Origin: an uncultured Pelagibacteraceae bacterium
GTDB taxonomy: Bacteria; Pseudomonadota; Alphaproteobacteria; Pelagibacterales; Pelagibacteraceae
Direction: 5' to 3'
NCBI GenBank assembly: GCA_902624195.1
Contig: CACNWV010000007.1
Coordinates: 1-59,691 of the forward strand
DNA: 59,691 nucleotides
Made by a program: the position numbers and the translations under genes. Under the pieces are notes generated by a model. It ran no database searches and was not told the DNA's origin. It was given only the letters and a program-made list of their open reading frames with translations. Shown here piece after piece: positions 1 to 59,691 of this stretch. Within the stretch, counting starts at the first letter, position 1; each line of letters starts with the position of its first letter.

Positions 1-844
1 ACCTGTAGTGAAAGATTGTGCAGATGATTATGGACAAACACATCCATCTGTTACTGGAAAATCAATACCAATTAACGGTGTTGTAGGAGATCAACAGTCC
101 GCTACAATTGGCCAATGCTGCTTTGATCCTGGAAGTTTAAAAAGTACCTATGGTACTGGAGCTTTTGTTCTTTTAAATACCGGTAATAAAAAAATTTATT
201 CAAAAAATCGTTTGTTAACAACGATTGCTTATAGAATTAATGGCAAGACAACTTATGCAATGGAAGGATCAATTTTTATAGCTGGGGCTGGAGTTCAATG
301 GCTTAGAGATAGAATGAGATTCTTTAAAAAAGCCCCTGAGACTGAAAAAATAATTAAATCACTAAACAACAACAATGATATTTACTTAGTGCCTGCATTT
401 ACTGGATTAGGAGCACCTTATTGGAATGCAAACGCTAGAGGAGTACTAAGTGGAATAACTAGAGACACAAGTCCAAAAGAGATAGTCAGAGCAACAATCG
501 AAGCAGTAGCCTACCAAACTTTTGATCTCTTTGAGGCGATGAAACATGATGGTTTAAGACCTAAAATTGTAAAAGTTGACGGAGGAATGGTTATGAACAA
601 TTGGTTTTCTCAATTTTTGTCAGATATCGTTAATGTCAAAGTTTTAAGACCAAAAGTCCAAGAGACTACAGCTTTAGGAGCAGCATTTATGGCTGGACTA
701 CAAATTGGCGTATATAAATCTTTAAAAGATATTTCAAAAAATTGGAGCTTAGATAAAAAATTCTCTCCTAAGATGAAAAACAAATCTAGAACTAGTCTTA
801 TATCAGGCTGGAACAAGGCTGTAAAAAGAGCTTTGATAAATTAG
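1..844 (+). CDS. glpK: Glycerol kinase, C-terminal part (start lies before the window)
   Basis: Cytoplasmic ATP-dependent kinase that turns glycerol into glycerol 3-phosphate, the first step of glycerol use. The reading frame is open from base 2, so the 5' part is outside the window; about 280 of an expected ~495 residues are present. FGGY-family hallmarks are visible: GVVGDQQSATIGQ, STYGTG (phosphate binding), VPAFTGLGAPYWNANARG, and VDGGMVMNNWFSQFLSDI followed by the ETTALGAA motif. A glycerol-type ABC importer begins 96 bases downstream, which supports glycerol over other FGGY sugars. The stop is TAG at 842-844. Confidence 0.93.
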   Translation, partial: PVVKDCADDYGQTHPSVTGKSIPINGVVGDQQSATIGQCCFDPGSLKSTYGTGAFVLLNTGNKKIYSKNRLLTTIAYRINGKTTYAMEGSIFIAGAGVQWLRDRMRFFKKAPETEKIIKSLNNNNDIYLVPAFTGLGAPYWNANARGVLSGITRDTSPKEIVRATIEAVAYQTFDLFEAMKHDGLRPKIVKVDGGMVMNNWFSQFLSDIVNVKVLRPKVQETTALGAAFMAGLQIGVYKSLKDISKNWSLDKKFSPKMKNKSRTSLISGWNKAVKRALIN

Positions 845-940
845 TACACTTTGAAGTTGTATTAATTTTTTTTTCTCTTCTGTACATTTTAACTTTTTTT
901 TGTTTCAATACATTATCTTTAAACAACAACGGGGGAAATA

Positions 941-2674
941 ATGTTAAGAACATTTAAGAATATTATAGCTGTTGCTGTTTCAATTTCTCTTTTAGCCATT
1001 TTTAATGCAAATGCTGGTGGACACGGCGGAGCAATTAAGAAATGGGCTACAGGTGAGTTTAGCCTTTCAACAATTTCTGAAAAAGAAAGAATTAAAGAGC
1101 TAGAGTGGTTTTACAATGCCGCTAAACCATTTAAAGGAATGGAAATTAACGTATTGTCAGAAACTATTCCAACTCATGTATATGAATCAAAAACTTTAAC
1201 AAAAGCTTTTGAAGAAATAACTGGAATAAAAGTTAACCACCAGTTATTAGGAGAAGGAGAAGTAGTACAAGCAGTACAAACTCAAATGCAAACTGGAAGA
1301 AACTTGTATGATGCATATATCAACGACTCAGATCTGATTGGTACACATTCAAGACTTCAGTTAGCAGTAAACTTAACTAAGTGGATGAAAGGTGAGGGTA
1401 AAGACGTTACTTTACCAACATTAGATATCGATGATTTCATCGGTAAATCATTTACTACAGGTCCAGATGGTGATTTATACCAATTACCAGACCAACAATT
1501 TGCTAACCTTTACTGGTTTAGAAAAGATTGGTTCGACAGACCTGAAATTAAAAAAGGTTTTAAAGCTAAATACGGATATGATCTAGGTGTACCAGTAAAC
1601 TGGTCTGCTTACGAAGATATCGCTGAATACTTTACAAAAGATGTAAAGAATATCGACGGTGTTAGAGTATACGGTCACATGGACTACGGTAAAAGAGCTC
1701 CTGACTTAGGATGGAGAATGACTGACGCGTGGTTATCAATGGCTGGTGCAGGTTCAGTTGGTAAACCTAATGGTGTACCAGTAGACGAGTGGGGAATAAG
1801 AATGGAAAAAGGTTCTTGTAACCCAGTTGGTGCTGACGTAGCAAGAGGTGGGGCTGCTAATGGTCCTGCTGCCGTATATGCAATCAGAAAATGGGACGAG
1901 TGGTTAAGAGCTTATGCGCCTCCAGGTGCAGCGGCGATGGACTTCTATCAGTCTCTGCCAGCTTTATCATCAGGAAACGTTGCTCAGCAAATTTTCTGGT
2001 ATACAGCATTCACGGCTTCAATGGTTGCACCAAAAAGTTCTGGAAACAAAACAGTAGACGATAACGGTAATCCTTTATGGAGAATGGGACCATCACCAAA
2101 AGGTCCTTACTGGGATGAAGGTATGAAGCTTGGTTATCAAGATGCTGGATCGTGGACTTTATTTAAGTCTACTCCAGTTGACAGAAGAAAAGCTGCATGG
2201 TTATACGCTCAGTTTGTAGTATCAAAAACTGTTGATCTCAAGAAAAGTGATGTTGGTTTAACTATCATTAGAGATAGTACAATCAACCACAAACACTTTA
2301 CTAAGAGAGCTCCAAAACTTGGTGGACTTGTAGAATTCTACAGATCTAAAAACAGAGTATTGTGGTCACCAACAGGTATCAACGTTCCGGATTATCCGAA
2401 ACTTGCACAAATCTGGTGGCAACAAATTGGAGATGTAAACTCAGGTGCGTTTACTCCACAACAAGCTATGGATCGTCTTGCAGAAGAGATGAACTTAGTT
2501 ATGTCACGTATGGAAGCTGCTGATAAAGCAAATAATACATACGGTGGATGTGGTCCAAGGCTATCTAAACCGAAAGGTGCTAGTTATTGGTTGAAACAAC
2601 CAGGATCACCTAAAGCAAAACGTAATGAGAAACCTAAAGGTAAAACAGTTCCATTCGAAAGAGCTTGGAAGTAA
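941..2674 (+). CDS. glpV: Glycerol ABC transporter, periplasmic substrate-binding protein (GlpV type)
   Basis: Predicted periplasmic receptor delivering glycerol to the membrane complex encoded downstream. The protein has 577 residues. Residues 1-25 form a signal peptide ending ANA before GGHGG. The size is large for a sugar-binding protein but fits the GlpV family known from Rhizobium. The mature part carries family 1 binding-protein features, including an EITGIKVNHQLLGEGEV segment. A strong GGGGG ribosome site sits 5 bases before the ATG. Codon choice is richer in G/C-ending codons than the neighbouring genes, as expected for a highly expressed gene. An intrinsic terminator separates it from the ATPase genes. 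The ligand is inferred from glpK upstream and the glpSTPQU set downstream; another polyol is possible. Confidence 0.85.
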   Translation: MLRTFKNIIAVAVSISLLAIFNANAGGHGGAIKKWATGEFSLSTISEKERIKELEWFYNAAKPFKGMEINVLSETIPTHVYESKTLTKAFEEITGIKVNHQLLGEGEVVQAVQTQMQTGRNLYDAYINDSDLIGTHSRLQLAVNLTKWMKGEGKDVTLPTLDIDDFIGKSFTTGPDGDLYQLPDQQFANLYWFRKDWFDRPEIKKGFKAKYGYDLGVPVNWSAYEDIAEYFTKDVKNIDGVRVYGHMDYGKRAPDLGWRMTDAWLSMAGAGSVGKPNGVPVDEWGIRMEKGSCNPVGADVARGGAANGPAAVYAIRKWDEWLRAYAPPGAAAMDFYQSLPALSSGNVAQQIFWYTAFTASMVAPKSSGNKTVDDNGNPLWRMGPSPKGPYWDEGMKLGYQDAGSWTLFKSTPVDRRKAAWLYAQFVVSKTVDLKKSDVGLTIIRDSTINHKHFTKRAPKLGGLVEFYRSKNRVLWSPTGINVPDYPKLAQIWWQQIGDVNSGAFTPQQAMDRLAEEMNLVMSRMEAADKANNTYGGCGPRLSKPKGASYWLKQPGSPKAKRNEKPKGKTVPFERAWK

Positions 2675-2694
2675 TTTAGGTTTAATCTAAATTT

Positions 2695-2722
2695 AAAGGG
2701 GGCTTAACAGCCCCCTTTTTTT
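2695..2722 (+). terminator. Intrinsic terminator between glpV and glpS
   Basis: A 9-bp stem AAAGGGGGC / GCCCCCTTT with a 6-base loop TTAACA is followed by a run of seven T. It starts 20 bases after the glpV stop and ends 19 bases before glpS. Partial read-through would let the binding protein be made in excess over the membrane parts. Confidence 0.9.
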
Positions 2723-2741
2723 AAAACGGAATTCAAAAAAT

Positions 2742-3806
2742 ATGAGCCTAGAATTAAAAAATGTGGAAAAAAAAATAGGATTAGACACTCATATTTATAC
2801 AACAGATTTAAAACTAGAAAAAAATACAATTAACATCCTTCTAGGCCCAACACTTTCTGGAAAGACTTCTTTAATGCAAATTATGGCTGGTCTAGATAAA
2901 CCTTCAATGGGAGAAATTTGGTTTAACGATAAAAATGTAACAGGGATGAAGGTTCAAAAAAGAAATGTTTCAATGGTTTACCAACAATTTATCAATTATC
3001 CTAATTTCACAGTCTATGAAAATATTGCATCTCCTTTAAAAATTACTGGTGTTAGTTCAGATGAAACAAAACAAAGAGTTGGAAAAGTGGCTGAATTATT
3101 AAAATTATCAGGAATGCTTAATAAAAAACCTAATGAACTTTCAGGTGGTCAACAACAAAGAACAGCATTAGCTAGAGCCTTAGTAAAAGACTCAGACTTA
3201 ATATTACTCGATGAACCCTTGGCAAATTTAGACTTTAAACTTCGTGAAGAATTACGAGAAGAGCTTCCAAGATTGTTTGAAAATAGAGATTGTATAGTTG
3301 TTTATGCAACAACAGAACCTTCAGAAGCCCTATTGCTTGGTGGAAATACTGCAACGTTACAAGAAGGAAAAGTAATTCAGTATGGTAAAACTTTAGATGT
3401 TTACAATAAGCCAAATTCCTTACTATCAGCACAAGTATTTAGTGACCCACCAATGAACATTACTAAAATTAAAAAAGTGGGAGATAATTGCTCATTTCTA
3501 GATAATTCAGTCAACTGGAAGAGTAAAATAAATATTAAAGATGGGGAATATAAAGTAGGTATCAGACCTCACAATATAACTACATACAAAGAAGGTAATA
3601 ACTCTCTAGAAATAAAAGGGAAAGTTTTAATTTCAGAACTTAGTGGTTCAGAGAGTTTGATTCATTTTACAAAAGGAGATTTGAGTTGGGTTTCTCTATC
3701 AAATGGAATTTTTCAAAAAAATGTTGGTGAAGAAATGAATTTGTATATGAATGCAGATGAATTTATTTATTTTGACGAAAATGAAAGGCTGGTAACAAAT
3801 GGCTAA
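2742..3806 (+). CDS. glpS: Glycerol ABC transporter ATP-binding protein GlpS
   Basis: Cytoplasmic ATPase subunit of the glycerol importer, 354 residues. It has the MalK/UgpC layout, with a nucleotide-binding domain at about 1-230 and a C-terminal OB-like regulatory domain. Walker A is GPTLSGKT (35-42), the Q-loop glutamine is at 81, the signature LSGGQ (133-137) is intact, and Walker B is LILLDE (153-158). The H-loop histidine is missing: where the family has THDQ this protein has TTEP (Thr191). The next gene has the opposite pattern, so the two probably form a heterodimer with one good ATP site. It overlaps glpT by 8 bases. Confidence 0.88.
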   Translation: MSLELKNVEKKIGLDTHIYTTDLKLEKNTINILLGPTLSGKTSLMQIMAGLDKPSMGEIWFNDKNVTGMKVQKRNVSMVYQQFINYPNFTVYENIASPLKITGVSSDETKQRVGKVAELLKLSGMLNKKPNELSGGQQQRTALARALVKDSDLILLDEPLANLDFKLREELREELPRLFENRDCIVVYATTEPSEALLLGGNTATLQEGKVIQYGKTLDVYNKPNSLLSAQVFSDPPMNITKIKKVGDNCSFLDNSVNWKSKINIKDGEYKVGIRPHNITTYKEGNNSLEIKGKVLISELSGSESLIHFTKGDLSWVSLSNGIFQKNVGEEMNLYMNADEFIYFDENERLVTNG

Positions 3807-4863
3807 GATTACTTTAAAAGATTTAAGTCATAGTTACTTAAAAACTCAATCTTCCGATGCCGATTGGGCTGTAAGAAATGTTAATATTGATTGGAATGAT
3901 GGTGGTGCTTATGCATTATTGGGACCATCAGGCTGCGGAAAGACAACGCTCCTAAATATAATTTCAGGTTTAATTAATCCTACCAGAGGAGACATTTTAT
4001 TTGATGATAAACTAGTTTCTAATTTAAACCCAGTTCAGAGAAATATAGCTCAAATTTTTCAGTTTCCAGTAATTTATGACACTATGACTGTGTATGATAA
4101 TTTAGCCTTCCCTTTGAGAAATAGGGAAATTGAAGAAGAAAAGATTAAATCAAAAGTTCATGAAATAGCAGAAATGCTAGAACTTTCCTCTACACTAAAT
4201 AATAGAGCCTCGGGTTTAACCGCTGATGGAAAACAAAAAATTTCTTTAGGAAGAGGCCTAGTTAGATCCGATGTAAATGCAATAATGTTTGATGAGCCAC
4301 TCACTGTTATTGATCCTCATTTAAAGTGGATTTTAAGATCTAAACTAAAAGAACTTCATCAAAAAATAAATAGAACTATGATTTATGTGACACACGATCA
4401 AACTGAGGCTTTAACATTTGCTGATCAAGTAGTCGTGATGCATGAAGGACAAATTGTACAAACTGGTACTCCAGTTGATCTTTTTGAAAAACCAAAACAT
4501 ACATTTGTTGGTTACTTTATAGGATCCCCAGGTATGAATTTGCTTCCATGTGAATTTAAAGCAGGGGAAGTAATTCTTAATGGTAAGAAAATTGAAACTC
4601 ATAAAAAAATAAAATCAAGCAGTTTTAGTAAAACAGAAATTGGTGTGAGACCTGAATTTATAAATTTTGGCTCTGAAGGTATTCCTGTAAAAGTTTTATC
4701 GGTAAGTAATACGGGAAGACATAAAATTGTAGATACTCAAAGTGAAAGTGGAAAAATTAAAATGATAGCTAAACCGAGCGAAAATATTCCCTCAGGTTCA
4801 GCATTCTTAAACTTTAAAAAGGAATATACTTATGCTTACGGGGATGATTGGATTATAGAATGA
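3799..4863 (+). CDS. glpT: Glycerol ABC transporter ATP-binding protein GlpT
   Basis: Second ATPase subunit of the glycerol importer, 354 residues, partner of GlpS. Walker A GPSGCGKT (42-49), Walker B with DE at 165-166 and the H-loop THDQTEA (His199) are canonical. The ABC signature is degenerate: LSGGQ is replaced by LTADG (140-144). This is the complement of GlpS, which keeps LSGGQ but lacks the histidine. The C-terminal third carries the regulatory-domain GVRPEFI motif. This GlpT is an ATPase and is unrelated to the glycerol-3-phosphate antiporter of the same name in E. coli. Its stop TGA overlaps the ATG of the next gene. Confidence 0.88.
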   Translation: MAKITLKDLSHSYLKTQSSDADWAVRNVNIDWNDGGAYALLGPSGCGKTTLLNIISGLINPTRGDILFDDKLVSNLNPVQRNIAQIFQFPVIYDTMTVYDNLAFPLRNREIEEEKIKSKVHEIAEMLELSSTLNNRASGLTADGKQKISLGRGLVRSDVNAIMFDEPLTVIDPHLKWILRSKLKELHQKINRTMIYVTHDQTEALTFADQVVVMHEGQIVQTGTPVDLFEKPKHTFVGYFIGSPGMNLLPCEFKAGEVILNGKKIETHKKIKSSSFSKTEIGVRPEFINFGSEGIPVKVLSVSNTGRHKIVDTQSESGKIKMIAKPSENIPSGSAFLNFKKEYTYAYGDDWIIE

Positions 4864-5726
4864 ACAAAACAATAAATCAGAAAGCTTGGTTTTTTGTTAT
4901 TCCAGTATTTGTACTGGTAGCATTCAATGCAATCATACCATTAATGACAGTAGTGAATTATGCTTTTCAAGAAACTTTTGGAAACAATGTTTTTATGTGG
5001 GAGGGAACAAGATGGTTTAAACAAATCATGTTATCTGAAAGATTTCATGCATCATTAGGCAGACAATTTTTATTTACATTTATAATTTTATTTATCCAAA
5101 TACCTTTAGGAATAGCTATAGCACTTACTATGCCAAAAGAGGGAGTAGGAGTCCCTGTTTGTTTAGTTTTGATGTCTATGCCTCTTTTAATTCCGTGGAA
5201 TGTTGTTGGAGCGATGTGGAATATTTTTGCATTACCAGATATTGGTTTTTTAGGACATTCATTAAATGCATTAGGATTTGACTATAATTTTACTCAACAA
5301 ATTGGAGACGCATGGTTTACGACAATCTTAATGGACGTATGGCATTGGACTTCATTAGTTGTTTTATTATCTTACGCAGGCTTGCAATCTATTCAGCCTG
5401 CTTATTACCAAGCTGCAGAAATTGATGGTGCAAGTCGATGGGCTGTATTTACAAAAATAGAGTTACCAAAAATGAAAAAAGTTTTAACTATCGCAATACT
5501 CTTAAGATTTATGGATAGTTTTATGATTTACACTGAGCCATTTGTTTTAACTGGTGGAGGTCCAGGAAACGCTACAGCATTTTTATCTATTGATCTTGTA
5601 AAAATGGCTTTAGGCCAATTTGATTTAGGGCCAGCAGCAGCAATGTCACTAATATATTTCTTTATTGTATTATTAGTTTGTTGGGTTTTCTACACTTTGA
5701 TGATGAGAAACGAAGGTAATCAATGA
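4860..5726 (+). CDS. glpP: Glycerol ABC transporter permease GlpP
   Basis: Inner-membrane permease of the glycerol importer, 288 residues, MalF-like with about six membrane segments. The first segment is WFFVIPVFVLVAFNAIIPLM. The cytoplasmic coupling (EAA) loop is seen as AAEIDGASRWAVFTKIELP, the contact for the ATPases. I chose the ATG at 4860, which makes an ATGA overlap with the glpT stop. An in-frame TTG at 4848 would add four residues but has no ribosome-site advantage. The end overlaps glpQ through another ATGA. Confidence 0.88.
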   Translation: MNKTINQKAWFFVIPVFVLVAFNAIIPLMTVVNYAFQETFGNNVFMWEGTRWFKQIMLSERFHASLGRQFLFTFIILFIQIPLGIAIALTMPKEGVGVPVCLVLMSMPLLIPWNVVGAMWNIFALPDIGFLGHSLNALGFDYNFTQQIGDAWFTTILMDVWHWTSLVVLLSYAGLQSIQPAYYQAAEIDGASRWAVFTKIELPKMKKVLTIAILLRFMDSFMIYTEPFVLTGGGPGNATAFLSIDLVKMALGQFDLGPAAAMSLIYFFIVLLVCWVFYTLMMRNEGNQ

Positions 5727-6523
5727 AAAAAGCTAAATGGATAGTACCAACAGTTTACATTATTTTTTTAATGTTACCGATTTATTGGTTGTTAAATATG
5801 TCTTTTAAAACAACTACTGAGATCATAAATACTTATACTTTATGGCCTCAAGAATTCACTTTAGAAAATTATAAAACAATATTTACAGATAGCACTTGGT
5901 ACACAGGTTATCTTAATTCAATTTACTACGTTGTAATGAACACTGTTATATCCGTTGCAGCTGCACTTCCTGCTGCTTATGCCTTTTCCAGATATAAATT
6001 TTTAGGAGATAAGCACTTATTTTTCTGGTTATTGACAAACAGAATGGCTCCTCCTGCTGTATTTGCTCTACCATTTTTTCAGTTTTATTCTTCTGTAAAT
6101 TTATTCGATACTCATGTAGCTGTAGCTCTTTCACATTGTTTATTTAATATTCCTTTAGCTGTATGGATTTTAGAGGGATTTATGTCAGCTGTTCCTAAAG
6201 AGTTAGACGAAACAGCTTATGTAGATGGTTATTCATTCTGGAGATTTTTCTTTAAAATATTTATACCAACAATAACTGCTGGAATTGGAATAACTATGTT
6301 TTTCTGTTTTATGTTTTCTTGGGTAGAATTATTATTAGCTAAAACGCTTACTGCTGTAGCAGCTAAGCCTATAGCAGCTACGATGACTAGAACCGCCAGT
6401 ACATCGGGATATGAACTTGGATTACTTGCTGCAGCAGGCAGTTTAACAATTATACCAGGTGCGATTGTGATTTATTTCGTCAGAAACTACATTGCCAAAG
6501 GATTTGCTTTAGGAAGAGTATGA
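5723..6523 (+). CDS. glpQ: Glycerol ABC transporter permease GlpQ
   Basis: Second inner-membrane permease of the glycerol importer, 266 residues, MalG-like with about six membrane segments. The N-terminus IVPTVYIIFLMLPIYWLLNM is the first helix, followed by the periplasmic MSFK stretch typical of MalG/UgpE. The coupling loop ELDETAYVDGYSFWRFF precedes KIFIPTI. It overlaps glpP upstream and glpU downstream by four bases each, so translation of the set is probably coupled. It is not the glycerophosphodiesterase that shares the symbol in E. coli. Confidence 0.87.
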   Translation: MKKAKWIVPTVYIIFLMLPIYWLLNMSFKTTTEIINTYTLWPQEFTLENYKTIFTDSTWYTGYLNSIYYVVMNTVISVAAALPAAYAFSRYKFLGDKHLFFWLLTNRMAPPAVFALPFFQFYSSVNLFDTHVAVALSHCLFNIPLAVWILEGFMSAVPKELDETAYVDGYSFWRFFFKIFIPTITAGIGITMFFCFMFSWVELLLAKTLTAVAAKPIAATMTRTASTSGYELGLLAAAGSLTIIPGAIVIYFVRNYIAKGFALGRV

Positions 6524-6879
6524 TTATGTTCAATGTTTTAAATGCTGCAACTTGGGGAGATATGGCCAAAGAAAAAGAGAAGGGTTTCTTTGAATTTGAG
6601 TTTATTACTTGGATGGCTTGGACCTGGCAGACAGCTGCATTTTTTATATTTATAGCTTTATGTTTAACTGCGATGGTTATTTGGGAAAAAAAATCTCCAG
6701 GTGGCAGTCCTAGAAAAGGAATTTTAGGTTTAGACACTACAAGAGGTGATAGGCTGTTTATATCTTTATTAGGCAGTGCCTTTATTCATCTTTTTTGGTT
6801 GGCTTTAGTTGGAAGTGTGCTATGGGTAGCTACAATTATCTGCGTAGGTTACGCAGTCGTTGTATTCAGATATGTTTAG
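6520..6879 (+). CDS. glpU: Small membrane protein of the glycerol transporter, GlpU (DUF2160)
   Basis: A 119-residue protein with about three predicted membrane helices, near residues 30-53, 78-97 and 98-117. It belongs to the DUF2160 family found only beside this type of importer and called GlpU in rhizobia; its biochemical role is not known. The start at 6520 overlaps the glpQ stop (ATGA); a second in-frame ATG lies at 6526. The loop with KKSPGGSPRKGILGLDT between helices 1 and 2 is a recognisable conserved stretch. Confidence 0.8.
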   Translation: MIMFNVLNAATWGDMAKEKEKGFFEFEFITWMAWTWQTAAFFIFIALCLTAMVIWEKKSPGGSPRKGILGLDTTRGDRLFISLLGSAFIHLFWLALVGSVLWVATIICVGYAVVVFRYV

Positions 6880-6887
6880 GAGATTAA

Positions 6888-7892
6888 ATGATTAAAATTG
6901 GTATAAATGGATTTGGAAGGATAGGGAGATTAATATTAAGAGCAATTTTAGAAAATTATAAAAACAAAATTAACGTAGTTGCAATAAATGATTTAGGTTC
7001 TATTGAAACTAACGCTCATTTGATTAAATACGACAGCACACATGGAATTATTAATGAGGAAATTCAAACTTCAAAAGATGGATTTAAAATAGGCAATCAA
7101 GATATAAAAGTATTTGCAGAGCGGGATCCGGCTAATATTCCTTGGGGAAAGGTAGGTGCTGATGTAATTTTAGAATGTACAGGAATATTTTTAGATAAGT
7201 CCTCCGCAGAGAAACATATCAGAGGCGGTGCTAAAAAAGTGATAATTTCAGCTCCAGGAAAAGAGGTAGATTTTACAATAGTTCAAGGAGTTAACAGCAA
7301 AGAATTAAAAAAAGAACACAACATTATATCCAATGGTTCCTGTACAACAAATTGCTTAGCGCCTGTAGCAATGGTATTAGAGAAAACTTTTGGCATTAAC
7401 TATGGCTATATGACAACTATCCATAGCTACACAGGAGATCAAAAGTTACTTGATACATTACACAAAGATTTAAGAAGAGCTAGGTCAACAGAGGGTGCAA
7501 TGATACCAACTTCGACTGGAGCAGCTAAGGCAATGAGCTTAGTTTTACCAAGTTTAAAAGGAAAACTTGATGGAACAGCAATTAGAGTTCCAACTCCAAA
7601 TGTTTCTTTAATAGATTTAACAGTAGTAACTGAAAAAGAAGTAACAGCAGAAAAAATAAATCAAGCTATGACAAAGGCTGCTAATGGAGAGTTGAAAGGG
7701 ATTTTAGATGTAAACGAAAAACCTTTAGTTTCAAAAGACTTTAACCATAATTCTCATAGTTCAATTTTTGATATTACACAGACACAAGTTATAAAAGGAA
7801 AATTTAGTAGAGTTTTATCGTGGTATGATAATGAATGGGGTTTTTCGAATAGAATGTGTGATACGGCTATTCAAATAGCAGGATTAATTTAG
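6888..7892 (+). CDS. gap: Glyceraldehyde-3-phosphate dehydrogenase
   Basis: Cytoplasmic enzyme that oxidises glyceraldehyde 3-phosphate to 1,3-bisphosphoglycerate with NAD, or runs in reverse. It has 334 residues, normal length. The NAD fold starts with INGFGRIGR. Asp35 in AINDLGS suggests NAD preference. The active-site NGSCTTNC motif puts the catalytic cysteine at 152, and SWYDNEWGFSNR closes the catalytic domain. An AGGAG-like site (taggagatta) precedes the ATG, only 8 bases after glpU, so it may be cotranscribed with the glycerol importer. With glpK and pyk it forms a route from glycerol towards pyruvate. Confidence 0.96.
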   Translation: MIKIGINGFGRIGRLILRAILENYKNKINVVAINDLGSIETNAHLIKYDSTHGIINEEIQTSKDGFKIGNQDIKVFAERDPANIPWGKVGADVILECTGIFLDKSSAEKHIRGGAKKVIISAPGKEVDFTIVQGVNSKELKKEHNIISNGSCTTNCLAPVAMVLEKTFGINYGYMTTIHSYTGDQKLLDTLHKDLRRARSTEGAMIPTSTGAAKAMSLVLPSLKGKLDGTAIRVPTPNVSLIDLTVVTEKEVTAEKINQAMTKAANGELKGILDVNEKPLVSKDFNHNSHSSIFDITQTQVIKGKFSRVLSWYDNEWGFSNRMCDTAIQIAGLI

Positions 7893-8062
7893 TTCTTAGA
7901 TTTTTCTGCTTCCTCAATTAATTTCAAAGTGTTTTTTGGTATTTCAGCCTCTCTTATCTTAGTAGGTGAATTTTTAAAGCCTTTATCATTTTTTTTATTT
8001 TTTATTTTTTGAAGATCTTCAACTGCAGATAGGATCTCTTCAATACTATAAACATTTTCCAT
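7889..8062 (-). CDS. Small uncharacterised protein coupled to pyruvate kinase
   Basis: A 57-residue protein I do not recognise, read from ATG at 8062-8060 to TAA at 7891-7889 on the minus strand. Its ATG overlaps the pyk stop as TGATG, the usual SAR11 coupling junction, and its stop overlaps the convergent gap stop. The frame fills the whole gap. The N-terminus MENVYSIEEILSAVEDL looks like an amphipathic helix, followed by a Lys/Asn-rich linker, the stretch SPTKIREAEIPKNTLKLI and an acidic-basic tail. No cysteines and no membrane segment. A cytoplasmic regulator or partner of pyruvate kinase is possible but only inferred from position. Confidence 0.62.
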   Translation of the reverse strand: MENVYSIEEILSAVEDLQKIKNKKNDKGFKNSPTKIREAEIPKNTLKLIEEAEKSKN

Positions 8063-9474
8063 CAAGAACCCACTTTATAGAGCCTGATCATATTTGTCAT
8101 CCCAGCCTTTCCAAAAGGCAAACCTGCTGTAATTACCACAAAATCATTTTTTTTGATAAATTTTAACTTTCTAATAATTTCTTTTGAAATTGACATCATA
8201 TCTTTCCATCCATTTGCATCTCTACTATTGATTGATTGAACTCCCCAGAGTAATGAGACTTGGCGGCTTACATTAATATTTGGGGATATAGTGACAATTT
8301 TAGCAGCTGGCCTCATAGCTGAGACAAGTTTAGCTGATTTCCCAGAATTTGAAAAAACAATGATCGCTTTAACATCTGGATCATACGCTATATCCTTGAC
8401 GGACAAAAGAATAGATTTTACGGGATCTTTATTTGTAATAATTGAATTTTTAAAATCTGCTATGTGTTCTTTTTTATATTTTTCAGTTGAGATAATTGTT
8501 TTTGTCATAGTCGACACCGCTTGAGCTGGATATTTTCCAATAGCAGCCTCGGCTGATAACATAACAGTATCTGCACCTTGAAAAATAGCAGTGGCAATAT
8601 CATTTATTTCAGCTCGCGTGGCAGTACTATTTTCAATCATACTTTCCAGCATTTGAGTAGCTACAATTACTGATTTTGAGTATTGTGAACATTTTTTTAT
8701 TAAACTTAGTTGAACTTTTGGAACTTCACTATGTCCAATGTCATTGGCCAAATCTCCTCTAGCTATCATTATAGAGTCTGTCGCTTGAATAATCTTTCCT
8801 ATATTTTTTAAGGCATGCTTATTCTCTATTTTTGAGATTATACCGACATCTTTTTTTATAAGTTTTCTAGCTTCATGAACAATTTTTTCATTTTGTAAAA
8901 AGGATAGCGCAATCCAATTACAACCAAGCTTTATTGCAGTTTTAATATCTTTTTTGTCTTTTAAAGTAAGTTTATTAAAAGGCATATGAAAGTTCGGAAA
9001 ATGAATGCCTTTATTACTTTTTAAGATACAATTTCGACTTTTGCATCTAGTAATCAATGAATTTTTGGATTTACCAATTACAGAAAATAAGAATTTACCA
9101 TCATCAATTAGAATTTTACTTCCTTTTTTTAATTTCTTAAAAATCTTAATATTAGAAAAAAAAACTCTATGTTTATCACCAGGTTGTTTATTATTGTCTA
9201 AAATGAATTTTTGATTATATTCTATTTTTTGAAAATCTTTTTTCATTTTTCCAATTCTTAATTTTACTCCTTGTAAATCTGCTATAAGAGAAATTTTTTT
9301 TCCTCCATTTTTTTCAATTTTCCTTATTTTTGATATGATCTTATCCATGAAGCTTGTATTATGACTAAAATTAATTCGAAAAGCATCTACACCTAATTCT
9401 ACAAGCTTTTTTAACTTACTTTCAGAGTAAATTGATGGTCCCAGGGTAGCTATAATTTTTGCTTTCTTTTCCAT
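8062..9474 (-). CDS. pyk: Pyruvate kinase
   Basis: Cytoplasmic enzyme that makes ATP and pyruvate from phosphoenolpyruvate and ADP. It has 470 residues, the standard length. The barrel begins with IIATLGPS and DAFRINFSHN, which holds substrate-binding Arg and Asn. MIARGDLAND corresponds to the family MVARGDLG signature. SAEAAIGKYP lies before the C-terminal allosteric domain, which ends in GLPFGKAGMTN. The start codon faces a divergent hydratase-like gene across a 29-base gap containing a perfect 12-base palindrome. The stop overlaps the start of a 57-residue protein. Confidence 0.96.
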   Translation of the reverse strand: MEKKAKIIATLGPSIYSESKLKKLVELGVDAFRINFSHNTSFMDKIISKIRKIEKNGGKKISLIADLQGVKLRIGKMKKDFQKIEYNQKFILDNNKQPGDKHRVFFSNIKIFKKLKKGSKILIDDGKFLFSVIGKSKNSLITRCKSRNCILKSNKGIHFPNFHMPFNKLTLKDKKDIKTAIKLGCNWIALSFLQNEKIVHEARKLIKKDVGIISKIENKHALKNIGKIIQATDSIMIARGDLANDIGHSEVPKVQLSLIKKCSQYSKSVIVATQMLESMIENSTATRAEINDIATAIFQGADTVMLSAEAAIGKYPAQAVSTMTKTIISTEKYKKEHIADFKNSIITNKDPVKSILLSVKDIAYDPDVKAIIVFSNSGKSAKLVSAMRPAAKIVTISPNINVSRQVSLLWGVQSINSRDANGWKDMMSISKEIIRKLKFIKKNDFVVITAGLPFGKAGMTNMIRLYKVGS

Positions 9475-9486
9475 TTATACTTTTGT

Positions 9487-9498
9487 GTGTTATAACAC
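9487..9498. promoter_or_regulatory. Perfect 12-base palindrome between divergent pyk and hydratase-like gene
   Basis: GTGTTATAACAC reads identically on both strands and sits in the 29-base gap between the pyk ATG (9474) and the divergent ATG (9504). Its core gives TATAAC on both strands, resembling a -10 hexamer in each direction. It could be an operator, a shared bidirectional promoter core, or both. No clear -35 hexamer is seen on either side. Confidence 0.45.
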
Positions 9499-9503
9499 TT
9501 TAT

Positions 9504-10280
9504 ATGACAAATAAAAATATGAATTTTTATGCTAACAAACTAGTTCAAGCTTTTTTGAATAACAAAATAATTGAACCTATACCTTCGCAATATACGAAAA
9601 AATTAAGTAGAGCTAATAAATTTAGAAAATTATGTGAGAATAAAATTGATAAACCATTGATTGGTTTTAAAGCTGGTGGTACTGGAATACCCTTAATTAA
9701 GAAATTGAGGGAAAAAGAGCCTTTTTATGCATCAGTTTACAAACATAATGTTTTAAAAAATAATCAATCTGTAAAAAAAAATAAATATACTTTAGGTATT
9801 GAATTAGAAGTATGCTATTTAGTTAGTAAAAAATTTTTTAATTTAAAAAAGAAAATTACTAAAAAAAATCTTAATACATTAATCACACATATTGGTCCTT
9901 GTATAGAAGTTGTTGGTTATAGGCAGAAAAAAAAAGGTATTAAATCGTTTGGCGATTTATGTTCGGATTTTGGCGGGAACGTAAAATTTATTTTAGGAAA
10001 ATTAAAAAAATACAGTAATATCAACATAAATAACCTAAAAACCATCATATCAAATAAAAAAATTAGACAATCTACACGTGGAAATACAAATACCGTCTAT
10101 ATAAACCCAAAAAATTCACTTTTTTTTGTTTTAACGAAACTTCAAAAAGAAAAAATTAAATTTAATAAAGATTTTTTTGTATTTACAGGTTCTACTGTAG
10201 GAGTGGTCCCAATTCTTGGTAAGGGTATATACGAGGGAAAAATTGAAAAAGTAGGATCTGTTAAAACTAAGATTAATTAG
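9504..10280 (+). CDS. 2-keto-4-pentenoate hydratase-like (fumarylacetoacetase family) protein
   Basis: A 258-residue protein resembling the MhpD branch of the fumarylacetoacetate hydrolase family, whose members hydrate or decarboxylate unsaturated 2-keto acids with a divalent metal. Visible family features are GFKAGGTGIP, LGIELEVCYLV with the E-x-E metal ligands, HIGPCIEVVGYR, and the late FTGSTVGVVPI segment. I chose ATG 9504. An upstream in-frame start at 9459 would run into the pyk coding region, and ATG 9519 is an alternative. The substrate cannot be told from the sequence, and no aromatic-degradation genes lie nearby. Confidence 0.75.
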   Translation: MTNKNMNFYANKLVQAFLNNKIIEPIPSQYTKKLSRANKFRKLCENKIDKPLIGFKAGGTGIPLIKKLREKEPFYASVYKHNVLKNNQSVKKNKYTLGIELEVCYLVSKKFFNLKKKITKKNLNTLITHIGPCIEVVGYRQKKKGIKSFGDLCSDFGGNVKFILGKLKKYSNININNLKTIISNKKIRQSTRGNTNTVYINPKNSLFFVLTKLQKEKIKFNKDFFVFTGSTVGVVPILGKGIYEGKIEKVGSVKTKIN

Positions 10281-10488
10281 ATAAAATATATCCACCGACA
10301 ACTATAAAAATAATAAAAGAAAAAAATTTTATATTTTTTATTAATGTATCTTTTTTTTCGCCTCTTACTTTTCTTTTAGAGAGAAAATAAATATTTGTCT
10401 CAGCTTTATTCCTAAATTTCGGTCTCAATGGTGATGGAATCGATTTATTTTGAATATGTTTAAATTTTTTTGGGTTGATTTGTAACAT
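10273..10488 (-). CDS. Small tail-anchored membrane protein, unknown function
   Basis: A 71-residue open frame converging on the hydratase-like gene, overlapping its end by 8 bases. The first ~50 residues are very basic and soluble-looking (PSPLRPKFRNKAETNIYFLS, then KRKVRGEKKD). The last ~20 (FFSFIIFIVVGGYILS) form one hydrophobic helix right at the C-terminus, with an N-in topology by the positive-inside rule. I know no family for it. The frame fills the interval between its neighbours, which is the main support. Its start lies about 70 bases from the Fur-type sites of the divergent iron operon, so shared control is possible. Confidence 0.5.
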   Translation of the reverse strand: MLQINPKKFKHIQNKSIPSPLRPKFRNKAETNIYFLSKRKVRGEKKDTLIKNIKFFSFIIFIVVGGYILSN

Positions 10489-10556
10489 ATCTCTATTAAC
10501 TCCATTTTACTTGAGTTATCAACAGAATATACGACTTTTAAGTGCGTCAATAATGC

Positions 10557-10575
10557 AAATGATAATCATTATCAT
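10557..10575. promoter_or_regulatory. Fur-type box 1 upstream of the iron operon
   Basis: ATGATAATCATTATCAT at 10559-10575 is a perfect 8-1-8 palindrome containing the classical Fur core TGATAATNATTATCA. It is centred on base 10567, 52 bases before the chosen start of the iron-binding protein. A second copy follows 27 bases downstream. Confidence 0.85.
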
Positions 10576-10583
10576 ATTACTGT

Positions 10584-10601
10584 AAATGATAATCATTATC
10601 A
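10584..10601. promoter_or_regulatory. Fur-type box 2 upstream of the iron operon
   Basis: TGATAATCATTATCA at 10587-10601 is a second perfect 7-1-7 Fur-type palindrome. The 18 bases AAATGATAATCATTATCA at 10584-10601 repeat 10557-10574 exactly, at a 27-base spacing. Its centre is 25 bases from the start codon, so a bound repressor would block transcription or early elongation. Confidence 0.85.
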
Positions 10602-10618
10602 ACATAATGGGGAAAATA

Positions 10619-11638
10619 ATGAAAAAAACAATACTAATCAGCTATTTATTTTTAATAGCGTTCGCAAGTAGTTTATTTGCTAACGAAGTAAATATATTTA
10701 GCGCAAGGCATTACGACTCTGATGTTCAACTTTACGAAAAATTTACTGCTAAAACAGGAATTAAAGTAAATGTGGTTTCAGGAAAATCTGGTGCTTTGGA
10801 AAAAAGAATAATCGAAGAGGGTGCAGATAGTAAAGCTGACCTTTACATTACGGCAGATGCTGGAAGACTAGGAGCATTTGAAGCAAATCTACAAGGTGGA
10901 CTTACTAGTTCAACTATTAAGTCAGCTGTTCCAAGTAACTTCAGAACATCCAAATGGACTGGTATAGCGAAGAGAGCAAGAATCGTTTACTTTGCTCCAG
11001 AAAGAGTAAGTGGCGCTGAGTTATCTGGTTTAACTTATGAGAGCTTAGCTGATCCAAAATGGAAAGGCAGATTGGTAATAAGAGCTTCAAACAATATTTA
11101 CAATCAATCATTAGTAGCATCTTTAATCAAAAATAATGGTAAAGGTAAAATTGCAGAATGGTCAAAAGGTATGGTTGCTAATATGGCGAGATCTCCAAAG
11201 GGTAACGATAGAGCCCAAATACTTGCAGTTGCAGCAGGAGAAGCAGATATAGCTGTAGCTAATACTTATTATTTAGCACTAATGTTATCTGGGAAAAAAG
11301 GTGCAGAACAACAAGCAGCAGCTAAAAAAGTAAAACCATTCTTTCCAAATCAAGATGGAAGAGGAACCCACATGAACATTAGCGGCGCAGGACTTGTTAA
11401 AGGAGCACCGAACAAAGCTAATGCAATCAAATTGGTAGAGTTCTTATTGAGCGAGGAAGCCCAAAATCATATTGTTAATAATACTTTCGAGTATCCTATG
11501 ATTAAAGGCGTATCTCCGCATCCACTTGTAGTAAATATGGGATTGGATTTTAAACAAGATCTTAAAACTAAAGTTGTTAATTACGGAAAAAGACAAGCAG
11601 ATGCTTTGGCAGTAATGACAGCAGCAGGTTGGAAGTAG
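10619..11638 (+). CDS. Ferric iron ABC transporter, periplasmic binding protein (FutA/AfuA type)
   Basis: Periplasmic ferric iron receptor, 339 residues. Residues 1-21 (MKKTILISYLFLIAFASSLFA) form a signal peptide. The mature start VNIFSARHYDSD and the later ANTYYLALM match the FutA/IdiA group, where tyrosines coordinate iron. LYITADAGRLGAF is another group hallmark. I chose the ATG at 10619, which has a GGGGA site and leads straight into the signal peptide. The in-frame ATG at 10586 lies inside Fur box 2 and is unlikely. Tandem Fur boxes just upstream indicate iron repression. Confidence 0.92.
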   Translation: MKKTILISYLFLIAFASSLFANEVNIFSARHYDSDVQLYEKFTAKTGIKVNVVSGKSGALEKRIIEEGADSKADLYITADAGRLGAFEANLQGGLTSSTIKSAVPSNFRTSKWTGIAKRARIVYFAPERVSGAELSGLTYESLADPKWKGRLVIRASNNIYNQSLVASLIKNNGKGKIAEWSKGMVANMARSPKGNDRAQILAVAAGEADIAVANTYYLALMLSGKKGAEQQAAAKKVKPFFPNQDGRGTHMNISGAGLVKGAPNKANAIKLVEFLLSEEAQNHIVNNTFEYPMIKGVSPHPLVVNMGLDFKQDLKTKVVNYGKRQADALAVMTAAGWK

Positions 11639-11648
11639 TTTGAAATAT

Positions 11649-11822
11649 ATGAGGCGATCAACAAAAAAAGAAATTAACTTAAATAAGTTAAAAACTGGTT
11701 GTTCGCCTTGTATGTCAGAAGCAAAAATAATGGAGCAAAAAATCTCTAATAGAAAGGTTTCTGAAATTAAGATCGAAGAGGTAAAATCAATTATTTCTTC
11801 AATGTTTGAAAAAAAAAATTAA
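11649..11822 (+). CDS. Small CxxC protein in the iron operon
   Basis: A 57-residue basic protein I do not recognise, starting 10 bases after the iron-binding protein stop. Its only cysteines form GCSPCMSEA (residues 17-25) in an otherwise Lys/Glu-rich, probably helical chain. There is no signal peptide or membrane segment, so it should be cytoplasmic. An in-frame TTG at 11640, one base after the preceding stop, could start a 60-residue version. Position suggests a redox or metal-handling helper for imported iron, but this is inference. The frame could also be chance, though it fits tightly and codon use looks normal. Confidence 0.52.
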   Translation: MRRSTKKEINLNKLKTGCSPCMSEAKIMEQKISNRKVSEIKIEEVKSIISSMFEKKN

Positions 11823-11837
11823 AAGTTTGACGTCAAT

Positions 11838-11894
11838 TTCTCTGGCTTTAAATGCTAGCTAAAAATCTACACTCAAGCCGCTTTAGCCAGAGAA
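11838..11894 (+). other. Long-range inverted repeat between the CxxC gene and flavodoxin
   Basis: TTCTCTGGCT (11838-11847) and AGCCAGAGAA (11885-11894) can pair as a perfect 10-bp stem around a 37-base loop that contains GCTAGC. The repeat lies in the 86-base gap before the flavodoxin ATG at 11909. No T-run follows, so it does not look like a terminator. It may be an mRNA structure that separates expression of the binding protein from the downstream genes. Confidence 0.5.
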
Positions 11895-11908
11895 TTAACC
11901 TTGTTTAA

Positions 11909-12349
11909 ATGATATTAGATATAATATATGCTACTCAATCAGGAAACGCGGAAGAAGTCGCTCAAAATCTTAATCTATTGGCAAGATCAAAAGGATTTAT
12001 TGTAAATATTAATGAAATGAATTTTCATAATATCAATTCATTTAGGCAATTGAGAAATGTGGCAATAGTAACTTCAACTTATGGTGAAGGAGAAGTGCCG
12101 GAAATGGGAATAGAATTCTGGAATGAATTAAAATCCTCGAAAACTGACATACCTAATTTAAGATATGGATTAATTGCATTAGGAGATAAATCTCATGAGA
12201 TATTTTGTGGAGCAGGTAGAGCTATTTCAAAGAAATTAGAAGAGCTTAATTGTAAAAAAGTAATTAAAAATCTAGAATGCGACGGCGACACAGAAGGAAC
12301 ACAAGAGTGGAGTATTAAATTTTTAGAAAATTTAAAGAAATTTAATTAA
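11909..12349 (+). CDS. Flavodoxin (MioC/CysJ-type FMN domain) in the iron operon
   Basis: A 146-residue FMN-binding electron carrier, cytoplasmic. The phosphate loop is YATQSGNAEEVAQ near the N-terminus. STYGEGEVPEMGIEFW is the second FMN loop, and ALGDKSHEIFCGAGR the third. These loops resemble the free-standing MioC proteins and the flavodoxin domain of sulfite reductase more than long-chain flavodoxin. It lies between the ferric binding protein and its permease, 2 bases from the latter. It may replace ferredoxin when iron is short, or supply electrons for reducing imported Fe(III); the sequence cannot decide between these. Confidence 0.85.
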   Translation: MILDIIYATQSGNAEEVAQNLNLLARSKGFIVNINEMNFHNINSFRQLRNVAIVTSTYGEGEVPEMGIEFWNELKSSKTDIPNLRYGLIALGDKSHEIFCGAGRAISKKLEELNCKKVIKNLECDGDTEGTQEWSIKFLENLKKFN

Positions 12350-12350
12350 A

Positions 12351-13967
12351 ATGACAAAATATAACGTTTGGTTTTTTAGCTCACTATTAGTGGCAATTAT
12401 AGTAGCATTACCTATAGTAACAGTTTTTTTTAGTTTTTTTAATGAAACAAGTGAATATTATAGATTATTAAGTGATACTTTTCTTTTTGACTATATTTTC
12501 AATTCAATAATAATATTATTTTTTGTCATTTTAATTACTTTTTTTGTAGGTGTTTCCACAGCGTATTTTATCTCATTTTACGAATTTCCTTTTTCTAATT
12601 TTTTTAGCTGGGCATTAATTTTAGCATTTGCTGTACCAGGGTATATTTATGCATTTTCAATAATTGCCTTTTTTGAGAACTATGGCACAGCCTTTTCAAT
12701 ATTAACTTTTTTTTTGGGAGAGGGTAATCACAATACTATTATACCTAAGCCTGACGGAATTTTTGGAGCAATATTAGCAATATCTTTTTCACTTTTTCCA
12801 TATGTTTATGTTTTGACTAGAGCCTCTTTCCATTATCAGTCTTATAATTATTTAGAAGTTGGGAAAAATTTAGGTCTTACTTCAAAAGAAACATTTTTTA
12901 AAATAATTTTACCTTACGCAAGACCAGCTATAATTGCAGGACTTGCATTAGTGTCAATGGAATGTCTGTCAGATTTTGGTACAGTTTCATTTTTTAGTGT
13001 TAACACATTAACAACGGGGATATACAATTCTTGGTTATCTTTTGATGATTTAAATACAGCAAATCAAATATCTTTTATTTTGTTACTTTTTATACTCATT
13101 TTATTCTCTATTGAAATTTATTCGAGAAGAGGTGCAAGATATCATCAACCAGGAAGAGGATTTAAACCTATTACTAAAATAAAAATATCTGGGAAAAAAA
13201 GCATTATACCAGTAGCTATTTGTTCAATAATTTTTTTTATTAGCTTTTTGTTTCCTCTCTCGCAAATGATTTACTGGAGTATTAAATTTCCCAAATATTT
13301 TCAAGATTTAAATATTATAGAAATTAATTTAAACACTTTAATTCTAGTAATTTTGGCGAGCGTATTTATAGTTATGTTTTCATTATTAATAAATTATGGT
13401 AGCAGAATTTCTAAAAGTAAAATTTTAAATTATCTTACTAACTTTTCTATTTCAGGTTATGCAATACCAGGTGTAATACTTGCAGTAGCTTTTATAACTT
13501 TTTTCTCTAACTTTACTGAATTTTTATTCGAAAATTTCAATCTAAAAATTAACAAAGGAATTTTTATAGGATCAATTTTAGGATTAATTTTAGCTTATTT
13601 TATAAGATTTTTCTCTTTGTCATTTAATGGCATAAAATCAAGTTATGAAAAAATTAATAATTCGATTGATGAAAGCGCATATCTTCTTGGATATTCAAAA
13701 ATTAAAACTTTTTTGAAAATTCACGTACCATACTTAAAAACAAACATCACTTTAATTATGCTATTGATTTCTTTGGAAGTTATAAAAGAATTACCAATAA
13801 CTTTAATTTTAAGACCGTTTAATTTTGAAACTTTTGCTACACAAGTATATATTTATGCCTCCCAAGATCTATTAGAAGCTGCTGCCTTACCTTCTCTTTT
13901 TCTAATATTTTGGTCCTCATTACTAGTTCTAGCATCATCTAAATATATACTTTCTAAAAAAAACTAA
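12351..13967 (+). CDS. Ferric iron ABC transporter permease (FbpB/SfuB type)
   Basis: Inner-membrane permease of the iron importer, 538 residues. It is a fusion of two homologous permease halves with about twelve membrane helices in total. Each half carries a coupling loop: VGKNLGLTSKETFFKIILP in the first and ESAYLLGYSKIKTFLKIHVP in the second. This fused form is normal for FbpB/SfuB. It starts 2 bases after the flavodoxin stop and precedes the ATPase gene by 12 bases. Confidence 0.92.
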   Translation: MTKYNVWFFSSLLVAIIVALPIVTVFFSFFNETSEYYRLLSDTFLFDYIFNSIIILFFVILITFFVGVSTAYFISFYEFPFSNFFSWALILAFAVPGYIYAFSIIAFFENYGTAFSILTFFLGEGNHNTIIPKPDGIFGAILAISFSLFPYVYVLTRASFHYQSYNYLEVGKNLGLTSKETFFKIILPYARPAIIAGLALVSMECLSDFGTVSFFSVNTLTTGIYNSWLSFDDLNTANQISFILLLFILILFSIEIYSRRGARYHQPGRGFKPITKIKISGKKSIIPVAICSIIFFISFLFPLSQMIYWSIKFPKYFQDLNIIEINLNTLILVILASVFIVMFSLLINYGSRISKSKILNYLTNFSISGYAIPGVILAVAFITFFSNFTEFLFENFNLKINKGIFIGSILGLILAYFIRFFSLSFNGIKSSYEKINNSIDESAYLLGYSKIKTFLKIHVPYLKTNITLIMLLISLEVIKELPITLILRPFNFETFATQVYIYASQDLLEAAALPSLFLIFWSSLLVLASSKYILSKKN

Positions 13968-13979
13968 TATACTTAAGAA

Positions 13980-15050
13980 ATGTCAGAGATTTTTTTTGAA
14001 ATTCAAAGTGGTAACTTTACCGCAAGTGAAAAAAATAAAGTAAATAATGTAAACCTTACTATAAAAAATCAAGGTGAAATTATATCTCTGCTTGGCCCCT
14101 CTGGAATTGGGAAGACTACAATTTTAAGAACAATTGCAGGATTACAAAAACTTAGTAAAGGAAAAATTAAACTTAGAAATCGAACTCTATCTTCAGATGA
14201 AATTCATGTAGAGCCAGAACAAAGAAACATTGCTCTCTCTTTTCAAGATAATTCTCTTTTTCCAAATTATACAGTTATTGATAATATTAATTTTGGAAAA
14301 AAAAGATCTAATGGTCAAGGAATATCAATTGATGCTCAAGAGATAATCAATATATTAAGGATTGAGCCAATATTAAAAAAATTTCCTCATCAAATTAGTG
14401 CTGGAGAAGCTCAAAGAGTTTCACTAGCCAGGTCTTTAATGTCTAAGCCAGATTTATTATTATTAGATGAGCCATTTTCTAATATAGACCAAAGTTTAAA
14501 AGAAGAAATACAAGTAACAGTTAAAAAGCTTTTAAAAAGAATTAACTTAACCACAATAATCGTAACGCATGACTCGTATGAGGCTTTCTCATTGGCAGAT
14601 AAATGTGGAATCATCTTAAATCAAGAACTAAAACAATATGATACCCCCTATAATGTTCATCATGAACCTAACTCGATAGATGTAGCTAATTTTTTAAATA
14701 AAGGTATTTTTATAGATGTTCAAGTAATAGATAGTGAGTGTGCAGTTCATAGATTAAAACATGACGAATTAGGTGAGATTAGAGGAAAACTGTCTAATAA
14801 TTTTAGATCTGGATCAAAGGTTAAACTATTATTACAACCTGAGGACTTAATTCATGATGATCAAAGCAAATTAAAGTTAACAGTTGTCGATAGAAAATTC
14901 AAAGGGACAAATTTCATTTATACTTTAAAAACTAAAAAAGGTAAGCATTTACAAGTATTTGTTCATTCTCACCATATACACCAACACGAAAACTCAGAAC
15001 AATTTGGTATTAAGTCACCGATTTATATTGACCATTTAGTATGTTTTTAA
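13980..15050 (+). CDS. Ferric iron ABC transporter ATP-binding protein (FbpC type)
   Basis: Cytoplasmic ATPase driving ferric iron import, 356 residues. Walker A is GPSGIGKTT. The signature reads ISAGE, a permitted variant of LSGGQ, followed by AQRVSLARSL. Walker B is LLLLDEP, and the H-loop VTHDSYEAF keeps its histidine. The C-terminal ~120 residues form the regulatory extension seen in FbpC, with several histidines near the end (HSHHIHQHE) that are unusual and might bind metal. It is the last gene of the iron operon, with tRNA-Arg 19 bases beyond the stop. Confidence 0.92.
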   Translation: MSEIFFEIQSGNFTASEKNKVNNVNLTIKNQGEIISLLGPSGIGKTTILRTIAGLQKLSKGKIKLRNRTLSSDEIHVEPEQRNIALSFQDNSLFPNYTVIDNINFGKKRSNGQGISIDAQEIINILRIEPILKKFPHQISAGEAQRVSLARSLMSKPDLLLLDEPFSNIDQSLKEEIQVTVKKLLKRINLTTIIVTHDSYEAFSLADKCGIILNQELKQYDTPYNVHHEPNSIDVANFLNKGIFIDVQVIDSECAVHRLKHDELGEIRGKLSNNFRSGSKVKLLLQPEDLIHDDQSKLKLTVVDRKFKGTNFIYTLKTKKGKHLQVFVHSHHIHQHENSEQFGIKSPIYIDHLVCF

Positions 15051-15069
15051 GTAAATATAATGATGTTTA

Positions 15070-15146
15070 GCGCCCTTAGCTCAGCTGGATAGAGCATCGG
15101 TTTTCTAAACCGAGGGTCGTAGGTTCGAATCCTTCAGGGCGCGCCA
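15070..15146 (+). tRNA. tRNA-Arg (anticodon TCT)
   Basis: 77-nt cloverleaf with acceptor GCGCCCT pairing with AGGGCGC, discriminator G and an encoded CCA. The D-arm is TAGCTCAGCTGG, the anticodon stem TCGGT/ACCGA holds the loop TTTCTAA, and the T-arm contains GGTTCGAATCC. It reads AGA/AGG, the main Arg codons in this AT-rich genome. Confidence 0.96.
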
Positions 15147-15158
15147 ATCTTGCAAATT

Positions 15159-16130
15159 ATGACTAAAAAAATTCTTATTACTGGTGGTGCTGGTTATATA
15201 GGTTCTCATATTGTAGAAATTTTAGTTAAAAATAAAAAAAAAATTTTTATAATAGACAACCTGTCTACCGGGCATAGAAGGCTAATAAACAAAAAAGCTA
15301 CATTTTATAAAGCAGACATAAATAATGCCACTCTAATTAATAAGATAATTATTAAAAATAAAATAGATTCAGTAATACATTTAGCTGCAAATTTAATTAT
15401 CGCAGAAAGTGAGAAATATCCGAAAAAATATTATAAAAATAATGTTATTGGAACTCAAAAGCTATTAAAAGCTTGTAAAAATAGCTCAATAAAAAATTTT
15501 ATTTTTTCATCTACTGCTGCAATTTATAAGGATGGACAGTATAAGGTAAACGAAAATTCAAAAATAAAGCCCAAAAGTGTTTATGGAAAAACTAAAATTA
15601 AATGTGAAAAATATATTCAAAACTTTTGTAAAAAAAATAAGATAAACTATGGAATTCTGAGATACTTCAATATCGCTGGATCAAGTCCTTCAGGAAAAAT
15701 TGGGTTAATTAATAAAAGCGATCATTTATTTAAAAATTTTTCAAGGGAAATTATGAAAAAAAAACCAATATTAAAAATTTATGGGAATGATTATAAGACA
15801 AAAGACGGAACTTGTATAAGAGATTTTATTCATGTGATGGATATAGCTGATATACATTTTAAAGTTTTACAAAAAATTGATAAAATAAAAATATCAAAAA
15901 TTTTAAATTGTGGATACAATAGAGGCACTTCAGTTTTAGAGGTAGCTAAAGAATTCAAAAAACTAGCTAAAAAAAAAGTAAAAATATTGGTTACTAATAG
16001 AAGAAAAGATGATTTGGTCAAAATTATCGCATCTAATAAGAAATTAACACGTTTTATTAAGTGGAAACCAAAATATAACAGTCTTAATAAAATGGTAAAA
16101 AGTTGCTTAAACTGGGAAAAGAGACAATAA
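15159..16130 (+). CDS. galE: UDP-glucose 4-epimerase-like short-chain dehydrogenase
   Basis: NAD-dependent nucleotide-sugar epimerase of the extended SDR family, 323 residues, probably making UDP-galactose for surface sugars. The NAD motif is GGAGYIGSH near residue 8. FSSTAAIY contains the catalytic Ser/Thr region, and VYGKTK holds the Tyr-x-x-x-Lys pair. RDFIHVMDIADIH is the usual GalE/GalE-like motif. I chose the ATG at 15159; a TTG at 15150 would start only 4 bases after the tRNA end. UDP-glucuronate or related epimerases cannot be excluded. Confidence 0.85.
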   Translation: MTKKILITGGAGYIGSHIVEILVKNKKKIFIIDNLSTGHRRLINKKATFYKADINNATLINKIIIKNKIDSVIHLAANLIIAESEKYPKKYYKNNVIGTQKLLKACKNSSIKNFIFSSTAAIYKDGQYKVNENSKIKPKSVYGKTKIKCEKYIQNFCKKNKINYGILRYFNIAGSSPSGKIGLINKSDHLFKNFSREIMKKKPILKIYGNDYKTKDGTCIRDFIHVMDIADIHFKVLQKIDKIKISKILNCGYNRGTSVLEVAKEFKKLAKKKVKILVTNRRKDDLVKIIASNKKLTRFIKWKPKYNSLNKMVKSCLNWEKRQ

Positions 16131-16140
16131 TATAAATATT

Positions 16141-17205
16141 ATGAAGAATTATAAAATTGCTACTATCGCAGGTGATGGAATTGGTAAAGAGGTAATGCCT
16201 GAAAGTTTAAAAGTTTTAAAAGAAACAGCTAAAAAACATCAATTCAAAATTCAATTTGATGAATTTGATTTCGCATCATGTGATTATTTTAAAAAAAACG
16301 GTAAAATGCTTCCAGATGATTGGAAAGAAAAAATTGGAAAACATGATGCTATATATTTTGGAGCGGTAGGCGATCCATCTAAAGTGCCAGATCACATTAG
16401 TTTATGGGGTTCATTATTAAAATTTAGAAGAGAGTTCGACCAGTATATAAATTTAAGACCAGTAAAACTTTTTCAAGGTGTTCCTTGCCCTTTAGCAAAT
16501 AAAAAGCCTGGTGATATTGATATGTTGATTGTAAGAGAAAATACAGAAGGTGAATATTCGTCAGTGGGTGGAAAAATGTTTCAAGGGACAGATAGGGAGA
16601 TCGCAGTTCAAGAGACTATAATGTCTAGACATGGTATTGATCGTGTTCAAAAATTTGCCTTCGAATTAGCAAAATCAGGTGGAAGAAAAAAAGTTACTAA
16701 CGCAACTAAATCAAACGGAATTTCTATCACAATGCCTTACTGGGATGAAAGATTTAACTTAATAAAAAAAAAATATCCTCAAATAAAAACAGATCAATTT
16801 CATATCGATATTTTAACAGCTCGTTTTGTTTTAACACCAGAATGGTTTGACGTAGTTGTTGCATCAAATTTATTTGGTGATATTTTGTCTGATTTAGGAC
16901 CAGCTTGTACTGGAACTATTGGTATTGCACCCTCGGGAAATATAAATCCTGATAGAAAGTTTCCTTCATTGTTTGAACCAGTTCATGGTTCTGCACCAGA
17001 CATCGCCGGTAAAGGAATAGCTAATCCCATAGGCCAAATATGGTCCGGGGCTATGATGCTAGAATTTTTAGGGGAAAGAGAGGCTTCCAAATCAATTGAA
17101 CAATCAATAGAAAAAACTCTGGCAAATAAAGATAATAGAACTAAAGATTTACAAGGCCTTAGTGATACAGTTCAATGTGCTAAAGCAGTATTGAATAATA
17201 TTTAA
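16141..17205 (+). CDS. Tartrate / D-malate dehydrogenase (isopropylmalate dehydrogenase family)
   Basis: A 354-residue NAD- and metal-dependent beta-decarboxylating dehydrogenase. The N-terminus IATIAGDGIGKEVMPE is the family opening. LWGSLLKFRREFDQYINLRP carries the substrate-binding arginines. NATKSNGI and SNLFGDILSDLGPA hold the metal-binding aspartates, and EPVHGSAPDIAGKGIANP the NAD loop. LWGSLLKFRR rather than the leucine-biosynthesis recognition loop points to the TtuC/DmlA branch, which oxidises tartrate or D-malate. The exact substrate is uncertain. Confidence 0.85.
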   Translation: MKNYKIATIAGDGIGKEVMPESLKVLKETAKKHQFKIQFDEFDFASCDYFKKNGKMLPDDWKEKIGKHDAIYFGAVGDPSKVPDHISLWGSLLKFRREFDQYINLRPVKLFQGVPCPLANKKPGDIDMLIVRENTEGEYSSVGGKMFQGTDREIAVQETIMSRHGIDRVQKFAFELAKSGGRKKVTNATKSNGISITMPYWDERFNLIKKKYPQIKTDQFHIDILTARFVLTPEWFDVVVASNLFGDILSDLGPACTGTIGIAPSGNINPDRKFPSLFEPVHGSAPDIAGKGIANPIGQIWSGAMMLEFLGEREASKSIEQSIEKTLANKDNRTKDLQGLSDTVQCAKAVLNNI

Positions 17206-17208
17206 TAA

Positions 17209-18240
17209 ATGTTCAAAAACACACTACAAAATTCGTTTAAAGAATTTTGCAGATCTGAAAAATTCGAAATAAACAAAGAACAAATTAAAATTGTACAAGA
17301 TCTTGAGAAGTTTTTATCTTCAAAAACAGGTTTTTTTGATTTTTTTTTAAAAAAAAAAATTAAATTGTGTTTTTATTTAAATGGAAATGTAGGCGTTGGC
17401 AAGACTATGATTATGAATCATGTTTTTGAGAAAATAAATAAAACTAAAGTCAAGTTTCACTTTAATAAATTTATGATTAATTTCCATAATTATAGACATG
17501 AAAATAAAGAAGATAGTTCTATTTTAAAATTCGTAAAAAATTTAAAAAATAAATATGAATTAATTTACCTCGATGAATTTCAAGTTACAAATATTGTTGA
17601 TGCAATGATATTAGGTAAACTTTTTGAAACAATATTTAAAGAAAATATAAAAATATTAATTACATCAAATACAAAAATCAGCGATTTATATAAAGATGGT
17701 TTGCAAAGAGAACAATTTATTCCATTTATTAATTTGATAGGTAAAAAATCAATTCAAAAAGAACTATATATAAATGAAGATTATAGACTTCTAGACTCGG
17801 ATAGTGACAAAAAAATTTTTTACCCACTTAATGAAAAATCCTTTTTTAGTATTAATCAAAATTTTAGAGTTTTGACTAAAAATTTTAAGAGAACAAAAAA
17901 AACAATTAATACAAAGGGCAGGATTTTGAAAATTGATAATTTCTATAATGGGATAGTAAAATTTGATTTTAAAGAATTATGCGACAGAAATTTAGGTGCC
18001 GAGGATTATTTAAATTTATCGAATATTTGTAAACATATTTTTATCTATAATATAGATCATTTCAATGAGTATAACTCCAATCAACAATTACGATTTATTA
18101 CTTTGATAGATATTCTTTACGAAAAAAAAATTTCTTTAACTTTGTCAATAATATCTGATCTAAAAAATTTAAAATCTTCAGAAAAACATGCGGAACCTTT
18201 TAAAAGAACCATTAGTAGGCTTCATGCTATGACTACGTAA
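17209..18240 (+). CDS. zapE: AFG1/ZapE-type AAA ATPase
   Basis: A 343-residue AAA-fold ATPase related to yeast Afg1 and bacterial ZapE, the latter linked to cell division. Walker A is GNVGVGKT, about 60 residues in, after a linker that is longer and Phe/Lys-rich here. Walker B is LIYLDEFQVTNIVDAMIL, the family hallmark with DEFQV. The C-terminus FKRTISRLHAMTT matches the conserved family tail. It begins 3 bases after the dehydrogenase stop, so the two are probably cotranscribed. The divergent middle makes the exact role uncertain. Confidence 0.85.
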   Translation: MFKNTLQNSFKEFCRSEKFEINKEQIKIVQDLEKFLSSKTGFFDFFLKKKIKLCFYLNGNVGVGKTMIMNHVFEKINKTKVKFHFNKFMINFHNYRHENKEDSSILKFVKNLKNKYELIYLDEFQVTNIVDAMILGKLFETIFKENIKILITSNTKISDLYKDGLQREQFIPFINLIGKKSIQKELYINEDYRLLDSDSDKKIFYPLNEKSFFSINQNFRVLTKNFKRTKKTINTKGRILKIDNFYNGIVKFDFKELCDRNLGAEDYLNLSNICKHIFIYNIDHFNEYNSNQQLRFITLIDILYEKKISLTLSIISDLKNLKSSEKHAEPFKRTISRLHAMTT

Positions 18241-18320
18241 AAAAATCTTTTATATGGGTTGTATATAGATATATTTAGTTAATATTAATCTATAGGTACA
18301 AGATGTTGAGCCACTTAAAA

Positions 18321-18348
18321 TTGAAGTAAAAATAAAATAAATTATATT
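18321..18348 (+). promoter_or_regulatory. Candidate sigma-70 promoter of the aap operon
   Basis: TTGAAG (18321-18326) and TATATT (18343-18348) are spaced by 16 bases, a fair housekeeping promoter match in the 165-base gap before aapJ. The start site would be near 18355, leaving a 5' leader of about 50 bases with a hairpin at its beginning. Confidence 0.5.
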
Positions 18349-18355
18349 AAACCCG

Positions 18356-18376
18356 TTTTGAATTCTAAATTCAAAA
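18356..18376 (+). other. Hairpin at the start of the aapJ leader
   Basis: TTTTGAATT and AATTCAAAA form a perfect 9-bp stem with a 3-base loop CTA. It lies just after the predicted start site and 30 bases before the aapJ ATG. It could stabilise the 5' end of an abundant message. It is AT-rich, so some caution applies. Confidence 0.45.
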
Positions 18377-18405
18377 AATTGTTAACAATAATAAAGGAAT
18401 CTTAA

Positions 18406-19452
18406 ATGATAAAATCTATTAAAACTTGGATTTTAATTGGGTTTGCTTCTATGCTATTGGTTGCTTGCGGCCAAGGTGGAGGAGGAGCAGGTTCTAAAAA
18501 ATCTAAAACTTTAGAAAATACTAAGAAAGCTGGATTTGTGAAATGTGGTGTTTCTCAAGGTCTACCTGGTTTCTCTAATGCTGATGCATCTGGAAATTGG
18601 TCTGGTATTGATGTGGATGTTTGTAGAGCTGTTGCAGCAGCTGTTTTAGGAGATGCTGACAAAGTTAAATATACTCCATTAAGTGCAAAGGAAAGATTTA
18701 CAGCTTTAACGTCTGGTGAAATCGATGTTCTTGCAAGAAACACGACTTGGACGCTATCAAGAGATGCTGACATCGGATTAACTTTTGTTGGTGTAAACTT
18801 TTATGATGGACAAGGTTTCATGGTAAGAAAAAATTCTGGAATTAATTCTGTGAATGATTTTAAAAATGGTATTTCTGCCTGCACAAATACAGGTACAACT
18901 ACTGAGCTTAACATGAGAGACTTCTTCAATTCTAAAAACATCAAGTATGAACCAGTCGCGTTTGAAAAAGCGGACGAAGTTGTTCAAGCTTATGATGCTG
19001 GAAGATGTGATACTTATACGACTGATAAATCTGGTTTAGCGGCACAAAGAACAAAAATGTCAAATCCAGATGAGCACAAAGTATTACCTGAAACGATTTC
19101 CAAAGAACCATTAGGTCCTGTTGTAAGACAAGGGGATTCAGTATGGGAAGATATCGTTAGATGGTCTTTAAATACTATGATCGAAGCAGAGGAGTATGGT
19201 GTTAATTCATCAAACGCTTCTAGCCTAAAAGACTCTGAGAACCCGGCTATTAAAAGATTAGTAGGTTCGGAAGGTGAATTAGGTGCTGCTTTTGGTTTAG
19301 ATAATGACTGGAGCTTAAGAATTATCGAGCAAGTTGGTAACTACGGTGAAAGCTACAAAAAACATATAGCTGATACTGGAATTTTACCTAATAGAGGTCC
19401 AAATCAATTATGGACAAAAGGTGGAATTCTTTATGTACCACCAGCAAGATAA
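18406..19452 (+). CDS. aapJ: General L-amino acid ABC transporter, substrate-binding lipoprotein
   Basis: Periplasmic receptor for a broad range of L-amino acids, 348 residues. The signal peptide ends in the lipobox LLVAC (Cys21), so the protein is probably lipid-anchored, followed by a Gly-rich linker. The mature body matches AapJ/BztA: GVSQGLPGFSNADASGNWSG, then IDVDVCRAVAAAVLGDADKV and GEIDVLARNTTWTLSRD. Its ribosome site is AAAGGAAT. An intrinsic terminator directly follows, and the membrane and ATPase genes come next in the same direction. Confidence 0.95.
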   Translation: MIKSIKTWILIGFASMLLVACGQGGGGAGSKKSKTLENTKKAGFVKCGVSQGLPGFSNADASGNWSGIDVDVCRAVAAAVLGDADKVKYTPLSAKERFTALTSGEIDVLARNTTWTLSRDADIGLTFVGVNFYDGQGFMVRKNSGINSVNDFKNGISACTNTGTTTELNMRDFFNSKNIKYEPVAFEKADEVVQAYDAGRCDTYTTDKSGLAAQRTKMSNPDEHKVLPETISKEPLGPVVRQGDSVWEDIVRWSLNTMIEAEEYGVNSSNASSLKDSENPAIKRLVGSEGELGAAFGLDNDWSLRIIEQVGNYGESYKKHIADTGILPNRGPNQLWTKGGILYVPPAR

Positions 19453-19466
19453 TTGCTAATTAAATT

Positions 19467-19499
19467 AAAAAGGGCTGGATTTATCTGGCCCTTTTTTTT
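19467..19499 (+). terminator. Intrinsic terminator between aapJ and aapQ
   Basis: AAAAAGGGC and GCCCTTTTT make a 9-bp stem around a 12-base loop, in which GAT/ATC can add three pairs, followed by a run of eight T. It lies 14 bases after the aapJ stop and 15 bases before aapQ, the same arrangement as after glpV. Confidence 0.88.
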
Positions 19500-19514
19500 A
19501 TTCTCACAAATTAA

Positions 19515-20690
19515 ATGAATCTTAAAAAATTTAACATCGAAAACAAAAAAATTAGAGATTTAATTCCTCAATTAATTACTGTTTTTGCCTTACTTTCTAT
19601 AATAACATACTTTGCGATAAACGCCCAAGGTAACATGGGCAATAGAGGAATTTCATTTGGTTTTGGTTTTTTAAATCAAGAAGCCTCGTTTGATATTACT
19701 TTTTCAATGATCGAATATGATGGCTCTCATTCATATGGCAGGGCTTTTTTAGTTGGATTATTAAATACTATTTTGGTTTCTGTAATTGGAATATTTTTTG
19801 CCACGATAGCAGGAGTAATAGTAGGTGTATCTAGGCTATCAGATAATTATTTAATTGCCAAAGTAGCAGAATGGTACGTTGAGATTTTTAGAAATATACC
19901 CTTAATTTTACAAATTTTTTTCTGGTATTTCGCTGCTTTAAGAGCGCTCCCTTTACCTGAAAACGGAATTAGTTTTAACGATATATCTTTTTTAACTATT
20001 AAAGGCTGGTATGTACCAAAATTTATATGGACTAACTTTAATGTTTTTTTGTTATCAATCATTGTGGCTATGATAGCAATTTATTTTGTCAAATCTTATG
20101 CGACTAAACAAAGAGATCAGTTTGGAAAACAAATACCTGTTTTTACTATATCTTTTTTGATATTTTTATTCATACCATTGATCACATTTCTATTGCTTGG
20201 TGTTTCACTAACTTTTGAATATCCAGTCTTAAAACAATTATCACCGACAGTATACACTTATGAAGGTGGAGTAAGTATAATTCCTGAATTAATTGCCTTA
20301 GCTTTAGCTCTATCGATGTATACAGCAACTTTCATTGCAGAAAATGTAAGAGCTGGAATTTTAGGAGTTAGTAAAGGTCAAAAAGAGGCAGCTGCAAGTA
20401 TTGGACTAAATAAGAATCAAGTCTTAAAACTTGTTGTAATGCCCCAAGCCTTGAGAATTATAATTCCACCGACAACAAACCAATACTTAAATCTTACCAA
20501 AAATTCTTCTCTAGCTGCAGCTATAGCTTATCCAGACATTGTTTTGGTATTTGCAGGAACTGCGTTGATGCAAACTGGGAGAGCGATTGAAATAATATCA
20601 ATTACAATGCTTACTTATTTAACATTAAGTATCTCAATTTCAATATTTATGAATTGGTATAATAAAAAAATGGCTATAAAGGAAAAATAA
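19515..20690 (+). CDS. aapQ: General L-amino acid ABC transporter permease
   Basis: Inner-membrane permease of the amino acid importer, 391 residues, with about eight membrane segments. The coupling-loop region reads IAENVRAGILGVSKGQKEAA followed by ASIGLNKNQVLKLVVMPQA, typical of polar amino acid permeases. The early NRGISFGFGFLNQEASFDI stretch is an AapQ/BztB hallmark. Its stop TAA shares one base with the aapM ATG. Confidence 0.93.
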   Translation: MNLKKFNIENKKIRDLIPQLITVFALLSIITYFAINAQGNMGNRGISFGFGFLNQEASFDITFSMIEYDGSHSYGRAFLVGLLNTILVSVIGIFFATIAGVIVGVSRLSDNYLIAKVAEWYVEIFRNIPLILQIFFWYFAALRALPLPENGISFNDISFLTIKGWYVPKFIWTNFNVFLLSIIVAMIAIYFVKSYATKQRDQFGKQIPVFTISFLIFLFIPLITFLLLGVSLTFEYPVLKQLSPTVYTYEGGVSIIPELIALALALSMYTATFIAENVRAGILGVSKGQKEAAASIGLNKNQVLKLVVMPQALRIIIPPTTNQYLNLTKNSSLAAAIAYPDIVLVFAGTALMQTGRAIEIISITMLTYLTLSISISIFMNWYNKKMAIKEK

Positions 20691-21943
20691 TGAAATTTAT
20701 AACTAAACCATCAAAACAAAATATTAAAACATTTTTACCAACAGGCTTAGTGCTTGCGTTTATAAGTATTTTTGATGTTTTTGTGAACGCTTTCTTTAAT
20801 TATAACCTTTTTAGTTTTTTGCCTTCTCAACTAAGCTATTTTTTACCTCTAATTTTAGGTTTTACAGGACTTTATTTAATCAGAATCGAATTTAGTGGCT
20901 ATAGATCTTTAGATATTCTAAATAAAAACATCAATTCAAGTAATTTTAATGCTTTACTAACTCTTTTAACAGTTTTTATCATCGTAAAATCAATACCTCC
21001 ATTGTTAAATTGGTTCATTTTAGATGCAAATTTCGTAGGTAATACTAAAGAGGATTGCACTGGCGATGGCGCTTGTTGGGTGTTTATTAAAGTTTGGTTT
21101 AATAGATTTATGTATGGCCTTTATCCAAATGCCGAACAATGGAGAATAAATTCAGCATTTTTAATTTTATTTGCGGTAGTCGGAGTTTCATTTTTTGTTC
21201 CAACAAAAATCAAAAAATATTTTATTTTATTTTTAATATTTGTTTATCCATTTTTTGGTATTAAACTAATATCGGGAGGCAGTTTTGGTTTAGAATATGT
21301 TGAAAGTGCTGCCTGGGGAGGATTGTCCCTAACTTTTATAATATCTGCTTTTGCTATTCTTTTTTGTTTTCCGATAGGTGTATTTTTAGCTTTGGGCAGA
21401 CGGTCATCTTTACCTGCAATAAAATATATATCAATCGGATTCATAGAGCTATGGAGGGGGGTACCTCTTATAACGGTTTTATTTATGTCAGCAGTAATGT
21501 TTCCAATGTTTTTACCTGATGGAACTTTCATTGATAAATTAATTAGAGTTCTAATTGCGATTACTTTATTCGAAGCAGCTTATATGGCCGAGGTTGTTAG
21601 GGGAGGTTTGCAAGCTTTGCCAAAAGGCCAATACGAGGCAGCCAGGTCTTTAGGAATGGGCTATTGGAGGATGAATCTATTAATTATTTTACCTCAAGCT
21701 TTAAAACTTGTAATTCCTGGAATAGCAAACACACTTTTAGCACTAGTAAAAGACACACCATTAATTTTTGTAGTAGGGTTGATGGAACTAGCAGGTATGA
21801 TAGGCTTAGCTAAAACTAATCCAAAATGGCTTGGAATGGCAATGGAGGGTTACGTTTTTGCGGGTTTAGTTTTTTGGATAATATGTTATGCAATGAGTAG
21901 ATATAGCCAAAATCTTGAAAAACAATTAAGTACAGAAAGATAA
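20690..21943 (+). CDS. aapM: General L-amino acid ABC transporter permease
   Basis: Partner permease of AapQ, 417 residues, with about nine hydrophobic segments including an N-terminal extension of several helices. The ABC permease core is at the C-terminal half: [19 protein letters not shown], then [20 protein letters not shown] with [37 protein letters not shown] is typical of AapM/BztC. It overlaps aapQ by one base and is followed after one base by aapP. Confidence 0.93.
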
Positions 21944-21944
21944 A

Positions 21945-22676
21945 ATGAGTAAAATAATAGAGTTAAAAAAAGTTAATAAATGGTTTGATAAATTTCAAGT
22001 ATTAAAAGATATAGATCTTGAAGTTGCACCGCAAGAAAAAATAGTTATCTGTGGTCCATCTGGCTCTGGAAAATCAACATTAATTAGATGTATAAATAGA
22101 CTTGAGGAGCACCAAGAAGGAAATATCGTAGTTGATGGAACAGAGCTTTCTGAAAGCACTAAAAATATCGAAAAAATAAGAGCAGAGGTTGGAATGGTGT
22201 TTCAACAATTCAATTTGTTCCCACACTTATCAATTTTAGATAACTGCACACTCGCCCCAATATGGGTAAAAAAACTTCCTAAAAAAGAAGCAGAGGAAAT
22301 TGCTATGAAAAATTTAACTAGAGTACAAATAGATGATCAAGCACTAAAATTCCCTGGTCAACTTTCAGGAGGTCAACAACAAAGAGCTGCTATAGCAAGA
22401 GCTCTTTGTATGGAACCTAAAATAATGTTATTTGATGAACCAACATCAGCTCTTGATCCAGAAATGATTAAAGAAGTTTTAGATGTAATGGTTGATTTAG
22501 CCAAAGGTGGTATGACTATGATTGTAGTTACTCATGAAATGGGATTTGCCAAAGAAGTTGCAGATTACATGATTTTCATGGATGAAGGAAAAATTGTTGA
22601 GAGAGCTAGAACCAAAGAGTTTTTTGAAAAACCTAAATCAGATAGAACTAAATTATTTTTAAGTCAGATTTTATAA
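21945..22676 (+). CDS. aapP: General L-amino acid ABC transporter ATP-binding protein
   Basis: ATPase of the amino acid importer, 243 residues, normal for the GlnQ/HisP class. Walker [11 protein letters not shown]-loop [11 protein letters not shown], signature [15 protein letters not shown], Walker [16 protein letters not shown] and H-loop [13 protein letters not shown] are all canonical, unlike the two Glp ATPases in this window. It is the last gene of the operon and overlaps the end of the convergent cysteine synthase by 6 bases. Confidence 0.96.
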
Positions 22677-23666
22677 CCACTTGGGAATTGGTAAATTCTT
22701 GTTTTTAAGAAACTCCTTATTAAAGATTTTACTTGCGTATCTTTTTCCGTGATCACAAAGAATAGTAACAATTGTTTTGCCCGGACCCATTTTTTTTGCT
22801 AATTTAATTGCACCAGCAATGTTAATTCCTGAGGATCCACCTAAAACAATTTTTTGTTTTTCAATTAAATCGTAAACTAAATTTAATGCTTCAGTATCGT
22901 CACTTTGAAAAGCTTCGTCCACTAGTGCTTTATCAAAATTTTTAGTAATCCTCCCTGTTCCTATTCCTTCTGTTATTGAATTTCCTGAACTTTCTAATTT
23001 TTTTTTAGTTATATAAGAGTAAAGAGATGAACCCATCGGATCAGATAGACCTATTTTTATATTTTTATTCTTATTTTTTAGTCCTATCGAAACACCAGCT
23101 AAAGTACCTCCTGTACCTACTGCACAAGCGAAACCATCAACCGAACCAGCTGTTTGACTCCATATTTCCTCAGCAGTTGTTTTGATATGAGCTTCTGTAT
23201 TAATAATATTGTCAAATTGATTTGCCCAATAAATTCCATTTTTACTTTTTTTAGCTAAATCCTCTGCAATCTGTTTAGATTGTTTTATATAATTTTTTGG
23301 ATTGGAAAATGGCACGGCATCGACCTCTATTAATTCTGCTCCAAGCTTTCTAAGAGTTTCTTTTTTTTCTACTGATTGAGTATTTGGAATTACTATTTTA
23401 AGTTTAAGTCCGTATTCTTTACAAACAACTGCTAAACCAATTCCAGTATTTCCAGCAGTTCCTTCGACAATAGTTCCCCCTTTTGATATAAGTTTTCTTT
23501 TTAATGCGTCTTCAACAATAAAGAGTGCCGCTCTATCTTTTACAGACTCTCCTGGGTTTAAATACTCCGCTTTTCCATAAATATTACATCCAGTCAATTC
23601 TGAGGCTTGTTTTAGTCTTACTAATGGTGTATTTCCAATTTGAGTTATTACAGAATTAGTATCCAT
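22671..23666 (-). CDS. cysK: Cysteine synthase (O-acetylserine sulfhydrylase family)
   Basis: PLP enzyme of the fold II family, 331 residues, making cysteine from O-acetylserine and sulfide. [11 protein letters not shown] holds the PLP lysine. [14 protein letters not shown] is the substrate loop, with EGTAGNTG in place of the more common EPTSGNTG, a variant I associate with alphaproteobacterial Cys[12 protein letters not shown] is the phosphate-binding glycine loop and [11 protein letters not shown] lies late in the chain. Its start faces the next gene across only 12 bases. A cystathionine beta-synthase role cannot be excluded from sequence alone. Confidence 0.88.
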
Positions 23667-23678
23667 ATCATTAAATAT

Positions 23679-24362
23679 ATGAAAAAGTATATACTTTCAA
23701 TTGCTTTAATATTATTTTTCTCTTTCAAAACCAGTGCTCATGTCGATCACTATTCTAAATATAATTACTTGGAATATGAATTATTTAGAAACAACAAATT
23801 AATTGGATATCATAAGTACAAATTTATGAGAAATGGTGACAATCTTACTATAAACAATGAAGTCAATTTTAAAATTACAAAATTTGGTGTAGATCTTTAC
23901 AAATATTATGCCAAAGGAGTCGAAAATTATCAAAAAGGTATATTTTTGAGTTTTAACTCAGAAACAAATCAAAACAAAAAAGAAAAGTACGTCAATATAA
24001 CAATTGATCCAATAGATAAAAACTTGATTATTAATGGTTCTTCGTACAAAGGTAAGGCAGATAAAGAAATGATTATTGGCACGTGGTGGAATCACGAAAT
24101 TGTTCAAAAGAAAGCTCAAATTAGTGCAGTCTCTGGACGAATAATCGAACAAAAAGTTAAATTCCTTGGCAAAGAAAATGTAAAGATAGGAGATAAAACT
24201 TATAAGACTTTAAGATTTAATTTTAGTTCAGCAGATCCGAGTTTATCAAAAGATAAAAAGCTTAATACGGATATTTGGTACGAAGAAGATACATTTCTCT
24301 GGGTAAAAGCAGCATTCGATAAAACTGGATATTGGGAGTATAGGTTAAAAAAGGTAAAATAA
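23679..24362 (+). CDS. Exported protein of unknown function (DUF6134/DUF3108-like)
   Basis: A 227-residue protein with a signal peptide at 1-22 (hydrophobic LSIALILFFSFKTSA, cut before HVDH), so periplasmic or surface-located. The remainder is a run of alternating strands: YLEYELFRNNKLIGYHKYKF, NINNEVNFKITKFGV-type strands, and a late TDIWYEEDTFLWVKAAFD with WEYRLK. This looks like a beta-rich barrel or clam fold of the DUF3108/DUF6134 type, judged from pattern memory only. I chose the ATG at 23679, since an earlier in-frame start lies inside the divergent cysK. Function unknown. Confidence 0.7.
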   Translation: MKKYILSIALILFFSFKTSAHVDHYSKYNYLEYELFRNNKLIGYHKYKFMRNGDNLTINNEVNFKITKFGVDLYKYYAKGVENYQKGIFLSFNSETNQNKKEKYVNITIDPIDKNLIINGSSYKGKADKEMIIGTWWNHEIVQKKAQISAVSGRIIEQKVKFLGKENVKIGDKTYKTLRFNFSSADPSLSKDKKLNTDIWYEEDTFLWVKAAFDKTGYWEYRLKKVK

Positions 24363-24427
24363 TTAAATTTACCACTTCATTTTTTTGATTTAGTCAATAC
24401 TAAATATATGTTTTTTTATGCTTCAGA

Positions 24428-24445
24428 CCCCCCCAAAAAAAAAAA
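24428..24445. repeat. C7-A11 homopolymer junction upstream of the XRE regulator
   Basis: Seven C (24428-24434) run directly into eleven A (24435-24445) in the 143-base gap between the exported protein and the XRE regulator, 61 bases before the regulator start. A C7 run is unusual in DNA this AT-rich. The rest of the gap is AT-rich with no further structure apart from the AGGGAG ribosome site of the regulator. Confidence 0.7.
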
Positions 24446-24505
24446 TAATATGTATTGCCAAAGAGTTCATTTTGAGGTTTTATCATTAAAAATTAAGGGA
24501 GTTCT

Positions 24506-24871
24506 ATGGAAGAAAATTTCAATATTCATTTAGGTAAAAAACTAAGAATGCGAAGATTATCACTAGGCTTAACACAAACTAAAGTTGCACAAGCTATAAA
24601 CGTTACATTTCAACAAATTCAAAAATATGAAAAAGGAACTAACGGAGTTAGTTCAAATAGATTAATGCAATTATCACAATTTTTAAAAGTTCCGATTATT
24701 TATTTTTTTGAAGATTTTAAAGAATTTAAAGATATAAGTACAGGTGAGGAGGGTAATGATGATCTTAATTACTCTTTTTTAAGCAGAACATTTTCATCTT
24801 TATCTAGAACTCAAAAAGAAAAAATATTGCAAATTTTAAATAATACTTCAAAATTTGAAAAAGTTGGTTAG
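24506..24871 (+). CDS. XRE-family helix-turn-helix transcriptional regulator
   Basis: A 121-residue DNA-binding protein. Residues ~8-66 form a Cro/CI helix-turn-helix: LGKKLRMRRLSLGLTQTKVA then FQQIQKYEKGTNGVSSNRLM, ending LAxxLxVPIIYFFEDF-like as KVPIIYFFEDF. The acidic C-terminal tail includes LSRTQKEKILQILN. This small form is widespread in alphaproteobacteria; some relatives control cell-cycle or stress genes, but the target here is unknown. It has a clear AGGGAG ribosome site and an unusual C/A tract upstream. The 3' end abuts tRNA-Asn on the other strand. Confidence 0.88.
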   Translation: MEENFNIHLGKKLRMRRLSLGLTQTKVAQAINVTFQQIQKYEKGTNGVSSNRLMQLSQFLKVPIIYFFEDFKEFKDISTGEEGNDDLNYSFLSRTFSSLSRTQKEKILQILNNTSKFEKVG

Positions 24872-24872
24872 T

Positions 24873-24948
24873 TGGCTCCTCGGGCAGGACTCGAACCTGC
24901 GACCAATTGATTAACAGTCAACTGCTCTACCAACTGAGCTACCGAGGA
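24873..24948 (-). tRNA. tRNA-Asn (anticodon GTT)
   Basis: 76-nt cloverleaf on the minus strand with acceptor TCCTCGG pairing with CCGAGGA, discriminator G and an encoded CCA. The D-arm is TAGCTCAGTTGGTAGAGC, the anticodon loop CTGTTAA, and the T-arm GGTTCGAGTCC. It starts 2 bases beyond the XRE gene stop. Confidence 0.96.
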
Positions 24949-24996
24949 ATAGTAGCGAACATACTTTTTTTAGTCAAATAAGACAACTTATTTTTT

Positions 24997-25070
24997 TGGA
25001 GGCCACGCCCAGAATCGAACTGGGATAAAAGGATTTGCAATCCTCTGCGTAACCATTCCGCCACGTGGCC
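24997..25070 (-). tRNA. tRNA-Cys (anticodon GCA)
   Basis: 74-nt cloverleaf on the minus strand with acceptor GGCCACG pairing with CGTGGCC, discriminator T and an encoded CCA. The anticodon stem GAGGA/TCCTT (one G-T pair) holds the loop TTGCAAA. The T-arm contains AGTTCGATTCT. It lies 48 bases upstream of tRNA-Asn on the same strand, so the two may be one transcript. Confidence 0.95.
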
Positions 25071-25177
25071 ATATATAGATTTATTTAAATCATTTATTAA
25101 TTTTAATAAAGCAAAATCTAACTATTTTAGGTTGAAGTCGTTTTGATATAAAGTAAATATTGAATTTAGCTAATAAA

Positions 25178-27826
25178 ATGGAATTTAAAAAGTACAATCA
25201 CATAAAAGAAGAAAAAAAAATATCTGATTTTTGGATTAAAAAAGGTTTATTTAAACCTCAAAAAACAAAATCAAACAAAAAATTTTCTGTAGTAATACCT
25301 CCTCCAAATGTTACTGGCAGACTTCATATGGGACATGCTTTGAATAACAGTTTACAAGACGTTCTAGTAAGATTTAATCGAATGAAAGGTTTAGAAACGT
25401 TGTGGCAGCCAGGCACAGATCATGCAGGAATTGCTACTCAGGCTGTGGTAGAAAATAATCTCGAAAAAGAAGGAATTAAAAAAAAAGACTTAGGTAGAGA
25501 AAAATTTATTAAAAAAGTATGGGAATGGAAAAATAAGTCTGGTGGAATAATTCTTGATCAACTTAAAAAACTAGGTTGCTCTTGTGATTGGTCAAGAACA
25601 AGATTCACAATGGATAAAGATTTATCGAAAGCAGTAATAAAAGTTTTTGTGGACCTTTATAATAGTAAATTAATCTATAAAGATAAAAAACTGGTAAATT
25701 GGGATACTCAATTACAAACAGCTATTTCTGATTTAGAGGTTGATCAAAAGGACGTTCAATCTCAGTTATATTATATAGATTATGCTATCGAAAATTCTGA
25801 CAAAAAAATAACAATTGCTACAACTAGACCTGAAACCATGATGGGAGACACAGCTATAGCGGTAAACCCTAAAGATAAAAGATACTCAAACTTAGTTGGT
25901 AAATATGTAATAATCCCTATAGTTAATCGATCAATTAAAATTATTACAGATCATTATGCAGATCCAGAACAAGGTTCAGGAGCAGTCAAAATTACTCCTG
26001 CGCATGATTTTAACGATTATGAGGTTGGAAAAAGAAATAAATTAGAAATAATAAATATTTTTGAAAAAAATGGAAAAATAAACGAGAATGGTATTAAAGA
26101 TTTTATTGGATTAGATCGATTTGAAGCTAGAAAATTATTAGTAAATAAATTAAAAGAAAGCGGAAATCTTATAAAAATTGAGAATATTAAAAATAAGGTT
26201 CCATATGGAGACAGATCAAATAGTATTATTGAGCCACTTCTAACAGAGCAGTGGTTTGTTGATGCAAAAAAATTATCAAAGAAACCAATTGAGATTGTAA
26301 AAAAAGGAAAAACTTCTTTTTTTCCGAGTAATTGGTCAAAAACATTTTTTCAGTGGATGAATGAAATTGAGCCCTGGTGTATATCACGACAAATTTGGTG
26401 GGGTCATAGAATACCTGCTTGGTATGATGATAAGGGCAATATTTTTGTTGCTGAAAATACAAAAGATGCTTTGCTACTTGCTAAGAAAAAAAATAAAAAC
26501 AAAAAATTTAATCTGAAACAAGAAACTGACGTTTTAGATACATGGTTTTCATCTGCATTATGGCCCTTCGCAACACTTGGCTGGCCTAACAAAACTAAAT
26601 ATCTAGCAAAGTTTTATCCAACTTCAGTTTTAGTTACAGGTTTTGATATCATTTTCTTTTGGGTAGCAAGAATGATGATGATGGGAAATTATTTTAATAA
26701 AAATACTCCATTTCATAAAGTTTATGTTCATGCACTTGTTAGAGATGAAAAAGGTCAAAAAATGTCGAAGTCAAAAGGAAATGTAATTGATCCATTAGAA
26801 CTAATAAATGAATATGGTGCTGATAGCTTAAGATTTACACTAATATCAATGGCATCGCCTGGTAGAGATGTAAAATTATCAAAAGACAGAGTTACGGGTA
26901 ACAGAAACTTTATAACGAAAATTTGGAGTGCAAATAATTTTTTAAGACTTAATAATTGTGAATTAGATAAAAAAATAAATTTAAAATCAGTAAAACTCTC
27001 TATTAATCATTGGATATTTAATGAATTTATAAGAACACAAAATCTAGTTACTAAAAATATTGAAATTTTCAGGTTTGATGAAGCAGCTAAACATGTTTAT
27101 CAATTTGTTTGGCACCTGTATTGTGACTGGTATTTAGAGTTTTTAAAACCTGTTTTTAATTCAAAAAATAAAAAAGATGTTAAAGAGGCTAAGGTATTTT
27201 CATCATTTATGATGGCAAATATTCTTAAAATGCTTCATCCCTTCATTCCGTTCTTCACAGAAAACTTATGGTTTATTAATAATTACAAAAAGATTTTTAA
27301 AGATTATTTGATCTCATCAAGTTGGCCGGATTATAAAAAAATTAACAAATTTGTTAAAAATCAAAATGATATTAATAATTTAATTGATTTAATTTCTAGT
27401 ATTAGATCTACCAAAGCTGAGTTAAAAATTATTCCAAAGCTATATTGTGATGTTTTTTTTAGTGAAAAATCAAGTAAGCTAAAAAAATTAGTGAATTCAA
27501 ATTTAGATTTAATTAAACAAGTTGGTAGAGTAAACAATATAATCAAGATTAAACCTATAGACAAAAATTCAGTCAATATTTTAGTTCTTAATGAAAAAAT
27601 TTCTTTAAATTTTAATCAAGATGTTAATTTAGCCTCTCAAAAAGAGAGAATTTTACAAAAAATAGACTTAATTAATAAGCAGATTATAGGTTTAAATAAC
27701 AAGCTTAAAAATAAGGCTTATGTGACAAATGCACCTAAAGCAATTGTGCAAAATGATAAAAATTTAGTTAAAGAATTAACTATTGAAGATGAAAAATTAA
27801 GAAGTATTGTATCTAGTATTAATTAA
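25178..27826 (+). CDS. valS: Valyl-tRNA synthetase
   Basis: Class I aminoacyl-tRNA synthetase charging tRNA-Val, 882 residues from ATG 25178. The first active-site motif appears as PPPNVTGRLHMGHALNN, with GTDHAGIATQ next. The editing domain contains TTRPETMMGDTAIAVNP, and the second motif is KMSKSKGNVIDP. The C-terminal coiled-coil arm typical of ValS is present in the last ~70 residues. An in-frame TTG at 25160 would add six residues; the ATG is preferred. The stop TAA directly abuts the ilvD ATG. Confidence 0.96.
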   Translation: MEFKKYNHIKEEKKISDFWIKKGLFKPQKTKSNKKFSVVIPPPNVTGRLHMGHALNNSLQDVLVRFNRMKGLETLWQPGTDHAGIATQAVVENNLEKEGIKKKDLGREKFIKKVWEWKNKSGGIILDQLKKLGCSCDWSRTRFTMDKDLSKAVIKVFVDLYNSKLIYKDKKLVNWDTQLQTAISDLEVDQKDVQSQLYYIDYAIENSDKKITIATTRPETMMGDTAIAVNPKDKRYSNLVGKYVIIPIVNRSIKIITDHYADPEQGSGAVKITPAHDFNDYEVGKRNKLEIINIFEKNGKINENGIKDFIGLDRFEARKLLVNKLKESGNLIKIENIKNKVPYGDRSNSIIEPLLTEQWFVDAKKLSKKPIEIVKKGKTSFFPSNWSKTFFQWMNEIEPWCISRQIWWGHRIPAWYDDKGNIFVAENTKDALLLAKKKNKNKKFNLKQETDVLDTWFSSALWPFATLGWPNKTKYLAKFYPTSVLVTGFDIIFFWVARMMMMGNYFNKNTPFHKVYVHALVRDEKGQKMSKSKGNVIDPLELINEYGADSLRFTLISMASPGRDVKLSKDRVTGNRNFITKIWSANNFLRLNNCELDKKINLKSVKLSINHWIFNEFIRTQNLVTKNIEIFRFDEAAKHVYQFVWHLYCDWYLEFLKPVFNSKNKKDVKEAKVFSSFMMANILKMLHPFIPFFTENLWFINNYKKIFKDYLISSSWPDYKKINKFVKNQNDINNLIDLISSIRSTKAELKIIPKLYCDVFFSEKSSKLKKLVNSNLDLIKQVGRVNNIIKIKPIDKNSVNILVLNEKISLNFNQDVNLASQKERILQKIDLINKQIIGLNNKLKNKAYVTNAPKAIVQNDKNLVKELTIEDEKLRSIVSSIN

Positions 27827-29546
27827 ATGTCTAAAATAGATAAAAAAAAACTACCTAGTCGTCATACCTCTCTGGGACCTGACAGAGCACCTCACAGATC
27901 TTTTTATTATGCTATGGGTGAAACAGAGCAAGATGTTGCAAAACCTTTTGTAGGTGTTGTATCTACTTGGAATGAAGCAGCACCTTGTAACACTGCACTA
28001 ATGAGACAGGCTCAATCAGTAAAGAAAGGTGTTAAACAATCAGGAGGGACACCAAGAGAATTTTGCACTATTACTGTTACTGATGGTATAGCTATGGGTC
28101 ACGAAGGTATGAAATCATCCCTAATTTCTCGAGAAGTAATAGCAGACTCCGCTGAGTTGACAGTAAGAGGGCATTGTTACGATGCACTAGTAGGTATCGC
28201 TGGATGTGATAAATCATTACCAGGGCTAATGATGTCCATGTTAAGATTGAATGTTCCTAGTGTATTTATCTACGGTGGCTCAATATTGCCCGGAAAATTT
28301 AAAGGGAAAGATGTAACAGTCGTAGATGTTTTCGAAGCAGTTGGAAAACATTCATCTGGAAAAATGTCTTCAGAAGAATTAAGAGAGTTAGAACTTGTAG
28401 CATGTCCAAGTGCCGGTGCATGTGGTGGTCAGTTCACTGCCAATACAATGGCTTGTGTATCTGAGGCCATAGGACTTGCTTTACCTTACTCGGCTGGTAC
28501 GCCAGCTCCTTATGAAGAAAGAGATAAATATGCATTCGAGAGTGGTCAAGCGGTTATGAATTTATTAGAAAAAAAAATTAAACCCAGAGAAATAGTGACA
28601 AAAAAATCTTTAGAAAATGCTGCTACAATTGTTGCTGCTACTGGTGGTTCAACAAATGCCGCACTTCATTTACCCGCTTTAGCGAATGAAATAGGTGTCA
28701 AATTTGATCTAATGGATGTAGCTAAAATATTTAAAAAAACTCCTTATCTTGCAGATTTGAAACCTGGAGGAAAATATGTTGCTAAAGATATGTGGGAGGC
28801 TGGAGGTGTGCCCATGTTACTTAAAACTTTATCCGACGGCGGATATATTCATGGAGATTGTTTAACAGTGACAGGCAAAACTATGAAAGAAAATTTAAAA
28901 GATGTTAAATTTAATAAAGATCAAAAGGTTTTAAGGGAATATAATAAACCTTTATCACCAGATGGTGGTGTAGTTGGATTGAAGGGAAACCTTGCTCCAG
29001 AAGGAGCCATTGTAAAAGTTGCAGGATTAAAAAAATTGCAATTTACTGGTAAGGCAAGATGTTTTGACAATGAAGAAGACGCAATGAAAGCTGTACAAAC
29101 AAAAAAATATAAAGATGGCGATGTTATAATAATAAGATATGAGGGACCTAGAGGAGGACCAGGTATGAGAGAAATGTTGTCAACAACAGGCGCAATTTAC
29201 GGACAAGGAAAAGGTGAAAAAGTTGCTTTAATAACAGATGGAAGATTTTCAGGTGCAACCAGAGGATTTTGTGTTGGACATGTCGGGCCTGAAGCTGCTT
29301 TAGGAGGACCTATCGCTTTGTTAAAAAATGGAGATACAATAGATATAGATGCAAAAAAAGGAACAATAAATGTTCGACTTACAAAAACACAATTAATTGC
29401 TAGGAGAAAAAAGTGGAAATCTAAAAAAATCTCAATTTGGTTCTGGTACTCTTTGGAAGTATGCTCAAACAGTTGGACCAGCTTATTTAGGAGCCCCAAC
29501 ACATCCAGGAAAGAGAAAAGAAGTTAAAGATTACTCGAAAATTTAA
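27827..29546 (+). CDS. ilvD: Dihydroxy-acid dehydratase, with apparent one-base frameshift near the 3' end
   Basis: Fe-S dehydratase of branched-chain amino acid and pantothenate synthesis. Motifs in frame include [36 protein letters not shown] and [18 protein letters not shown]. Frame 0 degrades after the A7 run at 29423-29429 into a non-homologous tail and stops at 29527. Dropping one A restores the expected end: [16 protein letters not shown], then [18 protein letters not shown] and a TAA at 29544-29546 that overlaps the next ATG as TAATG. The restored protein has 572 residues, the usual size. A sequencing or assembly indel is likeliest; slippage or a real mutation are alternatives. Confidence 0.88.
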
Positions 29547-30748
29547 TGAAAATCAGACCTGTTATTCTGTGCGGAGGTTCTGGGACTAGGCTCTGGCCGA
29601 ATTTTAAAAATCATCAAGCTAAACAATTCATTGATTTTGGTGGATGGACATTATTTGGAAAAACTTTAGAGAGAGTTAAAAATTCAATTTTTGATTATCC
29701 TATTATTAGTACTAATTTTAAATATTTAAATGAAATAAAAAAATGTTTAAGAAAAAATGGTATCAAAAAGTACAAGATAGTTTTAGAGCCGTATAAAAAA
29801 AACACAGGGCCAGCTATTTTATCATCAGCTATGGTCAAAGATATTCCTAATGAGCAACCACTAATTTTTCTATCAGCAGATCATTTAATTGAAAAAGCCG
29901 ATAGATTTAATAATGAAATTATGAAATATAAAAAATTTTTAAACAGTAAAAATATTTTTATCTTTGGAATAAAACCTAGCGGCCCTTCGGATCAATTTGG
30001 TTATTTTTTGACTAAAAAAACTAAAAAAATAAAAAAAGTTTCTAAATTTATCGAAAAACCAAATGTATCTAGAGCAAAAAATTTAATTAAAAAAGGTGGT
30101 TATTGGAATTCAGGTATGTTTTTTTTAAGAAAAGATTCATTACTAAATAATTTCAAAAAATATCAAAAAAAAATTTATAATTGTACTTTATTATCAATAA
30201 CAAAATGTAAAATAAAAGGTAAAACGTATCATTTAAATAAAAAAGCATTTTTAAAAAATCCCTCCAAGTCATTTGATCACGCAATTTTAGAAAGAATAAA
30301 AAATATTAATGCAATAAAATTGAATATTCCTTGGTCTGACCTGGGCAGTTGGAAAGAGATACTTTTAATGTTTAAGAAGAATAAAATGAAATACTTTCGA
30401 AAAAAAAATATCTTTTATAGACCTTGGGGCAATTATATAAATTTATACAGTGGAAACAATTTTTTAATAAAAGAACTTTACGTAAAGCCAAAAGGTATTT
30501 TAAGTTTGCAGAAACATTTCTATAGATCTGAACATTGGGTTATAGCTCAAGGAAATCCTAAAATTACACTTAATAAAAAGATTTTTAAAAAAAAACCCAA
30601 TGATACAATCTTTATACCTAAAGGATCTATACATAGAATCCAAAACCCTAATAATAAACCAGTCAAAATTATGGAGGCTCAGTTAGGTTCTATTCTTAGG
30701 GAAAACGATATAGTTCGTTATGAAGATATATATGGGAGAGCTAATTAA
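29546..30748 (+). CDS. manC: Mannose-1-phosphate guanylyltransferase, short bifunctional form
   Basis: Makes GDP-mannose for surface polysaccharide. It has 400 residues, shorter than the usual ~470. The nucleotidyltransferase domain opens with LCGGSGTRLWP, holds PLIFLSADHLI, then SKFIEKP and the GGYWNSGMFFLR stretch. After a brief linker starting YRPWGNY comes the cupin domain related to type II mannose-6-phosphate isomerase, with LSLQKHFYRSEHWVIAQG and IPKGSIHRIQN. Very Lys- and Asn-rich, as SAR11 surface-sugar genes often are. Its ATG overlaps the restored ilvD stop. Whether the isomerase half is active is uncertain. Confidence 0.88.
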   Translation: MKIRPVILCGGSGTRLWPNFKNHQAKQFIDFGGWTLFGKTLERVKNSIFDYPIISTNFKYLNEIKKCLRKNGIKKYKIVLEPYKKNTGPAILSSAMVKDIPNEQPLIFLSADHLIEKADRFNNEIMKYKKFLNSKNIFIFGIKPSGPSDQFGYFLTKKTKKIKKVSKFIEKPNVSRAKNLIKKGGYWNSGMFFLRKDSLLNNFKKYQKKIYNCTLLSITKCKIKGKTYHLNKKAFLKNPSKSFDHAILERIKNINAIKLNIPWSDLGSWKEILLMFKKNKMKYFRKKNIFYRPWGNYINLYSGNNFLIKELYVKPKGILSLQKHFYRSEHWVIAQGNPKITLNKKIFKKKPNDTIFIPKGSIHRIQNPNNKPVKIMEAQLGSILRENDIVRYEDIYGRAN

Positions 30749-31517
30749 TAATTAATTCAATAGGAGTATGGTCTGAGGGTTTTGTTTTAGACCGTGGTTT
30801 TTTGTTAATATTAATGGATTTAATATTTTCTAATATGTTATTTGATAAAATAAAATGATCAATTCTCATTCCATAATTCTTTTGCCAAGAGCCTGCAAAA
30901 TAATCCCAAAAAGTATATTCTACTTTATTTTTGTTTATAAACCGATATGTATCCTTGAAGCCTAAATTCAATAGCTCTCGAAATTTTTTTCTTATTTCTA
31001 ATTTACCTAAAGCATCATTTTCATATCTTTTAAAATCATATACGTCATTTTCTTCAGGAATTATATTAAAATCTCCTGCGATTAAGATGTTTGAATTTTT
31101 ATCTAATTCTTTTTTTATATTCAAAATAAATTTGTCTAACCATTTTTTTTTATAATCATACTTTTCAGTTTCAATAGGATTGCCGTTTGGCACATAAACA
31201 TTAATAATATTAATTTTCTTTTTATTTATGTGAATTTCACCTTTTATAATCCTAGATTGTTTAAGTTCATCATTTATAAAATTTTTTTTAACATTCGCTA
31301 CCTTAACCTTTGAGATTATAGCTACGCCATTATAACTTTTTTGGCCATTAACATGAGATTCAAAACCAATTTTTTTAAAATCTTCATATGGGAATGATTC
31401 ATCTTGAGTTTTAATTTCTTGTAGCAGCAAAATATCTGGCTTACTGGTTTGAATGTAATCAAGAATATTAGTGATTCTTGCTCTTACTGAATTTACGTTC
31501 CAGGAAATAATTTTCAT
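30741..31517 (-). CDS. xthA: Exodeoxyribonuclease III
   Basis: DNA repair enzyme cutting at abasic sites and removing 3' blocks, 258 residues. The opening KIISWNVNSVRAR and LLLQEIKTQDESFP carry the metal-binding Asn and Glu. NVYVPNG, AGDFNIIPEENDVY and the closing SDHTPIELII with the catalytic Asp-His pair are all present. Its ATG overlaps the stop of the Fe-S carrier gene (TAATG), and its end overlaps the convergent manC by 8 bases. Confidence 0.95.
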   Translation of the reverse strand: MKIISWNVNSVRARITNILDYIQTSKPDILLLQEIKTQDESFPYEDFKKIGFESHVNGQKSYNGVAIISKVKVANVKKNFINDELKQSRIIKGEIHINKKKINIINVYVPNGNPIETEKYDYKKKWLDKFILNIKKELDKNSNILIAGDFNIIPEENDVYDFKRYENDALGKLEIRKKFRELLNLGFKDTYRFINKNKVEYTFWDYFAGSWQKNYGMRIDHFILSNNILENIKSININKKPRSKTKPSDHTPIELIIN

Positions 31518-31831
31518 TAAATTGAAAAAGATAATCCACAGCCACAGGAAGCTGTGGCTTTAGGATTGATAATCAAAAATGACTCGCCTATCATCTCTTG
31601 TTTAAAATCTACTTTGGAACCTGCAATAATATTCAGTGAAACTTTATCAATTATTGCTTTATCAAATAAAATATCATCATCCTCTATTTTGTCAGCAAAA
31701 CTAAAATTATATTTGAAGCCTGAGCAACCACCACCTTGTACAGTGATCCTAAAATATTTTTTTGCTTCTTTTTTAGTGATTTTTTCAATTTGGTTTTTCG
31801 CGCTGTGTGTAAATTCTAATTTTTTTTCCAT
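31517..31831 (-). CDS. erpA: A-type iron-sulfur carrier (ErpA/IscA family)
   Basis: Small cytoplasmic carrier inserting Fe-S clusters into target enzymes, 104 residues. The three conserved cysteines are at 36 (VQGGGCSGF) and at 96 and 98 (SCGCGLSF). NFSFADKIEDDDI is the typical central stretch. The paralogues IscA, SufA and ErpA cannot be separated by sequence alone; pairing with xthA is a common alphaproteobacterial arrangement and the protein there is usually ErpA-like. IlvD in this window is a possible client. Confidence 0.88.
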   Translation of the reverse strand: MEKKLEFTHSAKNQIEKITKKEAKKYFRITVQGGGCSGFKYNFSFADKIEDDDILFDKAIIDKVSLNIIAGSKVDFKQEMIGESFLIINPKATASCGCGLSFSI

Positions 31832-31862
31832 AAATATTTAGTATATATTCTATATAGTTAGC

Positions 31863-33002
31863 ATGCAAAAAAATTCAATCCAAATATTATCTAAGTTAGC
31901 TGTACCTATAATTTCAAAGGGAAGGTTTTTTAAAGAAAAAAAAACACATCTAAGATCAGACTTTCAAAGAGATAGAGACAGGATAATTCATTCAACCGCT
32001 TTTAGAAGGTTAAAACACAAGACACAAGTATTCATAAATACTTCTGGAGATCATTTTAGAACAAGAATCACTCATTCTTTTGAAGTAGCTCAAATAGCAA
32101 GAACATTATCAAAATATTTTAATTTAAACGAGGATTTGTGTGAAACTATTAGTTTGGCTCATGATTTAGGGCACACACCTTTCGGACATGCCGGAGAAGA
32201 CTCATTAAATAATTGCATGAAGGCTTACGGTGGATTTGATCATAATATTCAAACAATTAGAACAATTTTATTTTTAGAAAATAGATATTATGAATTTAAA
32301 GGTCTTAATTTAACTTTTGAAACATTAGATGGGCTATTAAAACACAACGGTCCAATTAAAAATTTAAAAAAATATGACAAAATCTTAGGAAAAAATTATT
32401 TTAAAAATAAAATTAAATTTTCTTTAAGCCCATCTCTAGAGGCTCAAATTGCATCGATATCGGATGATATTGCTTATAATAGTCATGATGTTGAGGATGG
32501 ATTAAAATCAAACTTATTTACCTTACAGGATCTTGAGAAAATACCAGTTTTAAATCAAATCATCTTAAAACATAAAAAAAAAATAAAATCTTATTCTATA
32601 GATTTAATAATAAGACAAATAATAAGAGAAATAATAAATGAAATGGTGAAAGATATAATTCAAACTACGCAAAAAAATATCAAAAAATATAAAATTAATG
32701 ATCTGAATAGTGTTTATAAATCTAAATATCCTATTATTTGTTTTTCAAAACGAATGAAAAACTTTGATAAGAATATAAAGATTTTTTTAAGAAAAAAAAT
32801 GTATTTTCATAAAAGTGTAATCGCAAATACACGCAATGGAAAAAAAATTATAAGAAAATTATTTTTGTCTATAAAAAAAAATCCGAACAGATATATAAAT
32901 GTTGGTAAGTATGATAAGTCCGATATTGTAAGAACTATTTGTGATTTTATTGCTGGTATGACAGATAGATATGCAATAAATCTGTATAATAAGATTAAAT
33001 GA
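31863..33002 (+). CDS. dgt: Deoxyguanosinetriphosphate triphosphohydrolase-like protein
   Basis: HD-domain nucleotide hydrolase that releases triphosphate from dNTPs, 379 residues, the type 2 dGTPase-like family. The N-terminal FQRDRDRIIHSTAFRRLKHK is the family signature. The metal site is HSFEVAQIARTL and LAHDLGHTPFGHAGE, with further SISDDIAYNSHDVEDG. It is divergent from erpA across 31 bases and overlaps argS by 4 bases (ATGA). Exact nucleotide preference is unknown. Confidence 0.93.
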   Translation: MQKNSIQILSKLAVPIISKGRFFKEKKTHLRSDFQRDRDRIIHSTAFRRLKHKTQVFINTSGDHFRTRITHSFEVAQIARTLSKYFNLNEDLCETISLAHDLGHTPFGHAGEDSLNNCMKAYGGFDHNIQTIRTILFLENRYYEFKGLNLTFETLDGLLKHNGPIKNLKKYDKILGKNYFKNKIKFSLSPSLEAQIASISDDIAYNSHDVEDGLKSNLFTLQDLEKIPVLNQIILKHKKKIKSYSIDLIIRQIIREIINEMVKDIIQTTQKNIKKYKINDLNSVYKSKYPIICFSKRMKNFDKNIKIFLRKKMYFHKSVIANTRNGKKIIRKLFLSIKKNPNRYINVGKYDKSDIVRTICDFIAGMTDRYAINLYNKIK

Positions 33003-34723
33003 ATATATTCGAAAACTATCTATTAAAAATAAATGAGATCGTAATAAAAAATAAAAAATCTCTAAAACTTTTAAATACAGAACATCTAGAAGATGTTAGT
33101 TTAGAAGTTCCCCCTGTGCATTTTAATTTTGATTTATCAACAAATATTTCTTTAGTGTTATCGAAGGTTAATAAACTAAATCCTAAAGATTTAGCAAAAG
33201 AAATAAAAAAATTATTATTAAGTAATATAGATCATATTGAAAATATTGAGATAGCTGGCCCTGGATTTTTAAATATAAAACTATCTAATAAAGGTTTAGC
33301 TTTGAATATTAATAATATTTTTAAAAATAAAAAAACATATGGCTCAACAAGATCTAGCAAAAGATACAATGTTGAGTTTGTTTCAGCAAACCCTACAGGG
33401 CCAATGCATATAGGCCATTGTAGAGGCGCAATTTTTGGAGACGTGTTGTCAAATCTGCTATTATTTAATGGTAATAAAGTTGATAAAGAATACTATATCA
33501 ACGATTATGGAAATCAAATCAGAAATTTTGTTGAATCAGTTTATTTAAGAATAAGAGAAATTAAATTTAAAGAAAAATTTAAAAATGAAGAGCATTTATA
33601 TCCTGGTAATTATATAAAAGAAATTGCGTTAAAAATTATTAAAAATCAAAAAAAAATCAATATAGAAAATTTTGAAGGTTCTTTTGAAGAACTAAAAAAA
33701 CTTTCTTTAAAAGAATCAATGAATTTAATTAAAGATGACTTAAAAAATCTTGGAATAGAACATGACAATTTTATTTCAGAGACCGAGCTTGTTAAAAAAG
33801 ATTTAGTAAATAAAGCAATACAGTTCCTTCAAAGTAAAAATTTTGTAGAGGAAGGCTTTTTAGATCGGCCAAAAGGTGAGTCTGTTAAAGATTGGAAAAA
33901 AGTTAAAAGACTTATATTCAAATCATCCACGTTTGGAGATGATACCGACAGAGCATTACAAAAGAATGATGGTTCATGGACATATTTTGCAAATGATGTT
34001 GCGTATCATCTAAATAAAATTAATAGAAATTACAATAATTTAATTAATATACTTGGAGCTGATCATACTGGGTATATAAAAAGAATTACATCTGCAGTGA
34101 CAGCCCTATCAGAAAAAAAAGTGAAACTTAATTGTAAAGTATGTCAATTGGTCAAACTTTATAAAAAAGGTAAACCATTTAAAATGTCAAAAAGAGCAGG
34201 AGACTTTATTTCTGTACAGGATCTATTAAATGAGGTTGATAAAGATTCAATAAGATTTATGATGTTAAGTAGAAGCAATGACGTCGAGTTAGATTTTGAT
34301 TTTGAAAAAGTAAAAGAAAAAACAAAAGATAATCCAGTTTTTTATGTACAATATGCTTATGCTAGAATTAACTCAATTACACGCAACATAAATAAAGAGT
34401 TAAATGAGAGTATTTTTGCAGATCCCGAGACATTTGATCCAAATATTTATGAGATAAAAATTATTAGAAAAATTTTTGAATGGCCAAAAATAATTGAGTC
34501 TGCAGCTCAAAAATTTGAACCTCACAAAATTCCATTTTATTTATATGAGCTATCAACTTTATTTCATTCATATTGGAGTAGAGGAAATGAGGACGATAAA
34601 TTTAAATTTATTGAAAACGGAAAAATAAAAAGAAAAGAGACCTTAGTTTTTATTTACCTTACATCAATAGTTATAAAAAATGGAATGAAAATTCTTGGAG
34701 TATCACTCCCTGAAAAAATGTGA
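32999..34723 (+). CDS. argS: Arginyl-tRNA synthetase
   Basis: Class I synthetase charging tRNA-Arg, 574 residues. The motif EFVSANPTGPMHIGHCRGAI contains the HIGH signature, and YYINDYGNQI follows. KMSKRAGDF is the second signature; ArgS often lacks the lysine but it is present here. The C-terminal domain is the helical anticodon-binding domain. It overlaps dgt upstream and shares one base with the next gene (TGATG). Confidence 0.96.
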   Translation: MNIFENYLLKINEIVIKNKKSLKLLNTEHLEDVSLEVPPVHFNFDLSTNISLVLSKVNKLNPKDLAKEIKKLLLSNIDHIENIEIAGPGFLNIKLSNKGLALNINNIFKNKKTYGSTRSSKRYNVEFVSANPTGPMHIGHCRGAIFGDVLSNLLLFNGNKVDKEYYINDYGNQIRNFVESVYLRIREIKFKEKFKNEEHLYPGNYIKEIALKIIKNQKKINIENFEGSFEELKKLSLKESMNLIKDDLKNLGIEHDNFISETELVKKDLVNKAIQFLQSKNFVEEGFLDRPKGESVKDWKKVKRLIFKSSTFGDDTDRALQKNDGSWTYFANDVAYHLNKINRNYNNLINILGADHTGYIKRITSAVTALSEKKVKLNCKVCQLVKLYKKGKPFKMSKRAGDFISVQDLLNEVDKDSIRFMMLSRSNDVELDFDFEKVKEKTKDNPVFYVQYAYARINSITRNINKELNESIFADPETFDPNIYEIKIIRKIFEWPKIIESAAQKFEPHKIPFYLYELSTLFHSYWSRGNEDDKFKFIENGKIKRKETLVFIYLTSIVIKNGMKILGVSLPEKM

Positions 34724-34986
34724 TGCACAAATTTATTAATTTATTAATGCTTGTGATTACAATAGTTTTTATTTTTTTTATTTTGAAATATTATACCTCT
34801 AGTAGAAATACAGATAATAAGATTTATAATAGATCAAATATAGATCAAATAATTAAAGAAAAATCCTTTAATTTACCAATTTTGAAAAATGATACTGATA
34901 ATGTTATTGAGTTTAATAATTCTTTTGAAAATGAAATTAACGAAGGTAAAAAAAGAAGTTTCTGGAATTTGATAAAGATAAAATGA
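34723..34986 (+). CDS. Small single-pass membrane protein between argS and nagZ
   Basis: An 87-residue protein. A membrane helix sits near residues 5-23 (INLLMLVITIVFIFFILKYY), followed by a ~60-residue polar, Asn/Lys-rich segment outside or inside the membrane. In many alphaproteobacteria this slot between argS and nagZ encodes a large SPOR-domain protein with one N-terminal helix; here only the anchor-like part is recognisable and no SPOR domain can be seen. I chose the ATG at 34723, giving a TGATG junction with argS; a GTG at 34720 is possible. Overlaps nagZ by 4 bases. Confidence 0.72.
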   Translation: MHKFINLLMLVITIVFIFFILKYYTSSRNTDNKIYNRSNIDQIIKEKSFNLPILKNDTDNVIEFNNSFENEINEGKKRSFWNLIKIK

Positions 34987-35924
34987 AACGAAAAGCAATA
35001 ATTGTAAGTATAAAGGGAACAAAAATTTCAAAGTTAGAAAAAATACTTTTATCGAAAGAAAAACCTTGGGGAATTATTTTATTTAAAAGAAATCTAAAAT
35101 CTTTTAAACAAATAAAAAGAATGACGTCAGAAATTAGGAAACTGACTAAAAATAAGTCGTTTCCAATTATGATTGACGAAGAGGGGGATACGGTTTCCAG
35201 ATTAAGTAATTTAATAAATCATGATCTTAATGCTCATTTTTTTGGAAAACTATTTGAAATAGATAAAAAATTTTGCATTAAAATTTTAAAAATATATATT
35301 TTTAAATTGGCTAAAATTTTAAAAGACTTAGGTATTAATATTAATACAATACCTGTGTTAGATGTTCTTAGAAACAATACTAATAAAGTTATCGGAAGAA
35401 GAAGCTTCTCAAAAAATAGAAAAATAGTAAAAGAATTAGGAAGATATACCATTAAATATTTACATTTAAATAAAGTTGCAAGTGTTATGAAACATATACC
35501 AGGCCATGGCGCAGCTAGTTTAGATAGTCATAAAAAAATGCCAAAAATAAACTTGAGTATAAAGAAATTAAATCAAATCGACTTTTATCCTTTTAAATTA
35601 AATTCAAAATTTGCTATGACGGCACATATTCTTTATAAAAAAATTGACAATACTTCTGTTGCTACGCACTCGTCCAAAATTATTAAACACATAGTCAGGA
35701 AGCAGATAAAATTTAAAGGTATTCTAATATCAGATGATATTTCAATGAAAGCTCTTAAATATGATTTAATTACAAATGCAAAAAAATCTTTAGAGGCAGG
35801 GTGTAATCTTGTTTTATATTGCTCTGGAAATATTAAAGATAACTTTAAATTGATTAGATCTATGCCATTAATCGATGATTTTACCTTAAAAAAAACTTCA
35901 GAATTTTACAAATTTTTAAGGTAA
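34983..35924 (+). CDS. nagZ: Beta-N-acetylhexosaminidase (glycoside hydrolase family 3)
   Basis: Cytoplasmic enzyme of cell-wall recycling that removes N-acetylglucosamine from muropeptides, 313 residues. IDEEGDTVSRL is the conserved sugar-binding start. MKHIPGHGAASLDSHKKMP carries the Asp-Ser-His acid/base loop. LISDDISMKAL carries the nucleophilic aspartate. The protein is Lys-rich but otherwise complete. It overlaps its upstream neighbour by 4 bases and is 8 bases before scpA, the standard alphaproteobacterial order. Confidence 0.92.
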   Translation: MKRKAIIVSIKGTKISKLEKILLSKEKPWGIILFKRNLKSFKQIKRMTSEIRKLTKNKSFPIMIDEEGDTVSRLSNLINHDLNAHFFGKLFEIDKKFCIKILKIYIFKLAKILKDLGININTIPVLDVLRNNTNKVIGRRSFSKNRKIVKELGRYTIKYLHLNKVASVMKHIPGHGAASLDSHKKMPKINLSIKKLNQIDFYPFKLNSKFAMTAHILYKKIDNTSVATHSSKIIKHIVRKQIKFKGILISDDISMKALKYDLITNAKKSLEAGCNLVLYCSGNIKDNFKLIRSMPLIDDFTLKKTSEFYKFLR

Positions 35925-35932
35925 AATTAATA

Positions 35933-36667
35933 ATGGAATCAAAAAAATCAAATCAAATTTCTATAAATATACCAAATTATAGTGGACCATTAGATCTACT
36001 TCTTGATTTAGCCAAAACTCAAAAAGTTGATTTAACTGACATTTCTATAACAAAACTTGCAGATCAATTTCTAGATTTCATTAAAAATCATCAAAATTTA
36101 AATTTAGAAACTGCATCGGAATATTTATTAATGGCAACTTGGTTAGCGTATTTAAAATCTAAATTACTATTACCGGATGAAGATGACGATGATTTTAAAG
36201 CATTAGAGGTTGCAGAAAAGCTTAAACTGCAATTAAAAAAATTGGAATTAATTCGTATTTTATCAGACCAAATGTTAAGAAAAAAAAGATTGGGTGTTCA
36301 CATTTTTACAAGAGGCATGAAGGGGGGAATAAGATCAATAAATACACCTATATATAATGTTTCATTATATGAATTACTTAAAACTTACTCTACAATTCAA
36401 ATGCAGAAAACTTTTCAAAACATAAGCATTCCTAAGTTGCCAGTTTTTACAACTGAGGAAGGAATAAAACAAATTAGAAAAAATTTAGATAAAATTACAA
36501 ATTGGAAAAATTTGATTGAATTAATACCTAAGTATTATTTTGATAAAAAAATGAAAAAGACTGGAATAGCAGGAATATTCGCTGCCAGTTTAGAGTTGAC
36601 AAAAGAAAGGGTTGTTTCAGTTTCACAAAAAAAACTATTCGATGATCTATTAATTAAAAAATTATAG
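35933..36667 (+). CDS. scpA: Segregation and condensation protein A
   Basis: Kleisin subunit of the SMC condensin complex, 244 residues. The N-terminal YSGPLDLLLDLAKTQKVDL and ITKLADQFLDFI are conserved family segments that contact SMC. ASEYLLMATWLAYLKSKLLL is the strongest signature, followed by LPDEDDD. The C-terminal winged helix binds the other SMC head. The scpB start is 2 bases after its stop. Confidence 0.94.
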   Translation: MESKKSNQISINIPNYSGPLDLLLDLAKTQKVDLTDISITKLADQFLDFIKNHQNLNLETASEYLLMATWLAYLKSKLLLPDEDDDDFKALEVAEKLKLQLKKLELIRILSDQMLRKKRLGVHIFTRGMKGGIRSINTPIYNVSLYELLKTYSTIQMQKTFQNISIPKLPVFTTEEGIKQIRKNLDKITNWKNLIELIPKYYFDKKMKKTGIAGIFAASLELTKERVVSVSQKKLFDDLLIKKL

Positions 36668-36668
36668 T

Positions 36669-37355
36669 ATGAAAAATAAAAAAAAGAATAACATAATTGA
36701 TTTTCCTACTTCACCTTCAAAAATTGAAAGACAAGTAGAAGCTATCCTTTTTGCTGCCTCAGAACCACTAGATCTTGAAACGATTGAGAAAAGAATTCAA
36801 ACAACTACAAATTTACAAAAGGTTTTAGAAAATCTTAAATTAACTTACAAAAAAAGAGGAATAAATTTAATTTGTATTAAAAATAAATGGTCTTTTAGAA
36901 CTGCAGAAGATTTATCAAAATTAATGGCTTTACAAAAATCTACTCAAAAGAAATTATCTAAAGCAACTTTAGAAACATTATCAATAATTGTTTATCATCA
37001 GCCGGTTACGAGATCCGAAATTGAGGAAATTAGGGGAGTATCATTTGCTAGTAACACATTAGAAATTTTACTTGAGCTAGAGTGGGTGAGACCATCTGGA
37101 CGAAAAGATGTGCCGGGCAAACCAATACAATATGCAACAACTGAAAATTTTTTAAATCATTTTAATATTCAAAAATTATCTGATTTGCCAACTATAGATG
37201 AATTGGGATCAGCCGGACTAATTGATACATCCAGCATAGATAAATCAATATTTGGAACTGGAAAGTTTTTTAAAGAGCAATCAATATCAGAAAAACAGAA
37301 TATTTATGAAGATATTGATGAAGCGATTAAAAAGGCACCAGAAGAGGAAAAATAA
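36669..37355 (+). CDS. scpB: Segregation and condensation protein B
   Basis: Winged-helix partner of ScpA in the SMC condensin, 228 residues. Conserved segments are QVEAILFAASEPLDLETIEK, LSKATLETLSIIVYHQPVTR and SEIEEIRGVSFASNTLEILL, then the GRKDVPGKPIQYATT loop. The C-terminal ~50 residues form an acidic, less conserved tail. Spacing suggests translational coupling with scpA. Confidence 0.94.
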   Translation: MKNKKKNNIIDFPTSPSKIERQVEAILFAASEPLDLETIEKRIQTTTNLQKVLENLKLTYKKRGINLICIKNKWSFRTAEDLSKLMALQKSTQKKLSKATLETLSIIVYHQPVTRSEIEEIRGVSFASNTLEILLELEWVRPSGRKDVPGKPIQYATTENFLNHFNIQKLSDLPTIDELGSAGLIDTSSIDKSIFGTGKFFKEQSISEKQNIYEDIDEAIKKAPEEEK

Positions 37356-37396
37356 ATATATTAATTTAAGTCTATTTATTGTATATAGTTAATATT

Positions 37397-37594
37397 ATGG
37401 GTATCAGTTTCTGGCAAATAGCAATAGTTGTAGTGCTTGTTGTTTTACTCTTTGGCAGGGGAAAAATATCAAGTTTAATGGGTGATGTAGCGAAAGGTAT
37501 CAAAAGTTTTAAAAAAGGCATGTCAGATGATGTTTCATCAAATAATCAGGACGAACAATCTAAGTCAGATAAATCTGATACTGAAAATAAATAA
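37397..37594 (+). CDS. tatA: Twin-arginine translocase subunit TatA
   Basis: Pore-forming subunit of the Tat exporter for folded proteins, 65 residues. One N-terminal membrane helix ([17 protein letters not shown]) is followed by [20 protein letters not shown], the amphipathic helix with the family FGRGK hinge, and a charged tail. I chose the ATG at 37397 (MGIS); an upstream in-frame start at 37379 adds six residues that do not fit the family. tatB starts 5 bases after the stop. Confidence 0.93.
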
Positions 37595-37599
37595 TCGAA

Positions 37600-37836
37600 A
37601 TGCCTCAAATTGGATGGTTAGAGATCTTATCAGTAATAGTCATTGCAATATTAATTTTAGGTCCAAAAGAATTTCCAGTTGCTTTAAAAAAAATTGGTAT
37701 TTATATTAAAAAGATTAAAGGCACACTTAATAATCTTCAAAGAGAAGTTTCATCAGTTACCAAAGAAATAGATTTTGAAGAGAACAATAATTTAAAAGAT
37801 AATAAGACAAAAAAAGATATAGATAAAAATGGCTGA
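37600..37836 (+). CDS. tatB: Twin-arginine translocase subunit TatB
   Basis: Receptor-complex subunit of the Tat exporter, 78 residues, shorter than most TatB. The sequence MPQIGWLEILSVIVIAILIL with GPKEFPVALKKIG matches the TatB pattern of a helix then a Gly-Pro hinge. The long C-terminal region of other TatB proteins is much reduced here, ending in a Lys/Asn/Asp-rich tail. It overlaps tatC by 8 bases. Confidence 0.9.
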   Translation: MPQIGWLEILSVIVIAILILGPKEFPVALKKIGIYIKKIKGTLNNLQREVSSVTKEIDFEENNNLKDNKTKKDIDKNG

Positions 37837-38584
37837 TTCAAGTTCATTTACAAGTCATTTTGTAGAGTTACGCGCAAGGCTTTTTCACTCATTAATATTT
37901 ATTTTTGTAGTATTTATTATTTCCTATCTATTCGCTGAGCATATCTATAATTTTTTAGTTGAACCTTATGCGGCTGCTGTCAAGGATGATGGAACTTCGA
38001 GAAGACTTATTTTTACGGCATTACACGAAACATTTATTGTTTATATAAAAGTAGCTTTTTTTACCGCGATTTTCCTTGGGAGCCCAGTCCTATTAATACA
38101 AATATATAAATTTATTGCTCCAGGTCTTTATAAAAATGAAAAAAAAGCAATTCTACCATATTTGATATCTACACCTATACTTTTTTTGCTTGGTGCACTT
38201 CTTGTTTATTATTTAGTAATGCCATTGGCCATTAAATTTTTTTTATCGTTTGAAACTTTAGGAACAAATTCAAGTTTACCCATACAACTTGAAGCCAAAG
38301 TAAATGAGTATCTTTCATTAATAATGAGGCTTATTTTTGCTTTTGGTATAAGTTTTCAATTACCAATTTTACTTAATTTACTAGCTAGAGTGGGAGCCAT
38401 AGACTCAAATTATCTTAGAGATAGAAGAAGATATGTAATTGTAATAATATTCGCCTTAGCAGCGATTTTAACACCTCCTGATCCTATTACACAAGTTGGG
38501 CTGGCAATACCTTTATTATTACTTTATGAGTTATCAATATTTACAGTAAAATTTACTGAAAGAAAAAAAAAAGAAGAAAATTAA
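37829..38584 (+). CDS. tatC: Twin-arginine translocase subunit TatC
   Basis: Six-helix receptor for twin-arginine signal peptides, 251 residues. The conserved N-terminal HFVELRARLFHSL and PYLISTPILFLLGALLVY segments are present. FGISFQLPILLNLLARVGAI and RRYVIVIIFALAAILTPPDP, with QVGLAIPLLLLYE, are family hallmarks. One plausible client in this window is the M48 lipoprotein at 51557-52390. Confidence 0.96.
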   Translation: MADSSSFTSHFVELRARLFHSLIFIFVVFIISYLFAEHIYNFLVEPYAAAVKDDGTSRRLIFTALHETFIVYIKVAFFTAIFLGSPVLLIQIYKFIAPGLYKNEKKAILPYLISTPILFLLGALLVYYLVMPLAIKFFLSFETLGTNSSLPIQLEAKVNEYLSLIMRLIFAFGISFQLPILLNLLARVGAIDSNYLRDRRRYVIVIIFALAAILTPPDPITQVGLAIPLLLLYELSIFTVKFTERKKKEEN

Positions 38585-38587
38585 ATA

Positions 38588-39835
38588 ATGCATAATATTA
38601 AGGAACTAAGAAAAAATTTGGAAGTATTTAGATCTAAACTTTTGCATCGTAACTTTGAATTCAACATATCTGTATTTAAGAAGTTAGATGCCAATAATCG
38701 AGAGTTGATTAGTAAAAAAGAAAAATTAGAACAAGAGAAAAAAATTTTATCTAAAACAAAAGATAAGACAAATTTTGAAAAATCAAAAAATATCTCTTTA
38801 GAAATTGCAAAGGTATCCGATGAACAGCTCATATCTCAAAAAAAATTAAATGATTTTTTGCATATTATACCTAATTTGGCTTTGGAGGATGTTCCCATAG
38901 GTAAAGATGAAAAAACAAATAAAATTATTAATAAATTTGGTGATATAAAAAAATTCTCTTTTAATCCAAAATCTCATGTAGAAATAGGTTTAAAAAGTAA
39001 TAATATAGATTTTGATACATCAATTAAATTATCTGGGTCCAGATTTGTAATTTTAAAAGATAAAATAGCATTATTAGAAAGAGCTTTAATAAATTTTATG
39101 ATGGACACACATACAAATCAGTTTAAGTATACTGAAATTTCACCTCCTCTTATAGTAAATGAAGATGTAATGTTTGGAACTGGTCAACTTCCAAAATTTG
39201 AAACTGATCAATTTGAAATTAAATTTGAGAGTAACAACCAAAGAAAATTTTTGATCCCAACTGCGGAGGTTGTGCTCACTAATTTAGTTAGAAAGAAGTT
39301 GTTAAATAGAAATGAATTACCTTTAAGATTTGTTGCTTCTACGCCTTGTTTCCGAAAAGAGGCAGGTAGTTATGGTAAAGACACAAAAGGAATGATTAGA
39401 CAGCACCAATTCTATAAAGTTGAATTAGTGAGTATAGTTGAGCCAAAAAAATGTAATTTGGAGTTAGACAGAATGCTAAAATGTGCACAAAAAATATTAG
39501 ATGATTTAGAATTGGCATACCAAGTTGTTTTGTTATCTACAGGCGATATGGGCTTTAGTGCTGAAAAAACTTTTGATTTGGAGGTATGGATACCATCTGA
39601 AAATAAGTATAGAGAAATTTCAAGTTGTTCTTCGTGTGGGTCTTTTCAATCAAGAAGAATGGGAGCTAAGTACAAGCACGAAGATACTAATGACTTCGTT
39701 GGAACTTTAAATGGTTCCGGATTAGCAGTTGGGAGACTTTTGATCGCTATTTTAGAAAATTATCAAAACCAAGATGGTTCAGTGACTATTCCTAGAGTTC
39801 TAAAAAAATATATGAATAATTTAGATAAAATTTGA
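38588..39835 (+). CDS. serS: Seryl-tRNA synthetase
   Basis: Class II synthetase charging tRNA-Ser, 415 residues. An N-terminal coiled-coil arm (about 1-100) binds the long variable arm of tRNA-Ser. The catalytic core includes VNEDVMFGTGQLPKF, LIPTAEVVLTNL, the motif 2 region FRKEAGSYGKDTKGMIRQHQ and the motif 3 region NGSGLAVGRLLIAILENYQN. It follows tatC by 3 bases. The Ser-TGA tRNA is encoded elsewhere in this window. Confidence 0.96.
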   Translation: MHNIKELRKNLEVFRSKLLHRNFEFNISVFKKLDANNRELISKKEKLEQEKKILSKTKDKTNFEKSKNISLEIAKVSDEQLISQKKLNDFLHIIPNLALEDVPIGKDEKTNKIINKFGDIKKFSFNPKSHVEIGLKSNNIDFDTSIKLSGSRFVILKDKIALLERALINFMMDTHTNQFKYTEISPPLIVNEDVMFGTGQLPKFETDQFEIKFESNNQRKFLIPTAEVVLTNLVRKKLLNRNELPLRFVASTPCFRKEAGSYGKDTKGMIRQHQFYKVELVSIVEPKKCNLELDRMLKCAQKILDDLELAYQVVLLSTGDMGFSAEKTFDLEVWIPSENKYREISSCSSCGSFQSRRMGAKYKHEDTNDFVGTLNGSGLAVGRLLIAILENYQNQDGSVTIPRVLKKYMNNLDKI

Positions 39836-39881
39836 CAAAATTTAACTTGTTAAATTTATACTTTTATTATAATTGTGTTTC

Positions 39882-40166
39882 ATGAGTGGACAAGGAATAG
39901 CACAGTTTATACCTCTAATTTTAATTTTTGTAATTTTTTACTTTTTCTTAATTAGACCACAACAAAAAAGGGTAAAAGATCATAAGGCTATGGTCGATTC
40001 CCTCAAAAGAGGTGACGAAGTTATAACCTCTGGAGGGATAATAGGTACTGTAGATCGTGTAATGGAAGACGATAGAATAGAAGTTATAATAGGAGAAGGA
40101 ACAAAAGTACAAATTATTAGGTCAACAATAACAAGCTTACTTAAAAAAGAAGAAGTAAAAAAATAA
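39882..40166 (+). CDS. yajC: Preprotein translocase subunit YajC
   Basis: Small accessory subunit of the SecDF complex, 94 residues. One membrane helix (QFIPLILIFVIFYFFLI) is followed by RPQQKRVKDHKAMVDSLKRG and DEVITSGGIIGTV, the signature of the family. I chose the ATG at 39882; a TTG at 39873 is less likely. secD begins 9 bases after the stop. Confidence 0.95.
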   Translation: MSGQGIAQFIPLILIFVIFYFFLIRPQQKRVKDHKAMVDSLKRGDEVITSGGIIGTVDRVMEDDRIEVIIGEGTKVQIIRSTITSLLKKEEVKK

Positions 40167-40175
40167 TTCTTTTTC

Positions 40176-41720
40176 GTGTTAAACTTTTCCAAAATAAATA
40201 TCTTAATAATCTATTTAATATTTTTCTTAATCTCAATTTTTTCACTTTTAAATTTTCAATCAAAAGAGAATCTGATAATAGATAAAAAAGTAAACTTAGG
40301 TTTAGATTTACAAGGGGGATCTTATTTATTATTAGAAATCAATTCAGACTCACTCATTGAAGAAAAAATACAATCAAAAGTTATACCTATAAAGAAATTA
40401 CTTAAAGATAATAATTTAGATTACTCAAATTTCAAAATTAATAGTAAAAACTTATCTTTTCAAGTCCAAGATGTAGACAAGTTTGAATTACTTTTTTTTT
40501 CAAAAAAAGATAATTCTGTTAACCCGTATATAGATATTTATAGATCTTTTGAACTTGATTATAAAAAAGTAGATAAAAATCAGATAGAGGTTTTTTTCTC
40601 AAAATACGGATTATTAACAATCAATAATTCTGCTTTAAAACAATCTATAGAAATCGTAAGACGTAGAATAGATGACGTTGGTACAAAAGAACCCACTATT
40701 TTACAGAGAGGAGAAAAAAGAATTCTAGTTGAACTGCCAGGTCTAAAAGAACCAGAAAGAATAAAAAAATTATTAGGTAAAACTGCACAATTAAATTTCA
40801 GATTAGTAAGTGATAATGCAGAATTCGGAATAGATGAATTAATTTCCGAAAATGGGGAGTCATTAAAAATAAGTAAAAGAATTGTAATGAGTGGTGAAAA
40901 TTTAATAGACGCTCAACCAAGTATCAAAAATCAACGAAATGAACCTACTGTTTCTTTTACATTAGACAGGCTAGGAGCACAAAAATTTGGTAGAGCAACA
41001 ACGGATAACGTTGGAAAAAGATTAGCAATTGTACTTGATGGCAACATAATAAGTGCACCAAGTATCAATGAGCCAATTACTTCTGGTAATGGAGTAATTT
41101 CTGGAAATTTTACATTTCAAGAAGCAACTGATTTAGCTTTATTGTTAAGATCAGGTGCCTTACCAACACCTTTGAATATTGTTGAAGAAAGAACTGTTGG
41201 ACCCGATTTAGGAGAGGACTCAATAAAATCAGGAATTACATCTCTTATAATTGGTTTTATTTTGGTGATAGTCTATATGTTTTATAAATACAAACTTTTT
41301 GGACTGATAGCTAATTTAGCTTTAATAGCAAATTTATTAATGTTGGTTGGTATACTTACAATTCTAGAAGCTACATTGACTTTACCTGGTATCGCTGGAA
41401 TTATACTTACAGTAGGGATGGCTGTAGATGCCAATGTTCTTATTTTTGAGAGAATTAAAGAAGAATTAAAAACAGAAAAATCAGTTTTACATGCTTTTGA
41501 TACAGGGTATTCAAAAGCTAAAATTACAGTTTTGGATGCTAATATTACCACGTTGATAGCAGCGATTATTTTGTTTGCATTTGGATCAGGTCCAGTAAAA
41601 GGATTTTCCATTACATTAGGTATAGGAATAGTTACAACACTTTTTACAGCTTATTTTTTAGCAAGACACTTGACTTCTATGATTATTTTACGGAACAATA
41701 ATAAGGAGATAAATATATAA
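40176..41720 (+). CDS. secD: Protein-export membrane protein SecD
   Basis: Inner-membrane RND-type partner of the Sec translocon that uses the proton gradient to help pull proteins out, 514 residues. The helix near the N-terminus is followed by NLGLDLQGGSYLLLEI, then the periplasmic P1 domain. RSGALPTPLNIVEERTVGPD and TVGMAVDANVLIFERIKEEL are SecD hallmarks, the latter with the key Asp in helix 4. Translation starts at GTG. It abuts secF (the last base of TAA is the A of ATG). Confidence 0.95.
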   Translation: MLNFSKINILIIYLIFFLISIFSLLNFQSKENLIIDKKVNLGLDLQGGSYLLLEINSDSLIEEKIQSKVIPIKKLLKDNNLDYSNFKINSKNLSFQVQDVDKFELLFFSKKDNSVNPYIDIYRSFELDYKKVDKNQIEVFFSKYGLLTINNSALKQSIEIVRRRIDDVGTKEPTILQRGEKRILVELPGLKEPERIKKLLGKTAQLNFRLVSDNAEFGIDELISENGESLKISKRIVMSGENLIDAQPSIKNQRNEPTVSFTLDRLGAQKFGRATTDNVGKRLAIVLDGNIISAPSINEPITSGNGVISGNFTFQEATDLALLLRSGALPTPLNIVEERTVGPDLGEDSIKSGITSLIIGFILVIVYMFYKYKLFGLIANLALIANLLMLVGILTILEATLTLPGIAGIILTVGMAVDANVLIFERIKEELKTEKSVLHAFDTGYSKAKITVLDANITTLIAAIILFAFGSGPVKGFSITLGIGIVTTLFTAYFLARHLTSMIILRNNNKEINI

Positions 41721-42625
41721 TGCTAAAAAATATTAATTTTGTTTCAAAATTTAAAAAAGCAAATATTGCTTCAATCTTAATCTTTTTTTTAAGTCTGATC
41801 TTTATAATCTTTAAGGGGCTAAATTATGGTATTGATTTTAAAGGAGGAACTTTAATCGAAGTAAGAACAGATACTTCCGTTGATGCTTCATCCTTAAGAG
41901 ATACTTTAAATTCAATGGATTTGGGTGACGTTAATGTAAAAAGATTTGGTAAAGAAGGGGACTATTTAATTAAAGTTGAGCAAAAATATAATAATGATAA
42001 CAAACTTATTTTTAAAATTAAGCAAAATTTAACTAATAATCTAAATGCTGACATTGATTTTAGACGAATAGAAAATGTAGGCCCTAAAGTAAGTTCTGAA
42101 TTACTAGAGTCTTCTGTGATAGCTATTTCCCTTGCCCTTGCAGCAATGCTTTTTTATATATGGATTAGATTTGAATGGCAATTCAGTGTAGGCTCAATAG
42201 TTGCGCTATTTCACGATGTAGTAATCACTTTAGGCATCTTTTCAATTTTATCCTTAGAGATAAATTTATCAATAATAGCAGCTGTATTAACTATAGTTGG
42301 TTATTCAATGAATGATACAGTTGTTATTTATGATCGCATTAGAGAGAATTTATTAAAATATACAAAAATTGGTATTAGTGATGTTTCTAATTTGTCAATT
42401 AATGAAACTTTAAGCAGGACATTAATAACGTCAGTGACTACCTTACTAGCTTTAATATCAATTTATGTATTAGGAGGTGAAATTTTAAGAGGCTTTTCTT
42501 TTGCAATGATTTTAGGGGTTATCATAGGGACTTATTCTTCTATCTTTGTAGCCTCACCAATTCTTCAATTTTTAAAAGTTAGCTCTAAAACTTTAGATAA
42601 AGAAGAAGAAAAAATACATCCTTAA
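41720..42625 (+). CDS. secF: Protein-export membrane protein SecF
   Basis: Partner of SecD, 301 residues. The opening has INFVSKFKKANIASI, then GLNYGIDFKGGTLIEVR, the SecF signature. SIVALFHDVVITLGIFS and TIVGYSMNDTVVIYDRIREN carry conserved residues of the proton path. ETLSRTLITSVTTLLALISI follows, before the last two helices. Its end overlaps the convergent membrane protein gene by 4 bases. Confidence 0.95.
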   Translation: MLKNINFVSKFKKANIASILIFFLSLIFIIFKGLNYGIDFKGGTLIEVRTDTSVDASSLRDTLNSMDLGDVNVKRFGKEGDYLIKVEQKYNNDNKLIFKIKQNLTNNLNADIDFRRIENVGPKVSSELLESSVIAISLALAAMLFYIWIRFEWQFSVGSIVALFHDVVITLGIFSILSLEINLSIIAAVLTIVGYSMNDTVVIYDRIRENLLKYTKIGISDVSNLSINETLSRTLITSVTTLLALISIYVLGGEILRGFSFAMILGVIIGTYSSIFVASPILQFLKVSSKTLDKEEEKIHP

Positions 42626-43227
42626 TATAGATTTTGCGCAGCTACCATTGATAGTAGCATTGGAAAAGATAGCAAAGTGTTTGCTCTTGAAAAAAGCATA
42701 GCTGTTTTTGCCGACTTACTTTTTTCTTCAGGCGAGCATTCTATTATTCCTAAAGCCTTTTTTTGATTTGGCCATATAACAAACCATACATTATATGCCA
42801 TTATTACTCCTAGCCACATTCCAATCCCAATCGCAGTACTCTTTGGATTATCACTGCCTATACCTAATGTCATTGCTTCATGCACATATCCTTGCAAATA
42901 CGCTACTATTAAACCTGTAATTATTGTCCCAAGAGCAGCCCATCTAAACCAAAACAGAGCTCTTGGAGCTATAACTTTTCCAATTGCGGGTTTTTGTTCA
43001 TCTGGAATGTTTGGCATTGAAGGAATTTGTATAAAATTAAAATACCATAATAGACCTACCCACATAATTCCTGATAAAACATGTAAGTATCTGAAAAGCC
43101 AACTATAAAAATATCTATTCGATCCTATAATTTCATCACCAAAATAGTGAAGTCCTAATAATAGTAAAATAGCTATTAGAAGTGACATATGGACTGTTTT
43201 AGAGAGCGACTGAAGTATATTAGTCAT
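42622..43227 (-). CDS. PuuD-like integral membrane protein (urate hydroxylase membrane-domain family)
   Basis: A 201-residue membrane protein with about five helices. RYLHVLSGIMWVGLLWYFNF with IQIPSMP and later LFWFRWAALGTIITGLIVAY match the membrane domain of PuuD, reported as a membrane urate hydroxylase. The C-terminal cytochrome c domain of PuuD is absent: there is no CxxCH motif. Conserved histidines in YLHVLSG and near YVHEA could bind heme. No purine genes are nearby, so the true substrate is open. It converges on secF with a 4-base overlap. Confidence 0.75.
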   Translation of the reverse strand: MTNILQSLSKTVHMSLLIAILLLLGLHYFGDEIIGSNRYFYSWLFRYLHVLSGIMWVGLLWYFNFIQIPSMPNIPDEQKPAIGKVIAPRALFWFRWAALGTIITGLIVAYLQGYVHEAMTLGIGSDNPKSTAIGIGMWLGVIMAYNVWFVIWPNQKKALGIIECSPEEKSKSAKTAMLFSRANTLLSFPMLLSMVAAQNLY

Positions 43228-43253
43228 GATTCTTTATAGCATAAATTATATCA

Positions 43254-46133
43254 TTAAGCAGTCTTTTTCATTGAACCATTTCCAATAATTTCCCTTATAA
43301 ATTTTCCAGTATAACTATCTTTAACATTAGAAACTTTTTCTGGTGTACCTTCAGCAATTATTTTACCTCCGTTTATACCACCCTCTGGACCCATATCTAT
43401 AATATGATCTGCAGTTTTGATTACATCTAAGTTGTGCTCTATAACAACAACAGTATTCCCTGTATTTGCAAAAGCTTGTAAAATTTCTAATAATTTTTTT
43501 ATATCATGAGAATGTAATCCTGTTGTTGGCTCATCTAGTATATATAATGTCCTTCCAGTTGGTCTTTTGGATAATTCTTTTGCTAATTTTATCCTTTGAG
43601 CTTCTCCACCAGATAGTGTCGTTGCTTGTTGACCAATTTTCATATAACCCAAGCCAACATGTTTTAATGTAATAAGTTTTGATTTTATACTCTGAATATT
43701 CTCAAAAAACTCACAGCCTTCATCAACTGTCATATCTAATACATCAGCAATATTTTTATTTTTAAATCTAATTTCCAATGTTTCTCTATTATATCTAGCT
43801 CCTTTACAAGTATCACAAGGTATAAAAACATCAGGTAAAAAATGCATTTCGTAGGTTAAAACACCATCGCCTTCACAAGTTTCGCACCTTCCACCTTTTA
43901 CATTAAAGGAATATCTTCCCACTTTGTAGCCTCTTGCTTTAGACTCTGGCAAGCCCGCAAACCATTCTCTAATTGGTCCAAATGCTCCTGTATAAGTTGC
44001 AGGATTTGATCTTGGCGTTCTACCAATCGGTGACTGATCTATATCAATTATTTTATCAATTAATTCAGTTCCCTTGAAACCTGTAAATGCTTTCGGCACT
44101 TTACGACTTTTATTTTTATTTAACATCAAATTGAACGCGTTGTATAAAGTATGAAGAATTAAAGTAGATTTACCACTACCTGAGACACCTGTAACACAAG
44201 TAAAAGTACCAACTGGTATTTTTAAGTTAACTTTTTTTAAATTATTTCCACTAGCGCCACTAATTTCTATAAATCTTCCATTTTTTGCTGATCTTCTTTT
44301 TTTTGGAATAGCAATAAATTTCTTACCAGAGAGATAGTTACCGGTGATACTTTTTTCGTTTTTAATAATCTGCTTTACATCACCTTCTGCAACTATTTGT
44401 CCACCTTTTAGTCCTGCTTCAGGACCTATATCTATTATGTGGTCAGAACTTTCCATAGTTTCAATATCATGTTCAACAACTATTACAGTATTTCCTAAGT
44501 CTCTCAATTTTTTTAATGCGGTAATTAATTTTTTATTATCTCTTTGATGCAATCCAATAGAGGGCTCATCTAAAACATAAAGAACTCCTGTTAAACCAGA
44601 TCCAATTTGTGAGGCTAATCTTATTCTTTGTGCTTCTCCTCCAGATAAGGTTCCGGACTCTCTTGACAATGTCAAATAATTTAACCCAACGTTCAGTAAA
44701 AAGTTTAGCCTTTCATTAATTTCTTTTAAAATATGTTGGGCAATTTTTTTCTCTCTCTCGCTTAACACACTTTCTAATTTTTCAAACCATTTTTGAGCTT
44801 CATCAATTGATTTTTCAGTCACCTGACTTATATTTAAAGAGTTTATTTTTACGCATAAAGCCTCGTCTTTTAATCTCATACCTTTGCATTTTTCACAATC
44901 AGTTTCACTCTGATATTGAGAAATTTCCTCTCTCTTCCATTCACTATCAGTTTCTAGGTAACGTCTTTCTAAGTTATTTATCACTCCCTCAAACGTTTTT
45001 TTGGTAGTGTAAGACTCATACCCATCGTCATATGAAAATTTTATTTCTTCGTCATTTGATCCGTAAAGAATAATATCTTGAATTTTTTTAGGAATTTTTC
45101 TCCAAGAATCGGATAAAGATACTTTATAATGTTTTGCAATAGAGGCTAACGTTTGTGCATAATATAAAGATGTAGACTTTGACCAAGGTTCAATTACACC
45201 ATCTTGAAGACTTTTTTTCTCATCTGTAACAACCAAATTTGGATCTATATTCAAATTATGACCAATACCTTCACATTCTTCACAAGCTCCATAAGGAGAA
45301 TTAAAAGAGAATAACCTCGGCTCAATTTCTTCAATTGTAAAACCACTCTCAGGACAAGAAAATTTAGAAGAAAAAGTAATTGTTTCTCTTTTTCTAAATT
45401 TTTTTGGCAGAGTTTCATTTTCATATTCCACTATTAATAATCCATCTGAAAGATTGACAGCAGTTTCCACACTGTCAGCAAGTCTATTACCTAAGTTAGA
45501 ATTCAATATAATTCTATCCACAATTATAGAAATATCGTGTTTTACTTTTTTATTAAGATTAGGAAATTCATCAATATTCAAATATTTTCCGTCAACTTTA
45601 ATTTTTGAAAATCCTCTTTTTTTATAGTTTAGGATTTCTTTTTTATATTCACCTTTTCTACCTCTTACTATCGGCGCTAATAGATAAATAGTATTATTTT
45701 TTGGAAGATTTTTAATTTTATCAACCATCTCACTAATTGGTTGAGATCTTATAGGTTTACCAGTAAACGGTGAATATGGAATACCTACTCTAGCGAACAA
45801 AACCCTCATGTAGTCGTATATTTCAGTCACAGTTGCGACAGTTGACCTTGGGTTTTTTGATGTATTTTTTTGCTCAATAGAAATAGCAGGGCTCAATCCC
45901 TCAATAAAATCCACATTGGGTTTTTTCATTTTATCTAAAAATTGTCTGGCATATGAAGATAGACTTTCAACGTACCTTCTTTGTCCCTCGGCATAAATGG
46001 TGTCAAAAGCTAAAGACGATTTTCCAGACCCAGATAGGCCAGTTATGACAACTAATTTCTCTTTTGGAATTTCTAATGAAACATTTTTTAAGTTGTGTTC
46101 TTTAGCGCCTTTTACAACGATTTTTTTCAACAT
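43254..46133 (-). CDS. uvrA: Excinuclease ABC subunit A
   Basis: DNA damage sensor of nucleotide excision repair, 959 residues. Two ABC ATPase modules: [20 protein letters not shown] (first Walker A) and [20 protein letters not shown] (second). Signatures [20 protein letters not shown] and [20 protein letters not shown]. The C-terminal zinc module CETCEGDG...CDTCKGARY is intact. The first module reads CPES and CEEC, one cysteine short, as in other alphaproteobacteria. It diverges from ssb across 100 bases, the classic uvrA-ssb pairing, but no SOS box of the alphaproteobacterial GTTC-N7-GTTC kind is visible there. Confidence 0.97.
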
Positions 46134-46233
46134 ATATTTTACTCCAAATAATAATCACCTTATATTTAGTTATCAAATATGATATAAATTTAAGACTTTT
46201 AACAATAAAAAAATCTAATATATTCAAAATATT

Positions 46234-46692
46234 ATGGCTGGAAGTTTAAATAAAGTACAATTAATAGGTCGTTTAGGCGCAGATCCAGAAATCAAACAGA
46301 TGGTTAATGGTAAAAGTGTAGCCAGACTTAGTATTGCAACCAGCCAGTCTTGGAAGGATAAAACCAGTGGTGAGCGTAAAGAAAAAACTGAGTGGCATAG
46401 AGTTGTTATTTTTAATGAAGGACTAGTAAATGTAGTTCAACAGTATGTTAAAAAAGGAGCAAATGTGTATATAGAGGGCCAATTAAGTACAAGGAAATGG
46501 AAAGATGAAGCTACTGGTCAAGACAAATATTCTACAGAAGTTGTTTTACAAGGATATAATTCTAGTTTGACTATGCTAGATACGAGAAACAGCTCAAATA
46601 ATTCCAACTTAGTTTCTGACGATAAAAGTTCTCTACCTAATGATAACCTAAATCAAGCGAGTAACGATTTAGATGATGAAATTCCTTTTTAA
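46234..46692 (+). CDS. ssb: Single-stranded DNA-binding protein
   Basis: Tetrameric ssDNA-binding protein of replication and repair, 152 residues. The OB fold (about 1-110) starts NKVQLIGRLGADPEIK and includes KTEWHRVVIFNEGLVNVVQQ then YVKKGANVYIEGQLSTRKW. A low-complexity Asn/Ser linker leads to the protein-interaction tip DDEIPF. gyrA starts 5 bases after the stop. Confidence 0.96.
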   Translation: MAGSLNKVQLIGRLGADPEIKQMVNGKSVARLSIATSQSWKDKTSGERKEKTEWHRVVIFNEGLVNVVQQYVKKGANVYIEGQLSTRKWKDEATGQDKYSTEVVLQGYNSSLTMLDTRNSSNNSNLVSDDKSSLPNDNLNQASNDLDDEIPF

Positions 46693-46697
46693 TTTAA

Positions 46698-49271
46698 ATG
46701 GAAAAAAACAACCTAGATAACAATAAATCATTTAAACCTATTTTTGTTCAAGATGAGATGAGCTCATCATACCTATCTTACGCAATGAGTGTAATTGTAA
46801 GTAGAGCTTTACCTGATGTAAGGGACGGTCTCAAACCTGTTCACAGAAGAATTATATATGCAATGTATAAAGGTGGATATGACTGGTCAAAACCTTATAG
46901 AAAGTCAGCAAGAATTGTTGGTGATGTAATTGGTAAATATCATCCTCATGGTGATCAGTCAGTTTACGATGCATTAGTCAGATTGGTACAAGACTTTTCT
47001 ATGAGCCTACCTTTAATCTCTGGTCAAGGGAATTTTGGTTCTATTGACGGAGATCCGCCAGCAGCAATGAGATATACAGAAACTAAACTCGGACGTATAT
47101 CACAATTTTTAACAGAGGATTTAGAAAAAGATACTGTAATGTTCAGAAGCAATTACGATGAAACCGAGAAAGAACCAGAGGTGTTGCCTTCGCAATATCC
47201 GAATATACTTGTCAACGGAGCTGGAGGTATTGCTGTAGGAATGGCAACAAGTATACCACCCCACAATCTTGGTGAAATAATTGATGCAACGGTAGCTTTT
47301 ATAAATAATAAAGAAATTACAATTAATCAATTAATGAAATATGTGCCTGGTCCAGATTTTCCAACTGGAGGAGTTATAATTGGTAAAGATATAATTAAGC
47401 AAGGTTATAACAAAGGTAGAGGATCTTTTAAAGTAAGGGGTGAAATAGAATTTGAAGAGAAAAAAGGTGGAAGAGAAAAATTAATTATAAAATCTATTCC
47501 CTATCAAGTAAACAAATCTTTATTAATTGAAAAAATTGCTCAGTTAGTGAGAGACAAAAAGATCGAAGGTATAAGAGACTTACGAGATGAGTCTAACAGA
47601 GAGGGTATTAGAGTAGTTATTGAATTAAGAAAAGGTGTGGAACCAGAAACTATAAGACGTCAATTATATAAATTAACGAATATTGAAAGTTCATTCGGTT
47701 TTAATACTTTAGCTATAGTCGATAACAAGCCAAAGATACTTAATTTAAAAGAATTTATTTCTGAGTTTTTAAAATTTAGAGAAAATACTGTAATCAAAAG
47801 AGTAAAGTTTGATTTAAAAAAAGCTGAACAAAGAGCCCATATTTTAATTGGATTAGCAGCTGCTGTTGAAAATATTGATGAAGTTATAAAGATAATAAAG
47901 AATTCAAAAAATACCGATTTCGCAAAAAAAAATCTACTATTAAAAAAATGGAAAATTAAAAAAAGTATTAAATTTATAAATTTAATTGAAAAAAAGAAAA
48001 ATATCTCCACTTATCAATTAACTGGAACTCAAGTTGATGCAATTCTTGAACTTAAATTACAAAAATTAACAGCTTTCGGTATAGAAGAAATCGAAACAGA
48101 AATAAATAAACTTTCAAAATTAATCGTTGAATTTAATAAAATAATTAACTCAAAAAAAGCTTTGTATAAACTAATTACAGACGAATTGATAAAGATTAAA
48201 GATAAATTTTCTTTACCAAGAAAAACAAAAATTATTGATGCTGTTTTAAATTACAATATTGAAGAAACTATACAGAAAGAAAATGTAGTTATTAATATTA
48301 CTAATCAAGGATATATAAAAAGGGGGCCATTGAGCTCTTTAAAAGCTCAAAAAAGAGGAGGTAAGGGAAAAACTGGTATATCTACCAGAGAAGATGATTT
48401 TGTTGTCCAAATTTTTACAGCGAATACTCATACGCCTGTTTTGTTTTTTTCAACTCAGGGCCTTGTCTATAAAATTAAAGCCCATAAAATTCCAGAGGGT
48501 ACCGCATCTTCTAAAGGAAAATCTATATTTAATTTGCTACCACTAAAAAGCCACCATTCAATTAGTTCTATTATGCCTTTACCAGAGGATGAAACTGAGT
48601 GGAAAGATTTAAAGGTTATATTCGCGACTGCAAAAGGAAATGTTAGAAAAAATTCTTTAGAGGATTTTGTAAATATTAATAATAGTGGTAAAATTGCAAT
48701 GAAATTAGATCCAGAGGATAAGATAATTGGTGTTAAAATTTGTAAAGATGATCAGGATATTCTCTTAAGTACTCAATTTGGAAAATGTATAAGGTTTAAA
48801 TCAAAAAAACTAAGATTATTTAAAGGGAGGTCATCTAAAGGAATTAAAGGAATTCAATTGAGTGATAAAGACAAAGTAATTTCTTTATCTATTTTGGACA
48901 ACACTCAAATCAATACAAAAAATATTAACGGAGATAGAAAATTAAAGAGTGCTATTGGTAGGTTTATATTATCTGTCTCGGAAAATGGTTACGGTAAAAG
49001 ATCATCCTATTTAGACTACAGAGTAACTAATCGAGGTGGCAAAGGTATAATTGGCATCATTAATTCACCAAGAAATGGAAATATTTCCTCATCTTTAGTA
49101 GTTAATGAGGACGATGAAATACTCTTATCTACAGATAAAGGCAGCATGATGAGGTGCGCAGTAAAAGAAATTAGAATAGCTGGTAGAAATACGCAAGGAG
49201 TAAGAATTAAAAAATTATCAGGACAGGAAAAAGTCGTCTCAGTAATAAAGATTGAGGATAATATAATTTAA
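46698..49271 (+). CDS. gyrA: DNA gyrase subunit A
   Basis: DNA breakage-reunion subunit of gyrase, 857 residues. The catalytic tyrosine is Tyr126 in [12 protein letters not shown]. The N-terminal [20 protein letters not shown] and [17 protein letters not shown] lie in the head domain; Gln87 occupies the place of E. coli Ser83, and the acidic Asp91 is kept. The C-terminal beta-pinwheel contains the GyrA-box-like QKRGGKGK (as [13 protein letters not shown]) followed by repeats such as [10 protein letters not shown]. It abuts coaD (last base of TAA is the A of ATG). Confidence 0.96.
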
Positions 49272-49759
49272 TGAAAACTGCAGTTTATCCAGGAACTTTT
49301 GATCCAATTACATATGGCCATATAGATGTAATCAAAAAATCATTAAAGATATTTGATAAACTAGTGGTTGCAACAACTGACAATATTGATAAAAATTATT
49401 TTTTTTCAATTGATGAAAGATTAAACATAATTAATAACTCTTTGTTTAAAGATCTAAAACTTGATAAGAAAAAAATTAAAGTAATATCTTTTAGCAACTT
49501 AACTATAGAATTATGTAAAAGATATAATGCATCAGTTATTATAAGAGGTCTCAGAGCAGTTTCTGATTTTGAGTACGAGTTTCAATTAGCAGGAATGAAT
49601 AAAAAATTGAATTCAAAAATTGAGACAATGTTCTTAATGTCTGATGTTGAGAATCAAATAATTTCCTCAAAATTTGTGAAGGAAATAGCTCTTTTAGGTG
49701 GGAACATTGACAGATTTGTATCTAAATATACTGTTAAAATGTTAAAAATGAAATGTTAA
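49271..49759 (+). CDS. coaD: Phosphopantetheine adenylyltransferase
   Basis: Penultimate step of coenzyme A synthesis, 162 residues. The nucleotidyltransferase motif YPGTFDPITYGHIDVI holds the T/HxGH signature (TYGH). VIIRGLRAVSDFEYEFQLA is the CoaD hallmark, and FVKEIALLGGNIDRFV is near the end. Cotranscribed in the order gyrA-coaD-ppi, with one-base or few-base overlaps. Confidence 0.96.
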   Translation: MKTAVYPGTFDPITYGHIDVIKKSLKIFDKLVVATTDNIDKNYFFSIDERLNIINNSLFKDLKLDKKKIKVISFSNLTIELCKRYNASVIIRGLRAVSDFEYEFQLAGMNKKLNSKIETMFLMSDVENQIISSKFVKEIALLGGNIDRFVSKYTVKMLKMKC

Positions 49760-50313
49760 TGAAAAAATTTATTTATTTATTTATTATTTTTTTTAGTTTA
49801 GTAAATAATCAACTAATGGCAAAAAATTTAATGATTTTAAAATTAACTTATGGCGAGGTTGAGATAGAACTATACCCGGATAAAGCTCCAAACCATGTTG
49901 AAAGATTTGAAAAATTATCTAATGAAGGAAAATATGATGGAGTAGTTTTTCATAGAGTTATTTCAGGTTTTATGGCTCAGTCAGGAGACGTAAAATTTGG
50001 AAATTCTAGTAACTCTAATTTTAATTTAAGCTTAGCCGGCACAGGAGGCTCAGAATTACCAAATCTAAAAGCAGAATTTAATGACATTCCTCATACAAGG
50101 GGTATTTTGTCGGCAGCAAGATCAGCTGACCCTAATAGTGCAAATAGTCAATTCTTTATTTGTTTTGACTCCGCTCCACATTTAGACAGACAATACACTG
50201 CTTTTGGTAAAGTGATCAAAGGTATGGAATTTATTGATATGATAAAAAAAGGTGATCCAAATTCAGGCGCAGTTTCTTCTCCTGACAAGATAATTTCAAT
50301 TAAATCAAAATAG
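49759..50313 (+). CDS. Periplasmic peptidyl-prolyl cis-trans isomerase (cyclophilin)
   Basis: A 184-residue cyclophilin with an N-terminal signal peptide (MKKFIYLFIIFFSLVNNQLM, cut after AMA-like MAK), so it acts in the periplasm. The active region is VVFHRVISGFMAQSGD, then GTGGSELPNLKAEFN, HTRGILSAARSADPNSANSQ and FFICFDSAPHLDRQYTAFG. I chose the ATG at 49759, which makes a TAATG overlap with the coaD stop; an ATG at 49753 lies inside coaD. Confidence 0.93.
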   Translation: MKKFIYLFIIFFSLVNNQLMAKNLMILKLTYGEVEIELYPDKAPNHVERFEKLSNEGKYDGVVFHRVISGFMAQSGDVKFGNSSNSNFNLSLAGTGGSELPNLKAEFNDIPHTRGILSAARSADPNSANSQFFICFDSAPHLDRQYTAFGKVIKGMEFIDMIKKGDPNSGAVSSPDKIISIKSK

Positions 50314-50317
50314 TTAA

Positions 50318-51433
50318 ATGCTAGACTCTAAATTTTCTTTTGAGCTACTAGCTCAAGATGAAAAAGCCAGGCTTGGAAAAATTTATACAAGTAGGGGTGT
50401 CATTGATACACCAGCTTTTATGCCTGTAGGTACACAAGGAACAGTGAAAGGAATTTTTACAGACGATATTTTAAAAACTGGTACACAGATAATTTTAGGT
50501 AACACTTATCATTTGTTGTTAAGACCAGGTATTGAAATACTAAATAATTTTGGTGGATTACATAGTTTTATGAATTGGCAAAAACCAATATTAACAGATT
50601 CAGGTGGTTATCAAATTATGTCCTTATCAAAGTTTAATAAGATAGATTTAAATTTAGGAGCAATCTTTAAGTCTCATTTAGATGGTAAAAAAATTATACT
50701 TAGTCCAGAAAAAAGTATTCAAATTCAAAAGGCAATAAATTCTGATATAGTGATGGTATTGGACGAATGTCCTAAACAGACAAGTAATAAAAAAATTTTA
50801 TCTGAAGCAATAAATATATCAACTCATTGGGCAAAAAGATGTAAAATTGAATTTGGTAACAATAATTCAAAAGCTCTTTTTGGTATAACCCAGGGAGGTT
50901 TAGATAAAGAATTGAGAATAGAGAGTATAGATAAATTGATAGAAATTGGTTTTGATGGCTATGCAATGGGTGGATTAGCGGTCGGTGAAAAACAATCTGA
51001 TATGTTTCAAATTTTAAATGAAACTACAGATCTTCTTCCGAAAAATAAACCAAGATATCTAATGGGTGTTGGCACCCCTTCAGATATTTTAGGAGCTGTT
51101 AATGAGGGAATTGATATGTTTGATTGTGTAATGCCAACAAGGTCAGGAAGAACTGGTCTAGCTTTTACATGGGAGGGTAAACTAAATCTAAAAAATTCGA
51201 AATATCAAAAAGATAATACTCCATTAGATAATAAATGTCGCATCAAAGATTTAAATAAATATTCAAAATCTTATTTAAATCACCTTATTAAAGCTGATGA
51301 AATGTTAGCTTCTATGCTAATTTCATTGCATAATATATATTTTTATCAACAATTTATGCTCAAAATAAGAGAAAATATTAATAGAGGTACATTTAAAAAT
51401 TTTTATAAAAAATATATTAATTTTTTTAATTAA
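50318..51433 (+). CDS. tgt: tRNA-guanine transglycosylase lacking two zinc ligands
   Basis: Exchanges guanine for the queuosine precursor at the wobble base of GUN-anticodon tRNAs (Asn, Asp, His, Tyr), 371 residues. Catalytic residues are kept: Asp94 in ILTDSGGYQ and Asp269 in DMFDCVMPTR, with GGLAVGE and RYLMGVGTP between. The zinc site C-x-C-x2-C...H, as in ECDCYTC of E. coli, reads CRIKDL: Cys307 and His338 remain but the other two cysteines are Ile309 and Leu312. The site may not bind zinc. It follows the cyclophilin by 4 bases; the tRNA-Asn in this window is a possible substrate. Confidence 0.93.
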   Translation: MLDSKFSFELLAQDEKARLGKIYTSRGVIDTPAFMPVGTQGTVKGIFTDDILKTGTQIILGNTYHLLLRPGIEILNNFGGLHSFMNWQKPILTDSGGYQIMSLSKFNKIDLNLGAIFKSHLDGKKIILSPEKSIQIQKAINSDIVMVLDECPKQTSNKKILSEAINISTHWAKRCKIEFGNNNSKALFGITQGGLDKELRIESIDKLIEIGFDGYAMGGLAVGEKQSDMFQILNETTDLLPKNKPRYLMGVGTPSDILGAVNEGIDMFDCVMPTRSGRTGLAFTWEGKLNLKNSKYQKDNTPLDNKCRIKDLNKYSKSYLNHLIKADEMLASMLISLHNIYFYQQFMLKIRENINRGTFKNFYKKYINFFN

Positions 51434-51476
51434 TTATTTGAATTTTTCATAATTAATATATAAAAGATCATTTCAA

Positions 51477-51552
51477 GGGCCCTTAGCTCAGTTGGTAGAG
51501 CACCTCCCTTTTAAGGAGGGTGTCGATGGTTCGAGTCCATCAGGGCTCACCA
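51477..51552 (+). tRNA. tRNA-Lys (anticodon TTT)
   Basis: 76-nt cloverleaf with acceptor GGGCCCT pairing with AGGGCTC, discriminator A and an encoded CCA. The D-arm is TAGCTCAGTTGGTAGAGC, the anticodon stem CCTCC/GGAGG holds the loop CTTTTAA, and the T-arm has GGTTCGAGTCC. Lys is heavily used in this proteome. Confidence 0.96.
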
Positions 51553-51556
51553 ATAA

Positions 51557-52390
51557 TTAAACTTTTATTGGTGGATACTTAATCATTACTTCATTCATCC
51601 AATTTTTTAGATTCTCTATTCTTTTTTTATTGCTAGGATGTGTGCTTAAAAAAACTGGCGGTTCTTTTCCTTTGTTCTTTTCACTCATACGCTGCCATAA
51701 TTTCACTGACTCTCTTATGTCATACCCTGATAATGAAGAAAAAATTAAACCTAAATAATCAGCTTCAGACTCCTGTTTTCTACCAAAAGGATTCATAATA
51801 CCTAATTTAAAAATATCTAAACCAGTATTTTGTCCTACGGTATTTCTAGTTCTATTTATTGCTCCACCTAAAAAAATATCAGCAACAGAGGTACCTAAAT
51901 TGATAGTCATTGCTTGACTAGCGCGTTCTAAAGAGTGTCTTGCAACCGCATGAGCTATTTCATGTCCCATGACTATTGAGAGTGCATCGGTATTTTTTGT
52001 GATTTTAAGTAGTCCGGTGTAAACAGCAACTTTACCTCCTGGCATAACCCAAGCATTTACAATTTTATCATTATCTACTAAAACATAGTCCCAGCCAAAA
52101 TTTCTTGTTGGATCTTCTTTACCATCTCTTACAAAGAAAGTGCTAACAGCATTTTCAATTCTTTTACCAATTTCCCTAATTTCATTCAATTGAGCACCTT
52201 TTGTAATAAGTTTAGATTTACTTTTAAAATTTTCATATGCTGCAGATGCTTGTTGGTTTATTCGAGCTTCAGGGATTAAACTTAATTGTTTTCTTTCGGT
52301 AATTGGCACTGTTGTGCAGGAATTTAAAAGAACCGAGCAACAACTACAGCCAAATAAGCCAAGAAATTTTCTTCTGTTTATGTTATACAT
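51557..52390 (-). CDS. M48 metalloprotease with a Tat-type lipoprotein signal
   Basis: A 277-residue zinc protease of the M48 (Oma1/BepA-like) family. The catalytic helix is MGHEIAHAVARHS (HEIAH 143-147) and the third ligand lies in ESEAD (207-211). The N-terminus NRRKFLGLFG has the twin-arginine pattern (RR at 6-7), followed by a Cys-rich GCSCCS and LLNSC, a likely lipobox at Cys25. It should be exported by Tat and lipid-anchored in the envelope, where it may process outer-membrane proteins. It abuts tRNA-Lys (5 bases). A small 25-residue frame starts 10 bases beyond its start on the other strand. Confidence 0.9.
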   Translation of the reverse strand: MYNINRRKFLGLFGCSCCSVLLNSCTTVPITERKQLSLIPEARINQQASAAYENFKSKSKLITKGAQLNEIREIGKRIENAVSTFFVRDGKEDPTRNFGWDYVLVDNDKIVNAWVMPGGKVAVYTGLLKITKNTDALSIVMGHEIAHAVARHSLERASQAMTINLGTSVADIFLGGAINRTRNTVGQNTGLDIFKLGIMNPFGRKQESEADYLGLIFSSLSGYDIRESVKLWQRMSEKNKGKEPPVFLSTHPSNKKRIENLKNWMNEVMIKYPPIKV

Positions 52391-52400
52391 TTAAAGATTC

Positions 52401-52478
52401 ATGATTTTAAATAATAAATTATTAATTGCAATTTTTATCTTAATTATAATATTTATAATTTATTCAAGTTATTCATAA
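52401..52478 (+). CDS. Possible 25-residue membrane microprotein
   Basis: ATG at 52401 to TAA at 52476-52478 encodes 25 residues, MILNNKLLIAIFILIIIFII and YSSYS: one hydrophobic helix with a short basic N-end. It occupies most of the 91-base gap between the divergent M48 protease and the DUF502 gene and ends 3 bases before the latter. AT-rich DNA easily yields such frames, so chance cannot be excluded. Confidence 0.3.
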   Translation: MILNNKLLIAIFILIIIFIIYSSYS

Positions 52479-52481
52479 ATA

Positions 52482-53096
52482 ATGACTAAAAATAATATAA
52501 AAAAATCAATTTTCTCAAAATTAAGAAACAATTTCATTGCAGGTATAGTAGTTTTAATACCTATAGGAATCACCTTATATCTCACTCTATTTTTAATTAG
52601 AATTTCTGGAAAAGTAATACCCAAGGAAATAAACCCTAATAATTATTTACCCATTGATATCCCAGGTGTTGAAATTTTAATAGCCTTAATAATAATAACT
52701 TTAATTGGTTGGTTATCTTTATCTTTTTTAGGAAAAAAATTTTTTGAACTTTTTAATAATATCTTAAAAAAAATTCCTATATTAAGAACAATTTACTCTG
52801 CGATTGGCCAAATGACTGAGAGTTTTACTAAAACAGATAACAAACAAAAAAGTGTAGTTTTATTGGAGTATCCAAGAAAAGGTATTTGGGCTGTAGGTTT
52901 TGCAACTAACGATAATAAAGGTATAATAAGAAATAATGTTAATGAAGACATCGTAAATGTTTTTTTACCTACGACGCCTAACCCAACAAGTGGTTTCCTG
53001 CTTATGGTACCAAAAAAAGATCTTATATATTTAGATATATCTTTCGAGCAGGCCTCTAAATTTATTGTATCTGCAGGGACAACAAATATAGATTAA
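52482..53096 (+). CDS. DUF502 family membrane protein
   Basis: A 204-residue membrane protein with two N-terminal helices (about 20-40 and 63-87) and a soluble beta-rich C-terminal part. FIAGIVVLIPIGITLYLTLF, then IPILRTIYSAIGQMTES and VFLPTTPNPTSGFLLMVPK are the family hallmarks. In alphaproteobacteria it commonly sits beside recG, as here, where the ends overlap by 4 bases. The biochemical function is unknown. Confidence 0.9.
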   Translation: MTKNNIKKSIFSKLRNNFIAGIVVLIPIGITLYLTLFLIRISGKVIPKEINPNNYLPIDIPGVEILIALIIITLIGWLSLSFLGKKFFELFNNILKKIPILRTIYSAIGQMTESFTKTDNKQKSVVLLEYPRKGIWAVGFATNDNKGIIRNNVNEDIVNVFLPTTPNPTSGFLLMVPKKDLIYLDISFEQASKFIVSAGTTNID

Positions 53097-55147
53097 ATAT
53101 CGGTCACATTTATTATCTCCGCTCTGTCGAATAGTTTTAATAGAAATGAAAATTTTTTATGATTAATGCTATTATTTATACTTTTAACAAACTTTTCAGC
53201 TAATTCAAATAGATCTAAATGAATAACCGGGTCTGCAAATCTGAAGTTTTTGATACCACTTTGTTGAAAACCCATCAAATCTCCAAATCCTCTTAATTTT
53301 AAATCTTCGTCAGCTATAAAAAAACCGTCATCTGACTCTTTAAGTATTTTGATTCTTTTAATAGCATTTTTGCTCAACCCATCTTTAAATAATAATATAC
53401 ACGTTCCTTGTTTTTCTCCTCTTCCAACTCTACCACGTAACTGATGAAGTTGTGCTAATCCAAATTTATTTGCATTTTCTATAATTATCAAATTTGCGTT
53501 AGGGAAGTCTACACCAACTTCTATTACTGTTGTTGAAACAAGAATTAAAAATTCTTTGTTCAAAAATTTTTTTAAAATTTTTTCTTTTTCCTCTTTTTCA
53601 AGAGCGCCATGAATTAGACCAACTTTATTTGGAAATCTTTTATTAATTAAATCATATTTTTTTTTAGCAGATGAATAGTCTAAAAATGAAGACTCCTCAA
53701 TTAAAGGACAAACCCAAAAAACTTGATTTAAGTTCTCAATTTGTTTTTTAATAAATGGCCATAACTCGTTAATTTTTTTTTCTGGTTTACTTAAAGTAAG
53801 AATCTTTTTTCTATTTTTTGGTTTTTCATTTACTCTAGAAATATCCATATCACCATAAAATGACATCATCATAGTTCTTGGAATAGGTGTTGCGGACATA
53901 AGCAATACATCACAGTTATCACCTCCTTTTTTTGCTAATTCACTTCTTTGTTTAACACCAAATTTGTGTTGCTCATCAATTACAACTAACCCTAATTTTT
54001 TGAAAATAATCTTCTTTTGAAATAAAGCATGAGTACCAATTAAAAAATTAGTTTTTCCATTTTCTAAATCTTTTAAAATTATTTTTCTTTTTTTATATTG
54101 TGTTTTTCCTGTTAGGAACTCAATTTTGACATCATTTTTGTTAAAAATTTTTTTAGATAATTCATAATGTTGTTTCGCTAATATTTCAGTAGGACTCATA
54201 AGAGCACACTGATATCCACTTTCAATGATATTACTAACAGCTAACAATGAAATAATTGTTTTTCCTGAACCAACATCTCCTTGAATAATTCGGAACATTC
54301 TATCACCACTTAATAAGTCTAAGTTAATTTCATTTAAAACTTTTTTTTGGCTATTAGTTAGTTCAAAAGGCAACTTACTTATTATTGAATTAGAATTTTG
54401 ATTACTAAATACTTTAGGTAATTTATTTTTTTTTATCCTTTTTCTATTCTCAGATAAAGACAAAAAATTCGCACATAATTCGTCAAATACTAACCTTCTA
54501 AAACTTTTAAATTGAATATCTTTATTTATATTAGAGTTATGTAAATTTTTAATTGACTCATACCAGCCATTTAATTTATTTTTTTTTATAAAATTTTCAT
54601 CAAGCCAATCATCAATTTTTGGTAAATTTTCAATAACGTTTTCACTTATAGATCTATATTTTTTTTCATTTAAACCTTTAGTTAAATTATATTTCGGAAT
54701 ATTTTTTATCACGTAATCTTTATTTTTCAGTGATGTTACGTAGTCTGGATTTGTGATTTGATATTTTTTATTAAAATAATTTACTTTACCACTAATAATT
54801 ACAGTTTCGTTTAATGGAAATAATTTTCTCAAGTAACCTTCACGTGAATTGAAATAAATAATTTCAATCCTTCCAGTTTCATCTTCACAAACAATCTTAT
54901 TAGGTAAGTTTCTTATTCTCGGGAAATAAAGTTTCTTTACTGTTACTTGGATAGATTGTATTTTTCCAATTTCCAGTTGATTAAGCTTACAAACTTTAGA
55001 TCTATCAGTTTCAGAATAAGGTAGATTTAGGAGAATATCTTTAATTTTTTCAATTTTTTTCCTTTTTAGGTATTTTGATAATTGAATTCCAACACCTTTT
55101 AATTGATTAACGTCTTTAAAAATAAAATCTTTTTTTCCAAATATCAT
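53093..55147 (-). CDS. recG: ATP-dependent DNA helicase RecG
   Basis: Helicase that rescues stalled replication forks, 684 residues. The N-terminal wedge domain begins LKGVGIQLSKYLKRKKI. Helicase motifs: LTNSQKKVLNEI, QGDVGSGKTIISLLA (Walker A), VVIDEQHKFGVKQR (motif II), LLMSATPIPRT, STTVIEVGVDFPNANLIII, and QLHQLRGRVGRGEKQGTC. It diverges from sdhE across 22 AT-only bases, a conserved alphaproteobacterial neighbourhood, though mfd is not seen here. Confidence 0.96.
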   Translation of the reverse strand: MIFGKKDFIFKDVNQLKGVGIQLSKYLKRKKIEKIKDILLNLPYSETDRSKVCKLNQLEIGKIQSIQVTVKKLYFPRIRNLPNKIVCEDETGRIEIIYFNSREGYLRKLFPLNETVIISGKVNYFNKKYQITNPDYVTSLKNKDYVIKNIPKYNLTKGLNEKKYRSISENVIENLPKIDDWLDENFIKKNKLNGWYESIKNLHNSNINKDIQFKSFRRLVFDELCANFLSLSENRKRIKKNKLPKVFSNQNSNSIISKLPFELTNSQKKVLNEINLDLLSGDRMFRIIQGDVGSGKTIISLLAVSNIIESGYQCALMSPTEILAKQHYELSKKIFNKNDVKIEFLTGKTQYKKRKIILKDLENGKTNFLIGTHALFQKKIIFKKLGLVVIDEQHKFGVKQRSELAKKGGDNCDVLLMSATPIPRTMMMSFYGDMDISRVNEKPKNRKKILTLSKPEKKINELWPFIKKQIENLNQVFWVCPLIEESSFLDYSSAKKKYDLINKRFPNKVGLIHGALEKEEKEKILKKFLNKEFLILVSTTVIEVGVDFPNANLIIIENANKFGLAQLHQLRGRVGRGEKQGTCILLFKDGLSKNAIKRIKILKESDDGFFIADEDLKLRGFGDLMGFQQSGIKNFRFADPVIHLDLFELAEKFVKSINNSINHKKFSFLLKLFDRAEIINVTDI

Positions 55148-55169
55148 CTTTTATATATAATATATATTT

Positions 55170-55424
55170 ATGGCTGAAGAATTAGAAATATTTAAAAAAA
55201 AACTTTTATACAGAGCTTCATATAGAGGCACTAAAGAAATGGATATATTGCTAACAAATTTTGTTAAAAGATATATTAATGAGTTTAATAATTCAGAATT
55301 AAAAGAACTTGAAAAATTCCTCAAATATGATGATGAAATTATCTTAGATTTTTATAACAACGATATTAATAACGATATAGCCAAGTATTCAATTTCAAAA
55401 ATTTTTAAAAATTTTAAATTGTAA
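55170..55424 (+). CDS. sdhE: FAD assembly factor SdhE
   Basis: Small protein that promotes covalent FAD attachment to succinate dehydrogenase, 84 residues. The key motif is RASYRGTKEMDILL, containing the RGxxEMD signature, followed by the helical bundle with ELKELEKFLKYDDEIILDFY. The stop directly abuts the 3' end of tRNA-Ser on the other strand. Confidence 0.92.
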   Translation: MAEELEIFKKKLLYRASYRGTKEMDILLTNFVKRYINEFNNSELKELEKFLKYDDEIILDFYNNDINNDIAKYSISKIFKNFKL

Positions 55425-55514
55425 TGGCGGAGAGGGTGGGATTCGAACCCACGAACGAGTTGCCCCGTTGCTGGTTTTCAAGACCAGTGCTTTCAACCGC
55501 TCAGCCACCTCTCC
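55425..55514 (-). tRNA. tRNA-Ser (anticodon TGA)
   Basis: 90-nt class II tRNA on the minus strand with acceptor GGAGAGG pairing with CCTCTCC, discriminator G and encoded CCA. The anticodon stem CTGGT/ACCAG holds the loop CTTGAAA. A long variable arm follows, and the T-arm has GGTTCGAATCC. The 92 bases between it and mltB are AT-rich and must carry promoters for both strands. Confidence 0.95.
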
Positions 55515-55606
55515 AGTGAATATTTAACACTATTTATTACTATCAAAGTAAATAAATAACAATAAATAAGTAAAAAATTTCTTATGCTAGTTTATAAATT
55601 ATAAAT

Positions 55607-56620
55607 ATGATAACAAAAAAAATGTTCAATATATTTAAATTAGTCTTATTTTTTTACATTACAATCTCAACGATATGTTCAGCGTCAGAACATAATTTTG
55701 AGAATTGGTTAATCAATTTTAAGAAAGAGGCTATAAATTCAGGCATCTCAAAACCTGTAGTAAATGGAGTAATGTCTAAAGCGAGATTCCTACCGAAAGT
55801 TATAGAATACGACAGATATCAGCCAGAGTTTTATGAAGATACATTCACATATATAAAAAAAAGAACATCAAGAAAAAAAATTTTCGAGGGAGTGAAATTA
55901 TATAAAAAGGAAAAAAAATTAATCGATAAAATAGAGAATGAATTTCAAATAGAAAAAGAACTTTTACTCGCTTTAATGGGGATAGAAACGAATTTTGGAA
56001 AATATTTAGGTAAAATGGATATTATTTCATCATTAGCTACATTAAGTTTTGACAAAAGAAGAAGCAATTTTTTTACAAAGGAACTTTTAATTTTGCTGAA
56101 TTTAGTTGATGAACAGGTCATTAATAAAGATATTTTATTTGGATCTTGGGCCGGTGCTTTCGGAAATTTTCAGTTTATGCCAAGAACCATAAGGGATTAT
56201 GCAATAGATTATAACTCGAACAAAACTATTGAATTAAAAAAAACCCAAGACTCTTTTGCATCAGCAGCCAATTATTTAAAAAAAATAGGATGGAAAAAAA
56301 ATCAGCCTTGTTTCTATAAGATTAAATTGAGGAATAATATACCTCATAAATATTTAAATTCATCGGCAAGAGAAATCAAAAATAAAATGAAAGTAAATTC
56401 TTTTAAAAACTATATTTTTGATTTTGAAAATTTAAATTTAAGTAAAAATTTAAAAGCTGCTATAATAATTCCTGATAAAGACATTATTCCTGGCGCTAAA
56501 ACTTTATCACCAGCGTATTTAATTTTTGATAATTATGAGAAAATTTTGACTTGGAATAGATCCTTAAGATTTGCTTTGGCAGTTTGCACACTTAAATCTA
56601 ATTTTAAAAATGAAATATAA
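55607..56620 (+). CDS. mltB: Lytic murein transglycosylase (MltB family)
   Basis: Peptidoglycan-cleaving enzyme, 337 residues, exported: residues ~1-26 form a signal peptide. The catalytic glutamate is in LMGIETNFGKYLGKMDIIS. SLATLSFDKRRSNFFTKELL, then GSWAGAFGNFQFMPRTIRDY and NYLKKIGWKKNQPC are the family markers. An earlier-hit segment reads SGISKPVVNGVMSKA. It overlaps the RlpA-like gene by 11 bases. Confidence 0.93.
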   Translation: MITKKMFNIFKLVLFFYITISTICSASEHNFENWLINFKKEAINSGISKPVVNGVMSKARFLPKVIEYDRYQPEFYEDTFTYIKKRTSRKKIFEGVKLYKKEKKLIDKIENEFQIEKELLLALMGIETNFGKYLGKMDIISSLATLSFDKRRSNFFTKELLILLNLVDEQVINKDILFGSWAGAFGNFQFMPRTIRDYAIDYNSNKTIELKKTQDSFASAANYLKKIGWKKNQPCFYKIKLRNNIPHKYLNSSAREIKNKMKVNSFKNYIFDFENLNLSKNLKAAIIIPDKDIIPGAKTLSPAYLIFDNYEKILTWNRSLRFALAVCTLKSNFKNEI

Positions 56621-57344
56621 AATTATACTCCTTATTTTTACTATAACATCTTGTTCTAATAATCTTAGTATAGAAAGCAAGGTAGCTTATAGCTCTAAAG
56701 GTTTTGCATATATATATAATAAGACTACGGATGAGGAAAAAGCAATTAGAAGCACATTAGATGATTCAAAATTACAGGTATCAAATAATAAGTTAAGAAA
56801 CAATGCTTTAATCAAATTGATAAATCCTAAAACTAAAGACTCTTTGATATTAAAAAATACAAGGAATAGCACATATCCAGATCTCTATAAAGTTATGATA
56901 ACAGATGCAGTGGCAAAGAAATTAAAAATTGATTATGATTTACCTTTAATAGAAATAATAGAAATTAGAAAAAATAAATCATTTGTTGCAAAAAAGGCAA
57001 AAATTTATAATGAGGAAAAAAATATATCTTCAAATGCACCTGTTACATCTGTAAGAATTTCAAATATTTCAAAGAATAAAAATTCAATAAAAAAAAGTCA
57101 GAAAAAAAATTTTAACATTTTAATAGCAACTTTTTACTCCAAAGAGACAGCTAAATTTCTTAGAGACAGAATCATTAAAGAAAATCCAGATTATGATAAT
57201 AAGAAATTAAAAATAATCAAAAAAAGCAATACGGAAAGTAACCTAATTTCAGGGCCATATAGCACTATCAATTTAATGAAAAATGATTACATTCTATTAA
57301 AAAAATTTGGCTTTGAAGAATTGGATTTTATTATAAATGAATAA
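56610..57344 (+). CDS. rlpA: RlpA-like SPOR lipoprotein, probably without catalytic activity
   Basis: Envelope lipoprotein, 244 residues. The lipobox is TITSC with Cys15, so the protein is lipid-anchored. The double-psi barrel region (about 28-122) starts SSKGFAYIYNKTTDEE and keeps the RlpA spacing. The catalytic His and Asp of RlpA (in AAH-TLP and NDRGP) correspond to Asn59 and Arg85, so glycan cleavage is unlikely. Residues ~168-243 are a SPOR-like domain for binding denuded septal glycan. I chose the ATG at 56610, inside the end of mltB, leading directly to the signal peptide. Recognition rests partly on its place before dacC. Confidence 0.75.
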   Translation: MKYKIILLIFTITSCSNNLSIESKVAYSSKGFAYIYNKTTDEEKAIRSTLDDSKLQVSNNKLRNNALIKLINPKTKDSLILKNTRNSTYPDLYKVMITDAVAKKLKIDYDLPLIEIIEIRKNKSFVAKKAKIYNEEKNISSNAPVTSVRISNISKNKNSIKKSQKKNFNILIATFYSKETAKFLRDRIIKENPDYDNKKLKIIKKSNTESNLISGPYSTINLMKNDYILLKKFGFEELDFIINE

Positions 57345-58485
57345 ATTTTTAATAATTTGTATAATTTATCTTAAATTAGCTGTTTCAGCTTACGCGCTTC
57401 CAAATATTGATGCAAGAACATGGATACTGATTGATTATCACTCTAATGAAATAATTAATGAATTTGATCCAGATACTAAAATAAATCCTGCTTCAATGAC
57501 CAAAATTATGACTTCAATAATAGCATTCGATTTACTAAAGAATAACAAGCTTTCATTAGATGATACTTTTTTTGTTTCAGAAAAAGCTTGGAGATTATCT
57601 CAAAGTGGATACTCGTCAATGTTTATTATGATTAATGACCAAGTATCAGTTGAGGATCTTTTAAAAGGAATTATTATAGCTTCAGGAAATGATGCTTGTA
57701 TCGCATTAGCTGAAGGTATAGCAGGTTCTGAGGAAACTTTTGCCGAAATGATGAATGAAAAGGCTGAAGAAATAGGTATGAACTCTACTAATTTTAATAA
57801 TTCTTCAGGAATTAATGATCCAGATAATTATTCTACCGTAAGAGATATAGCGCTAATGTCAAAATACCTAATAAATAATTATCCAAATTATTATGAAATT
57901 TTTGCTGAAAAAACTTTTACTTGGGATAGAACGGGTGGTGAACCAATTAAACAGGGTAATAGAAATCCACTTTTGTATAAAAATGTTGGGGTTGATGGAG
58001 TAAAAACTGGTTATCTTTCTGTTGAAAAATACTCATTAGCAAGTTCGATGAAAAAAAATGAGCGTCGTTTAATTGCTGTTGCATCAGGTTTTCCGACAAA
58101 AAATCTTAGAAGCTCTGAATCGTTGAAACTATTAAATTGGGGTTTTAGAAATACTAATACATTTGAAATTTCAAAAAAAGACCTGTCTATATTCGAGCTT
58201 GAAACTTGGTTAGGAAAAACAGACAAAATAAAAGTATCAACAAGTGAAGATTTTTACCTAACAATAAACAAAAAGGATATACGAAATTTAAAAGTTTTAT
58301 TAAAATATGATGGTCCAATTATAGCTCCAGTTCAAAAAGGTGAAAAAATAGCTGAATTAATTATCACAAATAAAGATCAAGTTATAAAAACATTACCGTT
58401 ATATGCATTCGAGGATTTAAAAAAAGTGAACTTTTTTAAAAGTTTAATTACTTCAATTAATTATTTAATTTGGGGTGATGTCTAA
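57337..58485 (+). CDS. dacC: D-alanyl-D-alanine carboxypeptidase (penicillin-binding protein 5/6 type)
   Basis: Periplasmic enzyme trimming the last D-Ala of peptidoglycan stem peptides, 382 residues. After the signal peptide the SxxK motif is PASMTKIMT. SGN appears in IIASGNDACIALAEG, and KTG in VDGVKTGYLS. The C-terminal beta domain is followed by a terminal amphipathic stretch (VNFFKSLITSINYLIWG) for membrane attachment. It overlaps its neighbours on both sides by 8 bases. Confidence 0.95.
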   Translation: MNKFLIICIIYLKLAVSAYALPNIDARTWILIDYHSNEIINEFDPDTKINPASMTKIMTSIIAFDLLKNNKLSLDDTFFVSEKAWRLSQSGYSSMFIMINDQVSVEDLLKGIIIASGNDACIALAEGIAGSEETFAEMMNEKAEEIGMNSTNFNNSSGINDPDNYSTVRDIALMSKYLINNYPNYYEIFAEKTFTWDRTGGEPIKQGNRNPLLYKNVGVDGVKTGYLSVEKYSLASSMKKNERRLIAVASGFPTKNLRSSESLKLLNWGFRNTNTFEISKKDLSIFELETWLGKTDKIKVSTSEDFYLTINKKDIRNLKVLLKYDGPIIAPVQKGEKIAELIITNKDQVIKTLPLYAFEDLKKVNFFKSLITSINYLIWGDV

Positions 58486-59122
58486 AAAAAAACCTTTTTT
58501 TATTGTATTCGAAGGCATAGAGGGTAGTGGTAAATCCTATCAATCTAAAAAATTACTAAGTAATTTAAAAAAAAAAAAATTTCCAACCATTCTTACTAGA
58601 GAACCTGGCGGAACAAAAAGTGCTGAATTAATAAGAAATTTAATTTTAAAAGATTATTTTAACAAATCACAGAAAGAAAAATTTGATAAATATACTGATA
58701 CCTTATTATACCTAGCAGCAAGAAATGAACATGTAAAAAATAAAATATTACCAGCTCTCTCCAAAAATAAGGTTGTTATATGCGATAGATTTACAGACTC
58801 CACTACGGCATATCAAGTTTATGGAAAAAAAGTAAATCTAAAATTCATAAACAACATTCATAAATTTATTTTAGGAAATTTAAAACCACATTTGACTTTT
58901 ATATTAAAAGTATCATCGAAAAGCTCCAGAAGCAGATTATCTAAAAGAAAAACAAGAAATAGATACGATAATTTTTCTAAATCTTTTTATGAAAAAGCTC
59001 AAAAATCTTTTTTAAGATTAGCAAAAAATAAAAAAAATTATTTTATTTTCGACTCTTCGAAAAATGATAAAATAATTGAAAAAAAAATATTTGATATTAC
59101 ATTAAAATATCTAAAAAAATAA
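58478..59122 (+). CDS. tmk: Thymidylate kinase
   Basis: Converts dTMP to dTDP, 214 residues. The P-loop is FEGIEGSGKSYQSKKL. TREPGGTKSAELIRNLIL is the DR-type TREPGG motif, and VVICDRFTDSTTAYQVYG the substrate motif. A Lys/Arg-rich lid follows. I chose the ATG at 58478, inside the end of dacC; a GTG at 58475 is the alternative. Confidence 0.95.
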   Translation: MSKKKPFFIVFEGIEGSGKSYQSKKLLSNLKKKKFPTILTREPGGTKSAELIRNLILKDYFNKSQKEKFDKYTDTLLYLAARNEHVKNKILPALSKNKVVICDRFTDSTTAYQVYGKKVNLKFINNIHKFILGNLKPHLTFILKVSSKSSRSRLSKRKTRNRYDNFSKSFYEKAQKSFLRLAKNKKNYFIFDSSKNDKIIEKKIFDITLKYLKK

Positions 59123-59123
59123 A

Positions 59124-59691
59124 ATGTTATCGGAAATTTTCGACCCTAAAAATACTTTACAAATAATTGGTTATAAGGAAAAATTTAATTTTTTTAAAAA
59201 ATTATTGAATGAGGATAATTTACCAAAAGTAACTCTCTTATCAGGACATAAGGGAATTGGAAAATTCACTCTGGTATGTCATCTAATGAATTATTATTTT
59301 GACAAAAATAATTATGATGAAGAAAAAAATTTAATCAAAAAAGATAGTATTTTTTACAATAAGTTCATACAAAATTTACATCCTAACATAATTCATTTAA
59401 AGGGTTCAAATTTAAAGAACTTAAAAATTGAAAATATAAGAAAACTAAGAGATGATTTGAAAATGACAACTATTAATAATAAAAAAAGATTTATTATTCT
59501 TGATGATATTGAATTGTTTAACTCAAATAGTATTAATGCATTACTCAAAGTAATCGAGGAGCCATCTGAAAAAAACTATTTTTTTTTAATCAATAATCAG
59601 TCCAAAAAATTATTAGAGACAATTAAGTCTAGATGTTTAGAAATAAAGATTATTTTAAACGAAAAAATTAATAAAGAAATTACAGCTAGTT
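59124..59691 (+). CDS. holB: DNA polymerase III delta' subunit, N-terminal part (runs off the window)
   Basis: Clamp-loader subunit of the replicative polymerase, incomplete: 189 residues are present and the frame is open at the window end. The P-loop-like SGHKGIGKFTLV, then HPNIIHLKG, RKLRDDLKMTTINNKKRFII and LDDIELFNSNSINALLKVIE with EEPSEKNYFFLI match the family. SRC at the expected arginine-finger region (TIKSRCLEI) is present. It follows tmk by 1 base, the standard tmk-holB order. Confidence 0.85.
   Translation, partial: MLSEIFDPKNTLQIIGYKEKFNFFKKLLNEDNLPKVTLLSGHKGIGKFTLVCHLMNYYFDKNNYDEEKNLIKKDSIFYNKFIQNLHPNIIHLKGSNLKNLKIENIRKLRDDLKMTTINNKKRFIILDDIELFNSNSINALLKVIEEPSEKNYFFLINNQSKKLLETIKSRCLEIKIILNEKINKEITAS

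Follow-up and report, generated by a model that had tools for sequence, protein, structure and literature searches.

A CxxC microprotein gene within the ferric ABC importer operon of Pelagibacteraceae

The ferric importer operon and its microprotein gene

The window, by which we mean the whole stretch of 59,691 nucleotides analysed here, carries an operon for a ferric-type ABC importer, and a short frame encoding a microprotein lies between the gene of the binding protein and that of the permease. The genes run in the order binding protein, microprotein, stem-loop, flavodoxin, permease and ATPase:

10555–10573 (unstranded): Fur-box-like palindrome 1, 17 of 19 matches to the Fur consensus
10582–10600 (unstranded): Fur-box-like palindrome 2, 17 of 19 matches to the Fur consensus
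10619–11638 (+): periplasmic ferric-type binding protein, SfuC/FbpA type (Pfam SBP_bac_6/1/8/11)
11649–11822 (+): CxxC microprotein of 57 aa (frame, homologue searches, alignments, dN/dS)
11826–11900 (+): conserved stem-loop RNA element, model R1, just 3′ of the microprotein stop (covariation)
11909–12349 (+): flavodoxin, an occasional neighbour (Flavodoxin_1)
12351–13967 (+): ferric-type ABC transporter permease, SfuB/FbpB type (BPD_transp_1)
13980–15050 (+): ABC ATPase with a His-rich C-terminus, SfuA/FbpC type (ABC_tran)

The two palindromes, both upstream of the binding protein, were the best two sites of the window in a plus-strand scan with the Fur consensus. As the start of the binding protein we chose an inner ATG ahead of a signal-like segment; the longest frame begins at 10586. 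Binding protein, permease and ATPase occur together, as judged by Pfam, and relatives keep the same order, which places the host operon among the Fbp/Sfu-type importers; the NCBIfam matches of the importer genes went to several ABC families, all below cut-off. The binding protein shares 72% identity with the HTCC1062 protein encoded at the sfuC position. In Ca. P. ubique under iron limitation, the transcripts of sfuC, sfuB and sfuA were up 16-, 10- and 5-fold (PMC2864753); as far as we have seen, published measurements of the iron response concern only the transporter genes of Ca. P. ubique and HTCC7211 (PMC2864753; PMC13271415).

The microprotein frame starts with an ATG at 11649, 10 nt after the stop of the binding protein, and ends with a TAA whose last nucleotide is 11822. 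Its translation is MRRSTKKEINLNKLKTGCSPCMSEAKIMEQKISNRKVSEIKIEEVKSIISSMFEKKN, with a computed pI of 9.8 and two cysteines, both within GCSPC, so that the description in the original prediction, a basic protein of 57 residues with a single GCSPC, was accurate. The same prediction placed the protein in the cytoplasm. This is probably correct, since we found no hydrophobic stretch in the family, the highest 19-residue Kyte-Doolittle mean among 132 sequences being 0.76.

Searching SAR11 iron operons for the GCSPC frame, as had been proposed, yielded 72 loci in named genomes. The scan used two peptide patterns, one of which contains GCSPC, so this set is partly chosen for the motif. The gene of the binding protein lies immediately upstream of the microprotein in all 72 loci, and a permease gene lies downstream in 71, the remaining locus stopping at a contig edge. 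Another 40 loci, taken from divergent members and other genera, all have both neighbours as well; in three of them, 0.74–0.79 kb precede the permease. The location originally given, between the iron-binding protein and flavodoxin, was therefore right on the side of the binding protein, but flavodoxin should be replaced by the permease: in only 8 of the 72 loci is the permease preceded by a flavodoxin gene, which there follows the RNA element or the microprotein. With this count we rejected a standing partnership with flavodoxin.

Two side observations concern individual loci. At L182 and L186 the microprotein frame is about 0.2 kb off the binding protein rather than adjoining it. On the contig of L072, parts of the binding-protein and permease genes occur in inverted form, and this contig is probably a chimera of assembly or amplification.

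Selection on the gene and conservation of its cysteines

The frame at 11649–11822 is a real gene under purifying selection, and the observation of a microprotein at this place is confirmed. For this analysis four damaged rows were removed from the 72 named loci, leaving 68 intact copies, with at least one row (L101) of the set coming from another genus. The median dN/dS was 0.16 (1843 usable pairs out of 2278) and the pooled pN/pS 0.25. Heterozygosity at codon positions 1, 2 and 3 was 0.14, 0.09 and 0.35, the third position being the most variable. Every intact copy starts with ATG, and every one has exactly two cysteines, arranged as CxxC and encoded by both TGT and TGC codons. Free variation of the cysteines, which would have spoken against the prediction, was thus not seen.

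The CxxC is retained in 70 of the 72 named loci, the two exceptions being broken frames, and in all 40 wider loci. A further copy, L175, encodes a truncated microprotein from which the first cysteine is gone. As far as we have seen in these sequences, the motif appears to fail only where the gene itself has failed. An alignment of 53 diverse microproteins, obtained from 64 rows by removing 11 that were incomplete or near-duplicates of others, has only three invariant columns, C18, C21 and R35.

To describe the family more broadly we used 132 sequences, which were pre-filtered for CxxC and hence do not test its conservation. In this set the claim of two cysteines only proved partly true: it applies to 83 sequences, but 48 have three cysteines and one has four. 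A third cysteine at CxxCxxxC spacing is found in 40 of the 132, in another genus and in some other relatives.

Distribution among genomes

A search with the single protein in 61 genomes gave some match at E up to 1 in 24 of them and a clear match in 19, of which 18 are intact and one (G036) is frameshifted. These 18 genomes, the one of the window included, belong to the same genus, and GCSPC is invariant among them. A profile built from the 18 sequences matched 223 of 397 Pelagibacteraceae genomes, 100 of the 140 good ones, and 6 of 14 genera; the number of genera is probably five, as two of the weakest matches, in G577 and G473, look spurious and L200 holds the only listed match of its genus. 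Both searches scored the whole protein or a profile. In a set of 26 matches, 23 were a CxxC frame near the binding protein, with only frames containing CxxC considered. The other three were the truncated copy at L175 and the two spurious-looking matches L199 and L200, which have no adjoining binding protein. With the profile of 53 sequences, matches were obtained in 108 of 197 genomes of the order, in 102 of the 149 good ones and in 2 of 10 genera.

Outside the family the matches did not rise clearly above chance. The sister family (24 genomes, single-protein search) gave two weak matches only, both in the same genome. In a sample of the class (385 genomes), four matches outside the family had E-values of 0.0025–0.01, about what chance gives for per-genome E-values, and the one other clear match, G267, is itself a family member. 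A sample of the phylum (299 genomes) gave three outside matches just below 0.01, again about the level of chance for per-genome E-values. All 72 genome_contigs loci with the microprotein are named Pelagibacteraceae, Pelagibacterales or Candidatus Pelagibacter. Judged from these searches, the microprotein is found so far only in Pelagibacteraceae. We also considered spread by viruses and rejected it, as 600 pattern matches in viral_contigs yielded no confirmed copy.

Losses and the strain HTCC1062

The binding protein was sought in 33 genomes that had given no microprotein match (23, and 10 of a further 12). In 16 of them it gave no match at the thresholds used, and the whole operon is perhaps missing or unassembled there. 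The remaining 17 genomes have the binding protein and lack the microprotein; the microprotein is therefore dispensable. At these 17 loci the genes of the binding protein and the permease lie close together, some with a stem-loop alone between them, and L203, L205 and L208 look like deletion remnants. Lineages without the microprotein apparently keep the transporter unchanged.

In one of these genomes, G466, the binding protein occupies 1180955–1181971 on the minus strand and the microprotein is absent. Since these coordinates adjoin the sfuC–SAR11_1239 spacer of HTCC1062, given as 1181972–1182071 in a table of PMC2704228, G466 is almost certainly HTCC1062. The iron-limitation study (PMC2864753) used HTCC1062, the strain being named in PMC13271415. 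The strain in which the iron response of the operon was recorded thus appears to lack the microprotein, and this absence may be the reason why the microprotein went unnoticed. G475, from the same genus as G466, has a frameshifted copy.

A stem-loop RNA element downstream of the microprotein

The outer stem of the element R1 covaries, and its inner loops and its 5′ TTTGACGTCAAT are conserved. Its alignment comprises 28 sequences, namely 27 of 43 unique spacers and one from L173, and 96.7% of the cells pair. Five of the 14 pairs change on both sides with pairing kept, all of them in the outer stem, compared with a mean of 2.3 in shuffled alignments (7 of 500 reach five) and 0–2 in slid versions; the two inner helices show no both-sided change. 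Of 151 genomes of the genus, 50 matched the R1 model; the match is strong in 49, each of which has a single strong copy. This search scored 32 candidates per genome under strict filters, so further copies could be missed. Of the strong copies, 46 start 4–12 nt past the end of a listed microprotein match, and the other three are in genomes absent from the list of 397, the two sets being different genome draws. Rfam gave nothing convincing at R1; its matches in the window were five tRNAs.

Among the spacers of the named genomes, 48 of 71 contain the R1 pattern, which means that many intact copies of the microprotein gene occur without R1. We read the stem-loops as a separate control, presumably acting on how the permease is translated or how stable the mRNA is.

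In the sister genus, the place of R1 before the permease is taken by stem-loops whose sequence is unrelated to it. Inspection by eye, without a control, also showed that in 8 of 29 folded spacers (L140, L145, L148, L154, L163, L165, L172 and L234) a TTACCC within the loop or close to it lies opposite a GGGTAA close to the start of the permease. From the sequences, this pairing is a possible start-site pseudoknot. One of the eight spacers is that of the HTCC1062 locus, where the microprotein is absent.

Predicted fold and family matches

Sequence searches of Pfam, NCBIfam and PDB with the window protein and 53 members gave no convincing family. A few members have weak matches to Fe-S families, and the most widely shared weak lead was the thioredoxin-like TIGR00412, matched weakly by 15 of the 53 members (best E 0.0014). 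Against TIGR00412 the window protein reaches 16.4 bits, the cut-off being 62. AlphaFold2 predicted helices at 19–32 and 42–53 for the window form (mean pLDDT 74.8, pTM 0.46) and at 21–35 and 44–53 for a three-cysteine form (mean pLDDT 65.8, pTM 0.34). Both models consist of two helices without strands, with the first cysteine immediately ahead of helix 1. They suggest, with moderate confidence at best, that the protein folds as a helical hairpin whose first helix begins at the CxxC, and not like a thioredoxin. A Foldseek search of PDB with the first model returned two uninformative hits at E 9.5. The Pfam matches of the 53 members at E up to 1 cover 18 families, with no thioredoxin or glutaredoxin family among them. 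We therefore rejected membership of a thioredoxin-like family, as neither Pfam nor the models support the TIGR00412 lead.

A possible thiolate accessory of the importer and its alternatives

Our best reading, which is tentative, is that the microprotein could serve the ferric ABC importer as an optional thiolate accessory in the cytosol, binding iron or a cluster there, probably in dimeric form. The cytosolic location follows from the lack of a hydrophobic segment. That it would be an optional accessory and not a core part follows from the transporter, in which no residue clearly tracks the presence of the microprotein: comparing the window and 94 permeases and 87 ATPases from loci with the microprotein to 16 loci without it, a test confounded by phylogeny, we found two weak columns among 267 conserved ones in the permease and none among 154 in the ATPase. 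Coevolution of the transporter with the microprotein was rejected on this basis. Metal binding itself is what we infer from the cysteines. The original prediction, whose interpretation is supported in part, had considered a dimer holding iron or a cluster, or a thiol switch. C18 and C21 are invariant and relatives have the additional cysteine of CxxCxxxC; these observations seem to suit a bound metal or cluster a little better than a plain thiol switch, although not decisively, and the third cysteine, not being conserved, appears to count against our reading.

In its more specific form, which is possible but doubtful, the protein would be a dimeric CxxC hairpin metallo-microprotein, specific to SAR11, that takes or senses iron at the inner mouth of the importer. 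Under our main reading, the microprotein would be made when Fur releases the operon and would stay in the cytosol, where two hairpins would pair and their four thiolates, or six with the third cysteine, would ligate Fe(II) or a small Fe-S cluster. The metal site of the paired hairpins would sit at the inner face of the importer, and the microprotein might accept newly imported iron and hand it on, or sense iron and tune the importer.

The main rival is a thiol-disulphide protein with a redox-active CxPC that reduces incoming Fe(III) or switches the importer or iron metabolism, which we consider rather unlikely. The second middle residue is proline in 113 of the 132 sequences, a CxPC which we take to resemble thioredoxin active sites, and in both models the CxxC is predicted at a helix N-terminus. 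The weak TIGR00412 matches in 15 of 53 members would likewise favour redox chemistry and speak against a metal-binding accessory. However, the middle residues vary, being ST, KT, DT, PA, PT, HA or VI in the rest of the family (e.g. CKTC, CSTC, CPAC, CVIC), a role as a redox pair leaves the third cysteine of many members unexplained, and neither the Pfam matches nor the predicted strandless helices point to a thioredoxin or glutaredoxin.

The invariance of the cysteines, with little else fixed, and the locked position in the operon would also suit a structural zinc protein or protein-protein adaptor, in which a dimer would ligate Zn through CxxC and the protein would act as a regulator of the importer or of some other partner. 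CxxCG, the usual context of zinc ribbons, was sought in the 132 family sequences and occurs in none, and the transporter residues described above, none of which clearly tracks the microprotein, also speak against such an adaptor; we regard it as improbable. We give a still smaller chance to a Fur-regulated basic RNA-binding protein that would work like Bacillus FbpB and target either iron-related mRNAs or the stem-loop within its own operon. Most members are indeed basic (median pI 9.8, n = 132), and a conserved RNA element lies directly 3′ of the gene in many genomes. But the pI is below 7 in 6 of the 132 sequences and below 8.5 in 11, so that the basic charge, judged by computed values, is not conserved, many intact copies lack R1, and HTCC1062 has a stem-loop and no microprotein. 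Both the varying charge and the patchy presence of the RNA element make an RNA-binding role less likely. Finally, a leader or spacer frame whose translation matters but not its product, coupling the binding protein to the permease, would agree with the short gaps or overlaps with neighbour genes in several genera but is scarcely credible given the dN/dS of 0.16 and the invariant cysteines.

Relation to known systems

Fbp/Fut/Sfu/Afu-type ferric ABC importers are encoded in the same kind of operon, with binding protein, permease, ATPase and Fur-like sites, and the SAR11 operon differs in having one more gene, that of the CxxC microprotein, after the binding protein and ahead of the permease. 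The original prediction knew of no such component in Fbp/Fut-type systems, and our family searches, as well as the papers listed for the operon and for SAR11 small proteins, showed none either. The importer itself is of a familiar type, and its microprotein accessory is new as far as our searches reach.

Several known proteins share some of its features. FeoA and FeoC are small cytosolic proteins encoded with the Feo Fe(II) importer, and FeoC carries cysteines. The microprotein is likewise small, probably cytosolic and encoded beside an iron transporter, but the transporter class is another, the host operon is not feo and there was no Pfam or PDB match. Bacillus FbpA, FbpB and FbpC are reportedly Fur-regulated small basic proteins. 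The microprotein resembles them in being small, mostly basic and probably under Fur, whereas its core is the CxxC and none of them appeared among the Pfam families matched by the 53 members at E up to 1. Bfd, the bacterioferritin-associated [2Fe-2S] ferredoxin, has about 60 aa, is iron-regulated and has four cysteines, with cysteines ahead of a helix. Size, presumed iron regulation and cysteines ahead of a helix are shared, but the microprotein has two to four cysteines (83, 48 and 1 of 132) and gave no Pfam or PDB match.

The three-cysteine form IDxNKSSKxCxxCxxxC resembles IDLNKCLGCQTCTVAC of the beta subunit of ethylbenzene dehydrogenase (2ivf chain B), a [4Fe-4S] ferredoxin-like segment, in a match that is not significant (E 0.19). 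The full CxxCxxCxxxC is absent: at best three of the four ligands are present (40 of 132), the first position is not cysteine and the third cysteine is often missing. With the MTH895/ArsE thioredoxin-like family (TIGR00412) the microprotein shares a CxxC followed by a helix and the weak matches already given, but its score lies far below the cut-off and the models are without strands.

SAR11 bacteria live at very low iron. The microprotein, present in 102 of the 149 good genomes sampled from the order, is a concrete candidate for the missing inner step of iron import, in which the cell takes over the iron delivered by Fbp/Sfu-type importers. If the more specific reading is true, it would be the first cytosolic partner dedicated to this class of transporter, in very abundant ocean bacteria, and a metallo-microprotein overlooked so far because the model strain lacks the gene. 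Work on HTCC1062 would miss it. The protein is small and easily made, and close relatives with and without the gene exist in nature.

A last observation concerns the ATPase. Its C-terminus, VHSHHIHQHE...DHLVCF (about 14960–15050), is near-identical in the window, in two loci with the microprotein and in 15 of 16 loci without it, the contig of the 16th ending early. This His-rich segment might sense metal and so feed back on the importer.
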